DNA of 64,000 bases, from the NCBI RefSeq assembly GCF_900188325.1, contig NZ_FZPD01000004.1:564501-628500 (forward strand), written 5' to 3'. Shown here one piece after another: positions 1-64,000 of the stretch (position 1 is its first letter; the number at the start of each line of letters is the position of its first letter). The notes beneath the pieces were generated by a model, which was not told the origin of the DNA, ran no database searches, and worked only from the letters and a program-made list of their open reading frames with translations. The position numbers were made by a program, and so were the translations under genes. This DNA is from Ekhidna lutea. GTDB lineage: Bacteria; Bacteroidota; Bacteroidia; Cytophagales; Cyclobacteriaceae.

Positions 1-434
1 GCAACTTCCTTTATTTAGGACGTGGATATAATTTCCCTGTTGCGTTGGAAGGCGCTCTAAAACTCAAAGAAATCTCATACATCCATGCTGAAGGCTATCC
101 TGCTGCTGAAATGAAGCATGGACCTATTGCGCTTATTGATGAAAATATGCCTGTGGTAGTGATTGCAACCAGAGATAGTAGCTATGACAAGGTCGTATCA
201 AACATTCAAGAGGTAAAAGCCAGAAAAGGAGTTGTAATTGCGATTGTAACTGAGGGAGACTCACTTATCCCAGGAATGGCAGACTTCACAATCGAAGTGC
301 CAGCCACTCATGAGTCATTAATGCCTCTTGTTTCCGTTATTCCATTGCAACTATTGAGCTATCACATAGCTGTAATGCGTGGAGCCAACGTTGATCAACC
401 CAGGAATTTGGCAAAATCCGTCACTGTAGAATAA
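1..434 (+). CDS. glmS: Glutamine--fructose-6-phosphate aminotransferase (isomerising), C-terminal fragment
   Basis: GlmS makes glucosamine 6-phosphate from fructose 6-phosphate and glutamine, the entry to cell-wall amino sugars. Only the 3' end is in the window: the frame is open from base 3, so the true start lies to the left. The visible ~143 residues are the end of the second sugar-isomerase (SIS) domain. They contain [19 protein letters not shown] and [19 protein letters not shown], and finish with the usual [11 protein letters not shown] tail. A RidA-family gene follows 9 bp later in the same direction, so the two are probably co-transcribed. Identity is seen directly; the missing N-terminal glutaminase domain is assumed to be upstream. 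Confidence 0.95.
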
Positions 435-443
435 CTTTCAGGT

Positions 444-821
444 ATGAAGGAGATTATCAACTCACCAAAGGCACCAGCGCCTATCGGACCATATTCCCAA
501 GCAATTAAATCTGGAAATACACTTTATGTTTCAGGTCAAATTCCAATTGATGAATCAAATGGATCATTGGTTGAAGGATCAATAGAAGAGGAGACTGAGC
601 AGGTTATGAAGAACCTTGGGTATATTCTTGAAGAAGCCGGACTTACCTTTGAACATGTACTCAAATGCTCCATTTTCGTCTCTAGTATGGATAATTTTGG
701 ACGGATCAACGAAGTATACGGAAAATACTTCCAGAACAACCCTCCTGCCAGAGAGACGGTAGAAGTGAGCAAACTACCTAAGGGAGTGAACGTAGAGATC
801 TCCTGCATTGCAACATTTTAA
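444..821 (+). CDS. ridA: RidA family reactive-intermediate deaminase
   Basis: The 125-residue length and the motifs NSPKAPAPIGPYSQAIKSGN near the start and LPKGVNVEISCIA at the end are those of the RidA (YjgF/YER057c/UK114) family. Canonical members hydrolyse reactive enamine/imine intermediates released by PLP enzymes. The catalytic-type arginine is present in the PPARETVEVSKLPKG segment. The protein should be a small cytosolic trimer. It starts 9 bp after the glmS stop, so it is likely an operon partner. A second, more divergent RidA-like gene lies at 39126-39506; this copy is the closer match to canonical RidA. Confidence 0.92.
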   Translation: MKEIINSPKAPAPIGPYSQAIKSGNTLYVSGQIPIDESNGSLVEGSIEEETEQVMKNLGYILEEAGLTFEHVLKCSIFVSSMDNFGRINEVYGKYFQNNPPARETVEVSKLPKGVNVEISCIATF

Positions 822-862
822 GGAATAAAAGCCCAAACCTTAACTTTCCATTTTCTGATTCT

Positions 863-870
863 TATTTTTG
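863..870 (+). promoter_or_regulatory. Predicted -7 promoter element of gltX
   Basis: TATTTTTG fits the Bacteroidota -7 consensus TAnnTTTG exactly and lies 21 bp before the gltX ATG. No clear TTTG -33 element is seen 19 bp upstream, so this is a half-match only. Confidence 0.6.
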
Positions 871-891
871 CGCTCCAATCAGAACGCATAT

Positions 892-2427
892 ATGGATAAC
901 GTAAGAGTCAGGTTTGCACCAAGTCCCACAGGTGGGTTACATATCGGGGGAGTAAGAACTGCCCTTTTCAACTATCTCTTTGCCAAAAAACACAATGGTA
1001 CTTTTATTTTAAGAATAGAGGATACAGATCAGACTCGATCTGTTGAAGGAGCGGAAGAGTACATAAAAAATACACTCGATTGGTGTGGGATCAATCCCGA
1101 AGAAGGGCCTGATCAAGGAGGGGAATATGGCCCCTATCGACAGTCTGATAGAAAAAACATTTATAAACAATATGCAGAGAAGCTGATTGCGGACGGGAAC
1201 GCCTACTATGCATTTGACACCCCGGAGGAATTAGAAGCGATGCGTGAGCGACTGAAGGAATCTCGCGTAGTAAACCCACAATACGACACAGTCACCCGAA
1301 CCACCATGAAAAACTCGCTTACGCTTTCGGAAGAAGAAGTGAAGCGTAGAATTGACAATGGTGATCCTTATGTCATTAGAATCAAAATTCCTAAAAAGGA
1401 AGAAGTTCGCCTAAATGATATGGTGAGAGGATGGGTGATGGTCCATACGGAAGTTTTGGATGATAAAGTGCTGATGAAGTCTGATGGGATGCCAACCTAT
1501 CACCTTGCTAACATTGTGGATGATCACTTGATGAAAATCACACATGTGATCCGTGGGGAGGAATGGCTACCGTCTGCACCTCTTCATGTTCTTTTGTATC
1601 AGTTTTTGGGCTGGGAGGATGAAATGCCACAGTTTGCCCACCTTCCACTCATACTCAAACCGGATGGGAATGGTAAGCTTAGCAAGAGAGCAGCAGATAA
1701 AGCCGGGTTCCCAATTTTCCCATTGAACTGGAAAGACCCGGGAAGCAATGAAGTTTCAGTTGGCTTCAAAGAGACTGGTTTTTTGCCGGAAGCCATGGTT
1801 AACTTTCTGGCTTTTCTTGGATGGAACCCTGGTACTGAACAAGAAATTTTCTCTTTAGAGGAGCTGGTTAAAGAATTCTCAGATCAGCGAATCAATAAAG
1901 CCGGAACCAAGTTTGACTTTGACAAAGCTAAGTGGTTCAACCAGCAGTACATTAAGGCAAGACCATCAGAGGATTTTGTTAGTGGACTTATCGAAGATTT
2001 AAAAACGAAACACGATATATCATGTGATGCTGATACAGCTATTAAAATTATTGACCTTTTAAAAGAGCGAGTTACTTTTCAAAGTGAATTTGCTGCAAAT
2101 GGGTTAGTTATATTCCAGGCACCATCATCATTTGATGAAAAAGTCCTAAAGAAGAAATGGAAAGAAGATACTCCCGAAGCTCTCAGACTTTTTGCTGAAA
2201 AGCTTCAGCATCAAGATGAAGTTGATGCAGAAGCAGCTAAATCGTTATTCTGGGAAACATTAGAAGCTTCAGATTACAAACCCGGTCAATTCATGCAACC
2301 CTTAAGGCTTACGCTTACCGGAGAAGGTTCGGGTCCTGATCTTATGGCTATCATTGAAATACTTGGAGGAGAAAAGGCAGCTGAGCGAATTTTATCATCA
2401 ATATCTTTGTTAGAGAATCAAAGCTGA
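892..2427 (+). CDS. gltX: Glutamyl-tRNA synthetase
   Basis: Class I aminoacyl-tRNA synthetase that charges tRNA-Glu in the cytosol. The 511-residue length is normal. The HIGH-type signature is HIGG at residues 17-20 (in FAPSPTGGLHIGG) and the KMSKS-type signature is KLSKR near residue 262. The C-terminal anticodon-binding region carries LFWETLEASDYKPGQF. The ATG at 892 is chosen because translation from it begins directly with MDNVRVRFAPSPTG, the family start; an in-frame TTG at 868 lies inside the predicted -7 element and is rejected. A 60-residue gene follows 4 bp after the stop. Confidence 0.97.
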   Translation: MDNVRVRFAPSPTGGLHIGGVRTALFNYLFAKKHNGTFILRIEDTDQTRSVEGAEEYIKNTLDWCGINPEEGPDQGGEYGPYRQSDRKNIYKQYAEKLIADGNAYYAFDTPEELEAMRERLKESRVVNPQYDTVTRTTMKNSLTLSEEEVKRRIDNGDPYVIRIKIPKKEEVRLNDMVRGWVMVHTEVLDDKVLMKSDGMPTYHLANIVDDHLMKITHVIRGEEWLPSAPLHVLLYQFLGWEDEMPQFAHLPLILKPDGNGKLSKRAADKAGFPIFPLNWKDPGSNEVSVGFKETGFLPEAMVNFLAFLGWNPGTEQEIFSLEELVKEFSDQRINKAGTKFDFDKAKWFNQQYIKARPSEDFVSGLIEDLKTKHDISCDADTAIKIIDLLKERVTFQSEFAANGLVIFQAPSSFDEKVLKKKWKEDTPEALRLFAEKLQHQDEVDAEAAKSLFWETLEASDYKPGQFMQPLRLTLTGEGSGPDLMAIIEILGGEKAAERILSSISLLENQS

Positions 2428-2431
2428 AGCT

Positions 2432-2614
2432 ATGAGTAAAAAAGAAAAAGCACGTGTACACAAAGATTTAGATGGTTTGGAGCTAAATGTAGACTCATTT
2501 GGTGAAATATCGTCAAACATGCCTATTGATCAACTCAATAAGTTTCTTAATAAGAATGTAGAAGACAAGAAGCTAAAAGATAGGGATGATTTGGATAAAC
2601 TGAAGAAAGACTAA
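2432..2614 (+). CDS. Small charged hypothetical protein downstream of gltX
   Basis: A 60-residue, soluble, Lys/Asp-rich protein (MSKKEKARVHKDLDGLELNV, with an FGEISSNMPIDQLNKFLN core) and no signal peptide or membrane segment. It starts 4 bp after gltX, so it is probably translated from the same mRNA. I do not recognise a family. The DLDGLELNVDSFGE stretch looks like a folded core rather than random low complexity, which with the tight spacing supports a real gene. Function is unknown. Confidence 0.65.
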   Translation: MSKKEKARVHKDLDGLELNVDSFGEISSNMPIDQLNKFLNKNVEDKKLKDRDDLDKLKKD

Positions 2615-2645
2615 ATCCCCTTTTTTTACCTCAGTGCTGATTGAC

Positions 2646-2653
2646 TATTTTCG
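2646..2653 (+). promoter_or_regulatory. Predicted -7 promoter element of the saccharopine-dehydrogenase-like gene
   Basis: TATTTTCG differs from the TAnnTTTG consensus at one base and sits 21 bp before the ATG at 2675, the same geometry as in gltX. No -33 box was recognised. Confidence 0.45.
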
Positions 2654-2674
2654 CACTCATTTCAAGATGTGCAT

Positions 2675-3880
2675 ATGAAAAAGATCGGTATCATTAAAGA
2701 GGGCAAAGTTCCTATCGACAGAAGAGTTCCCCTTACTCCTCAGCAAGCCAAGCAATTAAAAGAAAATTTTGATGTAGAAGTAGTAGTCCAGAGCAGTGAT
2801 ATTCGCTGTTTTTCCGATGACGACTATAGAAATGCTGGCTTATCAATTGTTGAGTCGGTAGAAGATTGCGACATTATCCTTGGTGTCAAAGAAGTACCAA
2901 TGGATAAACTGGTACCAAACAAAACGCACTTCTTCTTTTCTCATACCATCAAGAAGCAGGATTACAATAGAGATCTACTCAGAACTATACTTGATAAAAA
3001 CATCCAACTTATTGACTGGGAAACCCTCACCAATGAAAATGGAAACAGAATCATTGCATTTGGTCGGTGGGCTGGGATTGTTGGAGCCTACAACGGACTC
3101 TGGACGTATGGAAAAAGATACAACCTGTTCAACTTAAGAAGAGCACATGAATGTTTTGATTACGAGGATTTAAAAACTGAGTATACAAAAATCAAGCTCC
3201 CCAATATCAAAATTGCACTCACCGGTGGTGGGCGAGTTACAAAAGGAGCGATGGAAGTACTGCTTGGTGCCGGAATAAGCCAGGTGACTCCTCACGAATT
3301 TTTAACAGAACGTTTTGAGGAGCCGGTATTTACTCAACTAAATTCGAGAGATTATAACAGGCGAAAAGATGGAGCGGAATTCCATCGTAATGAGTTTTAT
3401 AAAAATCCAGAACTATACGAGGGGGACTTTTTAAAATATGCAAAGGTGACAGATGTATTGATTGCCTGTGCTTTTTGGGATCCGGCTGCCCCAGTACTTT
3501 TTCATCGAGAAGATATCATCAAAGATGATTTTGATATCCGGATAATTGCTGACATCACATGTGACATTGAAGGCTCAATTCCTTCAACAAAAAAACCTAG
3601 CACCATTGATGATCCCATCTATGATTATAACCCAAGTGATGACGAAGTAGAACAAGCACTCACAGATGAAGGGAATATTACTGTAATGGCAGTGGATAAT
3701 TTACCTTGTGAATTGCCAAGAGATGCCTCTGAGAGCTTTGGAAATGAGTTAATTAATAACGTAATCCCTCCCCTTTTAGGAGATGATGAGAAGGGTATAA
3801 TCAGTCGAGCCACCATCACTAAAGCTGGGGCATTGACAGAAAAATATGATTACCTTCAAGACTATGTTGATGGAAAATAA
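2675..3880 (+). CDS. Saccharopine dehydrogenase-like / AlaDH-PNT family NAD(P)-dependent oxidoreductase
   Basis: A 401-residue cytosolic protein. The N-terminal part (KIGIIKEGKVPIDRRVPLTP) is the alanine dehydrogenase/transhydrogenase N-terminal fold. FFFSHTIKKQ near residue 90 resembles the substrate loop of lysine-forming saccharopine dehydrogenases (LYS1/LKR type). The central IALTGGGRVTKGAMEVL segment is the Rossmann nucleotide-binding loop (a G-rich turn), and IADITCDIEGSIPST follows. By family it would interconvert lysine and saccharopine or act on a related amino or keto acid; the substrate cannot be fixed from sequence. ATG at 2675 is preferred over an in-frame GTG at 2669. It ends at a strong convergent terminator. 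Confidence 0.75.
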   Translation: MKKIGIIKEGKVPIDRRVPLTPQQAKQLKENFDVEVVVQSSDIRCFSDDDYRNAGLSIVESVEDCDIILGVKEVPMDKLVPNKTHFFFSHTIKKQDYNRDLLRTILDKNIQLIDWETLTNENGNRIIAFGRWAGIVGAYNGLWTYGKRYNLFNLRRAHECFDYEDLKTEYTKIKLPNIKIALTGGGRVTKGAMEVLLGAGISQVTPHEFLTERFEEPVFTQLNSRDYNRRKDGAEFHRNEFYKNPELYEGDFLKYAKVTDVLIACAFWDPAAPVLFHREDIIKDDFDIRIIADITCDIEGSIPSTKKPSTIDDPIYDYNPSDDEVEQALTDEGNITVMAVDNLPCELPRDASESFGNELINNVIPPLLGDDEKGIISRATITKAGALTEKYDYLQDYVDGK

Positions 3881-3914
3881 AAAACCACCCAGATAAAAAT
3901 ACCTGGGTGGTTTT
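3881..3914. terminator. Bidirectional hairpin terminator
   Basis: Perfect 12-bp stem (AAAACCACCCAG / CTGGGTGGTTTT) with a 10-base loop between convergent genes. T-rich tracts follow on both strands, longer on the minus strand, so it can stop both the dehydrogenase-like gene and the lipoprotein gene. Confidence 0.88.
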
Positions 3915-3933
3915 GAAAGAAAGCTTCTAAAGC

Positions 3934-4998
3934 TTAATCTTCAAATTCCTCGAATGTTTCTTCAATTTCCTGTAACACCGGCTCTAGAATATCCTCAAGA
4001 TTTTCTTTCGTTCCATCTGAATATTCTACGTAAGCCACATAGTCTTCAAACCCAGGTTCAATTTCTTCTAGTTCAAAGACAATATCACCAACTTTAGTGT
4101 CGCCGGAGAATAGTGCAAGATTTATAAAGTCATTCGGATCAGCATCTTCTGGAAGATCTCTCACATCTACATCGCCACCTATTTTCAAATCTCTGTAAGT
4201 AACAGATCCTTCGAAATAAACAGGTTCTTCTTTTTCTGCGGATTCAAACTCTACACTTAAATCAATCGCAACGATCAACTCATCGCTGATAGAAATAGAG
4301 CTCAGGATTGAGGACTTTTGAGCAAAAGTGTCATCAAAGCTTAGCTCAAAATTGAATGGTGAAACAAAAAGCGAGACCTCCGCTTTTTCTGGAGCACCAA
4401 CACTAGACCAATTTACTTCAAAGTCTAATTCAATAACTGTAGTTTCGTCTACTTTAACGTATCCTACTATAATAGATGGTAAGTAATACTCATCTACATA
4501 CTCACCGTGATCTTCCGTGATTTTAACGAACTCAAGCGCTGAGATTTTCAATTCAGCGTTATTTGTTTCAGAACCTTCTGTTGGGAATTTCACAATGAAA
4601 AACTCAGACTCTGCTTTATCAAAATCACCAATTTCAGGATTCCATTCATACAAACCCTGGATGTCCTCCAAAGAAGTCACATCGTCATTGCTTGTCCTTG
4701 CAGCTGGTCCATTGACAAAGTATTGAATGATGAGATTCAATCTCCCTTTTGTCCATTCTTTTTCGCTTACCCTTCCTCCAATCACTGCAGAGCCTTCCAA
4801 TAAGTTCGCGAAATCAATCACCGCCTGCGCTCCATCAGATTCAACTAATGAAACCACATCGTCTCCAAGCTTGTCAGCCGAGTTATTGACTAAAGCCTTT
4901 GCATCATCTGCTGTTAAATCAACATTTTTTTCATCATCATTATTACATCCGGAAAGGATGAATAAGCCGAGTAGTAATACTCCAAGTAGTTTTTTCAT
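3934..4998 (-). CDS. Hypothetical lipoprotein, acidic
   Basis: A 354-residue exported protein with a lipoprotein signal: MKKLLGVLLLGLFILSGCNN, lipobox LSGC with Cys18 as the predicted lipidation site. The mature part is strongly acidic (many D/E, ending in EIEETFEEFED) and predicted soluble, with alternating beta-like segments. No enzymatic motif or known domain was recognised. It is flanked by terminators at 3881-3914 and by the rho terminator at 5061-5080, so it is probably a single-gene unit. The role is unknown; an outer-membrane or periplasmic location is inferred from the signal. Confidence 0.8.
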   Translation of the reverse strand: MKKLLGVLLLGLFILSGCNNDDEKNVDLTADDAKALVNNSADKLGDDVVSLVESDGAQAVIDFANLLEGSAVIGGRVSEKEWTKGRLNLIIQYFVNGPAARTSNDDVTSLEDIQGLYEWNPEIGDFDKAESEFFIVKFPTEGSETNNAELKISALEFVKITEDHGEYVDEYYLPSIIVGYVKVDETTVIELDFEVNWSSVGAPEKAEVSLFVSPFNFELSFDDTFAQKSSILSSISISDELIVAIDLSVEFESAEKEEPVYFEGSVTYRDLKIGGDVDVRDLPEDADPNDFINLALFSGDTKVGDIVFELEEIEPGFEDYVAYVEYSDGTKENLEDILEPVLQEIEETFEEFED

Positions 4999-5060
4999 AG
5001 TGATAGAATTTTACCTATTTATAGATTTAGTGTAATTATTTGATGAGGCATAAAAAAAAA

Positions 5061-5080
5061 GCCAGACCCCCAAGTCTGGC
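5061..5080 (-). terminator. Intrinsic terminator of rho
   Basis: Read on the minus strand, a 7-bp GC-rich stem (GCCAGAC / GTCTGGC, 6-base loop) is followed by nine T residues, starting about 26 bp after the rho stop. The gene for Rho is therefore itself ended by a Rho-independent signal. Confidence 0.88.
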
Positions 5081-5106
5081 TTTAGAATTACTTTTTCTTC
5101 GACGAA

Positions 5107-6690
5107 CTAGCCATTCATACTGACCAAGAACTCATCATTATTGGCAGTTCCTTTCATTTTGCTGAGCAAGAATTCCATCGCTTCATTACTATTCATATCT
5201 GACATGAACTTACGAAGTATCCACACTCGCTTAAGTTCTTCAGGATCCATCAATAGATCTTCACGTCGAGTACCTGATGCCGGAACATCGATTGCAGGAT
5301 ATACTCGCTTATTAGAAAGTTTTCTATCAAGCTGAAGCTCCATGTTTCCAGTTCCTTTGAATTCCTCGAAGATTACCTCATCCATTTTCGAACCCGTCTC
5401 AATCAGTGCAGTAGCTATGATGGTCAATGATCCTCCATTCTCTACATTTCGGGCAGCTCCGAAGAATCTTTTAGGCTTGTGAAGCGCATTTGCATCCACA
5501 CCACCAGAAAGAATCTTTCCTGAGGAAGGGACAACAGTATTGTGCGCCCTTGCTAACCTAGTGATTGAATCAAGTAGGATAACTACGTCGTGACCACACT
5601 CAACCATTCGCTTCGCTTTCTCAAGCACCATGTTTGATACCTTGACGTGCTTATCAGCCTGCTCATCAAAGGTAGAAGCAACCACCTCTCCTTTTACTGA
5701 ACGTGCCATGTCTGTTACTTCCTCAGGTCGCTCATCTATAAGCAATACCATCAGGTAGCACTCAGGATGGTTCTCCGCAATCGCGTTCGCAACATTCTTT
5801 AGTAGTACTGTCTTACCAGTCTTAGGTTGAGCTACGATCATCCCTCTCTGTCCTTTTCCTATTGGAGAGAAAAGATCTAAAATTCTTGTGGAGTAATTGT
5901 CCGCTTTAGTGCTAAGGCTCAATTTCTCCTGTGGAAAAAGAGGAGTCAGGTATTCAAACGCAACTCTGTCTCTTACTTCTTCAGTAGTCTTACCGTTTAC
6001 GGTTTCTACTTTCAGTAGAGCGAAATATTTCTCTCCATCTTTCGGAGGCCTGATTTGACCTTTTACAGTATCCCCTGTTTTCAGCCCAAACAACTTAATT
6101 TGAGAAGGAGAGACATATATATCATCCGGACTAGCCAGATAATGGTAATCGCTTGAACGAAGGAAGCCATAGCCATCCTGCATAATCTCGAGCACGCCTT
6201 CATTCTCAATTACACCATCAAACTCTTTGATTTCTTCGTTGTAAGCCTCTTTCTTTCTGCGCTTTTCCTGTCGCTCAGCTTCACGCTCAGCTCGTTGGCT
6301 ATCTCGCTCTTGCTTTTCCTTGTTGTCGCCATCACGTTTGTCACCATCACGTTTGTCGTCTTTTTTATTGTCCTGACGAGGTGGTTTGCCCTCTTTCTTT
6401 TCAGGCTTATCGTCCTTCTTATCAGCCTCTGGTTTATCCTTTTTAGGAGCCTCTTTCTTTGGGCGCGGCTTTTTATCAGATTTCTCCTTTGGAGCTTCTG
6501 CAGGAGTTCCTCCTAAAGAATCATTTTTAATTTTTTTGATTTCGCCTTCCGGCATGCTTGCTTGCTGATCCAGGATAGCGTAGATAAGATCCTGTTTTGC
6601 TAGCTTCTTAAAGTTCTTAATTCCTAGTTTCTCTGCTATCTCCTTTAGTTCGGATAGCAGCATTACACTAAGATCATCTAGTGTGTACAT
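5107..6690 (-). CDS. rho: Transcription termination factor Rho with charged insertion
   Basis: Hexameric RNA-dependent ATPase that ends transcription. The 527 residues are longer than the ~420 of E. coli Rho. Order of parts: a Rho N-terminal helical domain (residues ~1-45, [19 protein letters not shown]); a Lys/Asp/Glu/Arg-rich low-complexity insertion (~50-150, with [11 protein letters not shown]); an OB/cold-shock RNA-binding domain ([20 protein letters not shown], ~160-230); and the RecA-type ATPase with Walker [12 protein letters not shown] and the [18 protein letters not shown] segment. Such insertions are known from Bacteroidota Rho. The 5' region is divergent from serS and includes a CCGAA-GTT-TTCGG hairpin at 6738-6750. 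Confidence 0.97.
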
Positions 6691-6937
6691 AACTGTGTAT
6701 AAAAGTGGGTTTCAAAATTTAACTTGTAATAAAAGTTCCGAAGTTTTCGGGGTAATCGTCTGTTTGCTTTTGTTAAGCAGAAAAACCCGGCTGAGTTTTT
6801 CACGGATTGCTTCGCAATAATAGACTATCCCATACTATTTCACAAACAACACGAAAAAATTTAGCTTTTATCAATTCCTACACTATTTCAACTGAAAATC
6901 ATTTTTCTTTGCGGACTGATTAAAAAGAGACATTCCA

Positions 6938-8221
6938 ATGCTGCAGGTTGCAACAATAAAAAACAATCTTGACAAATATGTAAACGGTCTTCAAAAGAGA
7001 GGGTTCAAAGGAGCTGAAGAGCTTTTGAACGATGTGCTCACTCTGGACGAAAACCGAAAACGAATTCAAGGTGAACTGGATGAAGTCCTTCATGAGTCAA
7101 ACAAGATTGCAAAAGAAATTGGGCAATTGTTTAAGCAAGGAAAAAAGGATGAAGCTGAAAAGGCCAAAACTAGAACCTCAGAGCTGAAGCAAAAGAGCAA
7201 AACGCTAACAGAGGAATTGAATGGCATAGAAACCTCATTGACTAAACACCTCTATAATATCCCCAACATTCCACATGAATCAGTGCCCGTTGGAAATACT
7301 GATGAGGATAATGAATTAGTTAAGTTAAAAGACAAAAACATTCCGAATTTAGGTGACCACAAAAAGCCTCACTGGGATCTTATTGAAGAGTATGATATTG
7401 TAGACTTTGAGCTTGGCAATAAAGTAAGTGGCGCAGGATTCCCCTTTTATAAAAAGCAGGGTGCCCGAATGGTGCGTGGCATGATTAATTACTTTCTGGA
7501 CAAGGCAGCTGAAGCAGGATATGAAGAAGTTCAACCTCCGGTAGTCATCAATGAAGCTTCCGGTCTGGGCACTGGTCAGCTCCCTGATAAAGAAGGTCAG
7601 ATGTATCATATGGAGGCAAATGACCTGTATTTAATTCCCACTGCTGAAGTTCCCATCACTAATATGTATCGTGATGTCATCTTAAAGCAAGATGAACTTC
7701 CTGTAAAGCATACAGGTCATACGCCTTGCTTTAGAAGAGAAGCAGGGTCATGGGGCTCACATGTTCGTGGACTAAATCGTCTGCATCAGTTTGATAAAGT
7801 TGAGATCGTTCAGGTAGTGGAGCCTGAAAAATCATACGAAGTTCTTGATGAAATGGTATCACACGTTGAGAACCTGATTAAATCCCTTGGCCTTCCTTAT
7901 CGGATATTAAGACTGTGCGCTGGCGACTTAGGCTTCACCGCTGCGATCACCTATGATTTTGAAGTGTACTCTGCCGCGCAGGAAAAATGGCTGGAGGTTA
8001 GCTCTGTATCTAATTTTGAAACCTATCAGGCCAATAGACTTAAACTCAGAATCAAAAACAAAGAGGGTAAAAAAGAGCTGGCGCACACCTTAAATGGTAG
8101 TGCCTTGGCACTACCTCGTATTATGGCAGCTATTCTTGAGAATAACCAAACTGGTGATAGCATCAAAATGCCTGAAGTATTGCACCCTTATTTAGGTTTC
8201 AAGGAGATTACTAGGAGATAA
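6938..8221 (+). CDS. serS: Seryl-tRNA synthetase
   Basis: Class II synthetase that charges tRNA-Ser (and tRNA-Sec where present). The 427-residue length is typical. Residues ~30-105 form the charged antiparallel coiled-coil arm that grips the long variable arm of tRNA-Ser (EEAEKAKTRTSELKQKSKTL region). The catalytic core shows motif 2 (TPCFRREAGSWG) and motif 3 (NGSALALPRIMAAILEN). The start at 6938 matches the conserved MLQVATIKNN opening. A TTTCTTTGC element at 6904-6912 may be its -7 box. An acetyltransferase gene follows 39 bp downstream. Confidence 0.97.
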   Translation: MLQVATIKNNLDKYVNGLQKRGFKGAEELLNDVLTLDENRKRIQGELDEVLHESNKIAKEIGQLFKQGKKDEAEKAKTRTSELKQKSKTLTEELNGIETSLTKHLYNIPNIPHESVPVGNTDEDNELVKLKDKNIPNLGDHKKPHWDLIEEYDIVDFELGNKVSGAGFPFYKKQGARMVRGMINYFLDKAAEAGYEEVQPPVVINEASGLGTGQLPDKEGQMYHMEANDLYLIPTAEVPITNMYRDVILKQDELPVKHTGHTPCFRREAGSWGSHVRGLNRLHQFDKVEIVQVVEPEKSYEVLDEMVSHVENLIKSLGLPYRILRLCAGDLGFTAAITYDFEVYSAAQEKWLEVSSVSNFETYQANRLKLRIKNKEGKKELAHTLNGSALALPRIMAAILENNQTGDSIKMPEVLHPYLGFKEITRR

Positions 8222-8260
8222 AGCGTTGAGTTTAAAATTGAGGTTTCGTACTTTAGAGAT

Positions 8261-8707
8261 ATGATTAAAGTCAGAAAAGGACGAAAAGAAGATTTACCGA
8301 AAATACTTGAATTAATTAAAGAGCTGGCGCTCTATGAAAAAGCGCTGGAACAGGTAAAAAATTCAGTTACGCAGATGGAAGTCGATGGGTTTGGTGACAA
8401 TCCGGTGTTTGGGTTTATTGTGGCAGAAGAAAGCGATACCATTATTGGCACCTCTATATACTATTACCGATACTCCACATGGAAAGGGAAGAGACTTTAC
8501 CTTGAGGATCTGGTTGTTACCGAATCAAGAAGAGGAGACGGTGCAGGTAAATTACTTTTTGATGCCACATTAGAAATAGGACGCAAAACTAACTGCACTG
8601 GGATGATGTGGCAGGTACTTGACTGGAATGAACCAGCGATCAATTTTTACAAAAAGTACAATACCCAATTTGAAGACAACTGGGTCAACTGTAACATAGA
8701 CTTCTAA
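8261..8707 (+). CDS. GNAT family N-acetyltransferase, SSAT-like
   Basis: A 148-residue single-domain acetyltransferase of the GNAT superfamily. The order of elements (LPKILELIKELALYEKA, then LYLEDLVVTESRRGDGAGKLL with the acetyl-CoA pyrophosphate-binding Q/RxxGxG/A-type loop, then NEPAINFYKKYN) is that of spermidine/spermine or thialysine acetyltransferases. Acetylation of a polyamine or small amine in the cytosol is therefore likely, but the substrate is not certain. Its stop overlaps by 4 bp the stop of the convergent DUF4286 gene. Confidence 0.85.
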   Translation: MIKVRKGRKEDLPKILELIKELALYEKALEQVKNSVTQMEVDGFGDNPVFGFIVAEESDTIIGTSIYYYRYSTWKGKRLYLEDLVVTESRRGDGAGKLLFDATLEIGRKTNCTGMMWQVLDWNEPAINFYKKYNTQFEDNWVNCNIDF

Positions 8708-9009
8708 ACTTCCTCCAGAACTGTCCTGAAAGCTGCCATCTTTGTGCCGTATCGGATGATAGACTTTTTTTGAATTTTGGGAGCGACTGTATCCAAATAG
8801 GTTTCCAGATGTCCCAGCGTTTCAGCCATGTATTGAATGGCGTAGGTGGTTCCTGTATCGTCCTCCCCTTGAGATAACATTTTCATCATTCGATAATCCG
8901 TAAAAAAGCCCGTATCCATGACCTCAGGGATATGAGTTTCTTTCATCCAGTCGATCCAGTCCTTTTCTACATCTGCATCTATATTGACGGTAACATTGTA
9001 TAATATCAT
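8704..9009 (-). CDS. DUF4286 family protein
   Basis: A 101-residue soluble protein of the DUF4286 family, common in Bacteroidota and of unknown function. Typical features are the start MILYNVTVNIDADVEKDWID, the WMKETHIPEVMDTGFFTDYR segment and the YGTKMAAFRTVLEEV end. The fold probably resembles ferredoxin-like monooxygenase domains, but no catalytic residues are evident. The ATG at 9009 is chosen because it gives the family start; an in-frame ATG 24 bp upstream adds residues that do not fit. Confidence 0.82.
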   Translation of the reverse strand: MILYNVTVNIDADVEKDWIDWMKETHIPEVMDTGFFTDYRMMKMLSQGEDDTGTTYAIQYMAETLGHLETYLDTVAPKIQKKSIIRYGTKMAAFRTVLEEV

Positions 9010-9101
9010 GAGGGCTTTTATTAGGTTTGGCAAAGTAAGAAAACGGATTACTTACTACCTCAGTTTTAAAACATTTTTATTTAATACCGGTTATTGTGGG
9101 C

Positions 9102-9992
9102 ATGAGCGTTTATTCTATTAAAGACCTTGAACACCTGTCAGGAATAAAAGCACATACAATACGTATTTGGGAGCAACGCTATAAGCTTTTCTCTCCACAG
9201 CGAACTGCTACGAATATTCGCTATTACAATGACAATGATCTTAAGTTAATCTTAAACATTGCCCTCTTAAAAAATCACGGCTTCAAAATCAGCAAAATTG
9301 TGGCAATGCCACAAGAAGTGATTCAGGATGAAGTACGAAAAGTCGGCTTAGCCAATCAATCGTTCGATGAAAAGATCAGCACGCTTACGCTAGCGATGGT
9401 TGAATTGGACGAAAACTTATTTACAAAATCAATTGATACTTGTATAGCTAAATTTGGCTTTGAAGATGCCATGCTTCGAATTGTATATCCATTTATGAGA
9501 AAGATTGGAATCTTATGGCTTTCCAATTCGATCAACCCTGCGCAGGAACACTTCATCTCTCACCTTGTACGTCAAAAGCTAATTGCCAAGACAGATGAAA
9601 TAGACATGAATACAAAAGGCCCACTCATACTTCTATTTCTCCCTGAAGGAGAATTACATGAGCTGGGATTGCTCTTTGCAAATCTTCAACTTCGTCAAAA
9701 TGGAATAAAGACAATCTTTTTTGGACAGACTGTACCACTGGAAGCACTCGAAGAAGTGTATAATCAATTGAATCCCGAGTACATGTTAACAGCAATGACT
9801 ACAGCACCTAAGCCCTCCGAAATTCAGAAATACGTAAACACGCTCAGTTCAAAGTTCGAAGATTGCTCAATCTACATTACAGGAGGTAGAATTATTGATC
9901 AGGACATTGCACTCCCCTCTAATGTCTCTATTCTGAATCAGCTTGAGGATTTAATTCAAATTACACAAGACGTCACCAACAGCAAGTCTTAA
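9102..9992 (+). CDS. MerR-type regulator with B12-binding domain (CarH/LitR-like)
   Basis: A 296-residue transcription factor. Residues ~1-70 are a MerR winged helix (YSIKDLEHLSGIKAHTIRIW...RYY). The rest is the cobalamin-binding helix bundle and Rossmann-like B12 domain: Trp139, then Glu149-His150 (the W-x9-EH signature) and ELHELG with His186 (the ExHxxG lower-ligand motif). In CarH, adenosylcobalamin makes the protein a tetrameric repressor that light dissociates. The residue after the Trp is Leu140, where Thermus CarH has its upper-ligand His132, so light chemistry may differ. It is followed by an ECF sigma factor and crt genes, which strongly suggests control of carotenoid synthesis. ATG 9102 is chosen over GTG 9096. 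Confidence 0.88.
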   Translation: MSVYSIKDLEHLSGIKAHTIRIWEQRYKLFSPQRTATNIRYYNDNDLKLILNIALLKNHGFKISKIVAMPQEVIQDEVRKVGLANQSFDEKISTLTLAMVELDENLFTKSIDTCIAKFGFEDAMLRIVYPFMRKIGILWLSNSINPAQEHFISHLVRQKLIAKTDEIDMNTKGPLILLFLPEGELHELGLLFANLQLRQNGIKTIFFGQTVPLEALEEVYNQLNPEYMLTAMTTAPKPSEIQKYVNTLSSKFEDCSIYITGGRIIDQDIALPSNVSILNQLEDLIQITQDVTNSKS

Positions 9993-10097
9993 TTAGTAGA
10001 TCTTTCAATGCTAGCCAAAACCTTCTCCTTGTGAGCTGCAAGCGCTTGAAAGCTTAATTGCAAGATATTTACGTATGTACTTACGTGGAATAATAAA

Positions 10098-10122
10098 TGC
10101 AGAAATTGAAAGTATTTCTGCA
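10098..10122. repeat. Inverted repeat in the carotenoid control region
   Basis: Perfect 9-bp arms TGCAGAAAT (10098-10106) and ATTTCTGCA (10114-10122) with a 7-base spacer, followed by AAAAA. It could be an operator or a weak terminator after the MerR gene. A separate 10-bp palindrome, CAAGCGCTTG, lies at 10039-10048. Confidence 0.5.
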
Positions 10123-10162
10123 AAAATCGTAGCTGCGTGTTTCTCTTCTTTGAGTGAGAAAA

Positions 10163-10302
10163 TTAAACAAGTGGTTTTTGTGAATCATACTTTGAAAAAG
10201 AAAGACTTTTCAAGCTATTCACATTTTGTTTAATTTTTAAATTTTTTCATTAAACAAATTTTATTTATATTTGTTTAACTTTTATAATTTAACATTAAAC
10301 AT
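10163..10302. promoter_or_regulatory. Array of TTAAACAA boxes and promoter upstream of the ECF sigma gene
   Basis: The box TTAAACAA or its complement TTGTTTAA occurs at 10163-10170 (+), 10226-10233 (-), 10250-10257 (+) and 10271-10278 (-), and TTAAACAT at 10295-10302. The middle pair forms a perfect 10-bp inverted repeat (10250-10259 / 10269-10278). The last three steps are 21-24 bp, about two helical turns. A consensus -7 element TATATTTG (10266-10273) lies inside the array, so a protein bound there would cover the promoter. The MerR/B12 protein encoded upstream is the obvious candidate binder; this is inference. Confidence 0.65.
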
Positions 10303-10303
10303 T

Positions 10304-10810
10304 ATGACAGCTTTAGAATTCGGTTACCAGATTGATAACTTAACAAGTTCACTGAAGCCGTACGCATTGAAACTCACCAAAGACGGTGAAAAAGCTAATG
10401 ACTTGCTTCAGGATACCGTATTTAAAGCATACAGCAATAGAGATAAATTTCAGGTAGGCACCAACCTAAAAGCGTGGATGTATACCATCATGCGAAATAC
10501 CTTTATCACCAATTACCAAAGGATGGTAAGGAGAAATACATTCATTGACACTACTGAAAACAACCATTTCATAAATTCATCCAGTGTTACCATTGAAAAT
10601 CAAGCCAAAGGAAATTTTGTCATGAATGACATAAACATGGCCTTGGATGGATTAAAGGATATGTACAAAATACCTTTTAACATGTATTTTAGGGGATTCA
10701 AATATCATGAGATCGCAGACAAGCTCGAGATTCCGATTGGTACTGTGAAAAACAGAATACATATCGCCCGTAAGGAGCTTAAAAAAGGTTTACAAGTATA
10801 TGCCAACTAA
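10304..10810 (+). CDS. ECF-type RNA polymerase sigma factor
   Basis: A 168-residue extracytoplasmic-function sigma factor. Region 2 includes ANDLLQDTVFKAYSN and LKAWMYTIMRNTFITNY (core and -10 contacts). Region 4 ends with YHEIADKLEIPIGTVKNRIH, the -35-binding helix-turn-helix. There is no anti-sigma gene next to it. It precedes crtI and overlaps it by 11 bp, so it is translated in the same unit as the carotenoid genes. Sigma factors of this kind with LitR/CarH-like regulators drive light-induced genes in other bacteria; that link is inferred here. ATG 10304 is preferred over an upstream TTG that lies inside the operator array. Confidence 0.92.
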   Translation: MTALEFGYQIDNLTSSLKPYALKLTKDGEKANDLLQDTVFKAYSNRDKFQVGTNLKAWMYTIMRNTFITNYQRMVRRNTFIDTTENNHFINSSSVTIENQAKGNFVMNDINMALDGLKDMYKIPFNMYFRGFKYHEIADKLEIPIGTVKNRIHIARKELKKGLQVYAN

Positions 10811-12296
10811 AAGTTTTCATAGTAGAGTAGTAGTGATAGGGGCCGGTTTTTCCGGCCTTTCTTGTTCCTGCCACTTAGCAAAAATGGGTTATCATGTGAC
10901 CCTACTAGAGAAAAACAATCAGGCGGGAGGAAGGGCAAGGAGCTACTCTGACAATGGATTTACATGGGATATGGGTCCTTCCTGGTACTGGATGCCAGAT
11001 GTGTTTGAGCAGTTTTTTAATTCATTTGATAAAGAGGTATCCGACTATTACCAACTAGATCGCCTTAATCCTTCGTATCGGATAAAGTTTAAAGATGATA
11101 CCATCGATATACCTGCTTCAATGGCTGAACTGGAAGAACTCTTTGAGCGCATTGAAAAGGGAAGCAGTAAAAAGCTGCGGTCTTTCTTAAAGCAAGCCAA
11201 ATACAAATATGATGTCGGAGTAAAAAAACTGGTTTACAAGCCAAGCAGATCACTCCTGGAGTTCGTAGATATTAAACTGCTACTTGGTTTACTTAAGATG
11301 GATGTTTTCACCTCCATTGCTAAACATGTAAGGAAGCATTTTAAAGATGAACGACTAATTCAACTAATGGAATTCCCAATTCTATTCTTAGGAGCAACAG
11401 CAGAAAACACACCCGCGCTTTATAGTCTCATGAACTATGCAGATCTTTCATTGGGTACGTGGTACCCCAAAGGAGGAATGAATTCGGTGGTTAAAGGGAT
11501 GGTAACGCTTGCTGAGGAGCTTGGAGTTGAAATAAAACTCAATGCAGAAGTAACAAACTTCACGTTCAGTGGCAATAGCATTTCGGGTGTAAGCACTGCA
11601 AATGAGACGTATCAGTGTGATACTGTAGTAGCTGGAGCAGATTATCACTTCATTGATCAGCATATTTTACCAGAATCATTTCAAAACTACAGTAAGAAAT
11701 ACTGGGACTCCAGGGTGCTGGCTCCTTCTTCCCTCCTTTTTTACATTGGTGTAGATAAGGAGTTGCCCAACCTTCAACATCACACCCTTTTCTTTGACGA
11801 AGACTTCAAACAACACGCGAGCGAAATCTACGATCAACCTCAATGGCCAAGTAAACCTCTTTTATATGTTTCCGCCACTTCCAAAACGGATGATTCAGTA
11901 GCACCTGAAGGAAAAGAGAATTTAGTGGTACTTATTCCTGTTGCTCCGGATATTAAAGACACAGATGAAACCAGGGATCATTATTTTCAATTGATCATGA
12001 ATAAGTTGGAAGCATTTACAGGTGAAAATATCAGGGATCACATCATTGCTAAGCGTAGCTACGCTCATAAGGAATTCATTGAAGACTATCATTCTTTTAA
12101 AGGCAATGCATATGGCTTGGCCAATACGTTGAAACAAACAGCCATACTAAAGCCCTCTTTAAAAAATAGAAAGTTGAAAAACCTGTATTATACCGGTCAA
12201 CTCACAGTGCCAGGTCCCGGCGTACCACCCTCATTGATCTCAGGTGAGGTTGTCGCAAATGAAGTAGCAAAAGATTTTCCTATTTTTAAATCTTAA
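10800..12296 (+). CDS. crtI: Phytoene desaturase
   Basis: A FAD-dependent, membrane-associated desaturase of 498 residues that converts phytoene to lycopene (or related desaturated carotenes). The N-terminal dinucleotide-binding motif is VVVIGAGFSGLSCSCHLAK, followed by EKNNQAGGRARSY. The C-terminal family signature LYYTGQLTVPGPGVPPSLIS is intact. It begins inside the last codons of the sigma gene, with crtB 8 bp after its stop. The neighbouring phytoene synthase makes CrtI the best assignment; related CrtI-like enzymes (CrtD, CrtN types) cannot be fully excluded. Confidence 0.92.
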   Translation: MPTKSFHSRVVVIGAGFSGLSCSCHLAKMGYHVTLLEKNNQAGGRARSYSDNGFTWDMGPSWYWMPDVFEQFFNSFDKEVSDYYQLDRLNPSYRIKFKDDTIDIPASMAELEELFERIEKGSSKKLRSFLKQAKYKYDVGVKKLVYKPSRSLLEFVDIKLLLGLLKMDVFTSIAKHVRKHFKDERLIQLMEFPILFLGATAENTPALYSLMNYADLSLGTWYPKGGMNSVVKGMVTLAEELGVEIKLNAEVTNFTFSGNSISGVSTANETYQCDTVVAGADYHFIDQHILPESFQNYSKKYWDSRVLAPSSLLFYIGVDKELPNLQHHTLFFDEDFKQHASEIYDQPQWPSKPLLYVSATSKTDDSVAPEGKENLVVLIPVAPDIKDTDETRDHYFQLIMNKLEAFTGENIRDHIIAKRSYAHKEFIEDYHSFKGNAYGLANTLKQTAILKPSLKNRKLKNLYYTGQLTVPGPGVPPSLISGEVVANEVAKDFPIFKS

Positions 12297-12304
12297 GCGA
12301 GCAA

Positions 12305-13147
12305 ATGGAGAACCTGTATACCCAAACCGCATTTGATTGTAGTAAGCTGATTACCAAAGCATACAGCACTTCGTTTTCTCTGGGAATTCGTACACTCAAT
12401 AAGAAATATCATTCTCCCATTTACGCTATCTATGGATTTGTAAGATATGCGGATGAAATCGTGGATACTTTTCATGAGCACGATAAAAATGAATTACTAA
12501 AGCAGTTCAGGTTAGACACCTACAAGTCAATTGAGGAGAAGATCAGCTTAAATCCCGTCCTTCACTCTTTTCAAAACGTGGTAAACAAATATCAGATTGA
12601 TCATGATCTCATAGAAGCATTTTTAATAAGCATGGAAATGGATCTCAGTAAAAAAGATTATGATGATCCGGAATATAAAAAATACATATATGGAAGTGCA
12701 GAAGTCGTTGGGTTGATGTGCTTAAAGGTGTTTCTGGATGGAAATGACAGGAAATATCAGGAGTTGCTAGAACCTGCTAAACACCTTGGAGCTGCTTTTC
12801 AAAAAGTCAATTTTCTTAGAGATATCAAAAGTGATTTTGATGAGAGAGGTCGAGTTTACTTCCCGGGAATCGATTTCAATCAATTCACAAGAGACGAGAA
12901 AAGAAGAATAGAAAAGGATATTCAAAATGACTTCCAGGAAGCCCTTAAAGGAATAAAAAAATTACCCAACGGAGTTCGGGCTGGAGTGTATCTGGCTTAC
13001 ATCTACTACACAGTGCTATTCAAAAAGATTACTCGCCTGTCACCCGAAAGGATTAAAAGTGAACGGATAAGAATTCCTAATGGGAAGAAGTTTCTGCTAC
13101 TTGTAAAATGCTACTTTCTTCACAAGTTCAATTTTATTGTCAAGTGA
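12305..13147 (+). CDS. crtB: Phytoene synthase
   Basis: A 280-residue squalene/phytoene synthase family enzyme that joins two geranylgeranyl diphosphates head to head, the first committed step to carotenoids. Both Mg-diphosphate-binding Asp clusters are present: YADEIVDTF near residue 45 and LRDIKSDFDERGRVYFP near residue 175. It begins 8 bp after crtI and is followed 48 bp later by crtZ, so the three form one biosynthetic run. Confidence 0.94.
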   Translation: MENLYTQTAFDCSKLITKAYSTSFSLGIRTLNKKYHSPIYAIYGFVRYADEIVDTFHEHDKNELLKQFRLDTYKSIEEKISLNPVLHSFQNVVNKYQIDHDLIEAFLISMEMDLSKKDYDDPEYKKYIYGSAEVVGLMCLKVFLDGNDRKYQELLEPAKHLGAAFQKVNFLRDIKSDFDERGRVYFPGIDFNQFTRDEKRRIEKDIQNDFQEALKGIKKLPNGVRAGVYLAYIYYTVLFKKITRLSPERIKSERIRIPNGKKFLLLVKCYFLHKFNFIVK

Positions 13148-13195
13148 ACAAGATTAACTTTGATTGAGTTATTAGTTTGTAAATCAAATTAATGA

Positions 13196-13642
13196 ATGAC
13201 AATAATTAATATTTTAATTGTTATAGGGACTTTCCTGTTTATGGAAGGAGTGGCATGGTTTACGCATAAGTATATCATGCATGGACTTTTATGGAGTTGG
13301 CACAGGTCCCATCACAAAGTTCATGACCATGCATTTGAAATGAATGATCTGTTTGCAATTGTATTCAGCATACCGTCAATTTTAACTATCTATATTGGGT
13401 ATAACAATTATCAAGAATTTTGGTGGCTATTATTTGTCGGCATAGGCATCTTTTGCTACGGAGTTTTCTATTTTATTTTTCATGACATTATAGTTCATCG
13501 AAGAATAAAAATTCCGTTTAAAGCGAAAAACAAGTACATGAAGCGAATTATGCACGCACATTATATACACCACGAAAAACATTCCAAAGAAGGGGCCGAG
13601 GCGTTTGGATTTCTATACGCTCCTAAAAAGTACCAGAAATAA
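13196..13642 (+). CDS. crtZ: Beta-carotene hydroxylase
   Basis: A 148-residue integral-membrane di-iron hydroxylase of the fatty-acid hydroxylase superfamily that adds 3-hydroxyls to beta-carotene rings, giving zeaxanthin. The histidine clusters expected for iron binding are present: HKYIMHG and WHRSHHKVHDH near residues 23-45, HDIIVHRR, and HAHYIHHEKH near the end. Several hydrophobic membrane segments separate them. A lycopene cyclase, needed to make its substrate, is not in this cluster and must lie elsewhere if the pathway is complete. Confidence 0.94.
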   Translation: MTIINILIVIGTFLFMEGVAWFTHKYIMHGLLWSWHRSHHKVHDHAFEMNDLFAIVFSIPSILTIYIGYNNYQEFWWLLFVGIGIFCYGVFYFIFHDIIVHRRIKIPFKAKNKYMKRIMHAHYIHHEKHSKEGAEAFGFLYAPKKYQK

Positions 13643-13651
13643 CGTTTTTAT

Positions 13652-13697
13652 ATTATCATTTGATAATAATGTGACGAATCGTTACATTTGATTATCA
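13652..13697. repeat. Cluster of small palindromes before the NUMOD4 gene
   Basis: Three short palindromes lie in tandem: ATTATCA-TT-TGATAAT (13652-13667), TGTGACGA-A-TCGTTACA with one mismatch (13670-13686), and TGATTATCA (13689-13697). The first and third share ATTATCA. They could be operator sites for the downstream gene or a crtZ transcript end; there is no T tract. Confidence 0.4.
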
Positions 13698-13742
13698 TTA
13701 AGAAATCGGCTTCTTTTTAATAAACCAAAAAAAGCGAATTAA

Positions 13743-14234
13743 ATGGCAGATCAAAAAAAAGAAGAAGAGTGGGGACCAATAGAAGGGTTCTCGAATTACG
13801 AAATTTCAAATCGTGGTAAGATCCGAAGCAAGAGCAGAAAAGTATGGCACAAGGGCAGCAAAACTCACATGAAGCTACGTGGCAAACTTATGCGTCAGCG
13901 ATGGAATAAAATTTGTAAATGTTATTTCCTTGATTTGATAGACGACAATGGTAAGCGAAGAACCGTTTATCCACACAAGGAAACAGCAAAGGTATTTGTG
14001 AAAAATGGTAGTCCGGAGAAGACCATGATCATCCACAAAGACAACAACCCTAGAAACAACTACTTTGAAAATCTGGAGTGGAGAACCAAGTCAGAGCATA
14101 TGAAGTGGCAGTTTGAAGTTGGAAACAAGAACAACTACAAAGTTTGGAAAACCAGGAAGAAGAGGTATAAGAATGGCTTTAAGCCAGACACAGTGCTTCC
14201 AGGCAGGCCAAAGAAAAATAAAGAAAAAGCCTAG
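13743..14234 (+). CDS. NUMOD4/HNH domain protein
   Basis: A 163-residue basic protein. The N-terminal WGPIEGFSNYEISNRGKIRS is a NUMOD4 motif, found in DNA-binding parts of phage and intron homing endonucleases. IIHKDNNPRNNYFENLEWRT near residue 98 is the HNH-type nuclease core (His, then paired Asn). The Lys/Arg-rich tail (PGRPKKNKEKA) would bind nucleic acid. It stands alone, bounded by palindromes upstream and a terminator downstream, with no intron, intein or phage genes nearby. Its role is unknown; a solitary homing-type nuclease or a domesticated DNA-binding protein are both possible. Confidence 0.78.
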   Translation: MADQKKEEEWGPIEGFSNYEISNRGKIRSKSRKVWHKGSKTHMKLRGKLMRQRWNKICKCYFLDLIDDNGKRRTVYPHKETAKVFVKNGSPEKTMIIHKDNNPRNNYFENLEWRTKSEHMKWQFEVGNKNNYKVWKTRKKRYKNGFKPDTVLPGRPKKNKEKA

Positions 14235-14250
14235 AGAGGACAAACGAGTA

Positions 14251-14276
14251 AGGGGTTCCAAGTGGAACCCCTTTTT
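14251..14276 (+). terminator. Intrinsic terminator after the NUMOD4 gene
   Basis: Perfect 9-bp stem AGGGGTTCC / GGAACCCCT with a 4-base loop, followed by TTTTT, 16 bp after the stop. Confidence 0.88.
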
Positions 14277-14372
14277 AATACTCTAACTAACCTAACCTAA
14301 AATCGCTTAACGCAATATTCTACCTGCACCAAAAATATTGGTGTAATCAAATAAATATTATTCCGGTATCAA

Positions 14373-14633
14373 TTATTGAGCAGATGGCTCAATACTAACG
14401 TAAGATCTGTCTTTCTTGCCTTTGTGGAATTTCACAACACCATCTGCCAAAGCAAATAGTGTGTGATCCTTGCCAAGACCTACGTTATTTCCAGGATGGT
14501 GTTTTGTACCTCTCTGGCGAACAAGGATGTTACCAGCAATAGCTTGCTGACCGCCGAAGATTTTTACACCAAGTCGTTTACTTTCAGACTCTCTTCCGTT
14601 TTTCGAACTACCTACACCTTTCTTGTGTGCCAT
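14373..14633 (-). CDS. rpmA: 50S ribosomal protein L27
   Basis: An 86-residue large-subunit protein near the peptidyl-transferase centre. The start [20 protein letters not shown] and the central [20 protein letters not shown] are diagnostic. As in most phyla outside the Firmicutes there is no N-terminal pro-extension, so no cleavage is needed. It follows rplU by 6 bp in the usual rplU-rpmA operon. A weak hairpin (CACCAA / TTGGTG, 14327-14343) lies downstream without a clear T tract. Confidence 0.97.
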
Positions 14634-14639
14634 GAGATT

Positions 14640-14951
14640 TTATCCTTTAATGTCTTCGATCAAAATTTTAGAAAACTGCTGACGGTGACCATTTCTCACT
14701 CGGTAGCCTTTTCTTCTTTTCTTTTTGAACACGATCACCTTGTCGTCTTTCACATGCTCAAGAATCTTTGCAGAAACTTTGGCTCCTTTTACAGTAGGTG
14801 CTCCTACTTTCACCTTGCCATCGTTATCTACAAGTAGCACTTTATCAAAGTCTACTTTTGCACCCTCCTTACCTTCCATTAGTGGAGCGTAAAGGAATTT
14901 GTCTTTCTCTGCTTTATACTGCTTCCCAGCAATGTCTACTATCGCGTACAT
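14640..14951 (-). CDS. rplU: 50S ribosomal protein L21
   Basis: A 103-residue 23S rRNA-binding protein with the usual MYAIVDIAGKQYKAEKDKFL opening, VGAPTVKGAKVSAKIL middle and KKRRKGYRVRNGHRQQFSKI C-terminal signature. It is first in the rplU-rpmA operon, transcribed from the consensus promoter at 14978-15008. Confidence 0.97.
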   Translation of the reverse strand: MYAIVDIAGKQYKAEKDKFLYAPLMEGKEGAKVDFDKVLLVDNDGKVKVGAPTVKGAKVSAKILEHVKDDKVIVFKKKRRKGYRVRNGHRQQFSKILIEDIKG

Positions 14952-14977
14952 TTTATCTTCTTTTGAAAAAAGGATTG

Positions 14978-15008
14978 CAAAGATACTATTTCAATATGAA
15001 TATCCAAA
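14978..15008 (-). promoter_or_regulatory. Consensus Bacteroidota promoter of rplU-rpmA
   Basis: Read on the minus strand, TTTG (15005-15008), a spacer of exactly 19 bp, then TATCTTTG (14978-14985). This is a full match to the TTTG-N19-TAnnTTTG promoter recognised by the primary sigma factor of Bacteroidota, 26 bp before the rplU start. Confidence 0.88.
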
Positions 15009-15372
15009 CATGGGGTGTAGATAAAATCATGTTAAAATATTTTTAATTTTTTTTTCACTTTTTTTTACCCCTATTTATGCGTGTTTTCCTCAAAGTAGCA
15101 ATTACAAATTTGCCTCCTAAATCACTAAAATACAATTCGTTATCATAAATTTTTAATATCCAAATTACACCTTACTCACCCGTAATAACTGCTTGGATTT
15201 TCGCATCATTTTGAACACATTTGTAAACAAGCCGCGAGAAAAAATAAACCACTCTTAGGGCTGTATCCCAAGACTTAAAAAAAGTTTGAAATAAGCACAC
15301 TTTATTCGTGAGCTTAGGGGTGTTTTATTGTTTAGGAAATAGACTAAAAAACTATTCAGAAAACAGAGATTT
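15009..15372. other. Intergenic region between rplU and nrdB
   Basis: This AT-rich stretch holds T-runs at 15043-15067 and must include the nrdB promoter. I found no convincing NrdR box, DnaA box or full promoter. The best partial elements are TTTG at 15285-15288 and TATTCGTG at 15303-15310, with spacing that is too short. No gene or RNA was recognised. Confidence 0.5.
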
Positions 15373-16368
15373 ATGAGCGACACAACAGCACATGCAGACG
15401 AACCTATCCTTAAAGAGAATAAAGACCGCTTTGTTCTCTTTCCAATTCAACACAGTGACATCTGGGAATACTATAAAAAAGCAGAAGCTAGTTTTTGGAC
15501 CGCAGAGGAGATTGATCTAAGTCAGGACCTTAAGGACTGGAACAACACCATGAACGATGATGAAAAGCATTTCATCAAACATGTATTGGCATTCTTTGCT
15601 GCTAGTGATGGTATCGTTAATGAAAACCTGGCTGAAAACTTCGTTGCTGAAGTGCAGTATACAGAGGCTAAATTTTTCTACGGCTTCCAGATTGCAGTGG
15701 AAAACATCCACTCTGAAACCTACTCCTTATTAATAGATACGTATGTAAAGGATCCTAAGGAGAAAGACTACCTCTTCAATGCCATTGAAACAATGGATTG
15801 TGTGAAGAAAAAAGCTGACTGGGCATTGAGGTGGATTGATGATGGATCGTTCGCTGAAAGATTGGTGGCATTTGCTGCAGTAGAAGGCATATTTTTCTCA
15901 GGTAGCTTTTGTAGTATCTTCTGGTTGAAGAAAAGAGGCTTGATGCCTGGCCTGTCATTCTCAAATGAATTGATATCAAGAGATGAAGGACTTCACTGTG
16001 ATTTTGCATGCTTACTATATACAGATCATGTGAAGAATCAGCTTCCAAAAGAGACCGTTCAGAAAATCATTCAGGATGCAGTAACGATCGAAAAAGAATT
16101 TGTAACTGATGCACTCCCTGTAAAACTAATCGGTATGAACTCTGACCTGATGTGTCAGTACATCGAGTTTGTAGCGGATAGATTGTTAAATGAACTGGGA
16201 TGCGAAAAAGTATATAACTCAACCAACCCGTTTGACTTCATGGAGATGATTTCCCTTCAGGGGAAAACAAACTTCTTTGAGAAAAGAGTTGGAGAGTACC
16301 AGAAAGCCGGAGTAATGGATGGCGATAATAGCGGAAAATCCAAGTTCTCTCTAGATGAAGACTTTTAA
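15373..16368 (+). CDS. nrdB: Class Ia ribonucleotide reductase, small subunit
   Basis: A 331-residue di-iron/tyrosyl-radical subunit that generates the radical for NrdA. It resembles eukaryotic R2 proteins: [20 protein letters not shown] contains the probable radical Tyr and one E-x2-H iron site, [15 protein letters not shown] the second, and [15 protein letters not shown] the N-terminal core. The C-terminal KFSLDEDF should dock on NrdA. nrdA follows 36 bp later. The start at 15373 gives the usual short N-terminal tail before [12 protein letters not shown]. Confidence 0.96.
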
Positions 16369-16404
16369 AGAATTTATGTGTAATCACCTTATCACAATAG
16401 CCCT

Positions 16405-18804
16405 ATGTTAGTAGTAAAAAGAGACGGAAGACGAGAGTCCGTAAAATTTGACAAAATCACAGCTCGGATTGAAAAGCTGTGTTATGGTTTAAACGCTGAC
16501 TATGTAAAGCCAGTAGAAATTGCCAAGAAGGTAATTGATGGGTTGTATGATGGTGTGTCTACCATCGAATTGGACAACCTTGCAGCTGAGACAGCTGCAA
16601 CAATGACGACACGCCACCCTGATTTCGCGAAGCTGGCAGCTAGAATTTCAATATCAAACCTGCATAAGGTTACGGAGACCTCATTCTCAAACACTATGAA
16701 GAGAATGTATGAGTTCATTAATCCGAAAACCGGAGGAAATGCAGCATTACTTTCTAAGGAGGTTTACGGAATCATTCGAAAAAATGCAAAGAGACTGGAT
16801 GATGCGGTTGATTACGATAGAGATTACAACTACGACTACTTCGGCTATAAGACATTAGAGCGTTCATACTTAATGAAACTTGATGGCAAAATTGTGGAGC
16901 GTCCACAACATATGCTTATGAGAGTTTCTGTGGGTATACACGGTGAAGACATTGATTCGGCTATTCAGACGTATAACCTAATGTCAGAAAAGTGGTTTAC
17001 ACATGCCACTCCTACCCTTTTCAATGCCGGAACACCAAAACCTCAGCTTTCATCTTGTTTCTTACTTACCATGCAGGATGATAGTATCGATGGCATCTAC
17101 GATACATTAAAGCAATGTGCGAAGATTTCACAATCTGCCGGTGGTATTGGTTTAAGCATTCATAATGTAAGAGCAACGGGTGCGTATATCAAAGGAACCA
17201 ATGGTACTTCCAATGGAATTGTGCCAATGCTTCGAAACTTTGACATGACTGCCCGGTACGTTGATCAGGGTGGTGGAAAGAGAAAAGGAAGCTTTGCGAT
17301 CTACCTGGAGCCATGGCATGCTGACATTTTCGATTTCCTTGATCTTAGAAAGAATCACGGTAAAGAAGAGATGCGAGCAAGAGACTTGTTCTATGCACTT
17401 TGGATTCCGGACCTTTTCATGAAGCGAGTAGAAGAAAACGGTGATTGGACTATCATGTCTCCAGATGAATGCCCCGGACTCTACGAGGCGTATGGTGATG
17501 AGTTCGAAGCGCTCTATGAAAAGTACGAGCGAGAAGGCAAAGGAAGAAAAACTATAAAGGCACAAGACTTGTGGTTTGAAATTCTTGAAGCACAAATTGA
17601 GACAGGTACTCCTTATATGTTATATAAGGACGCAGCTAACAAAAAATCGAACCAGAAAAACCTGGGAACCATCCGATCCAGTAACTTATGTACCGAGATC
17701 ATGGAGTACACTTCTAAAGATGAAGTGGCTGTTTGTAATCTGGCTTCCATTGCTCTTTCAAGGTTTGTTATAGATGGCAAGTTCGATCATCAGAAACTTT
17801 ATGAAATCACTAAAGTGGTGACTCGCAACCTGAATAAGGTAATTGATGTGAACTACTATCCTGTCCCAGAAGCAAGAAATTCCAACATGAAGCACCGTCC
17901 TATTGGTATTGGTGTTCAGGGTCTTGCTGATACATTCTTACTTTTGAAAATGGCTTTCGAGTCTGAAGAAGCAAAGAAACTGAACAAAGAAATCTTTGAA
18001 ACCATCTACTATGCGGCTATGGAAACATCCATGGAAATAGCACAGGTAGAAGGTGCGTACGAAACATTTAAAGGATCCCCTGTATCTAAAGGAGTGTTCC
18101 AGTTTGATATGTGGGGTGTAACTCCGGATTCTGGAAGATGGGACTGGACAGACCTGAAGCAAAAAGTGAAGAAAAATGGGGTGAGAAACTCATTACTTCT
18201 CGCACCAATGCCAACTGCCTCTACTTCTCAGATTCTTGGAAACAATGAGTGCTTTGAGCCATATACTTCAAACCTCTACCTAAGAAGAGTACTGTCTGGA
18301 GAGTTCATTGTCGCTAACAAGCACTTAATGAGTGAACTGATAGATCTAGGCCTTTGGGATGATCGAATGATGAATCGAATCAAAGCTGAGAATGGTTCAA
18401 TTCAGAACATTGCCGAGATTCCGGACGAAATCAAAGAAAGATATAAGACCGTATGGGAAATCTCACAGAAGGCAATCATTGATATGTCTGCTGACAGAGG
18501 AGCGTATATCTGTCAAAGCCAGAGCTTGAATATCCACCTGCAGGATGCCAATTTTGGTAAGATGACTTCTATGCACTTCTACGCCTGGAAAAAAGGATTG
18601 AAGACAGGCATGTACTACTTGAGAACGAAAGCGGCTACTGACGCAATCAAGTTTACCGTATCAAAAGAAAAACAGGAACAGCCAAAGGAAGTTACAGCCG
18701 TTCAGACGGCATCAGCGACTCAGACACAAGCACAGATTGATCAGCAAGCTGCCATGCAGTGTTCACTTGACAATCCGGATGATTGTGAGATGTGCGGTTC
18801 TTAA
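16405..18804 (+). CDS. nrdA: Class Ia ribonucleotide reductase, large (catalytic) subunit
   Basis: A 799-residue enzyme that reduces ribonucleoside diphosphates to deoxy forms. The N-terminal ~90 residues ([20 protein letters not shown]) are an ATP-cone allosteric domain. Active-site Cys218 lies in SSCFLLTM, and Asn427-Cys429-Glu431 in [10 protein letters not shown] supply the radical site; [10 protein letters not shown] follows. The C-terminal CEMCGS gives the thioredoxin-reducible cysteine pair. It is in an operon with nrdB and ends at the terminator at 18833-18864. Confidence 0.97.
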
Positions 18805-18832
18805 CATAAATAAGTGTAATTCTAGCTTTAGA

Positions 18833-18870
18833 AAAGCCCTGATTTCATTTGAAGTCAGGGCTTTGTTTTT
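18833..18870 (+). terminator. Terminator of nrdBA, overlapping the end of the Doc gene
   Basis: 10-bp perfect stem AAAGCCCTGA (18833-18842) / TCAGGGCTTT (18855-18864) followed by GTTTTT. The 3' arm also encodes the last codons and stop of the convergent toxin gene, so the hairpin sequence is constrained twice. Confidence 0.88.
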
Positions 18871-19241
18871 AAGTGCTCTTGCAGCCATGTAACAACCTCA
18901 TTCTCTTGAATGTTTCCTGCTGCTAATTCTGTGATAAAGATCACGACTTCTTTCTCATCAATTTCAATATCTACCTGATTGATCAACAGAAAAGTTATAG
19001 CAGAGATGAAACCAGTCCGCTTATTTCCATCCTGAAAGGGGTGGTTTCTAATAATACCGAAGGCATATGCCGCTGCACACTCAATTAAAGAAGCGCTTTC
19101 ATATGCATGAAGGTTTATTGGTCTCGCTAATGCTGAATCCAATAGTCCTTCATCCCTGATTCCAACAAGTCCTCCATGTTCAGAAATTTGCTCATTATGA
19201 ATACTGTAAATCAGCTTTTTCGTTAACCATTTAATTTCCAT
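18855..19241 (-). CDS. doc: Doc (death-on-curing) family Fic toxin
   Basis: A 128-residue single-domain Fic-fold protein with the Doc signature HPFQDGNKRTGF at about residue 67. Phage P1 Doc phosphorylates elongation factor Tu and stops translation; the same activity is likely here. The preceding gene is an AbrB-fold antitoxin whose stop codon shares one base with this ATG (TAATG), so the two are translationally coupled. The Fic motif has the catalytic His, Asp/Gly-Asn and Arg, so the toxin should be active. Confidence 0.9.
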   Translation of the reverse strand: MEIKWLTKKLIYSIHNEQISEHGGLVGIRDEGLLDSALARPINLHAYESASLIECAAAYAFGIIRNHPFQDGNKRTGFISAITFLLINQVDIEIDEKEVVIFITELAAGNIQENEVVTWLQEHLKTKP

Positions 19242-19465
19242 TACTTAGCCAACTCCCTCAAAGCATTTCGATATTTCTTCATCACTTTTTTAGCAGCATT
19301 CATTTGCTCCTCAAATTCCACATCATAGGCTGTCAGCTCGATTCCATTAGGAGTATCCACAAAAAAAATTGTGTCTCCCTTCTCTACTTTTAATTTTTCC
19401 ATAATCTCTTTTGGAAGTACCACTCCCACTGAAGATCCAATCGTTGTTACTTTAGCCTTTCTCAT
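19241..19465 (-). CDS. AbrB/MazE-type antitoxin
   Basis: A 74-residue protein with an N-terminal SpoVT/AbrB/MazE DNA-binding swapped-hairpin domain (KVTTIGSSVGVVLPKEIMEK) and a charged C-terminal helix (NAAKKVMKKYRNALRELAK) that would neutralise the toxin. It is first in the antitoxin-toxin operon. The direct repeats at 19474-19496 just upstream are probable binding sites for self-repression. Confidence 0.88.
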   Translation of the reverse strand: MRKAKVTTIGSSVGVVLPKEIMEKLKVEKGDTIFFVDTPNGIELTAYDVEFEEQMNAAKKVMKKYRNALRELAK

Positions 19466-19469
19466 AACA

Positions 19470-19496
19470 CAAAATTATAACAATTATTATAACGAT
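19470..19496 (-). promoter_or_regulatory. Promoter and operator repeats of the toxin-antitoxin operon
   Basis: On the minus strand TAATTTTG (19470-19477) fits the TAnnTTTG -7 consensus just before the antitoxin ATG. It overlaps the first of two 11-bp direct repeats, ATTATAACAAT (19474-19484) and ATTATAACGAT (19486-19496), given as read on the plus strand, 12 bp apart. Binding of the AbrB-type antitoxin here would block transcription; that is inference from arrangement. Confidence 0.6.
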
Positions 19497-19566
19497 GATT
19501 ACCCTGTTAAAGTTATATTTCATCTACGTATAATTATGTAAATTGCTTATCACTAAAAATCACATT

Positions 19567-20262
19567 ATGAAAAAGCTACTAACAATCACTCTTTCAGTTT
19601 TTACACTTTCATTGTTTGGCCAGTGTAATGATGCGTTCTTTCCATTTGAGGAAGGCGTGAATTTTGAACAGACTTCTTATGACAAAAAAGGAAAGACTCA
19701 GGGTAGGACTATAAGTACAGTACTCAATGTAGATGGGTCATCTGCCACCGTCAAAAATGTTTTCTTCGATAAAAAAGATGAAGAAGTGGCCGATGGTAAA
19801 TACACCATCATCTGTGAGGGAGATGTCATTAAAATGGACTTTAATAATTTCATCCCGGAGGAGATGTTGAGTCAGTACGGAGATGCAGAGGTAAAAGTAG
19901 AAGGAGATTTTATCACCATCCCGGATGATTTACAGGAAGGTCAAACACTGCAAGATGGATCCGGAACTGTAACCATCATTATGGCTAGTCAGGCTGCTAT
20001 GAATATAAAAATGGACATGGAGATCGTAGACAGGAAAGTGGAAAAAGCTGAAACATTAGATACACCTGCCGGCTCTTTTGATACTTACAAAATCTCACAA
20101 AAAACCATTGTCACTATGAATATGATGGGCATGAAAAAAACGACAGAAACTTCATCCGCTTCATGGTTTTCTAAAGGTGTTGGTATGGTGAAAAATGAAA
20201 GCTATGATAAAAAAGGCAACCTTGCCGGCTACTCTTTACTCACAGCTTTCAATAAAAATTAA
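19567..20262 (+). CDS. Secreted TapB/DUF3108-like protein
   Basis: A 231-residue exported protein. MKKLLTITLSVFTLSLFGQC is a signal peptide, possibly with Sec cleavage after FGQ. The mature protein (FPFEEGVNFEQTSYDKKGK ... LDTPAGSFDTYKISQKT ... SASWFSKGVGMVKNESYDKK) follows the beta-rich pattern of DUF3108/TapB-like periplasmic proteins. The function of this family is poorly known. ATG 19567 is preferred over an ATG 24 bp upstream because it places the signal peptide at the start. Its stop overlaps the acsA stop by 4 bp. Confidence 0.75.
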   Translation: MKKLLTITLSVFTLSLFGQCNDAFFPFEEGVNFEQTSYDKKGKTQGRTISTVLNVDGSSATVKNVFFDKKDEEVADGKYTIICEGDVIKMDFNNFIPEEMLSQYGDAEVKVEGDFITIPDDLQEGQTLQDGSGTVTIIMASQAAMNIKMDMEIVDRKVEKAETLDTPAGSFDTYKISQKTIVTMNMMGMKKTTETSSASWFSKGVGMVKNESYDKKGNLAGYSLLTAFNKN

Positions 20263-22154
20263 TGAGCTCCTTTAATAATTTCTTCCACCACCTCAGGGTT
20301 TAGTAATGTCGAGGTATCTCCCATGTTATCAGTATCCTTACTGGCAATCTTTCGAAGGATCCTTCGCATGATTTTTCCTGAGCGAGTTTTCGGTAACCCG
20401 GATACTAACTGAATATGATCGGGCTTAGCAATAGGTCCGATCATTTTTTTGACCGTTTGCCGTATCTCCTCCTCTATTCCATCGGTCTCAGCTATTACAA
20501 AGGCATAGATACCTTGTCCTTTGATATCATGCGGAAATCCAACCACTGCTGATTCCACCACCTTAGGATGCTCATCAATAGCGTTCTCCACCTCTGCAGT
20601 TCCCATTCTATGTCCGGAGACATTTATTACATCATCTACCCGACCCAGTATTCTTAAATAGCCATCGTGATCTCTCTTCGCACCATCACCGGTGAAATAC
20701 ATGTTCTTGTAAGTAGAAAAATAAGTCTGTCTGCATCTCTCATGATCACCGTAGGTGGTTCTTAAAATGGAGGGCCATGGGTGTTTAATGCATAGGTTGC
20801 CTTCTACATTATTTCCCTCGAGTTCATTACCATCAGCATCGACAATGATGGGTTGAATGCCCGGCAATGGAAGAGATGCATGCGCAGGTTTATTTGGTGT
20901 AATGCCAGCTAGCGCTGAGATCATAATTCCGCCGGTTTCGGTTTGCCACCAGGTGTCTACCAATGGACATTTTCCTTTTCCAATATGCTCATGATACCAA
21001 TGCCATGCCTCCTCGTTAATTGGCTCGCCTACAGAACCAATGACGGTGATGGTATCTAGTTTATGTTTTTGAACAGGCTCCAAACCATGCGCCTGTAAAG
21101 CCCGAATAGCAGTTGGAGCTGTGTAGAATTGATTGACTTTATGCTTATCGCACACCTCCCAAAATCGTCCCGCATCAGGATAAGTAGGAACTCCCTCAAA
21201 CATGATAGTAGTAGCTCCTGCCAGCAATGGCCCATATACGATGTATGAGTGACCGGTAATCCATCCAACATCAGCAGTACACCAATAGATGTCTCGTGGT
21301 TTATATTGAAAGACATTAAGGAACGAATAATAGGTAAAGATCATATACCCTCCACACGTATGCACCACTCCTTTAGGCTTCCCCGTAGACCCTGAGGTGT
21401 AAAGAATGAAAAGCAAGTCTTCTGAGTCCATTTCCTCAGCATCATGTTGATCAGACATATTCATGATTGCATCATGCCACCAAATATCCCTTCCTTCCTT
21501 CATCTTGACATCTGTTTTCGTTCGTTGATACACGATAACTTTTTCTACAGATGTCGTTTTTTCTAATGCCTCATCCACCAATCCCTTCACATCTATTGTT
21601 TTCGCGCCTCTAAAATTTCCATCAGCCGTAAGCACCATCTTCGCCTCACAGTCATTGATTCGATCAGCCAGCGCACTTGAAGAAAAACCAGCAAACACGA
21701 CTGAATGAACTGCACCAATTCTTGCGCAAGCCATCATTGCAACAGCAGCTTCCGGAACCATTGGCATATAAATAATTACCCGATCACCTTTACCGACCCC
21801 ATTGGCAATCATGGTATTTGAAAACTGACAGACCTTAGCATGGAGCTCTTTGTACGTAATTGATTGACCCTTTTCATTCGGATCATTTGGCTCCCATAAA
21901 ATGGCTACCTGATCTCCACGGTCTTCCAAGTGCCGATCCAATAAATTTTCTGTGATGTTTAACTTCCCGTCAACGAACCATTTGACATTCGGGTCTTTAA
22001 AATTCCACTCAAGTGTCTTACTCCACTTTTTCCTCCAAGTAAACGAATCGGCGATTTCAGACCAGAATTTTTCCGGATCCTTAATGCTGCGATCATAAGT
22101 TTGCGTGTATTCAAGTAAAGATGATATCCTATGTGCTTCAGTAAAATCGTTCAT
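20259..22154 (-). CDS. acsA: Acetyl-CoA synthetase (AMP-forming)
   Basis: A 631-residue adenylate-forming enzyme that activates acetate to acetyl-CoA through acetyl-AMP. The ATP-binding loop is FILYTSGSTGKPKGVVHT, the Trp-containing acyl-pocket segment is DTWWQTETGG, and the C-terminal catalytic lysine is in LPKTRSGKIMRRILR, also the site of regulatory acetylation in relatives. ATG 22154 (MNDFTEAHRISS) is chosen since family members begin about there; 23 further residues upstream are not family-like. Confidence 0.95.
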   Translation of the reverse strand: MNDFTEAHRISSLLEYTQTYDRSIKDPEKFWSEIADSFTWRKKWSKTLEWNFKDPNVKWFVDGKLNITENLLDRHLEDRGDQVAILWEPNDPNEKGQSITYKELHAKVCQFSNTMIANGVGKGDRVIIYMPMVPEAAVAMMACARIGAVHSVVFAGFSSSALADRINDCEAKMVLTADGNFRGAKTIDVKGLVDEALEKTTSVEKVIVYQRTKTDVKMKEGRDIWWHDAIMNMSDQHDAEEMDSEDLLFILYTSGSTGKPKGVVHTCGGYMIFTYYSFLNVFQYKPRDIYWCTADVGWITGHSYIVYGPLLAGATTIMFEGVPTYPDAGRFWEVCDKHKVNQFYTAPTAIRALQAHGLEPVQKHKLDTITVIGSVGEPINEEAWHWYHEHIGKGKCPLVDTWWQTETGGIMISALAGITPNKPAHASLPLPGIQPIIVDADGNELEGNNVEGNLCIKHPWPSILRTTYGDHERCRQTYFSTYKNMYFTGDGAKRDHDGYLRILGRVDDVINVSGHRMGTAEVENAIDEHPKVVESAVVGFPHDIKGQGIYAFVIAETDGIEEEIRQTVKKMIGPIAKPDHIQLVSGLPKTRSGKIMRRILRKIASKDTDNMGDTSTLLNPEVVEEIIKGAH

Positions 22155-22271
22155 ATTTTTAAAGCTAATAAATGTGCACCTTTGCTCCATGAGATAGGAG
22201 TACCATTCTGAATGAATGGACAATGTAAATTTCTCTTTGTTAAAAGCTTTTACATTTCAAAAGAAAAATCC

Positions 22272-22279
22272 TATCTTTG
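22272..22279 (+). promoter_or_regulatory. Predicted -7 promoter element of rpsT
   Basis: TATCTTTG, an exact TAnnTTTG match identical to the rplU element, 33 bp before the rpsT ATG. The -33 position is T-rich but lacks a clean TTTG. Confidence 0.65.
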
Positions 22280-22312
22280 CCGTCCTAAAATTTTGGAATA
22301 CAGAAAAGCGTT

Positions 22313-22564
22313 ATGGCAAACCATAAATCAGCACTTAAGAGAATTAGAAGCAACGAAGCGAAGAGACTGAGAAACAGATATCAGCATAAAACGACTCGTA
22401 CGTTCATTAAAAGACTAAAAGAAACAACTGATAAGAAAGCTGGTGAAGAGCTTTTGACTCAAGTTATTTCTATGGTGGATAAACTTGCTAAGAAGAATAT
22501 CATCCACAATAACAAAGCAGGTCACTTGAAGTCTCAATTGACCAAGCACGTAGCTGGACTTTAA
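22313..22564 (+). CDS. rpsT: 30S ribosomal protein S20
   Basis: An 83-residue, highly basic, all-helical 16S rRNA-binding protein. The opening MANHKSALKRIRSNEAKRLR and the later KNIIHNNKAGHLKSQLTKHV are the family signatures. It forms a single-gene unit with its own -7 element and terminator. Confidence 0.97.
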   Translation: MANHKSALKRIRSNEAKRLRNRYQHKTTRTFIKRLKETTDKKAGEELLTQVISMVDKLAKKNIIHNNKAGHLKSQLTKHVAGL

Positions 22565-22590
22565 GTTTTAGCTAAAAGACATTTTTTTTA

Positions 22591-22621
22591 CCCTGCGCAA
22601 GCAATTGTGCAGGGTTTTTTT
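22591..22621 (+). terminator. Intrinsic terminator of rpsT
   Basis: 10-bp stem CCCTGCGCAA / TTGTGCAGGG (one G-T pair) with a 4-base loop, followed by seven T. Confidence 0.9.
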
Positions 22622-22671
22622 GTTTCAAAACCAAAGTGGTTTATCCCGAAGGTTTTATTTTGCATCTTGCT

Positions 22672-23364
22672 ATGGAAGATAACCGTTTGACCATAAAACG
22701 ATGGGCAGAAGAGGATAGACCTAGAGAAAAACTACTCCTCAAAGGGAAGTCAGCACTTTCTGAAGCCGAGCTCATTGCGATACTTATTGGTTCTGGTAAT
22801 ACAGAACAAACTGCGGTAGAGTTATCACAACATATCCTAAAGCAATGTGGTAATAGTATTGCATCCCTTGCAAGGCTCTCTGTAAAAGATCTTCAAAAAT
22901 TTAAAGGCATAGGTGAAGCAAAGGCCATATCCATTGTGGCTGCATTGGAAATCGGAAGGCGAAGGAAAGAGGCGGAACCTATGAAACGAATCAAAATAAC
23001 TTCATCGAATGATGGATTTGAACTTCTACGAGGTGACTTCATGGATCTCAATCATGAAGAATTTTGGTTGATATTACTAAAGCGAAACAATGAAGTGATA
23101 AAAAAAGAGATGCTGAGTCGGGGTGGAGTTTCGGGCACGGTGGTCGATGCAAAAATCATTTTCAAACGGGCCCTGGAAGAAACTGCTAGTGGTCTTATTT
23201 TAGCTCATAATCATCCAAGTGGGAACATGAAGCCAAGTCATGAAGATATTAATTTGACAAAGCGCCTAAAAGAGGCCGGGAGGTCACTTGACATTTCTGT
23301 ACTTGACCACCTTATCATTACAGATAATGATTATTTCAGCTTCGCTGATGAAGGTCTTTTGTAA
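22672..23364 (+). CDS. radC: RadC/JAB domain DNA-repair-associated protein
   Basis: A 230-residue protein. The N-terminal part (RPREKLLLKGKSALSEAELI) and helix-hairpin-helix (LQKFKGIGEAKAISIVAALE, ~70-90) precede a JAMM/MPN metalloprotease-like domain with AHNHPSGNMKPSHEDI and LDHLIITDNDYFSF, so the His-x-His and Asp metal ligands are present. Despite the name, a direct repair role of RadC is disputed. ATG 22672 (MEDNRLTIKRWAEEDRPREK) matches homologues; an upstream GTG is unlikely. Confidence 0.93.
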   Translation: MEDNRLTIKRWAEEDRPREKLLLKGKSALSEAELIAILIGSGNTEQTAVELSQHILKQCGNSIASLARLSVKDLQKFKGIGEAKAISIVAALEIGRRRKEAEPMKRIKITSSNDGFELLRGDFMDLNHEEFWLILLKRNNEVIKKEMLSRGGVSGTVVDAKIIFKRALEETASGLILAHNHPSGNMKPSHEDINLTKRLKEAGRSLDISVLDHLIITDNDYFSFADEGLL

Positions 23365-23387
23365 GTCTCTTGGCTAAATTTACTCCC

Positions 23388-23981
23388 ATGAAAAAAGCAT
23401 GGCTCATTCTTATCCCGGTTGTGTTGGTGATTTTCTTCATGGTTCGATCAGGAGGAAACGATGAAAACTACATTCAGGAGATCCATCAATTTTGGGAAGA
23501 ACGTCATGACTTCTTTAGGTCATCTCAGGCCAGTCCCTTCGTTCAAAAAGGAGTAGATTATCAGGAAGTAGAATACTATGAACCGAATCCTGAATTCAAA
23601 GTCAATGGGAAATTAGATCGATTCACAAAACGAGAAACACTGACACTGGGTAATAGTGACGGCACCACAACCACGTACTTAAAATTTGCAAATGCTACTT
23701 TTAAAATGAAAGGCAAAGAATGCTCATTACTGATTCTAAAAGCACTTGGCTTTGGCAATCAATACTTGTTAGCTTTTGGGGATGCCACCAGTGGAGAAAC
23801 AACCTATGGAGGTGGTCGGTACCTGGATGTAATGATTGGTAAGTCAGGTCAAATTTCGCTTGACTTTAATAAAGCATACAATCCATATTGCGCCTACTTT
23901 GCTGACTTCACCTGTCCCCTTCCTCCATCAGAAAATCTTCTGGAAGTAGCAATTGAGGCTGGCGAGAAGAACTACGATTAA
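23388..23981 (+). CDS. DUF1684 domain protein, membrane-anchored
   Basis: A 197-residue protein with an N-terminal hydrophobic anchor (AWLILIPVVLVIFFMV, ~4-19) and a DUF1684 domain ending in the strongly conserved SGETTYGGGRYLD, DFNKAYNPYCAYF and CPLPPSENLLEVAIEAGEK. The domain's function is not established. It starts 23 bp after radC and may share its transcript. A TTG upstream of the ATG at 23388 was not chosen. Confidence 0.87.
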   Translation: MKKAWLILIPVVLVIFFMVRSGGNDENYIQEIHQFWEERHDFFRSSQASPFVQKGVDYQEVEYYEPNPEFKVNGKLDRFTKRETLTLGNSDGTTTTYLKFANATFKMKGKECSLLILKALGFGNQYLLAFGDATSGETTYGGGRYLDVMIGKSGQISLDFNKAYNPYCAYFADFTCPLPPSENLLEVAIEAGEKNYD

Positions 23982-24001
23982 CACTCATAAGAATTTTTAG
24001 A

Positions 24002-24634
24002 GTGAAAAATATTTCAGTAACCCTTTTGATTTTTCTGGTAAGTTGTTCAAGCTCCAAAATAATTTCTTTTACGAGCTTTCCTAGAATCCAAAAAGGAACA
24101 AACGTAATGGTGATGTCCATCTATGGAGTAGATGAATTGCATGGACTCCACCTGTTTGATCTTGCAAAGAAAAAGCTATCTGAAACCAATGCTTTGCTTT
24201 ATATGCCTGAGCAAGAATATTCTCTTTTAGAAAAAGGGGTTCCAAAAGAAACCATCTATTCAAATCAAATTTCAGACTCATTAAAAACAATAATTGCACT
24301 AAGAAGTAAGTCACGATATATTTTAAAAGTTGAAGTTTTAGATTCCTCCGGGGGTAGCTTATTTGGATCTTACACGGCCAATGAGTTAAATAGATACAAC
24401 TCTCCTTTTAATCAGGCAAACGAAAGAAATACGGCAGTCATAGCATTTACCGTTTACGATACCGATCGAAACATAACAGAAAACAAATTTCATGTTAAAA
24501 CTCAGATCAATCCTCTTACGATTGACGAGGATGGAGGTGAGTCAAGAATCAATTTTACCTCAGAAAACACAGCCATTTCAAAAGCCTTTATGAAAGGAAT
24601 TAAGCAATTAAAAAAAGGTGTGATTAACAATTAA
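24002..24634 (+). CDS. Hypothetical lipoprotein
   Basis: A 210-residue protein starting at GTG. MKNISVTLLIFLVSCSSS is a short lipoprotein signal with lipobox LVSC. The mature part has an ATPase-free alpha/beta pattern (KGTNVMVMSIYGVDELHG, SRYILKVEVLDSSGGS, IAFTVYDTDRN) reminiscent of beta-sandwich envelope proteins. No family was recognised. It lies 20 bp after the DUF1684 gene, so the two may be co-expressed. Confidence 0.72.
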   Translation: MKNISVTLLIFLVSCSSSKIISFTSFPRIQKGTNVMVMSIYGVDELHGLHLFDLAKKKLSETNALLYMPEQEYSLLEKGVPKETIYSNQISDSLKTIIALRSKSRYILKVEVLDSSGGSLFGSYTANELNRYNSPFNQANERNTAVIAFTVYDTDRNITENKFHVKTQINPLTIDEDGGESRINFTSENTAISKAFMKGIKQLKKGVINN

Positions 24635-24666
24635 ACCAAAGCGGCTTAACACCTTATCAGATTCCT

Positions 24667-24674
24667 TATTTTTG
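24667..24674 (+). promoter_or_regulatory. Predicted -7 promoter element of pheT
   Basis: TATTTTTG, an exact TAnnTTTG match, 28 bp before the pheT ATG. It probably drives the whole pheT - coiled coil - zapA run. Confidence 0.6.
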
Positions 24675-24702
24675 CTCACTTAATTCAGAGACAAGCGAAA
24701 GA

Positions 24703-27114
24703 ATGAAGATATCATACAATTGGCTGAAGGAATACATTGATTTCTCGGAATCACCTGAAAAGTTAGGAGACATCCTAACCCAGACAGGACTTGAGGTGGA
24801 AGGAATTGAAAAAGCAGAGAAGATTCCCGGAGGGCTAAAGGGAATCGTGGTTGGGGAAGTGATGTCATGTGAACAGCATCCCAATGCAGACAAGCTTAAA
24901 GTAACCAAGGTAGATATCGGAGCGAGTGAATTGTCAGATATTGTTTGTGGAGCACCTAATGTAGCCACAGGACAGAAAGTCCTGGTTGCAACTGTAAACT
25001 CCACCATTCATCCCACTAACGGAGAACCATTTAAAATCAAGAAAGCCAAGATCAGAGGAGAAGTTTCGGAAGGTATGATATGTGCCGAGGACGAATTAGG
25101 TCTTGGTACCAGCCACGAAGGCATCATGGTTTTGGACACAGACAAGCCCAATGGAACACCTGCTATCGAGCTTTTTGAAACCGGAGAAGATCATATTTTC
25201 GAAATTGGATTAACTCCAAACAGAGGAGATGCTACCTCCCACATGGGATCTGCAAGAGATTTAAAGGCTTATTTTCGGAAGGAACTAAATATTCCTCAGC
25301 CAAAAAGCTTTGACATAAAGGAAGATCAGCCGATTTCTGTACGCATAGAAGATCACGACAGATGTCCTAGATTCTCCGGCATCACCATCAGAGGATTGAA
25401 AGTACAAAGCTCACCTGACTGGCTGCAATGGAAACTCCGGTCCATCGGGTTAGAGCCTATCAATAATGTAGTAGATGTAACCAACTATGTACTGCACTCC
25501 CTTGGACAGCCCATGCATGCCTATGATGCTGCTCTTGTTAAGGGAGATAAGATCATTGTCAAGACACTCGAAGACAAAACTTCTTTCACCACTTTAGAAG
25601 GAAAGGAAAGAAAGCTAAGCAAAGAGGACTTAATGGTCTGCAATGGAGCGGAAGAAGGGATGTGCATGGCGGGTGTTCTTGGTGGCCTGAAATCAGGTGT
25701 AACCGAAGAAACAACGGCCATCTTCCTCGAGAGTGCCTATTGGAATGCTGACGGCATCCGATCTACTGCTCAGAGACATACAATTTCAACGGATGCATCT
25801 TTCCGTTACGAAAGAGGTGCTGATCCTGAAATAACCGTTGCTGCGGTGAAGCTGGGAACTTCTTTGATACTTGAACTTGCAGGTGGTTATGCTGCTTCCG
25901 AGATTGTGGACATTTACCCTGAGCCAATCAAAGAAAAAGAAATTGAGGTCACGTTTCAACATTTCCATTGGCTGATAGGTAAAACCTTAGATCACAAACT
26001 GATTATTGAAATCCTCAATTGGCTGGATATCAAAACAGAGAATGTAACAGAGACCGGATTCAAAGCTATCGTTCCTGCCTACAGAAGTGATGTAACTCGT
26101 CCCGCTGATTTAGTGGAAGAAGTGCTTCGAATCTATGGTTTCAACGAGGTGGAGCTGGATGAAGATTTCTCGTCAGAATACCTGGCAGAATTCAACGAGC
26201 ATGAACCTTATCGAGTTCAGGAAGATTTATCAAAATTTCTTGCGGGACAGGGCTATTCAGAAATATTGACCAACTCTCTGACGAATCCTAAGTATTATGA
26301 AAAGTTTCCAATTGGGGGAGAGCCGGTGGAGATGCTTAATCCTTCCAGTGAGGAATTGACGATCATGAAGACTTCACCAGTCTATACTGCTTTGGAGTCA
26401 GTGGCTTATAACATCAACAGAAGAAATCCGAATTTGAAGTTTTTTGAATTCGGCAGGTCGTACAAAAAAGAAGATCAAAAATACAAAGAGACAGAATGGC
26501 TTTCTTTTTACTTAACGGGAAACACCAAAGAAGCTAACTGGCTCGATGAGCCTCGTAAAAACTCGTTCCATGATTTGAGCACGACTGTGATGGGAATGCT
26601 GAAATATTCAGGCATTAGAAAAACTGAAATCATCCCTTCCGAAAAAGGTACGCTCTATGAATATGGCGTGGTGATCAAAAAAGAGGGTAAAATGTTGGGA
26701 ATTCTTGGCAAGCTTAAAAAGGAATTGCTTTCAATTTACGGGATTAAGCAGGATGTTTTTCATGCTCAGCTAGACTGGGAGGCAATATTGAGTCTTTACA
26801 AGTCAGACATAGCTTATGAGCCTATTCCAAAATTCCCTGAAGTAAAAAGAGACCTTTCATTGGTACTGGACAAGAATGTTTCTTACGCTGACATCCAGCA
26901 ACTTGCCTTTAAGCAAGAGAAGAAATTATTGAACAGAATGAACCTTTTTAGTGTCTACGAGGGCGATAAAATAGAAAAAGGAAAAAAAGCTTACGCAATT
27001 AGTTTTTTTCTTCAAGATAAATTCAAAACTTTAACAGATAAACAGATAGATAAAAGTATGAATGCGTTGATGAGTTTGTATGAAAAACAACTCGGTGCTG
27101 TCATACGAAAATAA
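24703..27114 (+). CDS. pheT: Phenylalanyl-tRNA synthetase, beta subunit
   Basis: An 803-residue beta chain of the alpha2-beta2 PheRS. It has an N-terminal tRNA-binding EMAP/OB domain (MSCEQHPNADKLKVTKVDIG, ~45-150), the B3/B4 editing region (SIGLEPINNVVDVTNYVLHSLGQPMHAYD), B5, the inactive class II core, and a C-terminal ferredoxin-like anticodon domain (FPEVKRDLSLVLDKNVSYAD). The start MKISYNWLKEYIDF is standard. pheS is not in the window. The next gene begins right after the stop. Confidence 0.97.
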   Translation: MKISYNWLKEYIDFSESPEKLGDILTQTGLEVEGIEKAEKIPGGLKGIVVGEVMSCEQHPNADKLKVTKVDIGASELSDIVCGAPNVATGQKVLVATVNSTIHPTNGEPFKIKKAKIRGEVSEGMICAEDELGLGTSHEGIMVLDTDKPNGTPAIELFETGEDHIFEIGLTPNRGDATSHMGSARDLKAYFRKELNIPQPKSFDIKEDQPISVRIEDHDRCPRFSGITIRGLKVQSSPDWLQWKLRSIGLEPINNVVDVTNYVLHSLGQPMHAYDAALVKGDKIIVKTLEDKTSFTTLEGKERKLSKEDLMVCNGAEEGMCMAGVLGGLKSGVTEETTAIFLESAYWNADGIRSTAQRHTISTDASFRYERGADPEITVAAVKLGTSLILELAGGYAASEIVDIYPEPIKEKEIEVTFQHFHWLIGKTLDHKLIIEILNWLDIKTENVTETGFKAIVPAYRSDVTRPADLVEEVLRIYGFNEVELDEDFSSEYLAEFNEHEPYRVQEDLSKFLAGQGYSEILTNSLTNPKYYEKFPIGGEPVEMLNPSSEELTIMKTSPVYTALESVAYNINRRNPNLKFFEFGRSYKKEDQKYKETEWLSFYLTGNTKEANWLDEPRKNSFHDLSTTVMGMLKYSGIRKTEIIPSEKGTLYEYGVVIKKEGKMLGILGKLKKELLSIYGIKQDVFHAQLDWEAILSLYKSDIAYEPIPKFPEVKRDLSLVLDKNVSYADIQQLAFKQEKKLLNRMNLFSVYEGDKIEKGKKAYAISFFLQDKFKTLTDKQIDKSMNALMSLYEKQLGAVIRK

Positions 27115-27115
27115 G

Positions 27116-27412
27116 ATGCCTAGCGAAAAATTATATCGTGAATTTCAAAACCTGGAAAGGAAGATTCAATTAGTTATAAATGAAAACAAACAACTAAAAG
27201 ATGAATTGACCAGTGCCAGGAAAGAAAACGGCAACCTGAAAGAGAAGATGGAGAGCCATGAGGCCAACTTGAATACCTTTCAGAGTAAAATGAACATAAA
27301 TAAATTAGCAAATAACATGGTAGTCAGTGAAGGAGATTCAGCGCAGCTGAAAGAGACGATAGAAGGCTACATCAAGGAGATAGATAAATGTATTGCCCAT
27401 TTGGCAGAATAA
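27116..27412 (+). CDS. Small coiled-coil protein between pheT and zapA
   Basis: A 98-residue protein that is mainly one coiled coil: heptad-like EKLYREFQNLERKIQLVINE, NKQLKDELTSARKENGNLK and EKMESHEANLNTFQSKMNIN. The C-terminal KETIEGYIKEIDKCIAHLAE is amphipathic. It starts 1 bp after the pheT stop (an ATG at 27080 inside pheT is less likely) and is 14 bp before zapA. Position and shape suggest a partner of ZapA, like ZapB in gamma-proteobacteria, but this is inference; no family signature was recognised. Confidence 0.82.
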   Translation: MPSEKLYREFQNLERKIQLVINENKQLKDELTSARKENGNLKEKMESHEANLNTFQSKMNINKLANNMVVSEGDSAQLKETIEGYIKEIDKCIAHLAE

Positions 27413-27426
27413 ATAATTAATACCGA

Positions 27427-27711
27427 ATGGCTGAACTATCCATAAAAATCAGAATTGGGAACAGGGAGTATCCCATGAGAGTGAAAGCGGAGGACGAAGA
27501 AAGAATTAGAAGAGCAGGAAAACTTTTAAATGAGAAAATAAAAAATTACCAAAACCAGTTTGGTATCGATGATACACAAGATCTGGTGGCCATGGTAGCT
27601 TTTGATTGCCTGGTAGAGAAATTAAAACGTGAAGAATCATCTGAAGCGTCTGATGATTTTGCACTTGGTGAAATTTCTAAACTAAACCAGCTCATCACAA
27701 ACTCAATCTGA
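27427..27711 (+). CDS. zapA: Cell division protein ZapA
   Basis: A 94-residue ZapA-family protein that bundles FtsZ filaments at the division site. The N-terminal SIKIRIGNREYPMRVKAEDEERIRRAG is the globular part, and the C-terminal helix (DTQDLVAMVAFDCLVEKLKR) is the dimer/tetramer coiled coil. It sits between the coiled-coil gene and rny. Confidence 0.9.
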   Translation: MAELSIKIRIGNREYPMRVKAEDEERIRRAGKLLNEKIKNYQNQFGIDDTQDLVAMVAFDCLVEKLKREESSEASDDFALGEISKLNQLITNSI

Positions 27712-27774
27712 TATATCACCTTGATTTAGGAATACCTGACTGTCCTGTTATTTGATTACATCAAATACATACAC

Positions 27775-29340
27775 ATGGACACCACAATCATAATAGTTAT
27801 TGCCGCTCTTGCAGGGGCCGTTGTAGGCCTTCTCATTGGTCGGGCTATGCTTGGGAAGAATGCGAGCAAGAAAGTCAAAGAGGCAGAAGAGCAAAGCAAA
27901 CTCATCCTTAAAGAAGCAGAGGTAACTGCCGAAGGTCTCAAAAAAGACAAGTTGCTTGAAGCAAAAGAAAATATCTTCAAGATGCGCAGCGACTTTGAAG
28001 AAGAAGCGTCACGAAAGAAAAACATCATCATTACCAACGAGCAAAAGCTCAAGCAAAAGGAATCAAACCTAAATAAACAGTTTGAACAGGTAAAGCGAAA
28101 AGAGGATGAGCTAAATGATTTAAAAGAAACGCTCTCCAATCAAATGGAGATTGCTCGTCAACGAAAAGATGAGTTTGAGAAGATGCAAAAGCAGCAAGTG
28201 GCCATTCTTGAAAAAGCAGCTAATCTTCCTGCGGAAGAAGCAAAAGCTCAACTGATGGAAGCACTGAAAGATGAAGCCAGAACCAGCGCTTCTGCCCACA
28301 TCAAAGAAATTGTGGAAGAAGCCAAAATGACCGCCACTAAAGACGCGAAAAAAATAGTGGTAGAAGCCATTCAACGAACAGCTACCGAACACGCTATCGA
28401 AAACACGGTCTCTGTTTTCAACATTGAAAGTGATGACATCAAAGGAAAAATCATCGGCCGTGAAGGCCGAAACATTAGAGCTCTAGAAGCTGCTACTGGC
28501 GTTGAGATTATCGTAGATGATACTCCTGAGGCAATTATAATCTCTGGTTTCGATCCTGTAAGAAGAGAAATAGCACGGCTTTCACTTCACAGACTTGTAC
28601 AGGATGGCAGAATACACCCGGCCAGAATTGAAGAGATTGTAAATAAGACATCAAAAAATATCGACGATGAAATCGTAGAGATCGGTGAGCGAACAGTAAT
28701 TGATCTTGGCATACATGGCTTGCATCCTGAGCTGATCAAAATGGTCGGTCGGATGAGATTTAGATCATCTTACGGCCAAAACTTATTGCAACACTCCAGA
28801 GAGGTAGCTAACCTTTGTGCAACCCTGGCTTCAGAACTAGGCCTTAATCCAAAGCTTGCAAAACGAGCTGGTTTGCTACATGATATTGGGAAGGTATGGC
28901 CTGATGAACCGGAAAAGCCACATGCAATCATCGGGATGGAGTTGGCGCAGAAGTATAAGGAAAACGCAGAGGTGTGTAACGCCATTGGTGCCCACCACGA
29001 CGAAATCGAGATGACTTCAATGATCTCTCCAATCGTACAGGCTTGTGATGCCATCTCAGGCTCCAGACCGGGTGCACGTCGAGAGATCATGGAGCAATAC
29101 CTGAAGCGACTGAAAGACCTGGAAGGCATTGCCCTGAATTTTGATGGAGTGAATAAATGCTACGCTATCCAGGCCGGTCGTGAGCTAAGAGTACTTGTTG
29201 ATGCTGAAAATGTAGATGATAAGCAGGCAGGAGATTTGTCATTCAATATTTCGCAGAAAATTGAAAAAGACATGCAGTATCCTGGTCAAATCAAAGTGAC
29301 GGTGATCAGGGAAACCCGGGCGGTGGCATTTGCGAAGTAA
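27775..29340 (+). CDS. rny: Ribonuclease Y
   Basis: A 521-residue membrane-anchored endoribonuclease that starts mRNA decay. The N-terminal segment [20 protein letters not shown] is a transmembrane anchor, followed by a long coiled coil (~30-200), a KH RNA-binding domain ([20 protein letters not shown], ~215-280) and a metal-dependent HD domain ([20 protein letters not shown]). The loop after HDIGK differs from the commoner DHE-type text, but the metal-binding HD pair is kept. It has its own 63-bp upstream gap after zapA. Confidence 0.96.
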
Positions 29341-29388
29341 AGAATTATTTTATTCATAACTATTTTACATTTAGGAATCAAGTAGTAT

Positions 29389-29410
29389 CTTTTGATCTTT
29401 AAATCAAAAG
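29389..29410. repeat. Inverted repeat before the Bor-like gene
   Basis: Perfect 8-bp arms CTTTTGAT / ATCAAAAG around a 6-base spacer, 15 bp before the ATG at 29426 and overlapping a TATCTTTTG promoter-like stretch. It may be an operator. Confidence 0.4.
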
Positions 29411-29425
29411 AAAATTTAAATCATT

Positions 29426-29719
29426 ATGAAAAAAACCATTAAAGTACTTTCAATCGCCATAGTTATGGGACTTTGTCTATCCTCATGCTACACTTACACA
29501 ACCGTTGTTGGTAATGGTGCGCAAGGCAATCAGCAAATTTCATCATGGAATCACTATGTTATTTATGGGTTGGCTCCCGTTGGCGTGTCAGATCCACAAA
29601 ATCTTGCTGGAGACGCTAAAGATTATGACGTTACAACAAAAATCTCTTTTGTAAATGGTTTAGTTGCAGCGTTAACATTTAGTATTTACACTCCTACAAC
29701 CACTATTGTAACCAAATAA
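29426..29719 (+). CDS. Bor-family-like lipoprotein
   Basis: A 97-residue exported protein. MKKTIKVLSIAIVMGLCLSSC is a lipoprotein signal with LSSC as lipobox. The mature part (VVGNGAQGNQQISSWNHYVI ... DVTTKISFVNGLVAALTFSIYTPTTTIV) follows the lambda Bor family, in particular the FVNGxxxxxTxxIYTP motif. Lambda Bor gives serum resistance on the E. coli surface; Bacteroidota relatives have no known role. It stands apart from phage genes. Confidence 0.75.
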   Translation: MKKTIKVLSIAIVMGLCLSSCYTYTTVVGNGAQGNQQISSWNHYVIYGLAPVGVSDPQNLAGDAKDYDVTTKISFVNGLVAALTFSIYTPTTTIVTK

Positions 29720-29728
29720 TCTGAGATT

Positions 29729-29932
29729 TTGAAAAGGCTACTATTTTACATCTTTATTGTTCTGTCATTCATCTTAACTATTCAGGTTGTGAATATAGTA
29801 GCCTTTGATTTTGATCGGTTAACTCAATATGGTTTTGGTTTTCTTGTGGGAAAGTTGGTTCTACTTTTTTTTTCATGTGCACTGGCATACCTTCTATTTC
29901 GCAAACTTTCATCACAGGATCAATCTGATTGA
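29729..29932 (+). CDS. Small membrane protein
   Basis: A 67-residue hydrophobic protein with two predicted transmembrane segments (LLFYIFIVLSFILTIQVVNI and FLVGKLVLLFFSCALAYLLF) and a short cytosolic tail. It begins with TTG, 9 bp after the Bor-like gene, and may be co-expressed. No family was recognised; the weak start makes it less certain. Confidence 0.5.
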   Translation: MKRLLFYIFIVLSFILTIQVVNIVAFDFDRLTQYGFGFLVGKLVLLFFSCALAYLLFRKLSSQDQSD

Positions 29933-30079
29933 AATCAAAAACATTAGCTAGATCCCACTAGATATAATTTAATTATAACATGAGAGGTGGTGTTATTGCA
30001 TGTCACTTTGACGCACCTATTGTCCCAGAGAATCGTCAATTGGTTCAGTAAAAGGTACTTACGAGAATTAAAAAGAGCT

Positions 30080-30087
30080 TATTTTTG
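30080..30087 (+). promoter_or_regulatory. Predicted -7 promoter of the lysA leader
   Basis: TATTTTTG is an exact TAnnTTTG match. It ends only 5 bases before the ATG of the lysine-rich ORF at 30093, so the transcript would start close to that ATG (leaderless or nearly so). No TTTG box was found 19-21 bp upstream. Nothing else was recognised in 29933-30079. Confidence 0.55.
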
Positions 30088-30092
30088 CCATC

Positions 30093-30155
30093 ATGAAATT
30101 GAGCTGGACAGATAAAAAGAAAAAATCCGATAAGAAATCTAAACGATTTCTATAG
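30093..30155 (+). CDS. Candidate lysine-rich leader peptide of lysA
   Basis: A 20-codon ORF reading MKLSWTDKKKKSDKKSKRFL, with 8 lysines in positions 2-17. It lies between a -7 promoter element and a terminator, 95 bp before lysA, which makes lysine. Runs of the end-product amino acid in a short ORF before the biosynthetic gene are the mark of ribosome-mediated attenuation. A 7-bp hairpin (AGAAATC / GATTTCT, 30133-30151) overlaps the last codons. No Shine-Dalgarno is expected in this phylum, so start usage cannot be judged; the ORF could also be chance in an A-rich region. Confidence 0.6.
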   Translation: MKLSWTDKKKKSDKKSKRFL

Positions 30156-30156
30156 G

Positions 30157-30225
30157 TCCGGCTATTGATTGAATTTTAATACATTAGAATATTATCAAAC
30201 CGGAGCATGAAGCTTCGGTTTTTTT
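30157..30225 (+). promoter_or_regulatory. Attenuator of lysA: alternative antiterminator and terminator stems
   Basis: Terminator: AAACCGGAGC (30197-30206) / GCTTCGGTTT (30212-30221), one G-T pair, 5-base loop, with seven T (30219-30225). Antiterminator: TCCGG (30157-30161), two bases after the leader stop codon, can pair with CCGGA (30200-30204) inside the terminator arm, with an inner stem ATTTTAA (30173-30179) / TTAGAAT (30184-30190). The two folds exclude each other. A ribosome at the leader stop would cover TCCGG and permit termination; one stalled on Lys codons would leave it free. Confidence 0.65.
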
Positions 30226-30250
30226 GTTTAAACCCTTTTTGAAATTTAAA

Positions 30251-31459
30251 ATGGAAAATGCAAGTCTAATTCGAGCGGTTGAAAACCAAGGCTCCCCCCT
30301 TTATGTCTATGATGCCAATCAGATGAAAGAAAACTATAAACAATTTACCAAGGCATTTAAAGTAGATCAACTAAAGGTACACTACGCTTGCAAGGCACTA
30401 AATAATCAGGCAATCCTCAAGCTATTCAGATCACTTGGTGCTGGGCTTGACTGTGTCTCCATTGAAGAGGTACACCTTGGGTTGCATGCCGGTTTTCCTG
30501 CTGATGACATCCTGTTTACTCCCAATAACATCTCAACAGAAGAGTATGAACAAGCGATTGAGCTTGGAGTGAAAATCAACGTAGACAACCTCTATACGCT
30601 TGAGTATTTTGGAATGAACCATCCGGACATTCCTATTTATATCCGGATCAACCCGCACTTAATGGCTGGAGGCAATCAGAATATATCTGTCGGTCATATT
30701 GACTCCAAGTTCGGGATCTCCATTCATCAGGTGCCAAACGTGGAGCGAATTGTCAACAAACTCGGAATTAATGTGATGGGGATTCACGTGCACACGGGTT
30801 CTGATATTCTGGATGCTGACATTTTTATTAAAGCCGCAGAGTTGGTGTTCAGTGTAGTTGAAAAGTTTGATACTGTTACGCATATTGACTTTGGTAGTGG
30901 ATTTAAAGTCGCCTACAAGCCGGATGACCTTCATACAGACATAGGAAGATTTGGAAAGAAATTCAGTAAATCATTTAATGAATTCTGTGAGAAGCAAGGG
31001 AAACAATATACGTTGGAGTTCGAACCCGGTAAATACATGGTAAGCAATGCCGGCTATTTTGTAGCAAAAGCTAACCTTATCAAACAAACAACCTCATGTA
31101 CGTTTGTTGGACTAGATACCGGCTTCAATCACTTGATTCGTCCAATGTTTTATAATGCGTATCATCACATTGAGAACCTGTCGAATCCTCAAGGAGAAAA
31201 GAAGGTCTACAATGTGGTTGGGTATGTATGCGAAACAGATTCTTTCGCTTCAGATCGAATCATTCCAGAGGTACGGAAGAATGACCTGCTGGTCTTCAAA
31301 AATGCGGGCGCATATTGTGCCACCATGGCCTCCAATTATAACTCAAGGCCAAGGCCTGCTGAAGTAATGATGTTGGATGGAAAAGACCATCTCATAAAAA
31401 GGAGAGAAACGATTGAGGATTTGTTGAGTACGCAAATTGATGCGGAGATTGAATTTTAA
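30251..31459 (+). CDS. lysA: Diaminopimelate decarboxylase
   Basis: A 402-residue PLP enzyme (fold type III) that makes L-lysine from meso-diaminopimelate, the last step of lysine synthesis. The PLP lysine is Lys48 in VHYACKALNN. HVHTGSD and EFEPGKYMVSNAGYF are cofactor-binding segments, and GYVCETDSFASDR and GAYCATMASNYNSRPRPAEV close the active site at the dimer interface. ATG 30251 is chosen; an in-frame TTG at 30224 lies in the terminator T-run. It is 26 bp past the attenuator, which suggests lysine control. Confidence 0.95.
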   Translation: MENASLIRAVENQGSPLYVYDANQMKENYKQFTKAFKVDQLKVHYACKALNNQAILKLFRSLGAGLDCVSIEEVHLGLHAGFPADDILFTPNNISTEEYEQAIELGVKINVDNLYTLEYFGMNHPDIPIYIRINPHLMAGGNQNISVGHIDSKFGISIHQVPNVERIVNKLGINVMGIHVHTGSDILDADIFIKAAELVFSVVEKFDTVTHIDFGSGFKVAYKPDDLHTDIGRFGKKFSKSFNEFCEKQGKQYTLEFEPGKYMVSNAGYFVAKANLIKQTTSCTFVGLDTGFNHLIRPMFYNAYHHIENLSNPQGEKKVYNVVGYVCETDSFASDRIIPEVRKNDLLVFKNAGAYCATMASNYNSRPRPAEVMMLDGKDHLIKRRETIEDLLSTQIDAEIEF

Positions 31460-31467
31460 AATAAGAA

Positions 31468-31547
31468 TGTCATCCTTCACTGCGCCTGGCAGGCGCAATG
31501 AAGGATCTCTTTTTATTTTAGAGATGCTTCCTTCGTCAGCATGACAT
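31468..31547. repeat. REP-like palindromic repeat
   Basis: Outer arms ATGTCAT (31468-31474) and ATGACAT (31541-31547) enclose a strong hairpin: ATCCTTCA-C-TGCGCCTG (31472-31488) pairs with CAGGCGCA-A-TGAAGGAT (31490-31506), 16 of 17 positions. GATCTCT (31504-31510) can also pair with AGAGAT just after 31519. Elements with GTCATCC...GAAGGATCTC ends are familiar dispersed repeats in Bacteroidota and other phyla. It lies between convergent lysA and ada and may also act as a terminator. Confidence 0.7.
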
Positions 31548-31564
31548 CCTTTAAAATGTTGTAC

Positions 31565-32608
31565 CTATTGATTCTCAAACTCATGCTTCAGCAACCATTG
31601 CTTTCGATGGACGCCTCCCCCATAGCCTACAATGCTGCCATCTGATCCGATGATACGGTGGCATGGGATGATGATGGAGATTCGATTCTCTCCATTGGCC
31701 CGTGCAACCGCTCTCACAGCTTTTACATCCCCTACTACATCTGCTTGTTGTTTGTATGAGCGTGTAACGCCATAGGGTATTTTATTCAACGCATCCCAAA
31801 CTCGTTGCTGAAACTCGGTTCCCGGAACAACCAATGGCACATCAAACGATTTCCTTTTACCCTCGAAATACTCCTCCAGCTGTTTCGAAACTTCATCAAT
31901 CATCGGGTGCTTGCCGGTAAGCATTTCAGAGTTCATCCGCTTTTTGAGTACCTCGATTTGCGTTTCCAGCATTCGTCTATCTGTAAACTCCAGCAGGCAC
32001 AAGCCCTCATCGGTTACACCGATCATCATTGGGCCCAGAGGTGTTGAAATTCGATTTATAGTAATAATTTGGCCCTGCGTTCCCGGTGTAAATCCTGTCA
32101 TGTTTTTGAATGTTTCCGAAAAGCCGCTCAACGAATCATATCCTTGCTCAAAAGCGGATTGGGTGACTGTTTGTCCTTCTCTTATTTTTAAAAATGCTCC
32201 ATTTATTCTGCTCATTCGCAAATAAGCCTGAAAAGTAATTCCGTGCGTTTTTTTAAAGTATCGTCGTACTCTTGTTGGGCTGAATCCCATTTGAGTCAAT
32301 TCGAAATCACGCCATTTTTTATCCGATTGAGATTCCACCTCCTTCAACAGTGGCACCAACCATTCAGGAGCAGATTGGTACTCTTTCATGGGTCTGCACA
32401 CTTTACACGCACGATAACCATTCGTCAGTGCCTCCCTTGTGCTTTCAAAAAATTCTACATTTTCATATTTAGGTTTTCTTGCCGAGCAGGTAGGCCTGCA
32501 AAAGATACCCGTGGTTTTTACACCCACTATAAAAACACCTTCATATTGTGAGTTTTTGTCCAATAAGGCCTGGTACATTTCGTCAGAAGATGGTAGTACT
32601 GCTGTCAT
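31565..32608 (-). CDS. ada: Ada: methylated-DNA methyltransferase and transcription activator
   Basis: A 347-residue two-function protein of the adaptive response. The N-terminal zinc domain has Cys37, Cys41, Cys68 and Cys71 (GIFCRPTCSARKP, RACKVCRP), matching E. coli Cys38/42/69/72; the first accepts methyl groups from phosphotriesters. An AraC-type HTH (~95-180, SAFEQGYDSLSGFSETFKNM) follows. The C-terminal O6-methylguanine methyltransferase has the acceptor Cys in IIIPCHRIIGSDGSIVGYGG. Full length, so both repair sites and gene activation should work. Confidence 0.95.
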   Translation of the reverse strand: MTAVLPSSDEMYQALLDKNSQYEGVFIVGVKTTGIFCRPTCSARKPKYENVEFFESTREALTNGYRACKVCRPMKEYQSAPEWLVPLLKEVESQSDKKWRDFELTQMGFSPTRVRRYFKKTHGITFQAYLRMSRINGAFLKIREGQTVTQSAFEQGYDSLSGFSETFKNMTGFTPGTQGQIITINRISTPLGPMMIGVTDEGLCLLEFTDRRMLETQIEVLKKRMNSEMLTGKHPMIDEVSKQLEEYFEGKRKSFDVPLVVPGTEFQQRVWDALNKIPYGVTRSYKQQADVVGDVKAVRAVARANGENRISIIIPCHRIIGSDGSIVGYGGGVHRKQWLLKHEFENQ

Positions 32609-32687
32609 AAATCAAAAGTAGAGCAACCAACAATTAAGGTACAACCGAAAATTGAACAAGCATTTTTAAATAGCATATCATTAATTA

Positions 32688-32893
32688 CCTGAGTTCGACA
32701 TAAGAATTTATTTTTTTTATTCAAAATGACACTAAAAAGTCTCCTCTAGAGAGGAGGAAGAGGTGGGTCAGTATAAAACAGTCATTTTTGAATAAAAAAG
32801 CAAAAAGGAAAACGATTTCTTACCAACCCACCCCCTACCCCTCCAAGGAGGGGATTTAAGGCGTTTTCCTTTTATTCTTACATCGAACTCAGG
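32688..32893. mobile_element. MITE-like non-coding element with nested inverted repeats
   Basis: A 206-bp element. Ends: CCTGAGTTCGA-CA-TAAGAAT (32688-32707) and its inverted copy (32874-32893), 18 of 20 positions equal. Inside are further inverted pairs: TTCAAAATGAC (32720-32730) / GTCATTTTTGAA (32781-32792); AAAAGGAAAACG (32803-32814) / CGTTTTCCTTTT (32862-32873), perfect over 12 bp; and hairpins CTCCTCT/AGAGGAG (32741-32756) and CCCCTCC/GGAGGGG (32838-32853). No coding frame. It lies between ada and the TfoX-domain gene. It could be a miniature transposon or a REP-type repeat. Confidence 0.7.
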
Positions 32894-32915
32894 TTAATTC
32901 TAAATTCAACAACCA

Positions 32916-33260
32916 ATGGCATACAATGAATACCTCGCTGATAAGCTTAGACAATCACTCAAAGAACGAAAAGTGTCCTTTATTGAAAAGAACATGATGG
33001 GAGGCCTCTGCATCATGGTCGATGATAAAATGTGCATAGGTGTAATAAAAGATGACTTAATGGCCAGAATTGGTCCTCATGTTTATGATGAGTTTCTTAA
33101 AAAACCAGGTGCCCGAATCATGGATTTCACAAAAAGGCCCATGAAGGGGTATGTATATGTTAGCGCCGAAGCATGGGAAGATAATGGAGGGTTGAATGAA
33201 TGGGTAGACCAATGCCTGGTGTTCAATAAGGAGGCAAAATCATCTAAAAAGAAGAGGTAG
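32916..33260 (+). CDS. TfoX N-terminal domain protein
   Basis: A 114-residue protein made of the TfoX N-terminal domain alone (LADKLRQSLKERKVSFIEKN, MMGGLCIMVDDKMCIGVIKD, RPMKGYVYVSAEAWEDN). Full TfoX/Sxy controls competence in gamma-proteobacteria, but solo N-terminal domains of Bacteroidota have no proven role. The basic tail (KSSKKKR) is extra. It starts 23 bp after the MITE-like element. Confidence 0.87.
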   Translation: MAYNEYLADKLRQSLKERKVSFIEKNMMGGLCIMVDDKMCIGVIKDDLMARIGPHVYDEFLKKPGARIMDFTKRPMKGYVYVSAEAWEDNGGLNEWVDQCLVFNKEAKSSKKKR

Positions 33261-33341
33261 CCACTAAGTGATGGGCGGGATTTTCGTAAAAACTTTTTAA
33301 CTTTTATATGACAATCCATCATTGACCCAAACCAACCTATT

Positions 33342-33794
33342 ATGAAATACACATGTGAAGTCATCATTGATAAGCCTCGGGATGAGGTGATCAAAGCATT
33401 TGACAACCCGGACAATATGAAGTATTGGCAAAAAGGGTTTGTAAGTTTCGAGCATGTTTCCGGAGAGCCGGGTAAGCCTGGTGCGGAATCCATCATTAAA
33501 TATGACTTTGGAAAAAGGAAAATGGAGTTGATTGAGACAATCACTTTTAGAAATCTTCCTGATGAATTCCATGGAAATTATCAGACAAAGGGGGTTGTCA
33601 ACATTCAAAAAAACTACTTTAAAGAAGAAAACGGAAAGACCCGATGGACGTCTGAGGCTGAATTTAAGTTTTCCGGCTTTATGAAGATAATGGTATTTTT
33701 TATGGGGAAGAAGCCCTTTAAAAAACAAACACAGTCATTCATGGATGACTTTAAAGCTTTTGCTGAAGGAAATCCTAAGTATGGTACAGAGTAG
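33342..33794 (+). CDS. SRPBCC (START-like) family protein
   Basis: A 150-residue ligand-binding-fold protein of the SRPBCC superfamily (polyketide cyclase type). MKYTCEVIIDKPRDEVIKAF and the later FDNPDNMKYWQKGFVSFEHV are the usual N-terminal strand-helix pair, and KTRWTSEAEFKFSGFMKIMV and MDDFKAFAEGN give the C-terminal helix. It probably binds a hydrophobic small molecule; the ligand is unknown. Confidence 0.82.
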   Translation: MKYTCEVIIDKPRDEVIKAFDNPDNMKYWQKGFVSFEHVSGEPGKPGAESIIKYDFGKRKMELIETITFRNLPDEFHGNYQTKGVVNIQKNYFKEENGKTRWTSEAEFKFSGFMKIMVFFMGKKPFKKQTQSFMDDFKAFAEGNPKYGTE

Positions 33795-33826
33795 GCGTTA
33801 TTACTATTTGCTACTAAAACCTTTAT

Positions 33827-33876
33827 AATTAGTAGGTTTTTTATAAAAATCTACTAATTTAGTATTAATTAGTAGG
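33827..33876 (+). promoter_or_regulatory. Three AATTAGTAG boxes before the Fic gene
   Basis: AATTAGTAGG at 33827-33836, its inverted form CTACTAATT at 33851-33859, and AATTAGTAGG again at 33867-33876, ending 8 bases before the Fic start. The direct copies are 40 bp apart. Such an array is typical of a self-controlled gene; the winged helix at the C terminus of the Fic protein is a likely binder. Confidence 0.6.
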
Positions 33877-33884
33877 TAATAGTA

Positions 33885-35165
33885 ATGAAGAAACCAGAGC
33901 GACCACCTTATCCATTCAGCCCAAAAACTGTTCATTTAATGAATAATGAACAGTTAATACACTCATTACATCAAATAGACCAGGAATACCCTTACTGGGA
34001 AAGTTTTAAGCATAAAATCACCTCTTATGAGAATTTAAAGTCCTATAAACCTGCTGAGCTATGGGAAACGATGACTCTTTTCAGAAAATATCAATTCATT
34101 GGAGGTATAAAATTCACAAGTTTAAAATATTCGCTAACCAATAAAATCTCTCACCAACTCCACAAATTTGACCTTGATCTGGGTGGAAGTATCCAATCAG
34201 ATGTAATCATTCCTGATGAGCACAAGGAACGCTATTTCATCAGCTCTATTATGGAAGAAGCCATTGCTTCCAGCCAATTAGAAGGAGCAGTTACTACAAG
34301 GCGTTTAGCTAAAGAAATGCTTCGAACAAATCGCAAGCCTAAAAATCATTCAGAGAAAATGATATTGAACAATTACCTCACAATCAAAAAGGTAGTTGAT
34401 CAGAAGAATCAGAAACTAACGCCAGAATTCATCAAGGAAATTCAAGCAATAGTTACAAAAGGAACACTGGAAAAACCAGAGAATGAAGGCGAGTTTAGAG
34501 AAAGTAATGATGTAAAAGTAGTAGATGGTATAACAGGGGAGGTATTCTATGATCCACCGGCTTTTGATGAAGTCGAGAAGCTTATCAAAGACCTTTGTGA
34601 CTTCATAAACAAAAAGGAAGATGACCCATTTATTCATCCAATTATTAAAGGAATCATCCTTCACTTTATGATCGGCTATATTCATCCATTCGTCGATGGA
34701 AACGGAAGGACAGCTCGTGCACTTTACTACTGGTACTTAGTAAGAAAAGGATATTGGATTGTGGAATATTTGTCCATTTCAAGAATCATTTTAAAGTCTC
34801 CTGCTCAATATTCGAGAGCCTATCTCTACACCGAGTATGATGAGAATGATCTCACCTACTTTATAGATTATAATCTTAAATGCATGAGTCAGGCATTGGA
34901 AGAGTTTAAGAAATATGTCAAACGAAAGATAAAAGAAAAGAAAGAGGCGTTTGAGCTGATGAAGTCTGAAGATGTGAATGAACGGCAGGCTCAAATACTT
35001 AACATTTTCCACAACGAGCCAGATAAGGTGTTAACAATTAAAGAGGTAGAAAATTTATTTAGTGTGGTGTATCAAACGGCAAGAACTGACCTGATGGATT
35101 TAGAGACAAAAAAATATTTGAAGTCGAAAACCTCAGGTAAAAAACTAATTTTCTATAAAGCCTGA
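33885..35165 (+). CDS. Fic family AMP-transferase with inhibitory helix and C-terminal winged helix
   Basis: A 426-residue class II Fic protein. An N-terminal inhibitory motif S-x3-E-G (SSQLEGA, near residue 130) would block ATP in the resting state. The Fic active loop is HPFVDGNGRTARALYYW near residue 267, with all catalytic residues, so AMP transfer to a hydroxyl is likely. The last ~70 residues (NERQAQILNIFHNEPDKVLT ... VYQTARTDLMDLETKKYL) read as a winged helix, fitting the DUF4172/Fic-HTH layout. The target is unknown. It abuts the convergent esterase stop without a gap. Confidence 0.88.
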   Translation: MKKPERPPYPFSPKTVHLMNNEQLIHSLHQIDQEYPYWESFKHKITSYENLKSYKPAELWETMTLFRKYQFIGGIKFTSLKYSLTNKISHQLHKFDLDLGGSIQSDVIIPDEHKERYFISSIMEEAIASSQLEGAVTTRRLAKEMLRTNRKPKNHSEKMILNNYLTIKKVVDQKNQKLTPEFIKEIQAIVTKGTLEKPENEGEFRESNDVKVVDGITGEVFYDPPAFDEVEKLIKDLCDFINKKEDDPFIHPIIKGIILHFMIGYIHPFVDGNGRTARALYYWYLVRKGYWIVEYLSISRIILKSPAQYSRAYLYTEYDENDLTYFIDYNLKCMSQALEEFKKYVKRKIKEKKEAFELMKSEDVNERQAQILNIFHNEPDKVLTIKEVENLFSVVYQTARTDLMDLETKKYLKSKTSGKKLIFYKA

Positions 35166-36365
35166 TTAGTTCGCAGAAAAGAAAAACTCCAGCATATCAT
35201 CTGTAGTAGCTCTCCACAATCCCCAGCTGTGTCCCTCAGGGAGTTCCTTCCATATAACATCATATCCAGTTTCAATTAAATAATCTTTAACCTTTCTCAT
35301 ATTGGGAGGCAGAGAGCTCCCTTCATAAGTGCCCCAAATGGTGGCAACTTTGATCGCTTTCATCTCACCATCCATGACAATCCCATTCGTGTGAAAGTTA
35401 TTGGGCTGAAATGCGCCTGAATGAATGCCGCAATTTCCAAAGACATCAGGGTTGTTAAAAGCTATAATAGCTGAAATGTTTCCACCATAAGAATCACCGA
35501 TCACCGCGCGACTTTCAGCGGCTACCATGGTGCTGTAATTAGCATCAATGTATGGCACCAACTCATCCACAAAGAAATCGGTGTATTTGAAACGATCGTC
35601 AAAGGCATACTCGATGTTTCGATCGTTTGGAACTACAAAAACTCCGATTGTCGGAACAATTTTCTCATCCGCAATCAGATTATCTAACACATTCTTTGAG
35701 CTGGCCAGATTGAGATAGTCCGAACCATCCTGAAAGTATGCCACCGGGTATTCATTGGATTCATCATAAGATGCAGGTAGGTAAACATGCACGTCATACG
35801 TTTTCCCTGTAGCTGTACTGGAAATTTGAATTTCAGTTACAGTTCCTTTGTCAATCCCATCTCGGGCTTCAATTTCTTCGGGATGCACGTATTCAGGCAT
35901 GGCTAACTCTGAATTAGGGCCAAATCCACCACCAACCTTATTCGGGTTTTTAGGATCTAAGATCCAATTGGATCCATTAATCACCAGCTTGTAATCCAGG
36001 CGAGCATTTTTCTCAAACGTCTCTTTCCTGTACCAAAGATCTGTATCCCTTAGTCTCGTAAAATTCCTACCGGATGGGTTCCACCCATTAAAATCTCCCG
36101 CCACCTGCACGCTTGTCGCATCACCAACATAGAAAAAGTAAACATTGGTATCCTCCTCGATAAATGGCGCATCCAGTGAGTCCAAAAATTTATCGACAAA
36201 TGCATATTGATCCGCAGAATCAGATAAGGTTACTGCTTCGATCAGTTGGGAGAAGCTGTCGGCTTTTACTATTTCCTCATTTTCAAGAACAGCTCGATCC
36301 TGCTTGCATTGAAATGCAAGCAGGATCGTCAAACAAATCAAAATTTTACTCAGGTGTTTTCTCAT
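35166..36365 (-). CDS. Lipoprotein esterase of the Fes/esterase-D family with CBM48-like domain
   Basis: A 399-residue exported hydrolase. [20 protein letters not shown] is a lipoprotein signal. Residues ~70-140 ([33 protein letters not shown]) resemble the early-set/CBM48 domain found before enterochelin-type esterases. The alpha/beta-hydrolase domain has nucleophile Ser in GDSYGGNIS and His in [11 protein letters not shown]. It may cleave an ester of a siderophore, sugar or phenolic. Its start overlaps the end of the symporter gene by 20 bp, so the two are one transcription unit. Confidence 0.83.
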
Positions 36366-38052
36366 TCGGCCATTCCAGCTTGAAATCTTTCCAGTAATCT
36401 CCGACTGTTTGCTTCATCTCACGATGCATGATCAGAATGCCAATCAAGTTAGGAATAGTCATCAATGCAATGGTGATGTTCGCTAAAGTCCAAATGATTG
36501 TTGTATCTGCAAACGAGGCAACAAAGAACCCTGCTACGTAGATAATTTTGTACACTATGATATACTTGGTTCCAAATAAGTAAGTCGTGGCTCTTCCGCC
36601 ATAATAAGACCAGCTAATTGCAGTACTAAAAGCAAAGAGTATTAAGCCTATGGATACAATATACTTGCCGTAATCTCCAAAGTAGCCTTCATTAAAAGCA
36701 ACCGTGGTAAGCGGGGCACTATGCAAAAGAGACTTACCGATGATGGTCACATCGGAATCACCGGCAATGCTACCATTCAGCACATTGATAGTACCGGAGT
36801 ATAATTTATCTCCTCTCCTGATTTTCACATTTTCAGCAAAAGACTCTGCTGCAATTATTGTCACACCATTTTGAACGATTCCCTCTTCGACATTCAGATT
36901 GCCTGAAAATAAAGGAACAGACTCCTTTTGAATCATATGATTTCTAACCGTTCGCTTGTCGTCCTCATCAGCTTCATCATAGACATCCGCAAGGACGACT
37001 ATATCCGAATATTGGATTTCGTTTTCATATTTCTTTGCCCAGGCACCAGAAGATAAAAGTACAAGTCCCGTGATTGTACAGATGATGATGGTATCAATGA
37101 ATGGCTCAAGAATAGCTACCATTCCTTCCGAAACAGGCTCATGAGCCCTGGCGGCAGAGTGAGCAATCGGTGCTGACCCCTGACCAGCTTCATTAGAGAA
37201 TAGACCTCTATTTACACCTCTATTGAATGCAAATGCAAGGTTAGCTCCAAGAAAACCACCCATTGCAGCACTACCGGTGAAAACGTCACCAAATATTGCG
37301 AGGATTGATGGAAATATGTTTTCAGCATTATAGAATATAACAGACAGTGCACCCAATAGGTAAACAACTGCCATGAACGGAACAATCTTTTCAGTCACCT
37401 TCACGATTCGCTTAATTCCACCTAGAATTACAGCTGCCAGCAATACTGCTAATACTGCTCCTGTGATCCACTGCTCTACACCAAAAGTTGTAAATACTGA
37501 ATTTGCAATATTATTGATCTGAGGCAGGTTACCTGTTCCAAACGAAGACATGATGGTAGCAATAGCAAATAAGCCTCCCATGAAATATCCGGTCTTAATC
37601 ACCTTACCTGACTTGGTAGTGATGTTCAGTCGTTTTTTCATGTAATACATCGGGCCACCTGAGATTCCATCTCCAACTTTCTCCCTGTACTTATGTGAAA
37701 GGGTTACTTCCACGAATTTTGTTGTCATACCTAACATGGCAGTAACCAACATCCAGAAAAGTGCTGCCGGCCCTCCCAGGTGAACTGCCAGAGCTACTCC
37801 ACCTATATTGCCTGTTCCTACGGTTCCGGATAGAGCGGTTGCTAACGCCTGAAAATGTGAAGCATCGCCTTCATCATCGGCCTTATCAAACTTTCCTTTA
37901 ACCACTCGAAGAGCAAATCTGAAATACCGAATCTGAGGAAATTTCAGATAAATGGTGAAAAACAGCCCAGTTCCAAGTAGCAGATATACAAACCAGGAAG
38001 ACCCTCCAATGGCTCCATCTATTTGATTTAAAATTTCATTTAATTCTCGCAT
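36346..38052 (-). CDS. Sodium:alanine symporter (AGCS family) with inserted soluble domain
   Basis: A 568-residue inner-membrane carrier of the AGCS family, which imports alanine or glycine with Na+. Typical motifs: [20 protein letters not shown] (Na+/substrate site) and [20 protein letters not shown]. Members usually have ~450-500 residues. The extra ~110 residues lie near 340-450, after LVLLSSGAW and before TTVAFN. The insertion is hydrophilic and strand-rich ([40 protein letters not shown]). The esterase starts inside its last codons. Confidence 0.92.
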
Positions 38053-38083
38053 GAATTAGGTTTTTCTTTTTTTCGCAATTCGA

Positions 38084-38091
38084 CAAAAATA
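38084..38091 (-). promoter_or_regulatory. Predicted -7 promoter element of the symporter-esterase operon
   Basis: TATTTTTG on the minus strand, an exact TAnnTTTG match, 31 bp before the symporter ATG. No -33 box was seen. Confidence 0.55.
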
Positions 38092-38229
38092 GCTTTTTTA
38101 ATGAATCGCCGGCCATCCGGAACAATTCATTCACTCATGTGTTACATGGAAGGGACAGTTAAGCCCAGATACGACCATTTTTAGTATCTTTCTTAGAAAC
38201 ATTTTCAAGTTTTCAAAACCTAACAATAA

Positions 38230-39060
38230 ATGGAAGAAGTAACATCAGAAGCATCAAAATATACTCAAATGGCTATCGATCTGGCCATGTCGTGGGGGCC
38301 AAAAGTCATTGCAGCTATTGTGACCTTACTTGTTGGACTTTGGATCATCGGGATGATCACCCGAGGTGTTGGTAAAACGATGCAAAAGCGGGATGTCGAT
38401 CCCTCGTTGCGCCCGTTTTTAAAATCGCTTATTTCAGCCGTTTTAAAAGTAATGCTATTCATCTCAGTCATCGGGATGGTTGGTATTGAAGCCACAAGTT
38501 TTGTAGCAGTACTTGGTGCTGCTGGTTTAGCCATTGGACTTGCACTTCAAGGAACACTTCAAAATTTTGCCGGTGGTGTAATAATACTTTTGATAAAACC
38601 TTTTAAAGTGGGTGACTGGATAGATACCCCTAGTCATTCCGGTACCGTTCATGCCATCCAGATTTTTCATACCATTCTGAAAACACCGGATATGAAAACA
38701 ATCATTATTCCGAATGGCCCGTTGGCCAATTCATCTCTAACCAACTATTCAACAGAACCACGTAGAAGACTTGATTTGACGGTAGGAGTAGGTTACGGTG
38801 ATAGCACTCAAAAAACTCGTGAAACGTTAATGGAGCTTATCAATGCCGATGAGCGTATCCTGAAAGACCCGGAACCATTTATTGCCGTTGCAGAACTTGC
38901 GGATAGCTCAGTAAACTTCACGGTTAGATTGTGGGTGGAAGCCTCTAATTACTGGCCGTTGAAATTTGACATGAATGAGCGGATATATAATAAGTTTAAT
39001 GAAGTTGGATTGAATATTCCATTCCCTCAAATGGATGTGCATATGCACAAAGACAACTAA
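38230..39060 (+). CDS. Small-conductance mechanosensitive channel (MscS family)
   Basis: A 276-residue channel that opens under membrane tension to release solutes on osmotic downshift. Three transmembrane segments (IAAIVTLLVGLWIIGMITRG; LISAVLKVMLFISVIGMVGI; the pore helix TM3 with ATSFVAVLGAAGLAIGLALQ and GTLQNFAGGVIILL) are followed by the MscS beta domain (KPFKVGDWIDTPSHSGTVHA, IIIPNGPLANSSLTNYS) and a C-terminal alpha/beta domain. Standard minimal MscS length. Confidence 0.93.
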   Translation: MEEVTSEASKYTQMAIDLAMSWGPKVIAAIVTLLVGLWIIGMITRGVGKTMQKRDVDPSLRPFLKSLISAVLKVMLFISVIGMVGIEATSFVAVLGAAGLAIGLALQGTLQNFAGGVIILLIKPFKVGDWIDTPSHSGTVHAIQIFHTILKTPDMKTIIIPNGPLANSSLTNYSTEPRRRLDLTVGVGYGDSTQKTRETLMELINADERILKDPEPFIAVAELADSSVNFTVRLWVEASNYWPLKFDMNERIYNKFNEVGLNIPFPQMDVHMHKDN

Positions 39061-39084
39061 TCAATCAGGGATAATAAAAGATCA

Positions 39085-39119
39085 AAAGTCCGGTTTTCGA
39101 ACCGGACTTTCTTATTTTT
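39085..39119 (+). terminator. Strong terminator of mscS
   Basis: Perfect 11-bp stem AAAGTCCGGTT / AACCGGACTTT with a TTCG loop (39085-39110), followed by CTTATTTTT. It ends only 15 bp before the next gene, whose own promoter-like TATTTTTA (39113-39120) sits directly behind the stem. Confidence 0.9.
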
Positions 39120-39125
39120 ATAGTA

Positions 39126-39506
39126 ATGAGACAAAACATTTCATCTGGAGCCCCCTGGGAAAATCAAGTCGGATATTGCAGAGCTGTAAGAATAGGAAAT
39201 ACGATCGAAGTGTCAGGAACTGCACCTGTGAGAGATGGCAAAACCGTAGGTGACAATGCTTATGAGCAAACGAAAGTGTGCCTCGAAATAGTTAAGGAAG
39301 CCATCGAAAAGGCAGGAGGGAGAATTGAGGATGTAATTAGAACAAGGATGTTTGTAACGGACATCTCCCAATGGGTTGCGATCGGGAAAGCTCATGGTGA
39401 AGTCTTTGGGGATATAAAACCTGCCACCAGTATGGTGGAGGTTAGGTCTTTGATTGAGCCGGACATGATGATTGAAATTGAAGCTACTGCAGTGATTTCT
39501 AGCTGA
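39126..39506 (+). CDS. RidA/RutC-like family protein
   Basis: A 126-residue member of the YjgF/RidA superfamily, more divergent than the copy at 444-821. It opens with MRQNISSGAPWENQVGYCRA, and has VSGTAPVRDGKTVGDNAYEQ, VIRTRMFVTDISQW and MVEVRSLIEPDMMIEIEATA. The Arg of the R-S/x-L segment that binds substrate carboxylates in RidA appears to be present (EVRSL). Its stop overlaps the convergent aldo/keto reductase stop by 8 bp. Confidence 0.87.
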   Translation: MRQNISSGAPWENQVGYCRAVRIGNTIEVSGTAPVRDGKTVGDNAYEQTKVCLEIVKEAIEKAGGRIEDVIRTRMFVTDISQWVAIGKAHGEVFGDIKPATSMVEVRSLIEPDMMIEIEATAVISS

Positions 39507-40419
39507 TCAATTCAATCATTCTTTTCAAATGACCTTTATCCGGTAGTCTTCCCAAACCTGCACCCATATTATCAATCATATGTTTTTCCTTGGATGTGCC
39601 CGGTATGACACAAGTGACTGCCTCGTTTGACAGTAAGTACTTCAGGAAAAATTGTCCCCAGCTTTTGCAGTCAAACTCACTTGCCCATTCAGGTAAATGT
39701 TGACCTCTTAATTTCCTAAATAAGGAACCACCTGAATAGGGTCGATTGGTTAAAACCGCAACACCTTTGTCTTTTGCGGATGGCAATAAAGACTTCTCTG
39801 CTTTTCGATCATTGATGGAATAGTTGACTTGTACAAAATCTATATTTTCAGATTTAATGATTCGCTCTAAATCATCATGAGCGCTATCAACATAGTGTGT
39901 AATTCCGATGTATCGAATAAGCCCTCTGTCCTTCCAATCGTAAAGTGTTTTAATATGCGTTTTCCAATCCTGAAGGTTGTGGATTTGCATCAAATCCATC
40001 GGATTAGCTTTCATTTTTCGCATCGAAGCATTCATTTGGTCAATGCCGGACTGTTTGCCTGACGTCCACACTTTTGTAGCACAGAAAAGTTCCTTTTCTA
40101 GTCCTAATTCTGTTGACAGATCACCAACAACTTTTTCAGAGGAACCATACATTGGAGATGAGTCAATTACATTTCCACCTCCGTCTACCAAAGCTTTCAG
40201 TACTTCTTTCAGCGGTTCTTGAGCAGATGAGGAATTACCAACATCAAATGTTTGCCAGGTACCAAGACCCACAACACCAATTTTTTCTCCCGTTGAAGGA
40301 ATGGCTCTTTTCATGATTTGATCGTTTTGTGAAAACAACACCTTAGGCATTCCTATGGCTATACACCCAACAGTTATATGCTTAAGCGCTTTTCTTCGTG
40401 ATAACATCTTGTAATTCAT
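39499..40419 (-). CDS. Aldo/keto reductase with Tat-like signal
   Basis: A 306-residue NADPH-dependent oxidoreductase. The N terminus (LSRRKALKHITVGCIAIGMP) has a twin-arginine pair before a hydrophobic stretch, so a folded export by Tat is possible. The AKR barrel contains DSSPMYGSSEKVVG (catalytic Asp/Tyr pair) and LMQIHNLQDWKTHI (the His). The C-terminal TCVIPGTSKEKHMIDNM binds NADP phosphate. The start overlaps the end of the transporter gene by 38 bp (26 from the next ATG at 40407), so they are co-transcribed. Confidence 0.87.
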   Translation of the reverse strand: MNYKMLSRRKALKHITVGCIAIGMPKVLFSQNDQIMKRAIPSTGEKIGVVGLGTWQTFDVGNSSSAQEPLKEVLKALVDGGGNVIDSSPMYGSSEKVVGDLSTELGLEKELFCATKVWTSGKQSGIDQMNASMRKMKANPMDLMQIHNLQDWKTHIKTLYDWKDRGLIRYIGITHYVDSAHDDLERIIKSENIDFVQVNYSINDRKAEKSLLPSAKDKGVAVLTNRPYSGGSLFRKLRGQHLPEWASEFDCKSWGQFFLKYLLSNEAVTCVIPGTSKEKHMIDNMGAGLGRLPDKGHLKRMIELIS

Positions 40420-41704
40420 TATTATCTAAGTTAAATGTCATTGAATTAAAAAGCCTGCCACTTCTTAATCCGGAAAGTGCCCAGACTACTGTCAGAGGGA
40501 TGGCTAGAAATGAAATTGCCTGCAATGATGCCAGTGCTGAAAGTCCGGCAAACAGCCAGCCACTAAGTGCATCACCTCCTCTGTATAAAGCAGTGTCAAT
40601 AAAATTCTTGGTGTTGTACTTTTCTCGTACACTTACTTTGGTAAACAGCACTTCGCGCGATGGTCGTTGAATAGAGAAATTGAGGGAGCGGTACAAAACC
40701 TGCACAATTAATAGCACAATTACAGACTGGCTAATTCCTAAGGATAGAAACCCAAATGAGGCGACTACAGGCACCAATATCAGACAGAAGATGATCCCGG
40801 CTTTTCTTAAAAAACGCTCGGTGATAAAAAATTGAAGGAATAGGGTACTGGAATTGACCAGCAAATCCCGAAATCCAAAATAAGATGTACGATCCTCGGA
40901 AACTGCAAATGCTTCCGATATGATGTGTGCTTGCTCAAAATAGAGGAACGTGGAAATGCAAGTGTACAACAGCACAAACAGTCCGATTTGCTTTAAATAT
41001 GGAGATCGAATCATCAATTTGAGACCCTCCCAAATACTTCCTTTGATTGGTGTCACCAGCTTTCTTTCTCCCCGAGCATTCGAATGCTTTATCAATCGCT
41101 TTAGGAAATAAGTGGCTAACCCTAATAGCAGGGCTGAAATTAAAAGCAAATTGGTCACCCCAATTTGTCCAGCCAGAGACGAAGCGATAACAGGGCCGAA
41201 AATAGCACCCGAACTACCTCCGGCTGCAATAGGACCATATAGTCGCTTGGCCTGATCTGAACTAAAAATGTCAGCATTGAAGCTCCAGAAAATGGAGATG
41301 ACAAAAAGATTAAACACGCTCAGCCATATGAAGAAGATAATGGAGACAAAGGGCACAGTGAAAAAAGTAAACAGCACATAAAAAACCAGAATATTGAAAC
41401 AAAAGAAAATGTAGATACCGGGGATGAGCTTTTGTCTTTGGTATCGCTTCATGAGGTAGCCAAAAACAGGAACGATTAAAAGCATGGTGATGAATGTGCC
41501 TGTAAACAGCCATTGCATGTTTTCTACTCCGGCTTGTATTCCCATTTCGTCCCTAACCGGCCTGAGGATAAAATAGCTGCTCATCAAAAAGAAGAAGTAA
41601 AAGAATGAAGCCATTACTGGCTTCAGTTCTCCACTGGAAATATTAAATATTCTCTTCACTAAATCCATTTGCTCCGAATTCATGGACTTAGTTACGTTAT
41701 CCAT
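40382..41704 (-). CDS. MFS-type transporter similar to ATP/ADP translocases (Npt/TLC-like)
   Basis: A 440-residue integral membrane protein with about 12 hydrophobic segments. The early SSYFILRPVRDEMGIQAGVE motif matches the YYILRPVRDEMG hallmark of Npt1/Npt2-like nucleotide transporter relatives. In Bacteroidota these are free-living forms of unknown substrate; ATP import as in Rickettsia is not implied. RPSREVLFTKVSVREKYNTK near residue 345 is also conserved. It is first in an operon with the aldo/keto reductase, and divergent from an AraC regulator. Confidence 0.82.
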   Translation of the reverse strand: MDNVTKSMNSEQMDLVKRIFNISSGELKPVMASFFYFFFLMSSYFILRPVRDEMGIQAGVENMQWLFTGTFITMLLIVPVFGYLMKRYQRQKLIPGIYIFFCFNILVFYVLFTFFTVPFVSIIFFIWLSVFNLFVISIFWSFNADIFSSDQAKRLYGPIAAGGSSGAIFGPVIASSLAGQIGVTNLLLISALLLGLATYFLKRLIKHSNARGERKLVTPIKGSIWEGLKLMIRSPYLKQIGLFVLLYTCISTFLYFEQAHIISEAFAVSEDRTSYFGFRDLLVNSSTLFLQFFITERFLRKAGIIFCLILVPVVASFGFLSLGISQSVIVLLIVQVLYRSLNFSIQRPSREVLFTKVSVREKYNTKNFIDTALYRGGDALSGWLFAGLSALASLQAISFLAIPLTVVWALSGLRSGRLFNSMTFNLDNNELQDVITKKSA

Positions 41705-41720
41705 TCTATGATGCCTTCCG

Positions 41721-41752
41721 TATTAATTAATCTGTTAGGTTTATTAATTAAT
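41721..41752. promoter_or_regulatory. Direct repeats between divergent transporter and AraC genes
   Basis: TATTAATTAAT occurs twice (41721-41731 and 41742-41752), 21 bp apart, or two helical turns, in the 65-bp divergent gap. This is a fitting site for the AraC protein encoded alongside. A partial copy, TTAATTAATTC, follows the AraC gene near 42811. Confidence 0.5.
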
Positions 41753-41769
41753 TAGCGCTTTCATCGTAA

Positions 41770-42801
41770 ATGGATTACAATTCATTATTACTGATATTTT
41801 GCAGTGCAGGAGTTATTCAAAGTCTGTTTCTGTCCATTTACATCTTTTCTTCAAAAAATATTCAGCCCGGTGAAAGAGTCTTGCTTGGTTCGCTCCTTTT
41901 GGCAATTACCCTGCGGTTAGTAAAGTCAATTGGGTGGTACTTCTTTGATATCACTGATGATGTATTCCTAAATATCGGTTTTTCTGCACATGGATTCATC
42001 GGTGCACTTCTTGTGATCTATTTCGCTCACAAGTCAGCTCGTTTGAGAAATATATTTAGTCGATTGCTGATTTTGTTACCGGGAGTGCTACTTCTTATTA
42101 CCACTCCTTTCCTGACCCTTTCAAATTTTTGGTACGCCGGTGGATATCAGGCGTTACTCTATTATACGATTGTTACTCTTCTCTTTAGTGCTTACTTTCT
42201 TTGGATTATTTACACCGAGCGGAAAATCTATTTTCCCTGGTACCGCAACCTGTTTCTAGGCGTTTCGGTTTTCTGCATTTCATACTTTACCAATTACATA
42301 TTTGGACTAAACCCCTACATCACAGGGCCGGTTGTTTATTCGATTGTTATCTACATCATAAGTTTCATCCTTTTTTCGAATCAGGAAATCTTCACCCCGC
42401 TGGGGGATAAGAAAAAGTATAAAAACATTAACCTGACTCCAGATCAAATTGCTCATCATAGAGAACGAATAGAAAGTGTGATGGTAGATCAGAAACCATA
42501 CCTTAATAGTGATTTTAGCCTGACCACACTATCAGAGTTCACGTCTATCCCTAAACATTTACTGTCCAGATTTTTCAGTGAGAGCTTGAGTCAAAGTTTC
42601 TCAGATTTTACCAATCAGTACAGAATTGATCGGGCAAAAGAACTCCTGCTTGATCCTAAATTCAACAATCATAAAATTGCAGTGATTGCGTATGAATGCG
42701 GGTTTAATTCACTTTCATCATTTAATGCGGCTTTCAAGAAACTGGCCAACACATCCCCTTCTGAATTTAGAAAGACATCCACTGACTCTTTAGTTAAATA
42801 G
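41770..42801 (+). CDS. AraC-family regulator with seven-helix membrane sensor
   Basis: A 343-residue protein. About residues 1-210 hold seven hydrophobic segments (SLLLIFCSAGVIQSLFLSIY ... PYITGPVVYSIVIYIISFIL), a membrane sensor common in Bacteroidota. The C-terminal ~110 residues are a double AraC HTH: LTTLSEFTSIPKHLLSRFFS and KIAVIAYECGFNSLSSFNAA. It should act on DNA from the membrane. The divergent nucleotide-transporter-like gene is its likely target. Confidence 0.9.
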   Translation: MDYNSLLLIFCSAGVIQSLFLSIYIFSSKNIQPGERVLLGSLLLAITLRLVKSIGWYFFDITDDVFLNIGFSAHGFIGALLVIYFAHKSARLRNIFSRLLILLPGVLLLITTPFLTLSNFWYAGGYQALLYYTIVTLLFSAYFLWIIYTERKIYFPWYRNLFLGVSVFCISYFTNYIFGLNPYITGPVVYSIVIYIISFILFSNQEIFTPLGDKKKYKNINLTPDQIAHHRERIESVMVDQKPYLNSDFSLTTLSEFTSIPKHLLSRFFSESLSQSFSDFTNQYRIDRAKELLLDPKFNNHKIAVIAYECGFNSLSSFNAAFKKLANTSPSEFRKTSTDSLVK

Positions 42802-42870
42802 TCTGACCGGTTAATTAATTCATAAGTAAATACCGAATCAAGGTAATAGTCTTACGATCAAAAAACACTC

Positions 42871-43461
42871 ATGAAAAAGCTATTGATCTTAATATTATTT
42901 TGTGCACCGTTGCTAGTTGTATCACAAAAACCAACTCCAACCGTCCAGGATTTAGATTTTTTTACCGGAAAATGGGAAGTAACACTTGAAATTTACGATA
43001 CACATAAACCTAACGCAGATCCAATTTTTGTAGAAAAAGGGTATCAGGTGAATGAATATGAACTCAACTACAAAGGTATTCCGATGTTTTTGACATCTCG
43101 GGGCTACCTGGAAATTGTAGAAACAGACGAAAAACGGAAACACCTGATGGGACGTACAAGGGAATTTCAAGAGTCGATTCGTTATGGAAACTTTGAAAGT
43201 TCATTTGAACGGATTGGCTTATACAGTAATTGGCCTGCAACAGGAATCGAAACAATGACTTACGATTCAATATCCAGAATGTTCATTATCCGCGGGAACC
43301 TCAATGTTCAAAACAATATGCTGGAAAGATATGTGGATACATATAAGTTCAATGAAGACTATACCTACTTTGAAAGAACGAATATTGCCAACTTCTCTGA
43401 TATGCCTATCACAGAATATAACCTGACATTAAAAGGAACCGGCAGAAAGGTTATGGATTAG
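42871..43461 (+). CDS. Secreted DUF1579-like protein
   Basis: A 196-residue exported protein. MKKLLILILFCAPLLVVSQK is a Sec signal. The start of the mature part, QDLDFFTGKWEVTLEIYDTH, and the beta-barrel-like order of strands (GIPMFLTSRGYLEIVETDEK, TMTYDSISRMFIIRGNL) fit DUF1579 proteins, which have a lipocalin-like shape and unknown role. Its stop overlaps the hutG stop by 11 bp. Confidence 0.75.
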   Translation: MKKLLILILFCAPLLVVSQKPTPTVQDLDFFTGKWEVTLEIYDTHKPNADPIFVEKGYQVNEYELNYKGIPMFLTSRGYLEIVETDEKRKHLMGRTREFQESIRYGNFESSFERIGLYSNWPATGIETMTYDSISRMFIIRGNLNVQNNMLERYVDTYKFNEDYTYFERTNIANFSDMPITEYNLTLKGTGRKVMD

Positions 43462-44386
43462 TTTTTCGATTTACAACATCATAAACAAAGCTGGCTGCCA
43501 GCTTAGCAGTACGACCATCATCGTATTCAGGGCTCATCTCCGCCACATCAAAGCTTACAACTTTTCCTGATTGCAGGATTTTTTTTATAAGAGGCTTTAT
43601 GTGATGAGGCAAAGCACCGTAGGGGTTGGCCGCACTAACTCCAGGTGCTACTCCTGCTGAGAAAACATCCAAATCAAGTGTAACACATACTTTATCCATT
43701 TGGTCAATGAAATAATCAATGCGAGCCAAAAGATCCTCTTCTGATTCTCCAAGCAGTTCTTCCATGGAGATAAACGACTGATTTTTCTTTCGCATAAATT
43801 CAAACATTGAAGCAATGTTTACAGCTTCATTGATGCCTATTGGTAGGTAATGGAAGTTTTCATATTCATCAAAAAGTTGACGTGCCCAACTACCAGAATG
43901 TGCTCCCTGAGGATATGCTCTCAGATCAAAGTGAGGATCAAAATTGATCATCCCTACTTTCTCATTCGGGAAAGTATCTAGCACTCCCTTTCCATGTGCA
44001 TAACTGATCTCATGACCTCCTCCCATTAAGATTGAAAAAGTATCATTTTTAATCATTGACGTGGTATAGCGAGCAAGTTCTTTTTGTGCATTCTCCAATT
44101 GATCTCCACTTACTACCACATCTCCGACATCCGTCAACTTTGTATTTTCGTCAAAGTGAATGGCCAGATTCACCATTGCTTTTCGGATCGCATCAGGACC
44201 ATCCACTGCTCCAGCTCTACCTAAGTTTCGTTTCACACCCACATCAGAGCAAAATCCCAGAAAACAAAAACCATCCGGAATCTGTGCATTCAAATCGGCG
44301 GTCTGAACCACCTGATGCCATACATCTCGGGTTGATCCCGGGTCTTGCCTACCCTTCCAAATAGATTGATTTCCTGGTCTGTACAT
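43451..44386 (-). CDS. hutG: Formimidoylglutamase
   Basis: A 311-residue Mn-dependent ureohydrolase that splits N-formimidoyl-L-glutamate to glutamate and formamide, the last step of histidine breakdown. Metal ligands: GGGHEISYAHG, NFDPHFDLRAYPQG and LDLDVFSAGVAPG, each in the normal order of the arginase family. It follows hutI by one base. Without hutI alongside, agmatinase would be an alternative; context favours HutG. Confidence 0.93.
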   Translation of the reverse strand: MYRPGNQSIWKGRQDPGSTRDVWHQVVQTADLNAQIPDGFCFLGFCSDVGVKRNLGRAGAVDGPDAIRKAMVNLAIHFDENTKLTDVGDVVVSGDQLENAQKELARYTTSMIKNDTFSILMGGGHEISYAHGKGVLDTFPNEKVGMINFDPHFDLRAYPQGAHSGSWARQLFDEYENFHYLPIGINEAVNIASMFEFMRKKNQSFISMEELLGESEEDLLARIDYFIDQMDKVCVTLDLDVFSAGVAPGVSAANPYGALPHHIKPLIKKILQSGKVVSFDVAEMSPEYDDGRTAKLAASFVYDVVNRKTNP

Positions 44387-44387
44387 A

Positions 44388-45605
44388 CTAAATCTGTTTA
44401 CCGTTTTTCCAGATCATATCCGGCTTGATCTTTCCCTGATTGTATAGAATCTCTCTATAATCATCAACAGGAAAGGCAATCATGTCTGCTTTCTTTCCTA
44501 CAGCTATTCTACCTCTATCATCTAAACCAAGAGCCTTTGCGGCTCTGAATGTAATTCCTGAGAATATTTCAGCAGAACTCAGCTTTTCATAAATCCCCAG
44601 AATGGCAGCCTGTACTAACAGATCTCCCATTGGACCGGAACCCGGATTCCAGTCTGTCGATATTGCTAATGATGCTCCTGCATCCAATAGTTTTCTTGCC
44701 GGGGTAAACTGCATTCCTAATCCTATGCTTGCTCCCGGCAGAGCTACTGCCACCGTATCAGATTTGGCTAGAAGCTCCACCTCCTTATCGGTGCTAGCTT
44801 CCAAATGGTCTGCACTTCGGGCTCCCAACTCTACAGCAATTTGACTGCCGCCTGTATGGAATTGATCTGCATGGATTGTCAGATCAAAGCCCAACTTTCT
44901 CGCAGCAGCCATGTAGTCTTTAGCTATTTCTACTGGGAATGCAGAGGGCTCTACAAAAATGTCAATGCGATTAGTAAGTCCTTTCACAAGCAATTGTGGA
45001 AGCAATTCGTTCTCCAGATAAGTCAGGAATTCTTTCTTATCGCTAAACTCCTTTGGACAAACATGAGCGGCCAAACAAGTTGGGATTAAGTCTGCCTTGA
45101 TATCAGCTTTGGCATTTTTTACCACTTCAAGGACTTTTAGTTCATTCCCTACATCAAGCCCGTATCCGCTTTTCACCTCAATGGTGGTGACACCATCATT
45201 TAGATGTCTGTTAGCTCTTTTCACAAGACCCTCTTTAAGCACTTCAGAAGAAGCACCTCTTGTTTTCTCCACCGAATCAAAAATACCCCCACCCTGCTCT
45301 AGGATTTTTTCATAGGATTCTCCTGACATACGTAGTGTGTAATCCCTTGCGCGTGTCCCTCCCCATACCAAATGAGTGTGACAATCAACCAAACCAGGCA
45401 TGAGGACATGAGCACTTTCAACCTCTTCAATTTGATCTGCTTCTTTGGATAAGCTTTCAAAAGATCCGGTTTTTAAAATTTTTTCATCCTCTACTAAAAC
45501 ACCTCCATTTTCTATTATTAGAAGGCTTGAGTCAGCTAAAACCCCTTTTTCTGGTGTCTTTGCTAGTGTGATTACTTCTTTAAATGGACCAATCAGTTTA
45601 GACAT
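44388..45605 (-). CDS. hutI: Imidazolonepropionase
   Basis: A 405-residue amidohydrolase that opens the imidazolone ring to N-formimidoyl-glutamate, the step before HutG. Metal motif HTHLVWGG (in PGLVDCHTHLVWGGTRARDY), then HADQFHTGGSQIAVELGARS and the STDWNPGSGP active-site Asp. hutH and hutU are not in this window, so the rest of the histidine pathway lies elsewhere. Confidence 0.94.
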   Translation of the reverse strand: MSKLIGPFKEVITLAKTPEKGVLADSSLLIIENGGVLVEDEKILKTGSFESLSKEADQIEEVESAHVLMPGLVDCHTHLVWGGTRARDYTLRMSGESYEKILEQGGGIFDSVEKTRGASSEVLKEGLVKRANRHLNDGVTTIEVKSGYGLDVGNELKVLEVVKNAKADIKADLIPTCLAAHVCPKEFSDKKEFLTYLENELLPQLLVKGLTNRIDIFVEPSAFPVEIAKDYMAAARKLGFDLTIHADQFHTGGSQIAVELGARSADHLEASTDKEVELLAKSDTVAVALPGASIGLGMQFTPARKLLDAGASLAISTDWNPGSGPMGDLLVQAAILGIYEKLSSAEIFSGITFRAAKALGLDDRGRIAVGKKADMIAFPVDDYREILYNQGKIKPDMIWKNGKQI

Positions 45606-45671
45606 GGTATGAAAATTGAAATGATTACAAAAGTTACGATTTTTGCTAAAGTATCACGAACCACACCCATC

Positions 45672-46442
45672 ATGAAAAAACTCATCACATCATTATCAAT
45701 TATTTTGATTTCATTTTCTTCCTACACTCAAATGGGAAGTCTTTCATTGACCTTCGGGCTGCCTCAAAATGAATTCAGAGAAAACACAGACGCCACTGGT
45801 TTTGGTGGTGATCTTTCGCTCGCTTTTCCATTCCAAAAAGGAGTGCCTATCTATTTGGGTGGTGATATCAATTATATGGTTTATGGGTTAAATTCTCAGG
45901 ATCATGATTTAACGGCTGAAATTGTGGCAAACGGGCAGGTTATTGATGAGTTAATAATCCCACTTACGGTAACAAACACCAATAGCATTTTCGGCACTCA
46001 CCTTTTTATGCGCGCCGTTGCTCCTTTCGAACTGATTCAACCGTATGCAGAAGGACTGATAGGTTTTAGATACATCTCCACTAATACCAAAATCATTGAC
46101 CGCTCGGATGATCGTCGATGGGCAGACGATGATGATAGTGATGTAATTTCCAGAAAAACAGTTTTGGATGATTGGATCTTTAGCTATGGATATGGAGGCG
46201 GTTTCCTCATCAAAGTTGGGCCAAGCGTATTTGTTGATCTGAGAGCCGATTTCTTTAAAGGTCAGCGAGCACAATACTATGATGGTGATGATACTGAGTC
46301 GTGGACGGTAGAATTTAACGGAGATCCAAATAATTATGATAGAGATACCGTGACAGGAGATGATCTGTCCTACGAAAACCAACCAAGAGAGTCAACAACA
46401 GATTTGTTGGTGTTGAAGTTTGGAGTAGCGTTTAAGATTTAG
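45672..46442 (+). CDS. Outer-membrane beta-barrel protein
   Basis: A 256-residue exported protein. MKKLITSLSIILISFSSYTQ is a signal peptide. The mature part is rich in aromatic, alternating strands (GSLSLTFGLPQNEFREN; GTHLFMRAVAPFELIQPYAE; FSYGYGGGFLIKVGPSVFVD) and ends [11 protein letters not shown], with a terminal aromatic/hydrophobic pattern expected for barrel insertion. An acidic loop (DDRRWADDDDSD) may bind cations. ATG 45672 places the signal at the start; an earlier ATG adds 21 residues. Its stop overlaps the rarA stop by 4 bp. Confidence 0.78.
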   Translation: MKKLITSLSIILISFSSYTQMGSLSLTFGLPQNEFRENTDATGFGGDLSLAFPFQKGVPIYLGGDINYMVYGLNSQDHDLTAEIVANGQVIDELIIPLTVTNTNSIFGTHLFMRAVAPFELIQPYAEGLIGFRYISTNTKIIDRSDDRRWADDDDSDVISRKTVLDDWIFSYGYGGGFLIKVGPSVFVDLRADFFKGQRAQYYDGDDTESWTVEFNGDPNNYDRDTVTGDDLSYENQPRESTTDLLVLKFGVAFKI

Positions 46443-47707
46443 TATCCGTATTTCTCTTTCCACCTTGTCCGGAGGAATTTTCTCAGCTCCTCCTCTCTTG
46501 CATTCTTTCCCGGGTCATAAAGTTTCATTCCTTCAATTTCTTTGGGTAAGAATTCCATCTCTGCAAAGTTCATGGGATGATCATGAGCATATTTATAACC
46601 CTTCCCATACCCTTGATCTTTCATGAGCTTGGTGGGTGAATTTCGGATGGCCATCGGAACGGATAGATCTCCCGTTTTCTGGACAAGAGATTGTGCTTGA
46701 TTAATCGCCATGTAGCTGGCATTACTTTTAGGAGAAGAAGCCAGATAAGTCACACATTGTGAAAGAATGATTCTGGACTCAGGATAACCAATCATATTCA
46801 CTGCTTGAAAAGCATTTGTAGCCATGACCAGGGCTGTTGGGTTTGCATTTCCAATATCCTCGGATGCCAGGATCACTAACCTCCTCGCAATAAACTTTAC
46901 ATCTTCACCACCTTCAATCATGCGTGCTAAATAATAGACAGCTGCATTGGGGTCACTTCCGCGGATGGACTTGATAAATGCGGAGATGACATCATAGTGC
47001 ATCGCACCTTTCTTGTCATAAAGAACCGTTTTTCGCTGGGCAGCCTCAATCACCTTTTCATCTGTAATGATTTTCTGCTTTCCTTCATCACTTTTTATGA
47101 CGAGTTCCAATAAATTTAAAAGCTTACGCCCGTCACCACCAGAAAGATTAAAAAGAGCTTCAGTTTCCTTCAGAACCACCTCATCCTTTTTCAATTCTTC
47201 ATCCTGCTGCAGCGCTTTTTCAACAAGTAATGTCAGATGCTCTTTTGTAAGTGCATTGAGCGTATAGACCTGCGATCTGGAAATCAAAGCAGAGTTCACT
47301 TCAAAACTTGGGTTCTCTGTGGTTGCTCCAATTAAGGTAATTGTGCCTTTTTCAACAGCTCCTAACAAAGCATCTTGCTGTGCTTTATTGAAGCGATGAA
47401 TCTCATCAATGAAAAGAATGGCTTTGTTTCCTCTGCTGGCGAGCTGTATTATCTCCCTTACCTCCTTCACTCCGGCACTGATGGCACTCAAAGTATGAAA
47501 TGGTCGCTTTACTTCATTTGCTATGATGTTCGCGATGGTCGTTTTGCCGGTCCCGGGAGGCCCCCACAAAATCATCGATGGGACCTGACCTGAGCTAATG
47601 GCTCGCCGCAGTACGCCATTCTCTCCAACCAGGTGTTCCTGACCAACCAAATCTGATAACTTGGAGGGACGCATACGTTCAGCTAAAGGGGAAGTGTCTT
47701 GAAACAT
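46439..47707 (-). CDS. rarA: Replication-associated recombination protein A
   Basis: A 422-residue AAA+ ATPase (MgsA/RarA/WRNIP1 family) acting at stalled forks. Walker [21 protein letters not shown]; Walker [21 protein letters not shown]; sensor 1: [20 protein letters not shown]. The C-terminal part ([31 protein letters not shown]) forms the tetramer and SSB-contact region. Confidence 0.96.
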
Positions 47708-47803
47708 GGGTTAAAATTACCAAGTATATAAAGATGAAATTCCTTAATCCATTTGATTACTTTATTTCTTTCAAATTTCAGATTATAGTGAGTTACCTCA
47801 GCA

Positions 47804-47811
47804 TACATTTG
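47804..47811 (+). promoter_or_regulatory. -7 promoter-like element directly before the EamA gene
   Basis: TACATTTG matches TAnnTTTG exactly and ends 4 bases before the GTG start, so the message would be leaderless or nearly so. No -33 box was seen. Confidence 0.45.
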
Positions 47812-47815
47812 CGAC

Positions 47816-48709
47816 GTGAATTGGTCATCCATTAAAACGTATCTGGCGCTCACGCTTGTCAGCCTTTTTTACGGCATCAACTACAGTGTTTTAAAAATTG
47901 TGGTTCCGGAGTTTATGGGTCCCTATGGGTTCATCGTGCTCAGGGTCGTTACTGCTTCTATCATCTTCTGGATCATCCACTTTTTTAATCGGGAAAAAAT
48001 TAACTGGAAGTCAGATGGTTGGGTATTGGTTCTTTGCGCTTTTACCGGCGTTGCGGTAAATCAGCTTCTGTTTTATAAAGGATTGAGTCTTACATCAGCA
48101 GTAAACGGCTCAATTATCATGACACTAACTCCGGTTTTAGTCTTGATCTGGGCGGCACTACTCATTGGGGAGCGGATTACAAGAACGAAAGTCATTGGAG
48201 TTTTACTTGGGCTAATAGGTGCTGTGGTCATTCTCTACCAGCCAGATGAAATGCTCACCTCAGGAGATTGGCGTGGAGATATCTTGGTTTTTATCAATGG
48301 AGCCAGCTACGCCTGCTACCTGGTGTTAGTAAAACCCCTCATGAAAAAATACCAGCCGATGACAGTGGTGACATGGGTATTTACAATCGCCATCCTGTTT
48401 GTGGTACCAGTAGGATATAACCAGATCAGCATCGTGGATTTCACAACTCTTCCATCATACGCTTGGTGGAGTATGACGTATACCATCATCATCGTAACAG
48501 TAGTAGTGTACTTCTTAAATGCGTGGACCCTTGTTAGGGTTAATTCATCTGTTGTAGGAGCGTTTATTTACTTACAACCTGTGTTCGCTAGTCTTACAGC
48601 CATCCTTTTCTTCGACGAAATCTTTCTTCTCAAACACTTGCTGGCTGCTGCATTCGTCTTTGTAGGGGTATACCTTGTAACCAAAAAGGGAGCAAATCAA
48701 AAATCGTAG
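47816..48709 (+). CDS. EamA/DMT superfamily transporter
   Basis: A 297-residue, ten-helix drug/metabolite transporter with two EamA repeats. The first has LVSLFYGINYSVLKIVVPEF and LTPVLVLIWAALLIGERITR; the second has ASYACYLVLVKPLMKKYQPM and YLQPVFASLTAILFFDEIFL. Substrate unknown; amino acids or metabolites are usual. GTG start at 47816; the next ATG would delete the first helix. Its end overlaps the convergent lipoprotein by 13 bp. Confidence 0.9.
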   Translation: MNWSSIKTYLALTLVSLFYGINYSVLKIVVPEFMGPYGFIVLRVVTASIIFWIIHFFNREKINWKSDGWVLVLCAFTGVAVNQLLFYKGLSLTSAVNGSIIMTLTPVLVLIWAALLIGERITRTKVIGVLLGLIGAVVILYQPDEMLTSGDWRGDILVFINGASYACYLVLVKPLMKKYQPMTVVTWVFTIAILFVVPVGYNQISIVDFTTLPSYAWWSMTYTIIIVTVVVYFLNAWTLVRVNSSVVGAFIYLQPVFASLTAILFFDEIFLLKHLLAAAFVFVGVYLVTKKGANQKS

Positions 48710-49113
48710 TGTAGTTGGGTTTCCCAACCTTCTAAATTAAGATACAGCTGATCTTCGACTCTAAGCGGAGTTATATCAATGGAGTATTCTTTGGTAACTA
48801 TCGCATCGCAGAGCTCGGTATTTTCTAAAGCAATTTTTGCAAAGCGCTGAACAGGATAAGATTCGGCAATGGCTCCTGAGTCTACCAGCTTTACCGCCCA
48901 TTCACTCCCGTCACAGCCTGAAGATTGGAGTGTTACTTTCAAAGAATCCCCAACGATTACAGCTTCTTCAATCGTATAATTGTCAGTCTTGGTTTGGTTG
49001 TATAGTGACTCGCTAATGACTACTGTGGTATGACTCGCAAGTTTCTTGGGTTCATCCGAAGAACAGGAGATCAATAAAAAAGTCATCAAACAAAAAGACA
49101 ATACAGAATTCAT
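48697..49113 (-). CDS. Hypothetical small lipoprotein
   Basis: A 138-residue exported protein with signal MNSVLSFCLMTFLLISCSSD (lipobox LISC). The rest has two distant cysteines (SSGCDGSEW, NTELCDAIV) that could form a disulfide in the periplasm, and beta-rich text ending LYLNLEGWETQLHYDF. No family recognised. It lies 27 bp after the threonine aldolase gene on the same strand and may be the last gene of that operon. Confidence 0.72.
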   Translation of the reverse strand: MNSVLSFCLMTFLLISCSSDEPKKLASHTTVVISESLYNQTKTDNYTIEEAVIVGDSLKVTLQSSGCDGSEWAVKLVDSGAIAESYPVQRFAKIALENTELCDAIVTKEYSIDITPLRVEDQLYLNLEGWETQLHYDF

Positions 49114-49140
49114 AGGATCACTTTTGTTAAATAACGATTG

Positions 49141-50169
49141 TTATGCAACAATCGTGCTGATTGTGGACGAAAAACGGTCCAGATTGTAGTCATTGAAATC
49201 AAGGTGCGTAACAAATCGCACTAATCCTTTGCCAAAACCAACGGCTAAAATTCCGTTCTTTTCAAGTTCTCCTAACAGCCATTTTTCTGACTTGCCATCT
49301 ATTAGCTTGCCAATCACAATATTGGTATCTACAGGCATCACGTCTTCAATAAATGATAACTCAGTAAGAATTTCCCCAATCTTTTGTGCTCTGGAATGGT
49401 CTTCAGCTAGCCTGTCAACATGATGTTCAAGTGCATGGATACAAGCAGCTGCCAGGTACCCGGCTTGTCTCATACCTCCTCCAAATACTTTTCTCACACG
49501 CTTGGCCTCTTTGATTTGATCCTTTGTTCCTAGTAGCACAGAACCTACAGGAGCTCCCAATCCTTTGGAAAAACAAATGGATATGGTATCGAATAATTTA
49601 CCATAGGATTTCGGGTCTTCTCCTGTTTTTACCAAAGCATTAAAAAACCGTGCTCCATCGAGATGAAGTTTCAAATTATAATCATTACAAACCCGTCGGA
49701 TTTTTCTGATCTCCTCTATATCATAAACAGATCCTCCACCTTTATTCATGGTGTTTTCCAATACCACTAATTTGGAATTAGGGAAGTGAATATCATCCGG
49801 ATTGATACTCTCCACAACCTGATCGGCGGTAATTCTACCTCGATCTCCCTCTAATAGTTTTGGTGATAGCATCGAATTATACATCATTCCCCCGCCTTCA
49901 TACATATAAACGTGAGAGTGTTTATGACAAATCACTTCATCCTGCGGGCGGGTATGGATGCGCATCGCAATCTGGTTAGTCATCGTACCGGATGGACAAT
50001 ACAATGCATCCTCCATTCCGAACAAACTAGCGATCTTTTTCTGAAGTTTGTTTACTGTTGGATCATCACCAAACACATCATCACCCACTTCTGCAGACGT
50101 CATTGCCTGTAGCATTGCAGGTGTAGGCTTTGTTATCGTATCGCTTCTTAAATCAATCATTTTCTTCAT
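49141..50169 (-). CDS. ltaE: Low-specificity L-threonine aldolase
   Basis: A 342-residue PLP enzyme of the beta-eliminating lyase family that splits L-threonine or allo-threonine to glycine and acetaldehyde. Start: IDLRSDTITKPTPAMLQAM; YCPSGTMTNQIAMRIHTRPQ; HLDGARFFNALV; and ISICFSKGLGAPVGSVLLG with the PLP lysine. Starts at 50169 or at the second ATG (50160, MIDLRSDT); both overlap the upstream gene end. Full length. Confidence 0.92.
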   Translation of the reverse strand: MKKMIDLRSDTITKPTPAMLQAMTSAEVGDDVFGDDPTVNKLQKKIASLFGMEDALYCPSGTMTNQIAMRIHTRPQDEVICHKHSHVYMYEGGGMMYNSMLSPKLLEGDRGRITADQVVESINPDDIHFPNSKLVVLENTMNKGGGSVYDIEEIRKIRRVCNDYNLKLHLDGARFFNALVKTGEDPKSYGKLFDTISICFSKGLGAPVGSVLLGTKDQIKEAKRVRKVFGGGMRQAGYLAAACIHALEHHVDRLAEDHSRAQKIGEILTELSFIEDVMPVDTNIVIGKLIDGKSEKWLLGELEKNGILAVGFGKGLVRFVTHLDFNDYNLDRFSSTISTIVA

Positions 50170-51475
50170 GTATCAATATCCAGTCTGAATGTCTAAATGG
50201 CTCCCATGAAACTTTTGCAAGATCTACATTTTCATCGATCAGCGGCTTGGATGGGTGTCCATTAAGGGAAACCTTCGCATTAGCAAAAACAGCTACATTT
50301 TGTCCCTTTTCGGCGTATTCGTCTTTTAGTCTCTGCGCAAATTGCCAAATCATATCAGGTTGTACCATCAATGATGATTGCTGATCTCTCGTTAAGTAAT
50401 TACTAAGTCTTACACGTTCCCTCTTTCCAGCGGCGATATCCTCAACATACATTCTGATGGATCCGGATTTCACCCTTAGCATCATTCGCCAGGAAAGGCG
50501 ATGACCTTCTTCTGTAAAAGCAACATCCCCTTTAATTAAATGATGCCTAAGCGGAAGTAGAATCTGCAATATGAAATAAGCGCTCAGCACATATGTCCAT
50601 CCCTTGGAAAGTTGCTTTCGCACAGGATAAACTTTTGGTTTCTTTTTAAAGAATGTAGACTGGATGGTTTCCGGAGGAAAAAAGAAAACGGTTAGTCCAA
50701 TCATGAGGTATGGGAAAATGCCGATCTGAAAAACAAAGGAATTGAACAGGTTAAAAATGATGGAGAGAATAAATCCAATTTTTCTGGTTTTTGGATGAAG
50801 TAGTAAAAAAACGATTACACCATCATATACAACTCCACCCCATGCAATAACCAGCTGAAACCATTTTTCCTGAAGCAATGGACCGATGAGCCAATAATTG
50901 GCTTTGTGACTAAACCATATACCTATAGGTCTGGCTTCCAGCCAATCCCAATGCATCTTATGAATGCTTGCATACAAATAGACAATCACAATCTGGATGA
51001 TGAAGAACCAATGACAGATTCTTGCACATGTATTTTGAGGTATTGTAAGTCCCAACTTTGCATCCAAGGATCGGCTTTTGTGTGCCGGGAGAATAATCAT
51101 TGCTGCACTCAGTAATACCAACAGGTAGTAATGATTATTGTAGTGTGTCTTTTGCATGAGGTAGACCATTGTCCACATGCTGAAGAATACGAACGTGGAT
51201 GCGCGATAAAAGAAACCAAGCATGATGAAAAGAGCCGCGGTTCCCATGATCAGGAAATAATAGATCATGCCATTACCTTCCAAAGGCTGCAACCACTCAA
51301 AGCCGATCATGGTAAATGTGAATTTTGGATCTATAAATGCCTTTTGCACCCAACCGGTCAGAATTGCTCCATAGCTTTCTGCTGCGGCAAGGAATCCAAA
51401 GATTATTCGAAACAATATCAGCGGGCTATTGTCTACGTGAGTTCCTAAAAATGAGCGGGCAGTTGTAAGCATCAA
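50153..51475 (-). CDS. HTTM-domain membrane protein (vitamin K-dependent gamma-carboxylase-like)
   Basis: A 440-residue multi-pass protein of the HTTM family, related to the vitamin K-dependent carboxylase membrane domain. Seven or so helices in residues 15-340 (SPLILFRIIFGFLAAAESYG; WFFIIQIVIVYLYASIHKMH with the conserved Lys/His; YLMIGLTVFFFPPE). The C-terminal ~100 residues are soluble (RLSWRMMLRVKSGSIRMYV ... VSWEPFRHSDWILI). Bacterial members have no proven carboxylase role. It overlaps the threonine aldolase start. Confidence 0.85.
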   Translation of the reverse strand: MMLTTARSFLGTHVDNSPLILFRIIFGFLAAAESYGAILTGWVQKAFIDPKFTFTMIGFEWLQPLEGNGMIYYFLIMGTAALFIMLGFFYRASTFVFFSMWTMVYLMQKTHYNNHYYLLVLLSAAMIILPAHKSRSLDAKLGLTIPQNTCARICHWFFIIQIVIVYLYASIHKMHWDWLEARPIGIWFSHKANYWLIGPLLQEKWFQLVIAWGGVVYDGVIVFLLLHPKTRKIGFILSIIFNLFNSFVFQIGIFPYLMIGLTVFFFPPETIQSTFFKKKPKVYPVRKQLSKGWTYVLSAYFILQILLPLRHHLIKGDVAFTEEGHRLSWRMMLRVKSGSIRMYVEDIAAGKRERVRLSNYLTRDQQSSLMVQPDMIWQFAQRLKDEYAEKGQNVAVFANAKVSLNGHPSKPLIDENVDLAKVSWEPFRHSDWILIHEEND

Positions 51476-51487
51476 CTTAGGTTATAG

Positions 51488-51521
51488 GTGTGAAAATAGA
51501 AAAGGAGCCCGAAAGCTCCTT
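51488..51521 (-). terminator. Hairpin with T-rich tail upstream of the HTTM gene
   Basis: On the minus strand AAGGAGC / GCTCCTT (51502-51521, 6-base loop) is followed by TTTCTATTTTC, 27 bp before the HTTM start. It sits where the 5' leader of the HTTM operon would be, so it could be an attenuator, or the end of an unrecognised upstream transcript. Confidence 0.5.
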
Positions 51522-51781
51522 ATTCTAAACCTAAGTAAATATGAAGAGGATTAATTACTTACACTGTCAAACGATCTCATCTTGTTGAGGTTTAGGTATT
51601 TAACGATCTTTAACTATTAGATAAGCCGTCTCGTCGAAAGTTTAATAACCTCAACCATGAAATCAGTTGGAATTAATCGCGAAAAGTGTGCCAAAAACTC
51701 TCTAATTCAAAAGAAAATTTTATTACATATTGTATGAAAGACCAATTAACAGGATTTTATGAGCGGCAATTTGCTTAAGTA
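51522..51781. other. Intergenic region between the HTTM operon and sucD
   Basis: No gene is recognised. CTAAACCT (51525-51532) and AGGTTTAG (51588-51595) form an 8-bp inverted pair around a 15-codon plus-strand ORF (51541, MKRINYLHCQTISSC), too short to support. Repeated ACGATCT text occurs near 51571 and 51603. Nature unknown. Confidence 0.4.
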
Positions 51782-51812
51782 ATTGGTAGACAGATTTAAT
51801 CGTATATTTTTG
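51782..51812 (+). promoter_or_regulatory. Promoter of sucD
   Basis: ATTG (51782-51785, one base from TTTG), a 19-bp spacer, and TATTTTTG (51805-51812, exact TAnnTTTG). It ends 17 bases before the sucD ATG. Confidence 0.72.
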
Positions 51813-51829
51813 CGGAAAATCTAAAAGAA

Positions 51830-52702
51830 ATGAGTGTTCTTGTAAATAAAGATTCTAAAATCATCGTACAGGGTTTCACAGGCTCTGAAGGTACTTTTCA
51901 CGCCGGTCAAATGATCGAATACGGCTCAAACGTTGTGGGTGGAGTTACTCCTGGCAAAGGAGGACAGACACACCTTGACAAGCCGGTATTCAATACCGTT
52001 AAAGAAGCTGTTGACAAAACAGGTGCTGATGTAACTATCATTTTTGTTCCCCCTGCTTTTGCAGCAGACGCAATCATGGAAGCGGCTGATGCAGGCATCA
52101 AAGTAATTGTAACTATCACAGAAGGAATACCTGTGAAGGATATGATGAATGCAAAACCGTATGCAAAATCAAGAGGTGCAGTACTTGTAGGACCGAACTG
52201 TCCGGGTGTGATCACTCCTGAAGAAGCAAAAGTTGGCATCATGCCCGGCTTTGTTTTCAAAAAAGGAAAGGTAGGAATTGTTTCAAAATCAGGAACGCTG
52301 ACCTATGAAGCCGCTGACCAGGTAGTAAAAGCAGGAATGGGAATTTCTACTGCTATTGGCATTGGAGGTGATCCAATCATTGGAACCTCAACCAAGGAAG
52401 CAGTGCAAATGCTAATGGAAGATCCTGAAACAGAGGGAATCGTGATGATTGGTGAGATTGGAGGATCATACGAAGCAGATGCTGCAAAGTGGATCAAAGA
52501 AAATGGAAATAAGAAGCCAGTAGTTGGTTTCATCGCAGGGCAAACAGCGCCTCCGGGAAGAAGAATGGGTCATGCTGGAGCAATAATCGGAGGAAAAGAT
52601 GATACCGCTGAAGCTAAAATGCGAATCATGGGTGAGTGCGGTCTGCATGTGGTGGACTCTCCTGCCGATATTGGTGCAGTAATGAAGAAAGCGTTGAGCT
52701 AA
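51830..52702 (+). CDS. sucD: Succinyl-CoA ligase, alpha subunit
   Basis: A 290-residue TCA-cycle enzyme subunit that, with SucC, converts succinyl-CoA to succinate and makes ATP or GTP. CoA-binding Rossmann domain: [20 protein letters not shown] and [10 protein letters not shown]; phospho-His His248 in [32 protein letters not shown]. sucC is not adjacent; separate placement is common in Bacteroidota. It has its own promoter and terminator. Confidence 0.97.
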
Positions 52703-52725
52703 TTTCAAAAGAAAAGAAAAAATTT

Positions 52726-52757
52726 AACCCTGATGATGCATTTCATCAGGGTTTTTT
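52726..52757 (+). terminator. Intrinsic terminator of sucD
   Basis: Perfect 11-bp stem AACCCTGATGA / TCATCAGGGTT, 6-base loop, then TTTT, 23 bp past the stop. Confidence 0.92.
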
Positions 52758-52774
52758 TATGCCTTAACCACATC

Positions 52775-52846
52775 AACTAAAATTTTAGTTTGAAAAAATT
52801 TGCATCTTTAAACTAAAAGATTAGTTTTGAAACTAAGTTATTAGTT
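52775..52846 (+). promoter_or_regulatory. Three BlaI-type operator palindromes
   Basis: AACTAA-N4-TTAGTT occurs three times: 52775-52790, 52811-52826 and 52831-52846. Each half-site is perfect and each spacer is 4 bp. The last two are 20 bp apart (two turns), the first 36 bp upstream of the second. A promoter-like AAATTTGC lies between the first and second. This is the layout of a BlaI/MecI self-repressed operon. Confidence 0.82.
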
Positions 52847-52860
52847 AAAAGACGAAATCA

Positions 52861-53223
52861 ATGAAGCCACTTACTCAGGCAGAAGAAGAAATTATGCAAA
52901 TTCTTTGGCAGTTGGAGAAAGCATTTGTCAAAGAAATTGTGGAAGAATACGATGACCCTAAACCCGCATATAATACCATTTCTACTTTGATTAGAATCAT
53001 GGAAAAGAAGGGGTTTGTTGGGTATGAAGCTTTCGGCAAGTCCCACAGATACTACCCGCTCATTGATAAAGAGGCCTATAGCAAAAAACACCTCAATCGT
53101 TTTGTAGACAAGTATTTCAGTGGCTCATACAAAGACCTGGTTTCCTTCTTTACCAAGGAGAAGGAAATGAGCGTTCATGACCTTGAGAAATTATTGGATG
53201 AACTTAAAAAAGACCAGTCATGA
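52861..53223 (+). CDS. BlaI/MecI/CopY family transcriptional repressor
   Basis: A 120-residue winged-helix repressor (PLTQAEEEIMQILWQLEKAF; AYNTISTLIRIMEKKGFVGY) with the C-terminal dimer helices (YFSGSYKDLVSFFTKEKEMS). It should bind the three palindromes upstream and be released when the BlaR1-like protease signals. Its stop overlaps the next start by 4 bp (ATGA), typical of blaI-blaR1. No beta-lactamase is next to it, so the controlled stress is unknown. Confidence 0.92.
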   Translation: MKPLTQAEEEIMQILWQLEKAFVKEIVEEYDDPKPAYNTISTLIRIMEKKGFVGYEAFGKSHRYYPLIDKEAYSKKHLNRFVDKYFSGSYKDLVSFFTKEKEMSVHDLEKLLDELKKDQS

Positions 53224-54662
53224 TTACTTATTTAATCGAATTTGCCCTTTTGCACTTACTGTTTTATTTGGTTTATAAACTTATGCTCTCACAGGAGACA
53301 CAACTTAAGTTTCTCAGGTTCTTTCTTTTAGGATCAACCGTTTTGGCATTGATAGTTCCTATACTTGAGATACCAGCTCCATCTGAGGCTGTTTTTGTTA
53401 ACCTAGCTACTAGTGTTTACCCAACCTTTGAAATCAATCCAACAGGATCGAACTTTTCTTCCTGGTCCTGGATCGAAATAACAATGCTGGCACTTTCCTG
53501 TCTTTTTGCACTCAAGTTTGTTTCGGGAATTATTCAAATAGCAGCTTATTACAACAAAAGCGTAGAAAAGCATATTAATGGTATCACGGTGAGGGAAATC
53601 CCAAAGCTGGAGACCAGTTTCACTTTCTTTCAATGGATATTTATCGACAGCAGTCATTTCGAGAATCCGGAAGATATCATTCAGCATGAGCTAGGACATG
53701 CCAAAAAACTTCACACACTTGATATGGTCTTTTTTCACCTACTAACCATTCCCTTTTGGTGGCTTCCATCCATCTGGTTGATGATCAAAGAATTGAAAAA
53801 AGTACATGAGTTTGAAGCGGATGAATTCGCCTTGAAAGTAAATGACAAAACATATGCAAAGACCTTGGTGCAGTGCACCTTGAGAGCTCATGGGATGAAC
53901 CTGGCCAGTTCATTCGATGACGCTCCTATTTTTAACCGTTTAAACTTTATGAAAAAGATGAAAAAGAAAATCAGTATTTGGAAGGTAGCGAGTGTTACCG
54001 CATTAGTGGCCATTTCCGGAGCTATGTTCGCTTGCGAAGACGAGCTGGAATCAGAAATTAAGCGAATTGCAGATGAGAGTAATCAGCAAATCGATTACTC
54101 AGCAGATGTGAAAGCTGCATTGGATGAACTGAAACAACAAAACCCCAACACTGAATATGTGGTAGTAGAAACAAGCCTGGACAATGAAGCCAGCATTGAA
54201 AAGCTAAACTCATATGATCCGGGGCAAATCGCTAAGATTTTTGTAACCAAAGAAGGCGATCATAAGAGGGTAGTTATGATTGTAAGTCAGGACTCGGAAC
54301 TTTTCAACAAAACTGTAGAAGTGCAAGAGTCTGATCCTACAAATGAGGTCTTTACCATCGTCGAAAAGGCAGCTTCATTCCCTGGTGGGATAGATGCATT
54401 TAATGAGTATATATCTCAAAATCTAAGTTATCCAGAACAAGCTCAACAACTTGGAGTTGAAGGCAGGGTATTTATCAAGTTTATCGTCGAAAAAGATGGA
54501 AGCCTGTCTAACCTTGAGGTTGTAAGGGGAATTGGGGCCGGATGTGATCAAGCTGCTTTAGATATGATGAAGAACTCACCAAAATGGAATCCTGGTGAAC
54601 AGCGAGGGCATAAGATCAGACAAAAGTTAATTCAGAATATTCTATTCAAACTACCTAGCTAA
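53220..54662 (+). CDS. BlaR1-like M56 metalloprotease with TonB C-terminal domain
   Basis: A 480-residue membrane protein. Four hydrophobic helices flank a cytosolic M56 protease: QHELGHAKKLHTLD with HELGH at residues 156-160 and the third zinc ligand in VHEFEADEFAL. A later helix (IWKVASVTALVAISGAMFAC, ~250-275) leads to a periplasmic region. The last ~95 residues are a TonB C-terminal domain (YPEQAQQLGVEGRVFIKFIV ... KNSPKWNPGEQRG). Classical BlaR1 has a penicillin-binding domain in that place; here it is replaced by TonB. Confidence 0.9.
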   Translation: MITYLIEFALLHLLFYLVYKLMLSQETQLKFLRFFLLGSTVLALIVPILEIPAPSEAVFVNLATSVYPTFEINPTGSNFSSWSWIEITMLALSCLFALKFVSGIIQIAAYYNKSVEKHINGITVREIPKLETSFTFFQWIFIDSSHFENPEDIIQHELGHAKKLHTLDMVFFHLLTIPFWWLPSIWLMIKELKKVHEFEADEFALKVNDKTYAKTLVQCTLRAHGMNLASSFDDAPIFNRLNFMKKMKKKISIWKVASVTALVAISGAMFACEDELESEIKRIADESNQQIDYSADVKAALDELKQQNPNTEYVVVETSLDNEASIEKLNSYDPGQIAKIFVTKEGDHKRVVMIVSQDSELFNKTVEVQESDPTNEVFTIVEKAASFPGGIDAFNEYISQNLSYPEQAQQLGVEGRVFIKFIVEKDGSLSNLEVVRGIGAGCDQAALDMMKNSPKWNPGEQRGHKIRQKLIQNILFKLPS

Positions 54663-54683
54663 TCTTCTCATAAGCAGTTAGTC

Positions 54684-54717
54684 AAACCCTGATCGATGAT
54701 CAGGGTTTTGTTTTTAT
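54684..54717 (+). terminator. Terminator of the blaI-blaR1-like operon
   Basis: Perfect 10-bp stem AAACCCTGAT / ATCAGGGTTT (54684-54693, 54699-54708), 5-base loop, then GTTTTTA. It slightly overlaps the stop of the convergent MaoC gene. Confidence 0.9.
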
Positions 54718-55175
54718 TCAAAATGATATAGAAATATCATTGTCGCTGTAAATGCTGGCTTTTTCTCACCCTTGATTTCAAGAAGCGCCTCTACCTCTGC
54801 CTTAGAAATACCCCTCAAATTAGCGAGTGATTTTAAGGTAGCTGTCAATTTTATCTCACTGTTTACTTTCACTGCCTGACCAAACTTCAGCTTATCGATA
54901 CCGTAATTCACCAACATTTTCACATTGTTGAACTGAGCGATCTGTTCCCATAAATAGGGCATCACTGAGAGTGTCAAGTATCCGTGAGCGATGGTTGTGC
55001 CAAAAGGTCCATCCTTTGCTTTTTCCGGATCAGTATGAATCCACTGATGATCAAGTGTTGCATCCGCAAATTTGTTGATTTGCTCCTGAGTGATCTGATG
55101 GTACTCAGACTCTCCCATCACCTTCCCAAGGTGTGCTTCAAACTCTTCGTGATTATTGATGACTAGTTTGCCCAT
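54714..55175 (-). CDS. MaoC family dehydratase
   Basis: A 153-residue hot-dog-fold enzyme, likely an (R)-specific enoyl-CoA hydratase. Catalytic Asp/His: FADATLDHQWIHTDPEKAKD, and GTTIAHGYLTLSVMPYLWEQ (substrate-binding loop) are both intact. MVNYGIDKLKFGQAVKVNSE text follows (LVNYGIDKLKF). It could serve fatty-acid or polyhydroxyalkanoate metabolism; no partner gene is nearby. Confidence 0.9.
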   Translation of the reverse strand: MGKLVINNHEEFEAHLGKVMGESEYHQITQEQINKFADATLDHQWIHTDPEKAKDGPFGTTIAHGYLTLSVMPYLWEQIAQFNNVKMLVNYGIDKLKFGQAVKVNSEIKLTATLKSLANLRGISKAEVEALLEIKGEKKPAFTATMIFLYHFE

Positions 55176-55328
55176 AAATCTTGATTTTAAGGGCGTGAAG
55201 TTAGCGCATCATCCTTTTCAAGCCAACTCATTCTTATCCCCTCTTTTTATCTGTCATCATATTTTATCCTTTGCAGCTAACATGAAAACTATTCATGTAG
55301 TAGTTTCACTGCTGCGAATAGAGTAATA

Positions 55329-57116
55329 ATGAAAAAAAGACATTCATATGATTATGGCCTGATTGGTAACTGTGCCTTTACAGCACATGTAGGTCTAGAT
55401 ACCAATATTGCATGGATGTGCTGGCCAAGATTTGATAGTAGTTTCATTTTTGGACAACTGCTCGACAATAAGAAAGGTGGGGCCTATACAGTCCTACCGA
55501 GTCATGAAAGATGGTCTTCCAAACAGTATTACGTAGAAAACACTAATGTTTTGTGTACTGAAATTACGGGAGAGTCCGGTACTTACAGGGTAACAGACTT
55601 TGCTCCTCGCTTTCGTCAAATGGATCGATACTATAAACCATTGATGCTCATTCGAAAAATAGAGCGTATCAGCGGAAATCCAAAAATCACTGTACAATGT
55701 AATCCGGTTGGAGATTATGGTGAAGTAACTCCCGAGCATAGTTTAGGAAGTAATCATATCCGGTTTTTGGGCCTGAAATCGAACGTAAGACTTACAACCA
55801 ACATTTCGTTAAGCTATGTGCTAAATCAGGAGTCTTTTGTTCTCAATGAGACGAAATACCTCGCCCTGACATGGGGGCCGCCACTGGAGGCTGCTCTGAA
55901 AGAAACTTGTGATAATTTTTTAACCAAAACAGTTAACTATTGGCAAGGCTGGATCAAAACAGCCAACATTACAAACTTTTATCAAAAGGAAGCCATCCGA
56001 TCCGCTCTGGCATTAAAGATTCATCAGTATGAAGATACAGGTGCCATTGTAGCGGCTACTACCACTAGTTTACCGGAAAGTCCCGGAAGCACCCGAAATT
56101 GGGATTATCGCTATTGCTGGATGCGGGATACCTACTACACGCTGAATGCATTCAACAACATTGGTCACTTTGAGGAACTAGAACGCTATTTTCATTACAT
56201 CCTAAACACTACCATTGAGGAAGATGACCGCTATCAACCCTTATATGGAATTACCGGAGAAAAGAAATTGGTGGAAAAGACACTAGACTTAAATGGCTAT
56301 CAAAACAATGCACCCGTCAGGGTAGGCAATGATGCGTATACACACATTCAAAATGATGTGTACGGTCAGGTTCTCATCTCTCTTTTACCTCTATTCAGTG
56401 ATGGACGAATCGTTTTTGAGGAAAGATTTAATACTTCAGAGTTGATTTTCAAAACCTTGAAAATGATGGAAAAAGCCTTCTCCGAAAAGGATGCAGGATT
56501 ATGGGAATTTAGAAACCTGGCACAACATCATTGCTATACCTACCTATTCAACTGGGCCGGCAGTAATGCTGCCATTAAAATTGCTCGTAAACTTGGAGAT
56601 GACAAGATAGGTGAGCTAGCTACAAAGCTAAAAACCAAGTCAGCGAAAATGATAGAAAAGTGCATGGTGCCTGCTAAGAAAGGCTATGCTCAGGCAGTTG
56701 GAACGGATCGTATGGATGCAAGTACCCTCCAACTGATCATGATGAATTATCTGGATCCCAATTCAAAAGAGGCAAAGAATCATCTGAAAGCACTTGAAAA
56801 AGAACTCCATGCCGGAGATGGGCTTTTTTACAGATACAAGCATATCGATGATTTCGGGGAGCCGGAGACGACATTTTTAATCTGCGCATATTGGTACATT
56901 GAAGCACTGGCCTGTGTCGGTAGGCTTGATGAGGCAATTGCACATTTTGAAAAATTAAATGGCTATGCAAATCATGTAGGCCTATTAAGTGAAGACGTTA
57001 AGGCTGCTGATGGTAGCATGTGGGGAAACTTCCCTCAGGCGTATAGTCATGTTGGTTTGTTGAATGCTGCAAGTAGAATATCAAGGAAATTAGATTTGCC
57101 TGATTTTCTTAGCTAG
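55329..57116 (+). CDS. Glycoside hydrolase family 15 protein (glucoamylase/trehalase-like)
   Basis: A 595-residue cytosolic enzyme. The N-terminal super-beta-sandwich (YDYGLIGNCAFTAHVGLDTN; IAWMCWPRFDSSFIFGQLLD) precedes the (alpha/alpha)6 barrel with STRNWDYRYCWMRDTYYTLN and the catalytic acids in WEFRNLAQHHCYTYL and FGEPETTFLICAYWYIEAL. Bacterial family members cleave trehalose or alpha-glucans. The convergent neighbour makes trehalose, so a trehalase role is reasonable but unproved. Stops overlap by 8 bp. Confidence 0.9.
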   Translation: MKKRHSYDYGLIGNCAFTAHVGLDTNIAWMCWPRFDSSFIFGQLLDNKKGGAYTVLPSHERWSSKQYYVENTNVLCTEITGESGTYRVTDFAPRFRQMDRYYKPLMLIRKIERISGNPKITVQCNPVGDYGEVTPEHSLGSNHIRFLGLKSNVRLTTNISLSYVLNQESFVLNETKYLALTWGPPLEAALKETCDNFLTKTVNYWQGWIKTANITNFYQKEAIRSALALKIHQYEDTGAIVAATTTSLPESPGSTRNWDYRYCWMRDTYYTLNAFNNIGHFEELERYFHYILNTTIEEDDRYQPLYGITGEKKLVEKTLDLNGYQNNAPVRVGNDAYTHIQNDVYGQVLISLLPLFSDGRIVFEERFNTSELIFKTLKMMEKAFSEKDAGLWEFRNLAQHHCYTYLFNWAGSNAAIKIARKLGDDKIGELATKLKTKSAKMIEKCMVPAKKGYAQAVGTDRMDASTLQLIMMNYLDPNSKEAKNHLKALEKELHAGDGLFYRYKHIDDFGEPETTFLICAYWYIEALACVGRLDEAIAHFEKLNGYANHVGLLSEDVKAADGSMWGNFPQAYSHVGLLNAASRISRKLDLPDFLS

Positions 57117-59283
57117 TAAGGTCAATGAGAATTTTTCGAATGTCTTCATAACTCTCTACTCTGAAATTTGCTGAGGACGAAGAGTACCCTACTTTCACCG
57201 TAAACGCTTCCTCAGGCATCACTTTAAAAGTATCTTCATCGGTCCAGTCATCACCACAAGCCATGTGAAAATCATATGACTGATCTTTTAGCCATTCGGC
57301 CGCCGCATGCCCTTTATTTACATGCGAATTTTTTACCTCAATAACCTTATGACCTTCCATGATCTGAATGTCTTTCTCTGAGGAGATATATTTCAAATGA
57401 CTTGTGAGTTCACGCGTACGCATTTCACCAAGCCCAGTTTCCACTTTACGGTAATGCCAGACAAGTGAGTAATCTTTTTCTTCCACGAAAGAGCCGGGTG
57501 TTCGATCTACATACATTTCAAGCACTTCTAAAAAATCGTCCTTCCAGGTATTATCAACTTGAACAAGCTGAGCCCATTCCTCCTTACATTTTTTATACCA
57601 AACCCCGTGCTCTGCAATAACATCTACAGGATATTTTTCCATCCAGCCACCCAATGTTTGTCGATCACGACCACTGATAACCACGACCTTATTTTTAGGG
57701 TCTTTAGTAAGTTTTTCAAGAATTTCTTTGAGCTCAGTATCTGGCTTTGAATCATTGGGGTCTTTAAAAAACCCAACAAGTGTACCGTCATAATCAAGAA
57801 AAATTATTCTCTTTTTTGCACCCTTATACTTCTCCTTTAATAGCTCTAGAATGTTTTTATCAAGTGGTTTTGTCTGAAGATTCTCCTGCTCCTTTTTAAT
57901 GAAAGCTAGCCGTTTCATAAACAAATTAACCCATGCATGGATGTTATATCGTTTTAGTGATTCCTGCATGATGTGCATCCTTCGCTGTTGCTCATCTTCC
58001 GGCATAGTCAAAGCCTCTTTAATTGCCGCAACCAGCTGTCTGATATCATTGGGGTTGATAAGAATAGCATCAGATAACTCTTTCGAAGCACCGGCCATTT
58101 CGCTCAGGATCAACACTCCTTTTTTATCCAATTTGCTTGCAATAAACTCTTTACAAACAAGATTCATCCCATCCCTCATTGGTGTCACCAGTGCTACATG
58201 AGCCATTCGGTAAAAGGCACTCAACGCATTCAATGGGAAGCTGCGATAAAAATAATGAATAGGCATCCAATTCATTTTACCAAATCGGCCATTTATCCTT
58301 CCAACCAGCAAGTCAATTTCTTCCTTGAGCTGAGCATATTTTGGAACCTTATCTCTTGACGGAACGACCACCATCAGAAGAGATACCTTTCCCTGGAAAT
58401 CTTCATTTTCTTCTAAAAATTGCTCAAATGCTAATAGTCGCTGAGGTATGCCCTTTGAGTAATCCAGTCTGTCAATTGTTAGAATAAGTTTTACATCTCC
58501 CAAAGAAGTCCGATATCGAACCTCCCGATCGAGCGTGTCTGGCAAAGCAGCCGCACTCGCATACTTGTCATAGTCAATACCCATTGGTAATGCATCTGCA
58601 AGCACAGGGCGGTTACCCACGTTTATCTGTCCATTGGAGTTGCCAATTCCGGCCAGTCGATTGACGCTGGACAGAAAGTGACGCATGTCATCGTAAGTGT
58701 GGAACCCTAGGAAATCAGCTCCCATCATGCCATTCAGAAGCTCCCTTCGCCAGGGGAGCAGTCGAAATGATTCAAAGCTCGGGAAAGGAATGTGAAGAAA
58801 AAAGCCAATGCTTGTTTGTGCATTAATATCACGGACCATCTGGGGCAATAAGAGTAGTTGGTAATCATGAATCCATAACGTATCACCTTCCTCCAAAACC
58901 TCCTCAATTGCCTTCGCAAACTTTCTGTTTACCTTTTTATAAGCTAGCCAAAGGTGTTCTTCGTAAACAGCATATTGATTAAAATAATGAAAATTTGGCC
59001 ATAGGGTTTCGTTACTAAACCCTTCATAAAAATCTTCTATTTCAGACGTGTTGAGAAAAACAGGCTTCATGTTTTCCTCTGTTAGCCTTTCCACAATTTC
59101 TTCCTTCTCCTTCGTTTTTTGTATGGCCAAACCCGGCCAACCAATCCAAATATTATCGCCTTCTTTATAAATGGACCCCAAGCCGGTAGCAAGGCCTCCT
59201 TCGCTGGGCTTGTAACTCAACTTATCTTCTTCACGCTGTATTTTAATAGGCAGTCTGTTAGAAACTATGATGGTTTTTGGCAT
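57109..59283 (-). CDS. otsAB: Fused trehalose-6-phosphate synthase/phosphatase (OtsA-OtsB)
   Basis: A 724-residue bifunctional enzyme. Residues ~1-465 are a GT20 synthase (SNRLPIKIQREEDKLSYKPS; WIHDYQLLLLPQMVRD; IDRLDYSKGIPQRLLAFEQF; DGMNLVCKEFIASK). Residues ~490-724 are a HAD phosphatase with the nucleophile motif FLDYDGTLVGFF, VVISGRDRQTLGGWM and ACGDDWTDEDTFKVM. It makes trehalose from UDP-glucose and glucose 6-phosphate without releasing the phosphate intermediate. Both domains have their catalytic residues. Confidence 0.95.
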   Translation of the reverse strand: MPKTIIVSNRLPIKIQREEDKLSYKPSEGGLATGLGSIYKEGDNIWIGWPGLAIQKTKEKEEIVERLTEENMKPVFLNTSEIEDFYEGFSNETLWPNFHYFNQYAVYEEHLWLAYKKVNRKFAKAIEEVLEEGDTLWIHDYQLLLLPQMVRDINAQTSIGFFLHIPFPSFESFRLLPWRRELLNGMMGADFLGFHTYDDMRHFLSSVNRLAGIGNSNGQINVGNRPVLADALPMGIDYDKYASAAALPDTLDREVRYRTSLGDVKLILTIDRLDYSKGIPQRLLAFEQFLEENEDFQGKVSLLMVVVPSRDKVPKYAQLKEEIDLLVGRINGRFGKMNWMPIHYFYRSFPLNALSAFYRMAHVALVTPMRDGMNLVCKEFIASKLDKKGVLILSEMAGASKELSDAILINPNDIRQLVAAIKEALTMPEDEQQRRMHIMQESLKRYNIHAWVNLFMKRLAFIKKEQENLQTKPLDKNILELLKEKYKGAKKRIIFLDYDGTLVGFFKDPNDSKPDTELKEILEKLTKDPKNKVVVISGRDRQTLGGWMEKYPVDVIAEHGVWYKKCKEEWAQLVQVDNTWKDDFLEVLEMYVDRTPGSFVEEKDYSLVWHYRKVETGLGEMRTRELTSHLKYISSEKDIQIMEGHKVIEVKNSHVNKGHAAAEWLKDQSYDFHMACGDDWTDEDTFKVMPEEAFTVKVGYSSSSANFRVESYEDIRKILIDLTS

Positions 59284-59415
59284 TTGGCAGCAAGGTTTAG
59301 ATCAGAAAATATTGATACATAATATACTCAATTCATCATTGCGATATCAACAAATAGACATATTTCACTCATTTTCAATTAGTTAAAATTTTTAAGTGAT
59401 TTTATTTTCTAATTT

Positions 59416-59448
59416 TTTGGAGAATATAAAATTCCTGATCTACGTTTG
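59416..59448 (+). promoter_or_regulatory. Promoter of the metX-hom leader
   Basis: TTTG (59416-59419), a 21-bp spacer, and TACGTTTG (59441-59448), an exact TAnnTTTG match. The transcript would begin near 59453, just before the switching hairpin and riboswitch. Confidence 0.75.
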
Positions 59449-59455
59449 CATCATC

Positions 59456-59476
59456 AAATCGATAAGGTATCGATTT
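59456..59476 (+). promoter_or_regulatory. 5' hairpin competing with riboswitch P1
   Basis: AAATCGATA / TATCGATTT is a perfect 9-bp stem with loop AGG. Its 3' arm (59468-59476) shares bases with the 5' strand of the riboswitch P1 (59469-59479), so only one of the two can form. Confidence 0.6.
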
Positions 59477-59580
59477 ATAAAGAAGCGCCGAGAGACAGGC
59501 TCTATGACGCGCTAGCAACCCCTCCTAAAATAGGAAACGGTGCTAATTCCTGTCCCGATTATCGGGAAATATAAATTGAT
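59469..59580 (+). ncRNA. SAM-I (S-box) riboswitch
   Basis: The conserved core is visible: GCGCCGAGAGACAGGCTC (59485-59502), then TATGACGCGCTAGCAACC (59503-59520) and GGTGCTAATTCC (59539-59550). P1 is 59469-59479 with 59570-59580 (11 pairs, one G-T). P2 is closed by GCGC / GCGC, P3 has CCTA-AAA-TAGG, and P4 is TCCCGA / TCGGGA (59553-59567). S-adenosylmethionine binding would stabilise P1. It precedes metX-hom, so it senses the end of methionine metabolism. P1 ends 4 bases before the ATG of the leader ORF at 59585, so its output may be translation of that ORF. Confidence 0.93.
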
Positions 59581-59584
59581 TATT

Positions 59585-59692
59585 ATGAACACAACAAGAT
59601 TTTCATTCCGCTACAGGAACTCGACATTGAGTCAAGCTTACGCCTCATCGATTTCACACTCATGTATGTGCTGTTGTTGTATCTGTCTGTGA
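59585..59692 (+). CDS. Candidate cysteine-rich leader peptide of metX-hom
   Basis: A 35-codon ORF, MNTTRFSFRYRNSTLSQAYA in its first 20 residues, ending SHSCMCCCCICL. Six Cys and one Met fall in the last nine residues (codons 59663-59689). It starts 4 bases after riboswitch P1 and stops about 100 bp before metX. A terminal Cys run in a short ORF before sulfur-amino-acid genes suggests sensing of Cys-tRNA by ribosome stalling. A hairpin TGTATC / GATACA (59678-59696) overlaps the stop. Length, position and composition make chance unlikely, but translation is unproved. Confidence 0.7.
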   Translation: MNTTRFSFRYRNSTLSQAYASSISHSCMCCCCICL

Positions 59693-59737
59693 TACACTCG
59701 TAAGTCCCAAACATTAAATCATTTGGCAGGTGTACCC

Positions 59738-59765
59738 AATACATGGATTTTTCTATCCATGTATT
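59738..59765 (+). promoter_or_regulatory. Hairpin between the Cys leader and metX
   Basis: Perfect 11-bp stem AATACATGGAT / ATCCATGTATT with a 6-base loop, 31 bases before the metX ATG and without a T tract, so probably a translational or processing element. The 5' arm bases ATACATG (59739-59745) can instead pair with CATGTAT (59661-59667) in the Cys codons of the leader. Confidence 0.6.
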
Positions 59766-59796
59766 AACCAATCAGTTTTACGCAAATTACAACAAC

Positions 59797-60774
59797 ATGG
59801 AAACGGCATTATCTAAGGTTAATTTTCTTGGTTTTAAGGTTGAGGAACCTTTGGTCCTGGAGAGTGGAGACACTCTTCGGGATCTTAGGATCCGATATAC
59901 AACTATTGGAGAATTAAATGAAACCAAATCAAATGTTGTTTGGGTTTTTCATGCCCTCACAGCAAATAGTGATCCATCCGAATGGTGGAAAGATCAAATA
60001 GGAATTAACAGGTTTATCAATCCTGAGCAGGATTTTATTGTGTGTGCAAATATGCCTGGCTCTTGTTATGGAAGCACTAAACCAGAAAGTTTCGATTTTC
60101 CAACCTTAACAATTGGTGATCTTGTACGATCATTTCAGCAGCTGAAGGCACACCTGGGAATTGATAAAATTAAGCTTGGAATTGGCGGATCAATGGGAGG
60201 ACAGGTGCTGCTTCAGTGGGCAGTGGATGAACCTGATCTATTTGAAACCATCGTTCCAATTGCAACAAATGCAAGACATTCTGCATGGGGCATTGCTTTC
60301 AATGAAGCTCAGCGAATGGCATTAATCCAGCCCGACCTTGAAAATGGCCTGAAAGCTGCGCGTGCTATTGCACTACTTTCTTATCGCCATTATGATACGT
60401 TTGACAAAACGCAATCTGATGATGATGGAAGGGTGGAACAATTTTCTGCGGCTTCATATCAACGATATCAAGGCGAAAAACTAGTGAAACGCTTCTCTCC
60501 GTATAGCTACTACACCCTTTCCAAGGCTATGGATAGCCACAACATAGGAAGGTACTATGATGGTGATTTGAAAAAGGCTTTGAGTCGCATTAAATCCAAT
60601 GCAATTATCATCGGAGTGGACTCTGACATACTGTTTCCACCTCAGGAACAAGCCTTTATTGCAGCCCAAATTCAAAACAGCTCATTTCATACAATTGAAA
60701 GCTTATATGGACACGATGGATTTTTACTAGAGACTGAGCAGATCGACAACATTTTAACTAAAGAACTATCATGA
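59797..60774 (+). CDS. metX: Homoserine O-acetyltransferase
   Basis: A 325-residue alpha/beta hydrolase that acetylates homoserine for methionine synthesis. Catalytic triad: Ser in IGGSMGGQVLLQWAV, Asp in IIGVDSDILFPPQEQ, His in LYGHDGFLLETEQ. Oxyanion/substrate text VFHALTANSDPSEWWKDQIG also fits. ATG 59797 (METALSKVNFLGFKVEEPL) is chosen; an in-frame ATG at 59743 lies inside the 59738-59765 hairpin and would add 18 residues. Overlaps hom by 4 bp. Confidence 0.93.
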   Translation: METALSKVNFLGFKVEEPLVLESGDTLRDLRIRYTTIGELNETKSNVVWVFHALTANSDPSEWWKDQIGINRFINPEQDFIVCANMPGSCYGSTKPESFDFPTLTIGDLVRSFQQLKAHLGIDKIKLGIGGSMGGQVLLQWAVDEPDLFETIVPIATNARHSAWGIAFNEAQRMALIQPDLENGLKAARAIALLSYRHYDTFDKTQSDDDGRVEQFSAASYQRYQGEKLVKRFSPYSYYTLSKAMDSHNIGRYYDGDLKKALSRIKSNAIIIGVDSDILFPPQEQAFIAAQIQNSSFHTIESLYGHDGFLLETEQIDNILTKELS

Positions 60775-61748
60775 AAACACCCGAGAAAATAGGATTATTT
60801 GGGTTTGGAACCGTCGGCAAAGGATTCTATGAGAATTTAAAAAAGCAGCCAAACTTGCCAGCAATCATCTCCAAGGTGTGTGTCAAAAGATTGGATTTAC
60901 CACGTATTGGTCACGAATTGTATTTCACTAATGATCCGGAAGAGTTGCTTTCAGATCCAGAACTGGATATCATCATTGAATTGATTGATGACCCGGAGGC
61001 AGCTAAAATATATGTGGAAAAGGCACTTGCAAGCGGGAAGCATGTGATCAGTGCAAATAAGAAAATGATTGGAGATTCACTGGATGAAGTAGACCGATGG
61101 CACCAACGATTCACCGGTAATTTTCTCTATGAAGCTGCTGTGGGAGGGGGTATCCCTATTGTTCATGCAATAGATGGATTTTATAGAGATCAGGAAATCC
61201 TCAAAATCAGAGGAATACTCAACGGATCTTCAAATTACATTTTGACACAAATGCAACTCCAAAACTGGACTTATGAAAAAGCCCTAAAAGATGCCCAACT
61301 CAAAGGGTTTGCAGAGCGGTATCCATCTCTGGATGTGAGTGGAATGGATGCTTCTTACAAACTTTCCATTCTTGCCTATCATGCCTTTGGGAAAGTCCCT
61401 TCTATGAAAAGTTTTGAAGTACATAGCATTGAAGAAGTGTCTAAAGAAGACATCAAAAAAGCCAAGATGAAAAATAGAAAAATAAAGCCTATCGCTACAC
61501 TAACCTTGCAGGATAGCGAAATCAATTGTATCATCAAACCTGAGGCTGTCGGCCCAAATGATGAATTCTATTCCGTGGATTATGAAAATAATGCGGTGAG
61601 TGTGGAGACATTGATAAGCGGAAAACATGTGGCCGTGGGCAAAGGAGCCGGCTCACTTCCAACAGGCTCATCGGTGATTGAAGATCTGAAGCGTCTCCTC
61701 CAGGGTTACAATTATCAGGTAGGTAAAAGGGTTAAGACTGTTGTATAA
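60771..61748 (+). CDS. hom: Homoserine dehydrogenase, short form without ACT domain
   Basis: A 325-residue NAD(P)-dependent enzyme that makes homoserine from aspartate semialdehyde, supplying MetX. N-terminal Rossmann motif GLFGFGTVGKGFYENL; KHVISANKKMIG with the catalytic Lys; GILNGSSNYILTQMQLQNWT and DVSGMDASYKLSILAYHAFG of the catalytic domain. It lacks the ~90-residue C-terminal ACT domain that gives threonine feedback in longer forms. Joined to metX by an ATGA overlap, so it is probably committed to methionine. Confidence 0.93.
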   Translation: MKTPEKIGLFGFGTVGKGFYENLKKQPNLPAIISKVCVKRLDLPRIGHELYFTNDPEELLSDPELDIIIELIDDPEAAKIYVEKALASGKHVISANKKMIGDSLDEVDRWHQRFTGNFLYEAAVGGGIPIVHAIDGFYRDQEILKIRGILNGSSNYILTQMQLQNWTYEKALKDAQLKGFAERYPSLDVSGMDASYKLSILAYHAFGKVPSMKSFEVHSIEEVSKEDIKKAKMKNRKIKPIATLTLQDSEINCIIKPEAVGPNDEFYSVDYENNAVSVETLISGKHVAVGKGAGSLPTGSSVIEDLKRLLQGYNYQVGKRVKTVV

Positions 61749-61777
61749 CAATGCTAAACTGTCATAGACTAGAACAA

Positions 61778-62416
61778 TTAGTTGCTTTTACCGTCATCAA
61801 GAAGTTTGAACAAATATAAAAGAAGTAATTTCTCCTTGCGTTTAGTCTGATTAAACTCCTCTAATAACTCATCGTTCATCTGAAGTAATTCTGTCATATA
61901 ATCAACGGTAAGTTCTTTTATGGAGCCATTTAAGTCAAGTATATATTGAGTCTCACTGGCGGTAGATGTTGCTGCAAATTGAGTACTCCCCGAAACCATG
62001 TTCATTGAAGGACCATATCCGGTTGTTTCAATGTATTGGTTAAAAACATAAACGCTATCATTAACTCTTTCAATGGGGCTGAAAAGTGAGCTCTTACGAG
62101 AAGGATCCACAAGTTTGGAGGTCATATACATTTTTCGCCCATCGCAAAACCCAATGATGCTTCCTAGTTCCCTTGCCTCTTTTTTCTTTATTGAGATCCT
62201 ATAAAAGAGAGCTTCTCCGTTTACATATCCCGCTCCTCCAGAATTTGCCTGACCTAAAGTTTTGTATTTAGATATAAGGTTATATTCCCATGGGCTTGAA
62301 GGGGTATTTTGTTTTACTTCATTAAGACTTTTATAAACACCTTTCTTGAACTCAGATTGAGAAAAAGTCAAAAAATAAGAACATAAAAAAATCAGGCTTA
62401 AATAGCGTTTCATCAT
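61778..62416 (-). CDS. Hypothetical secreted protein
   Basis: A 212-residue protein with a Sec signal (MKRYLSLIFLCSYFLTFSQS). It contains SEFKKGVYKSLNEVKQNTPS and a C-terminal charged helix (NDELLEEFNQTKRKEKLLLL). The text resembles family-expanded Bacteroidota periplasmic proteins with a KGVYxSxxEFxxNxPS opening, of unknown role. It is divergent from nothing obvious and convergent with hom; no terminator is seen between them. Confidence 0.7.
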   Translation of the reverse strand: MMKRYLSLIFLCSYFLTFSQSEFKKGVYKSLNEVKQNTPSSPWEYNLISKYKTLGQANSGGAGYVNGEALFYRISIKKKEARELGSIIGFCDGRKMYMTSKLVDPSRKSSLFSPIERVNDSVYVFNQYIETTGYGPSMNMVSGSTQFAATSTASETQYILDLNGSIKELTVDYMTELLQMNDELLEEFNQTKRKEKLLLLYLFKLLDDGKSN

Positions 62417-62487
62417 AATTAAAATTCTCCGTCTTGAATCTGCTATTATACAAAAGAATTTTTGTAGCTAACTAATTAATAATCGAT

Positions 62488-62520
62488 AAAAAAGGGGTGC
62501 ATGGTTTCCCAATACACCCC
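62488..62520 (-). terminator. Terminator of the OmpA-family gene
   Basis: On the minus strand GGGGTG...TGG-GAAA-CCA...CACCCC (62494-62520), followed by TTTTTT. It lies 21 bp past the stop of the OmpA-family gene. Confidence 0.85.
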
Positions 62521-62541
62521 GACATCACCACTAATTGTGTC

Positions 62542-64000
62542 TTAATATTCTGTCACCATAAATTCTGTACGCCTATTCGCCTGGTGCATATCCGTTTCAC
62601 ATGCCACACCATTTGTACATTGATTTACGGGTTTAGTTTCGCCATATCCTTTGGCAACTATCCTGCTGCTTTCAATGCCTTGTTCCACGATATAATTGAC
62701 CGCTGATTCAGCTCTTCGCTGAGATAAATCATGATTATAAGAGTCACTGCCTCTTGAATCTGTATGTGAACCCAATTCGATCTTTATTGTCGGGTTTTCA
62801 ATCAGAACTTTTACCAACTTATCCAATTCTTCTTTCGCTTCAGCTCTTAGAATAGCTTTGTCAAGATCGTAATAGATGTTTTCTATTTTAATTTCTTTGT
62901 CTAACACAATACGATCTAAAGGAACCTCCCAGTCTATTTCACCTTTTTGATTGGTCGTACTTTCATTTATATGACCAGTAAAATACTCACGCTTAGCACC
63001 CATTATTTCGTAAGTAGAATTTTTATCCAGAGGGAAAAGTGTTGCTTCTTTTTCTATCAGAAGTGGTTCGATCACTTCACCAGTAGTTAAGTTCTTGAGT
63101 TTGATCAATGGTTCCGAGAGTGTTACCCTCGTCTCTTTATCTACCGCAATAACTTTTGCAAACAGACCTGCTGGTTTAAGCTTAAGAACAACAGTCTCAT
63201 TGAAAGAACGATTGATATACTTGTTTTCACTTTTAACAAGCTCAAAGTCCAATTTACTTGCCTCAAATAAATAATTTGAATTTAACGGTAATTTAACAGA
63301 GAAGCGTCCCTGATCATCTGTAACAAGCTGGATTGAATCGTTAATATCTACCATGGCTATTGGGATTGGAGTGCCATCAGAATCATTCTCAACCAATCCA
63401 TTAACAGTCATCAATGTTGGCCTATTATCAACAAAATGATAAATATTATCATTCCCATCTCTATTGGAAGAAAAGTAACCCTCTCTCCCACGGATAATGA
63501 ATCCAAAATCATCTAGCGACGAGTTAATGGGAGCCCCAAGATTGATAATCTCTTCAGGGTTTCTGAAATCAATAGCAAAGACATCAAGCCCGCCTAAACC
63601 TCCATGCCCTGATGATGCAAAATAGAGTACACTATCCTTGTAAAAAGGAAATAGCTCATCTCCTTTGGTGTTTATGACATCACCAAGGTTTTCCGGTTTT
63701 GTCCAGCTCCCGGTTTCATATCTGGTTATATAAAGGTCACTTTTTCCTTCACCTCCGGGCATATCTGATACAAAAACCATCGTAAACCCATCTCCACTCA
63801 GAGTAGCATGTCCCAATGAATATTCATCATTGTTATATTCGAAGGGGGTAATGTGATTCCACCCATTTTCGCCTCGTTCTGCAAAATAGAGTTGGAGGTG
63901 GTTAGTATCCTCAGAACTTCTGTTTTGTCTGCCTTTTATGATATTGTTTCTGGTAAATACTGCCTTTGAACCATTTAAATAGAATGAAATAGGTCCGTCA
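62542..64000 (-). CDS. OmpA family protein with PD40-type repeats, 5' truncated
   Basis: The frame is open to the right edge of the window, so the start is missing; about 485 residues are visible. The N-terminal visible part has WD40-like/PD40 beta-propeller text (HATLSGDGFTMVFVSDMPGG; SDLYITRYETGSWTKPENLG; LYFASSGHGGLGGLDVFAID), followed by carboxypeptidase-regulatory-like Ig segments (VNGLVENDSDGTPIPIAMVD). The last ~110 residues are an OmpA peptidoglycan-binding domain (NIYYDLDKAILRAEAKEELD; HTDSRGSDSYNHDLSQRRAE). This is the layout of Bacteroidota cell-envelope proteins like those near gliding or type IX genes. Confidence 0.92.
   Translation of the reverse strand, partial: DGPISFYLNGSKAVFTRNNIIKGRQNRSSEDTNHLQLYFAERGENGWNHITPFEYNNDEYSLGHATLSGDGFTMVFVSDMPGGEGKSDLYITRYETGSWTKPENLGDVINTKGDELFPFYKDSVLYFASSGHGGLGGLDVFAIDFRNPEEIINLGAPINSSLDDFGFIIRGREGYFSSNRDGNDNIYHFVDNRPTLMTVNGLVENDSDGTPIPIAMVDINDSIQLVTDDQGRFSVKLPLNSNYLFEASKLDFELVKSENKYINRSFNETVVLKLKPAGLFAKVIAVDKETRVTLSEPLIKLKNLTTGEVIEPLLIEKEATLFPLDKNSTYEIMGAKREYFTGHINESTTNQKGEIDWEVPLDRIVLDKEIKIENIYYDLDKAILRAEAKEELDKLVKVLIENPTIKIELGSHTDSRGSDSYNHDLSQRRAESAVNYIVEQGIESSRIVAKGYGETKPVNQCTNGVACETDMHQANRRTEFMVTEY

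Follow-up and report, generated by a model that had tools for sequence, protein, structure and literature searches.

A conserved cysteine-coded leader ORF directly behind a SAM-I riboswitch: a candidate two-input regulator of sulfur-incorporating genes in Bacteroidota

A short open reading frame (ORF) that closes with a run of cysteine codons lies directly behind a SAM-I riboswitch aptamer, and upstream of a metX-like gene, in the 64-kb window (the whole stretch of DNA analysed here). We think it likely that the two elements act together as one composite 5′ regulator made of two successive sensors, in which the SAM aptamer gates a leader with Cys and Met codons and the position of the ribosome on that leader sets metX output. 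The Cys leader itself is real and conserved, and it is more widespread than was thought in the earlier note on this DNA, which had picked out the ORF from the sequence as a leader before metX.

Results

A Cys leader behind a SAM-I aptamer in the window

The ORF reported in the earlier note, 35 codons with six Cys and one Met before the stop, is confirmed (Table 1). Its full translation is MNTTRFSFRYRNSTLSQAYASSISHSCMCCCCICL and its C-terminal end is SHSCMCCCCICL; the codons of the control region read TGT ATG TGC TGT TGT TGT ATC TGT, giving CMCCCCIC with all six Cys and the Met, and no NCBIfam match was obtained for the 35 residues. Unseen in that note was the SAM-I aptamer (S box), which matches RF00162 over its full length (model positions 1–108 of 108), so that membership of the SAM-I family is given by sequence and structure. 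It has P1 arms GATTTATA and TATAAATT and is the sole Rfam match in the window at gathering scores. The minimum free energy (MFE) fold of 59455–59815 contains P1 (z -4.07), and the leader ATG is 7 nt 3′ of the last aptamer base (59577). The aptamer changes the interpretation: the idea of a cysteine-coded leader peptide is supported by the survey and by the coding evolution described below, whereas that of a stand-alone Cys leader is not, as the ORF stands directly behind a riboswitch that probably controls whether the leader is translated.

Table 1. Features of the leader region and the genes behind it (window positions).
Feature	Position	Strand	Details
Candidate Bacteroidota promoter, TTTG-N21-TAcgTTTG	59416–59448	+	23 nt 5′ of the aptamer
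SAM-I riboswitch aptamer (S box, RF00162), type A	59472–59577	+	82 bits, gathering score 44.4, E 8.4e-18
Leader ORF, 35 aa	59585–59692	+	ATG at 59585, stop TGA at 59690–59692
Control region, Cys Met Cys Cys Cys Cys Ile Cys	59663–59686	+	codons in text; conserved Cys columns
Possible stem-loop directly 3′ of the leader stop	59693–59734	+	single-sequence fold only
Hairpin AATACATGGAT/ATCCATGTATT	59738–59765	+	46–73 nt 3′ of the leader stop, no U-tract
metX-like homoserine O-acyltransferase	59797–60774	+	TIGR01392, 290.7 bits (1.5e-86) against a curated cut-off of 500, hence family by similarity only; alternative start 59743
Homoserine dehydrogenase	60771–61748	+	NF004976, 272.9 bits, cut-off 205; 4-nt overlap with metX

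The candidate promoter matches a consensus that we take to be of the Bacteroidota type; since the pattern is found in the window at chance frequency (6 occurrences, with 5.7 expected), the case for it is its position. Upstream of the leader, a divergent ORF on the reverse strand (57109–59283), named by eye, is like trehalose-phosphate synthase/phosphatase, and a gene similar to it also neighbours the leader at one of the surveyed loci (L029). On the other side of the leader ORF, the predicted stem-loop next to the stop would be within reach of a ribosome positioned at the Cys codons or at the stop. The hairpin further on contains an in-frame ATG (59743), 54 nt 5′ of the likely metX start, and metX may have two starts (59743 and 59797).

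A run of four TGY codons (TGYTGYTGYTGY, TGYx4) has 25 matches genome-wide, or 20 sites when overlapping matches are merged. Eighteen of the 20 overlie a different frame that stays open between stops over 180–1004 codons, and two among those 18 (L370 and L375) also close a short ORF with CCCC and a few residues. The only sites free of a long open frame are the window leader and L383 (C11:459194), both behind a SAM riboswitch. The host genome contains three SAM aptamers, two of which are of type A (TTTATA in the P1 5′ arm, end ATATAAATT), each with a Cys-run ORF directly after it. At the second such locus (L002, C11:459030 on), the SAM aptamer is followed by the Cys leader MKNAHKHFQDIQLLNTHTRSMCCCCC, with its ATG directly at the aptamer end, and then by a gene for a PLP enzyme. 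The third aptamer (L003) stands before metH; its P1 ends are different, and no Cys-run ORF follows it.

Cys leaders follow one type of SAM aptamer

The association was surveyed with 148 SAM aptamers in 96 genomes of the host's order and 72 from outside the order. Aptamers were classed by the 5′ arm of P1, type A being those with TTTATA there (81 type A, 67 others). A leader ORF was taken to start with ATG or GTG between -8 and +21 of the aptamer end and to have 15–70 codons, and it was scored as Cys+ with at least three Cys within its last 16 residues. All prevalence figures concern the loci read, which were picked from listings of the best matches, about 150 in each.

Within the order, a short ORF follows 71 of the 81 type-A aptamers, with at least three Cys at 55 and two Cys at 5 more, compared with 22 of the 67 other-type aptamers, where three ORFs have at least three Cys and two have two. 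The three Cys-leader loci among the other types (L104, L115, L170) have P1 arms that are close to type A. Outside the order, none of the 72 aptamers has an ORF with at least three Cys beside it. The position of the start is restricted, as the 55 type-A Cys leaders all begin between -7 and +15 of the aptamer end, 42 of them 7–10 nt after it. The earlier note had judged the Cys density improbable by chance, and the comparison of frames agrees: at the 81 type-A loci, 54 leader frames have a cluster of at least three Cys before a stop; among the remaining forward frames 2 of 172 have one, and among the reverse frames 7 of 243.

Homologous leaders that lack the ORF or its Cys codons, named in that note as grounds for refutation, do exist as a minority. 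Within the range searched, 26 of the 81 type-A loci show no ORF that reaches three Cys (10 lack an ORF altogether and 5 have one with two Cys); at one of the 26 (L119) a Cys leader begins further on. Seven type-A loci (L042, L045, L048, L123, L126, L139 and L148) have a short ORF at the same spacing with 0–1 Cys near its end, and at L166 a type-A aptamer is without a leader and metX itself starts at +9.

At least one Cys leader is present among the loci read in 50 of the 96 genomes and 11 of the 18 families. Of the 68 genomes with a type-A locus read, 48 have a Cys leader behind an aptamer of that type. A gapped DNA pattern search of titled genome records returned at least 116 stretches; among the matches listed, 22 of 116 have an in-frame Cys ORF (16 of 80 plus 6 of 36), and all 22 match RF00162. 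By record title, these are from Rufibacter, Pontibacter, Sabulibacter, Nafulsella, Cesiribacter, Botryobacter, Thermoflexibacter, Microscillaceae, Flammeovirgaceae, Cytophagales, Lewinella, Mucilaginibacter, and metagenome-assembled genomes titled Bacteroidetes or 'bacterium'. A Microscillaceae locus (L251) and one of the host's order (L041) have the same leader.

One genus (g28) has the type-A end followed by GTG in 101 of 120 genomes by pattern, usually in one to four places. Among the matches listed, 28 of 30 loci are GTG-started short ORFs with Cys clusters, all 28 with a SAM aptamer (25 by short motif, 3 by Rfam); the remaining two (L361 and L365) have no GTG-started Cys leader. Leaders in this genus (e.g. 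L337–L366) start with GTG and often have two Cys clusters, and the genes that they precede include an ATP-grasp gene and a gene starting MLKKSLELL.

Beyond the order, two Cys-leader loci were found at class level, L074 and L396, the latter one of five new loci read. L074, in another family of the class, has a SAM aptamer, a GC-rich hairpin with a T-run, a separate Cys leader and then metY; such an arrangement of two switches in series is as expected of two independent sensors. Judged by sequence, the module of SAM aptamer and Cys leader is common in the host's order and occurs in other Bacteroidota (Lewinella, Mucilaginibacter).

Cys leaders precede sulfur-incorporating genes

Downstream genes were classed with short motifs, not HMMs, that we take to be characteristic of MetY, MetX, MetH and the other classes, and 15 of the 148 loci fall in no class. 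The 58 Cys-leader loci precede genes for MetY (33), MetX (4), CysH (3), OsmC-like proteins (3), ferredoxin (2), FNR (2), SiR-like proteins (2), another PLP enzyme (2) and ATP-grasp (1), with 6 unclassed and no MetH. By contrast, MetH is the gene at 51 of the 64 other-type loci; 5 more have a PLP enzyme of one of two kinds and 8 an unclassed gene, and none has MetY or MetX. MetY or MetX is thus behind 37 of 58 Cys leaders and 0 of 64 other-type aptamers, and MetH behind 0 of 58 and 51 of 64, respectively. Where a type-A aptamer has no Cys leader in range (26 loci), the gene is MetX (11), MetY (9), MetH (2) or another (4). The earlier note had linked the leader to metX; across the 58 Cys-leader loci, the gene that follows is MetX-like at 4 and MetY-like (33), CysH-like (3) or of another kind at the rest.

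MetH only moves a methyl group, and MetX/MetY and the sulfate-reduction steps incorporate sulfur. The presence of Cys leaders on sulfur-incorporating genes and not on MetH is as expected of a sulfur sensor. By this motif-based classification, Cys leaders mark sulfur-incorporating genes, and MetH appears to be mostly under SAM control alone. At L029 (G009, reverse strand), a short ORF between the Cys leader and metX looks like what is left of a MetY C-terminus, which would fit the loss of metY from a metY-metX operon in that genus.

RNA structure after the leader stop

The 70 nt after the leader stop have a mean z of -1.33 ± 0.21 at Cys+ loci (n = 58; -1.36 in another run, the first, which used automatic gene starts), compared with +0.24 ± 0.38 after Cys-poor leaders behind the same aptamer type (n = 17, 2 below -2). 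Control segments have mean z values of -0.16 upstream of the aptamer (n = 58), -0.34 at 70–140 nt on (n = 30) and -0.59 in coding sequence, and the mean after other-type aptamers is -0.48, with 13 of 60 below -2. The excess is one of averages, with 17 of the 58 Cys+ loci below -2, and the additional pairing lies mostly 30–60 nt after the stop. In the window, z is -1.9 for the 70 nt after the stop and -2.5 for the metX start region (-60 to +40), the latter because of the hairpin at 59738–59765; MetY start regions are unstructured (z 0.35). These folding predictions indicate that RNA immediately 3′ of Cys-leader stops is structured in excess, and that RNA 3′ of Cys-poor leaders is not. The form of the structure is not conserved, being shared neither between groups nor clearly within them. 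A common consensus structure was sought in alignments of seven groups and rejected, with covariation terms near zero (-0.7 to 2.0). In this uncontrolled comparison, six groups have some pairs changed on both sides, five of the six with non-pairing cells, and for the seventh no post-stop structure was predicted.

Three simple ways of connecting leader and gene were set aside. U-tract terminators follow Cys leaders at 7 of 58 loci, not clearly above the 4.6 expected from shuffling (at other-type loci, 9 of 60 against 3.4), and the window has no terminator-like site between 59300 and 59900, so we do not favour an intrinsic terminator. Pairing of the late leader with the post-stop region is not shared between loci (mean z -0.16, n = 58, 4 of 58 below -2), and a textbook antiterminator is therefore not supported; a locus-specific antiterminator may nonetheless exist, for instance in the g1 trio (L024, L025, L105). 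The gap from leader stop to gene start has a median of 140 nt over 58 loci, when the first ATG ORF of at least 90 codons is taken as the gene (which is wrong for some loci and selects 59743 in the window), and of 128 nt over 35 MetY loci with fixed starts. Such long gaps make simple stop-start coupling or reinitiation unlikely.

A possible, if doubtful, form of the output is Rho-dependent attenuation, of which TnaC is an example. A ribosome detained where the leader ends would cover a Rho entry site after the stop, and Rho would otherwise stop transcription before metX; this would be a concrete version of the step in which ribosome position decides metX. Both the lack of U-tract terminators above chance and the long untranslated gap fit such a model, and base composition lends it weak support, as C exceeds G after the stop at Cys+ loci (0.230 vs 0.164) and C/G is above 1.5 in 39% of them compared with 13% of other-type loci. 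However, C/G is also above 1.5 in 31% of Cys-poor leaders, rut sites have no strict consensus, and the excess of post-stop structure would be left unexplained. A Rho-dependent model has also been suggested for mycobacterial Cys leaders (excerpt of PMC1262725).

The leaders evolve as coding sequence

In 16 close pairs, which are partly non-independent (L025 is used twice), pN/pS is 0.47 in the leader frame and 1.19 and 0.72 in the other two frames. By column it is 0.19 for Cys and 0.55 for the rest, and 13 of 15 gaps within leaders are multiples of three, compared with 2 of the 24 gaps beyond the stop. In 35 overlapping pairs, a set that includes both L028 and L363 although they are the same place (only L363 is among the 16), the ratio is 0.50. 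The Cys run and the frame are preserved and the remainder drifts, as the earlier note had predicted for a real leader. Sequence comparison thus has the leaders evolving as coding sequence, and the leader is probably translated. The last Cys is 0–3 codons before the stop in 80 of 85 leaders. Short length, codons for a pathway amino acid clustered near the end, and a conserved frame are traits of a ribosome-mediated amino-acid attenuator that the leaders have, as is RNA structure behind the stop; an intrinsic terminator and an antiterminator formed with the control codons, two other such traits, are not supported by the comparisons above. In these 85 leaders Met has a share of 8.9% among the last ten residues against 1.7% in the body, about a five-fold difference; 57 of the 85 were chosen for Cys content, so the Cys share is by construction and the Met share is not. 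With Met enriched near the end, the leader may be a sensor of Met as well as of Cys.

The peptide is under purifying selection, most strongly at Cys, and this, together with the sulfur-gene context, might also be read as a functional small Cys-rich protein, such as a metal or persulfide carrier, co-expressed with sulfur genes. We consider this improbable, as the number and spacing of Cys are variable, the N-terminal parts look unrelated between groups (by eye), the stop comes within three codons of the last Cys in nearly all leaders, the start is held close to the aptamer end in the 55 type-A leaders, and NCBIfam has no match for the 35 residues.

Even less expected is a role for the Cys-codon run as RNA, in which (UGU)n would pair with ACAACAAC before the metX start, hiding that start until a ribosome frees it. 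The MFE fold of the window does join GCUGUUGUUGU to ACAACAACAUGG at the metX start, but the pairing is unremarkable, since 36% of shuffles are as good for -40 to +8. Pairing of the Cys run with the start region has a mean z of 0.02 ± 0.18 at the 35 MetY loci, with 3 of 35 at 5%, and at 58 loci whose starts were assigned automatically, in some cases wrongly and in the window at 59743, the median z is 0.0 with 2 of 58 at 5/100 or better. Regulation by the aptamer alone, with the ORF a passive spacer or a TGT-repeat slippage product, would suit the 26 of 81 type-A loci where the search range holds no Cys ORF but is scarcely credible given that TGT and TGC are mixed (348 and 149 codons) and the run is hence not a pure repeat, that the Cys columns are constrained at the amino-acid level, that gaps are in frame, and that Cys clusters favour leader frames over other forward frames (54 against 2 of 172).

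Discussion

A model for the composite regulator

We propose that the two sensors would act as follows. From the position and tight spacing of the aptamer relative to the leader start, SAM binding is predicted to close P1 and so to keep the ribosome off that start. The locus at which metX itself begins at +9 without a leader makes the aptamer platform look like start-codon control. Ribosomes of Bacteroidia are described as failing to recognise Shine-Dalgarno sequences (excerpt of PMC9976891), which makes the AU-rich P1 arm beside the start a plausible control site. When SAM is low, the ribosome would read the leader through its Cys/Met end, as the codons, the frame and the selection on them suggest. 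If charged tRNA-Cys (or tRNA-Met) is short, the ribosome would be expected to slow or stop just 5′ of the leader stop, and its position relative to the structure in the following ~70 nt would decide metX, with a parked ribosome meaning expression. With the leader untranslated, or the ribosome run through, metX expression would be lower. Maximal output would require both low SAM and a shortage of sulfur amino acids, and the steps so controlled would be those that incorporate sulfur (MetX/MetY, sulfate reduction), with methyl transfer (MetH) left out. That stalling turns the genes on is assumed by analogy to attenuators already described, and also because Met codons are enriched beside the Cys codons, such that Met shortage should induce the genes.

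On balance we lean towards an aptamer-gated ribosome sensor, in which a single leader RNA would compute 'SAM low AND sulfur amino acids short' with neither a Shine-Dalgarno sequence nor an intrinsic terminator. If true, this would explain how methionine synthesis comes under separate methyl and sulfur inputs in a large group of Bacteroidota, and would constitute a natural two-input RNA gate in bacteria whose ribosomes, by the excerpted account, are blind to Shine-Dalgarno sequences (PMC9976891). The model predicts many small translated ORFs that annotation would easily overlook, and offers a case, open to experiment, in which a riboswitch would control translation initiation and thereby feed a ribosome-based sensor.

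Comparison with known systems

Each part of the arrangement has known analogues, and in the open-access literature searched we found no description of a SAM-gated Cys leader, that is, of a Cys-coded leader behind a SAM riboswitch, nor of Cys leaders in Bacteroidota. The window aptamer is like other SAM-I (S box) riboswitches of RF00162 in matching the whole model and standing before methionine genes, and unlike them in that there is no terminator-like site in the window between aptamer and gene and a leader ORF starts 7 nt on. Mycobacterial polycysteine leaders are reportedly leaderless, to go by the title of a 2020 study by Canestrari. The ORF described here would not be, if co-transcribed with the aptamer, since a full aptamer (59472–59577) lies 5′ of it.

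In mycobacteria and other Actinobacteria, a short ORF with a Cys run near its stop precedes cys operons, and no conserved terminator is described for these leaders (excerpt of PMC1262725); here, in contrast, a riboswitch precedes the ORF, the host is one of the Bacteroidota and methionine genes are frequent among those downstream. Leader peptides in general have a precedent in Bacteroidota, given the 'strong clues' for leader-peptide attenuation at amino-acid operons reported in part of a study of F. psychrophilum (PMC9723704). The uORFC-8-2 before cysS in Rhodobacterales is a uORF with tandem Cys codons for which ribosome-mediated attenuation has been proposed. It differs in that it has two Cys codons, its structure is conserved and a U run is present, with no SAM aptamer mentioned in the excerpt of the source (PMC8632094). 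Neither its U-run terminator nor a downstream cysS is present in the window.

Two further systems place a uORF under a riboswitch or next to one. At M. tuberculosis ppe2, a B12 riboswitch controls a translated uORF on which the downstream gene depends; coupling there is through an overlapping stop and start (AUGA; excerpt of PMC11260477), whereas the leaders described here have long gaps and amino-acid control codons. The Salmonella mgtA leader combines a Mg2+-sensing riboswitch with the proline-rich mgtL, whose codons sense tRNA charging, and mgtL shares base pairing with the Mg2+-sensing RNA (excerpt of PMC6460261). Here a separate SAM aptamer lies just 5′ of the ORF, and the signals proposed are SAM and sulfur amino acids.
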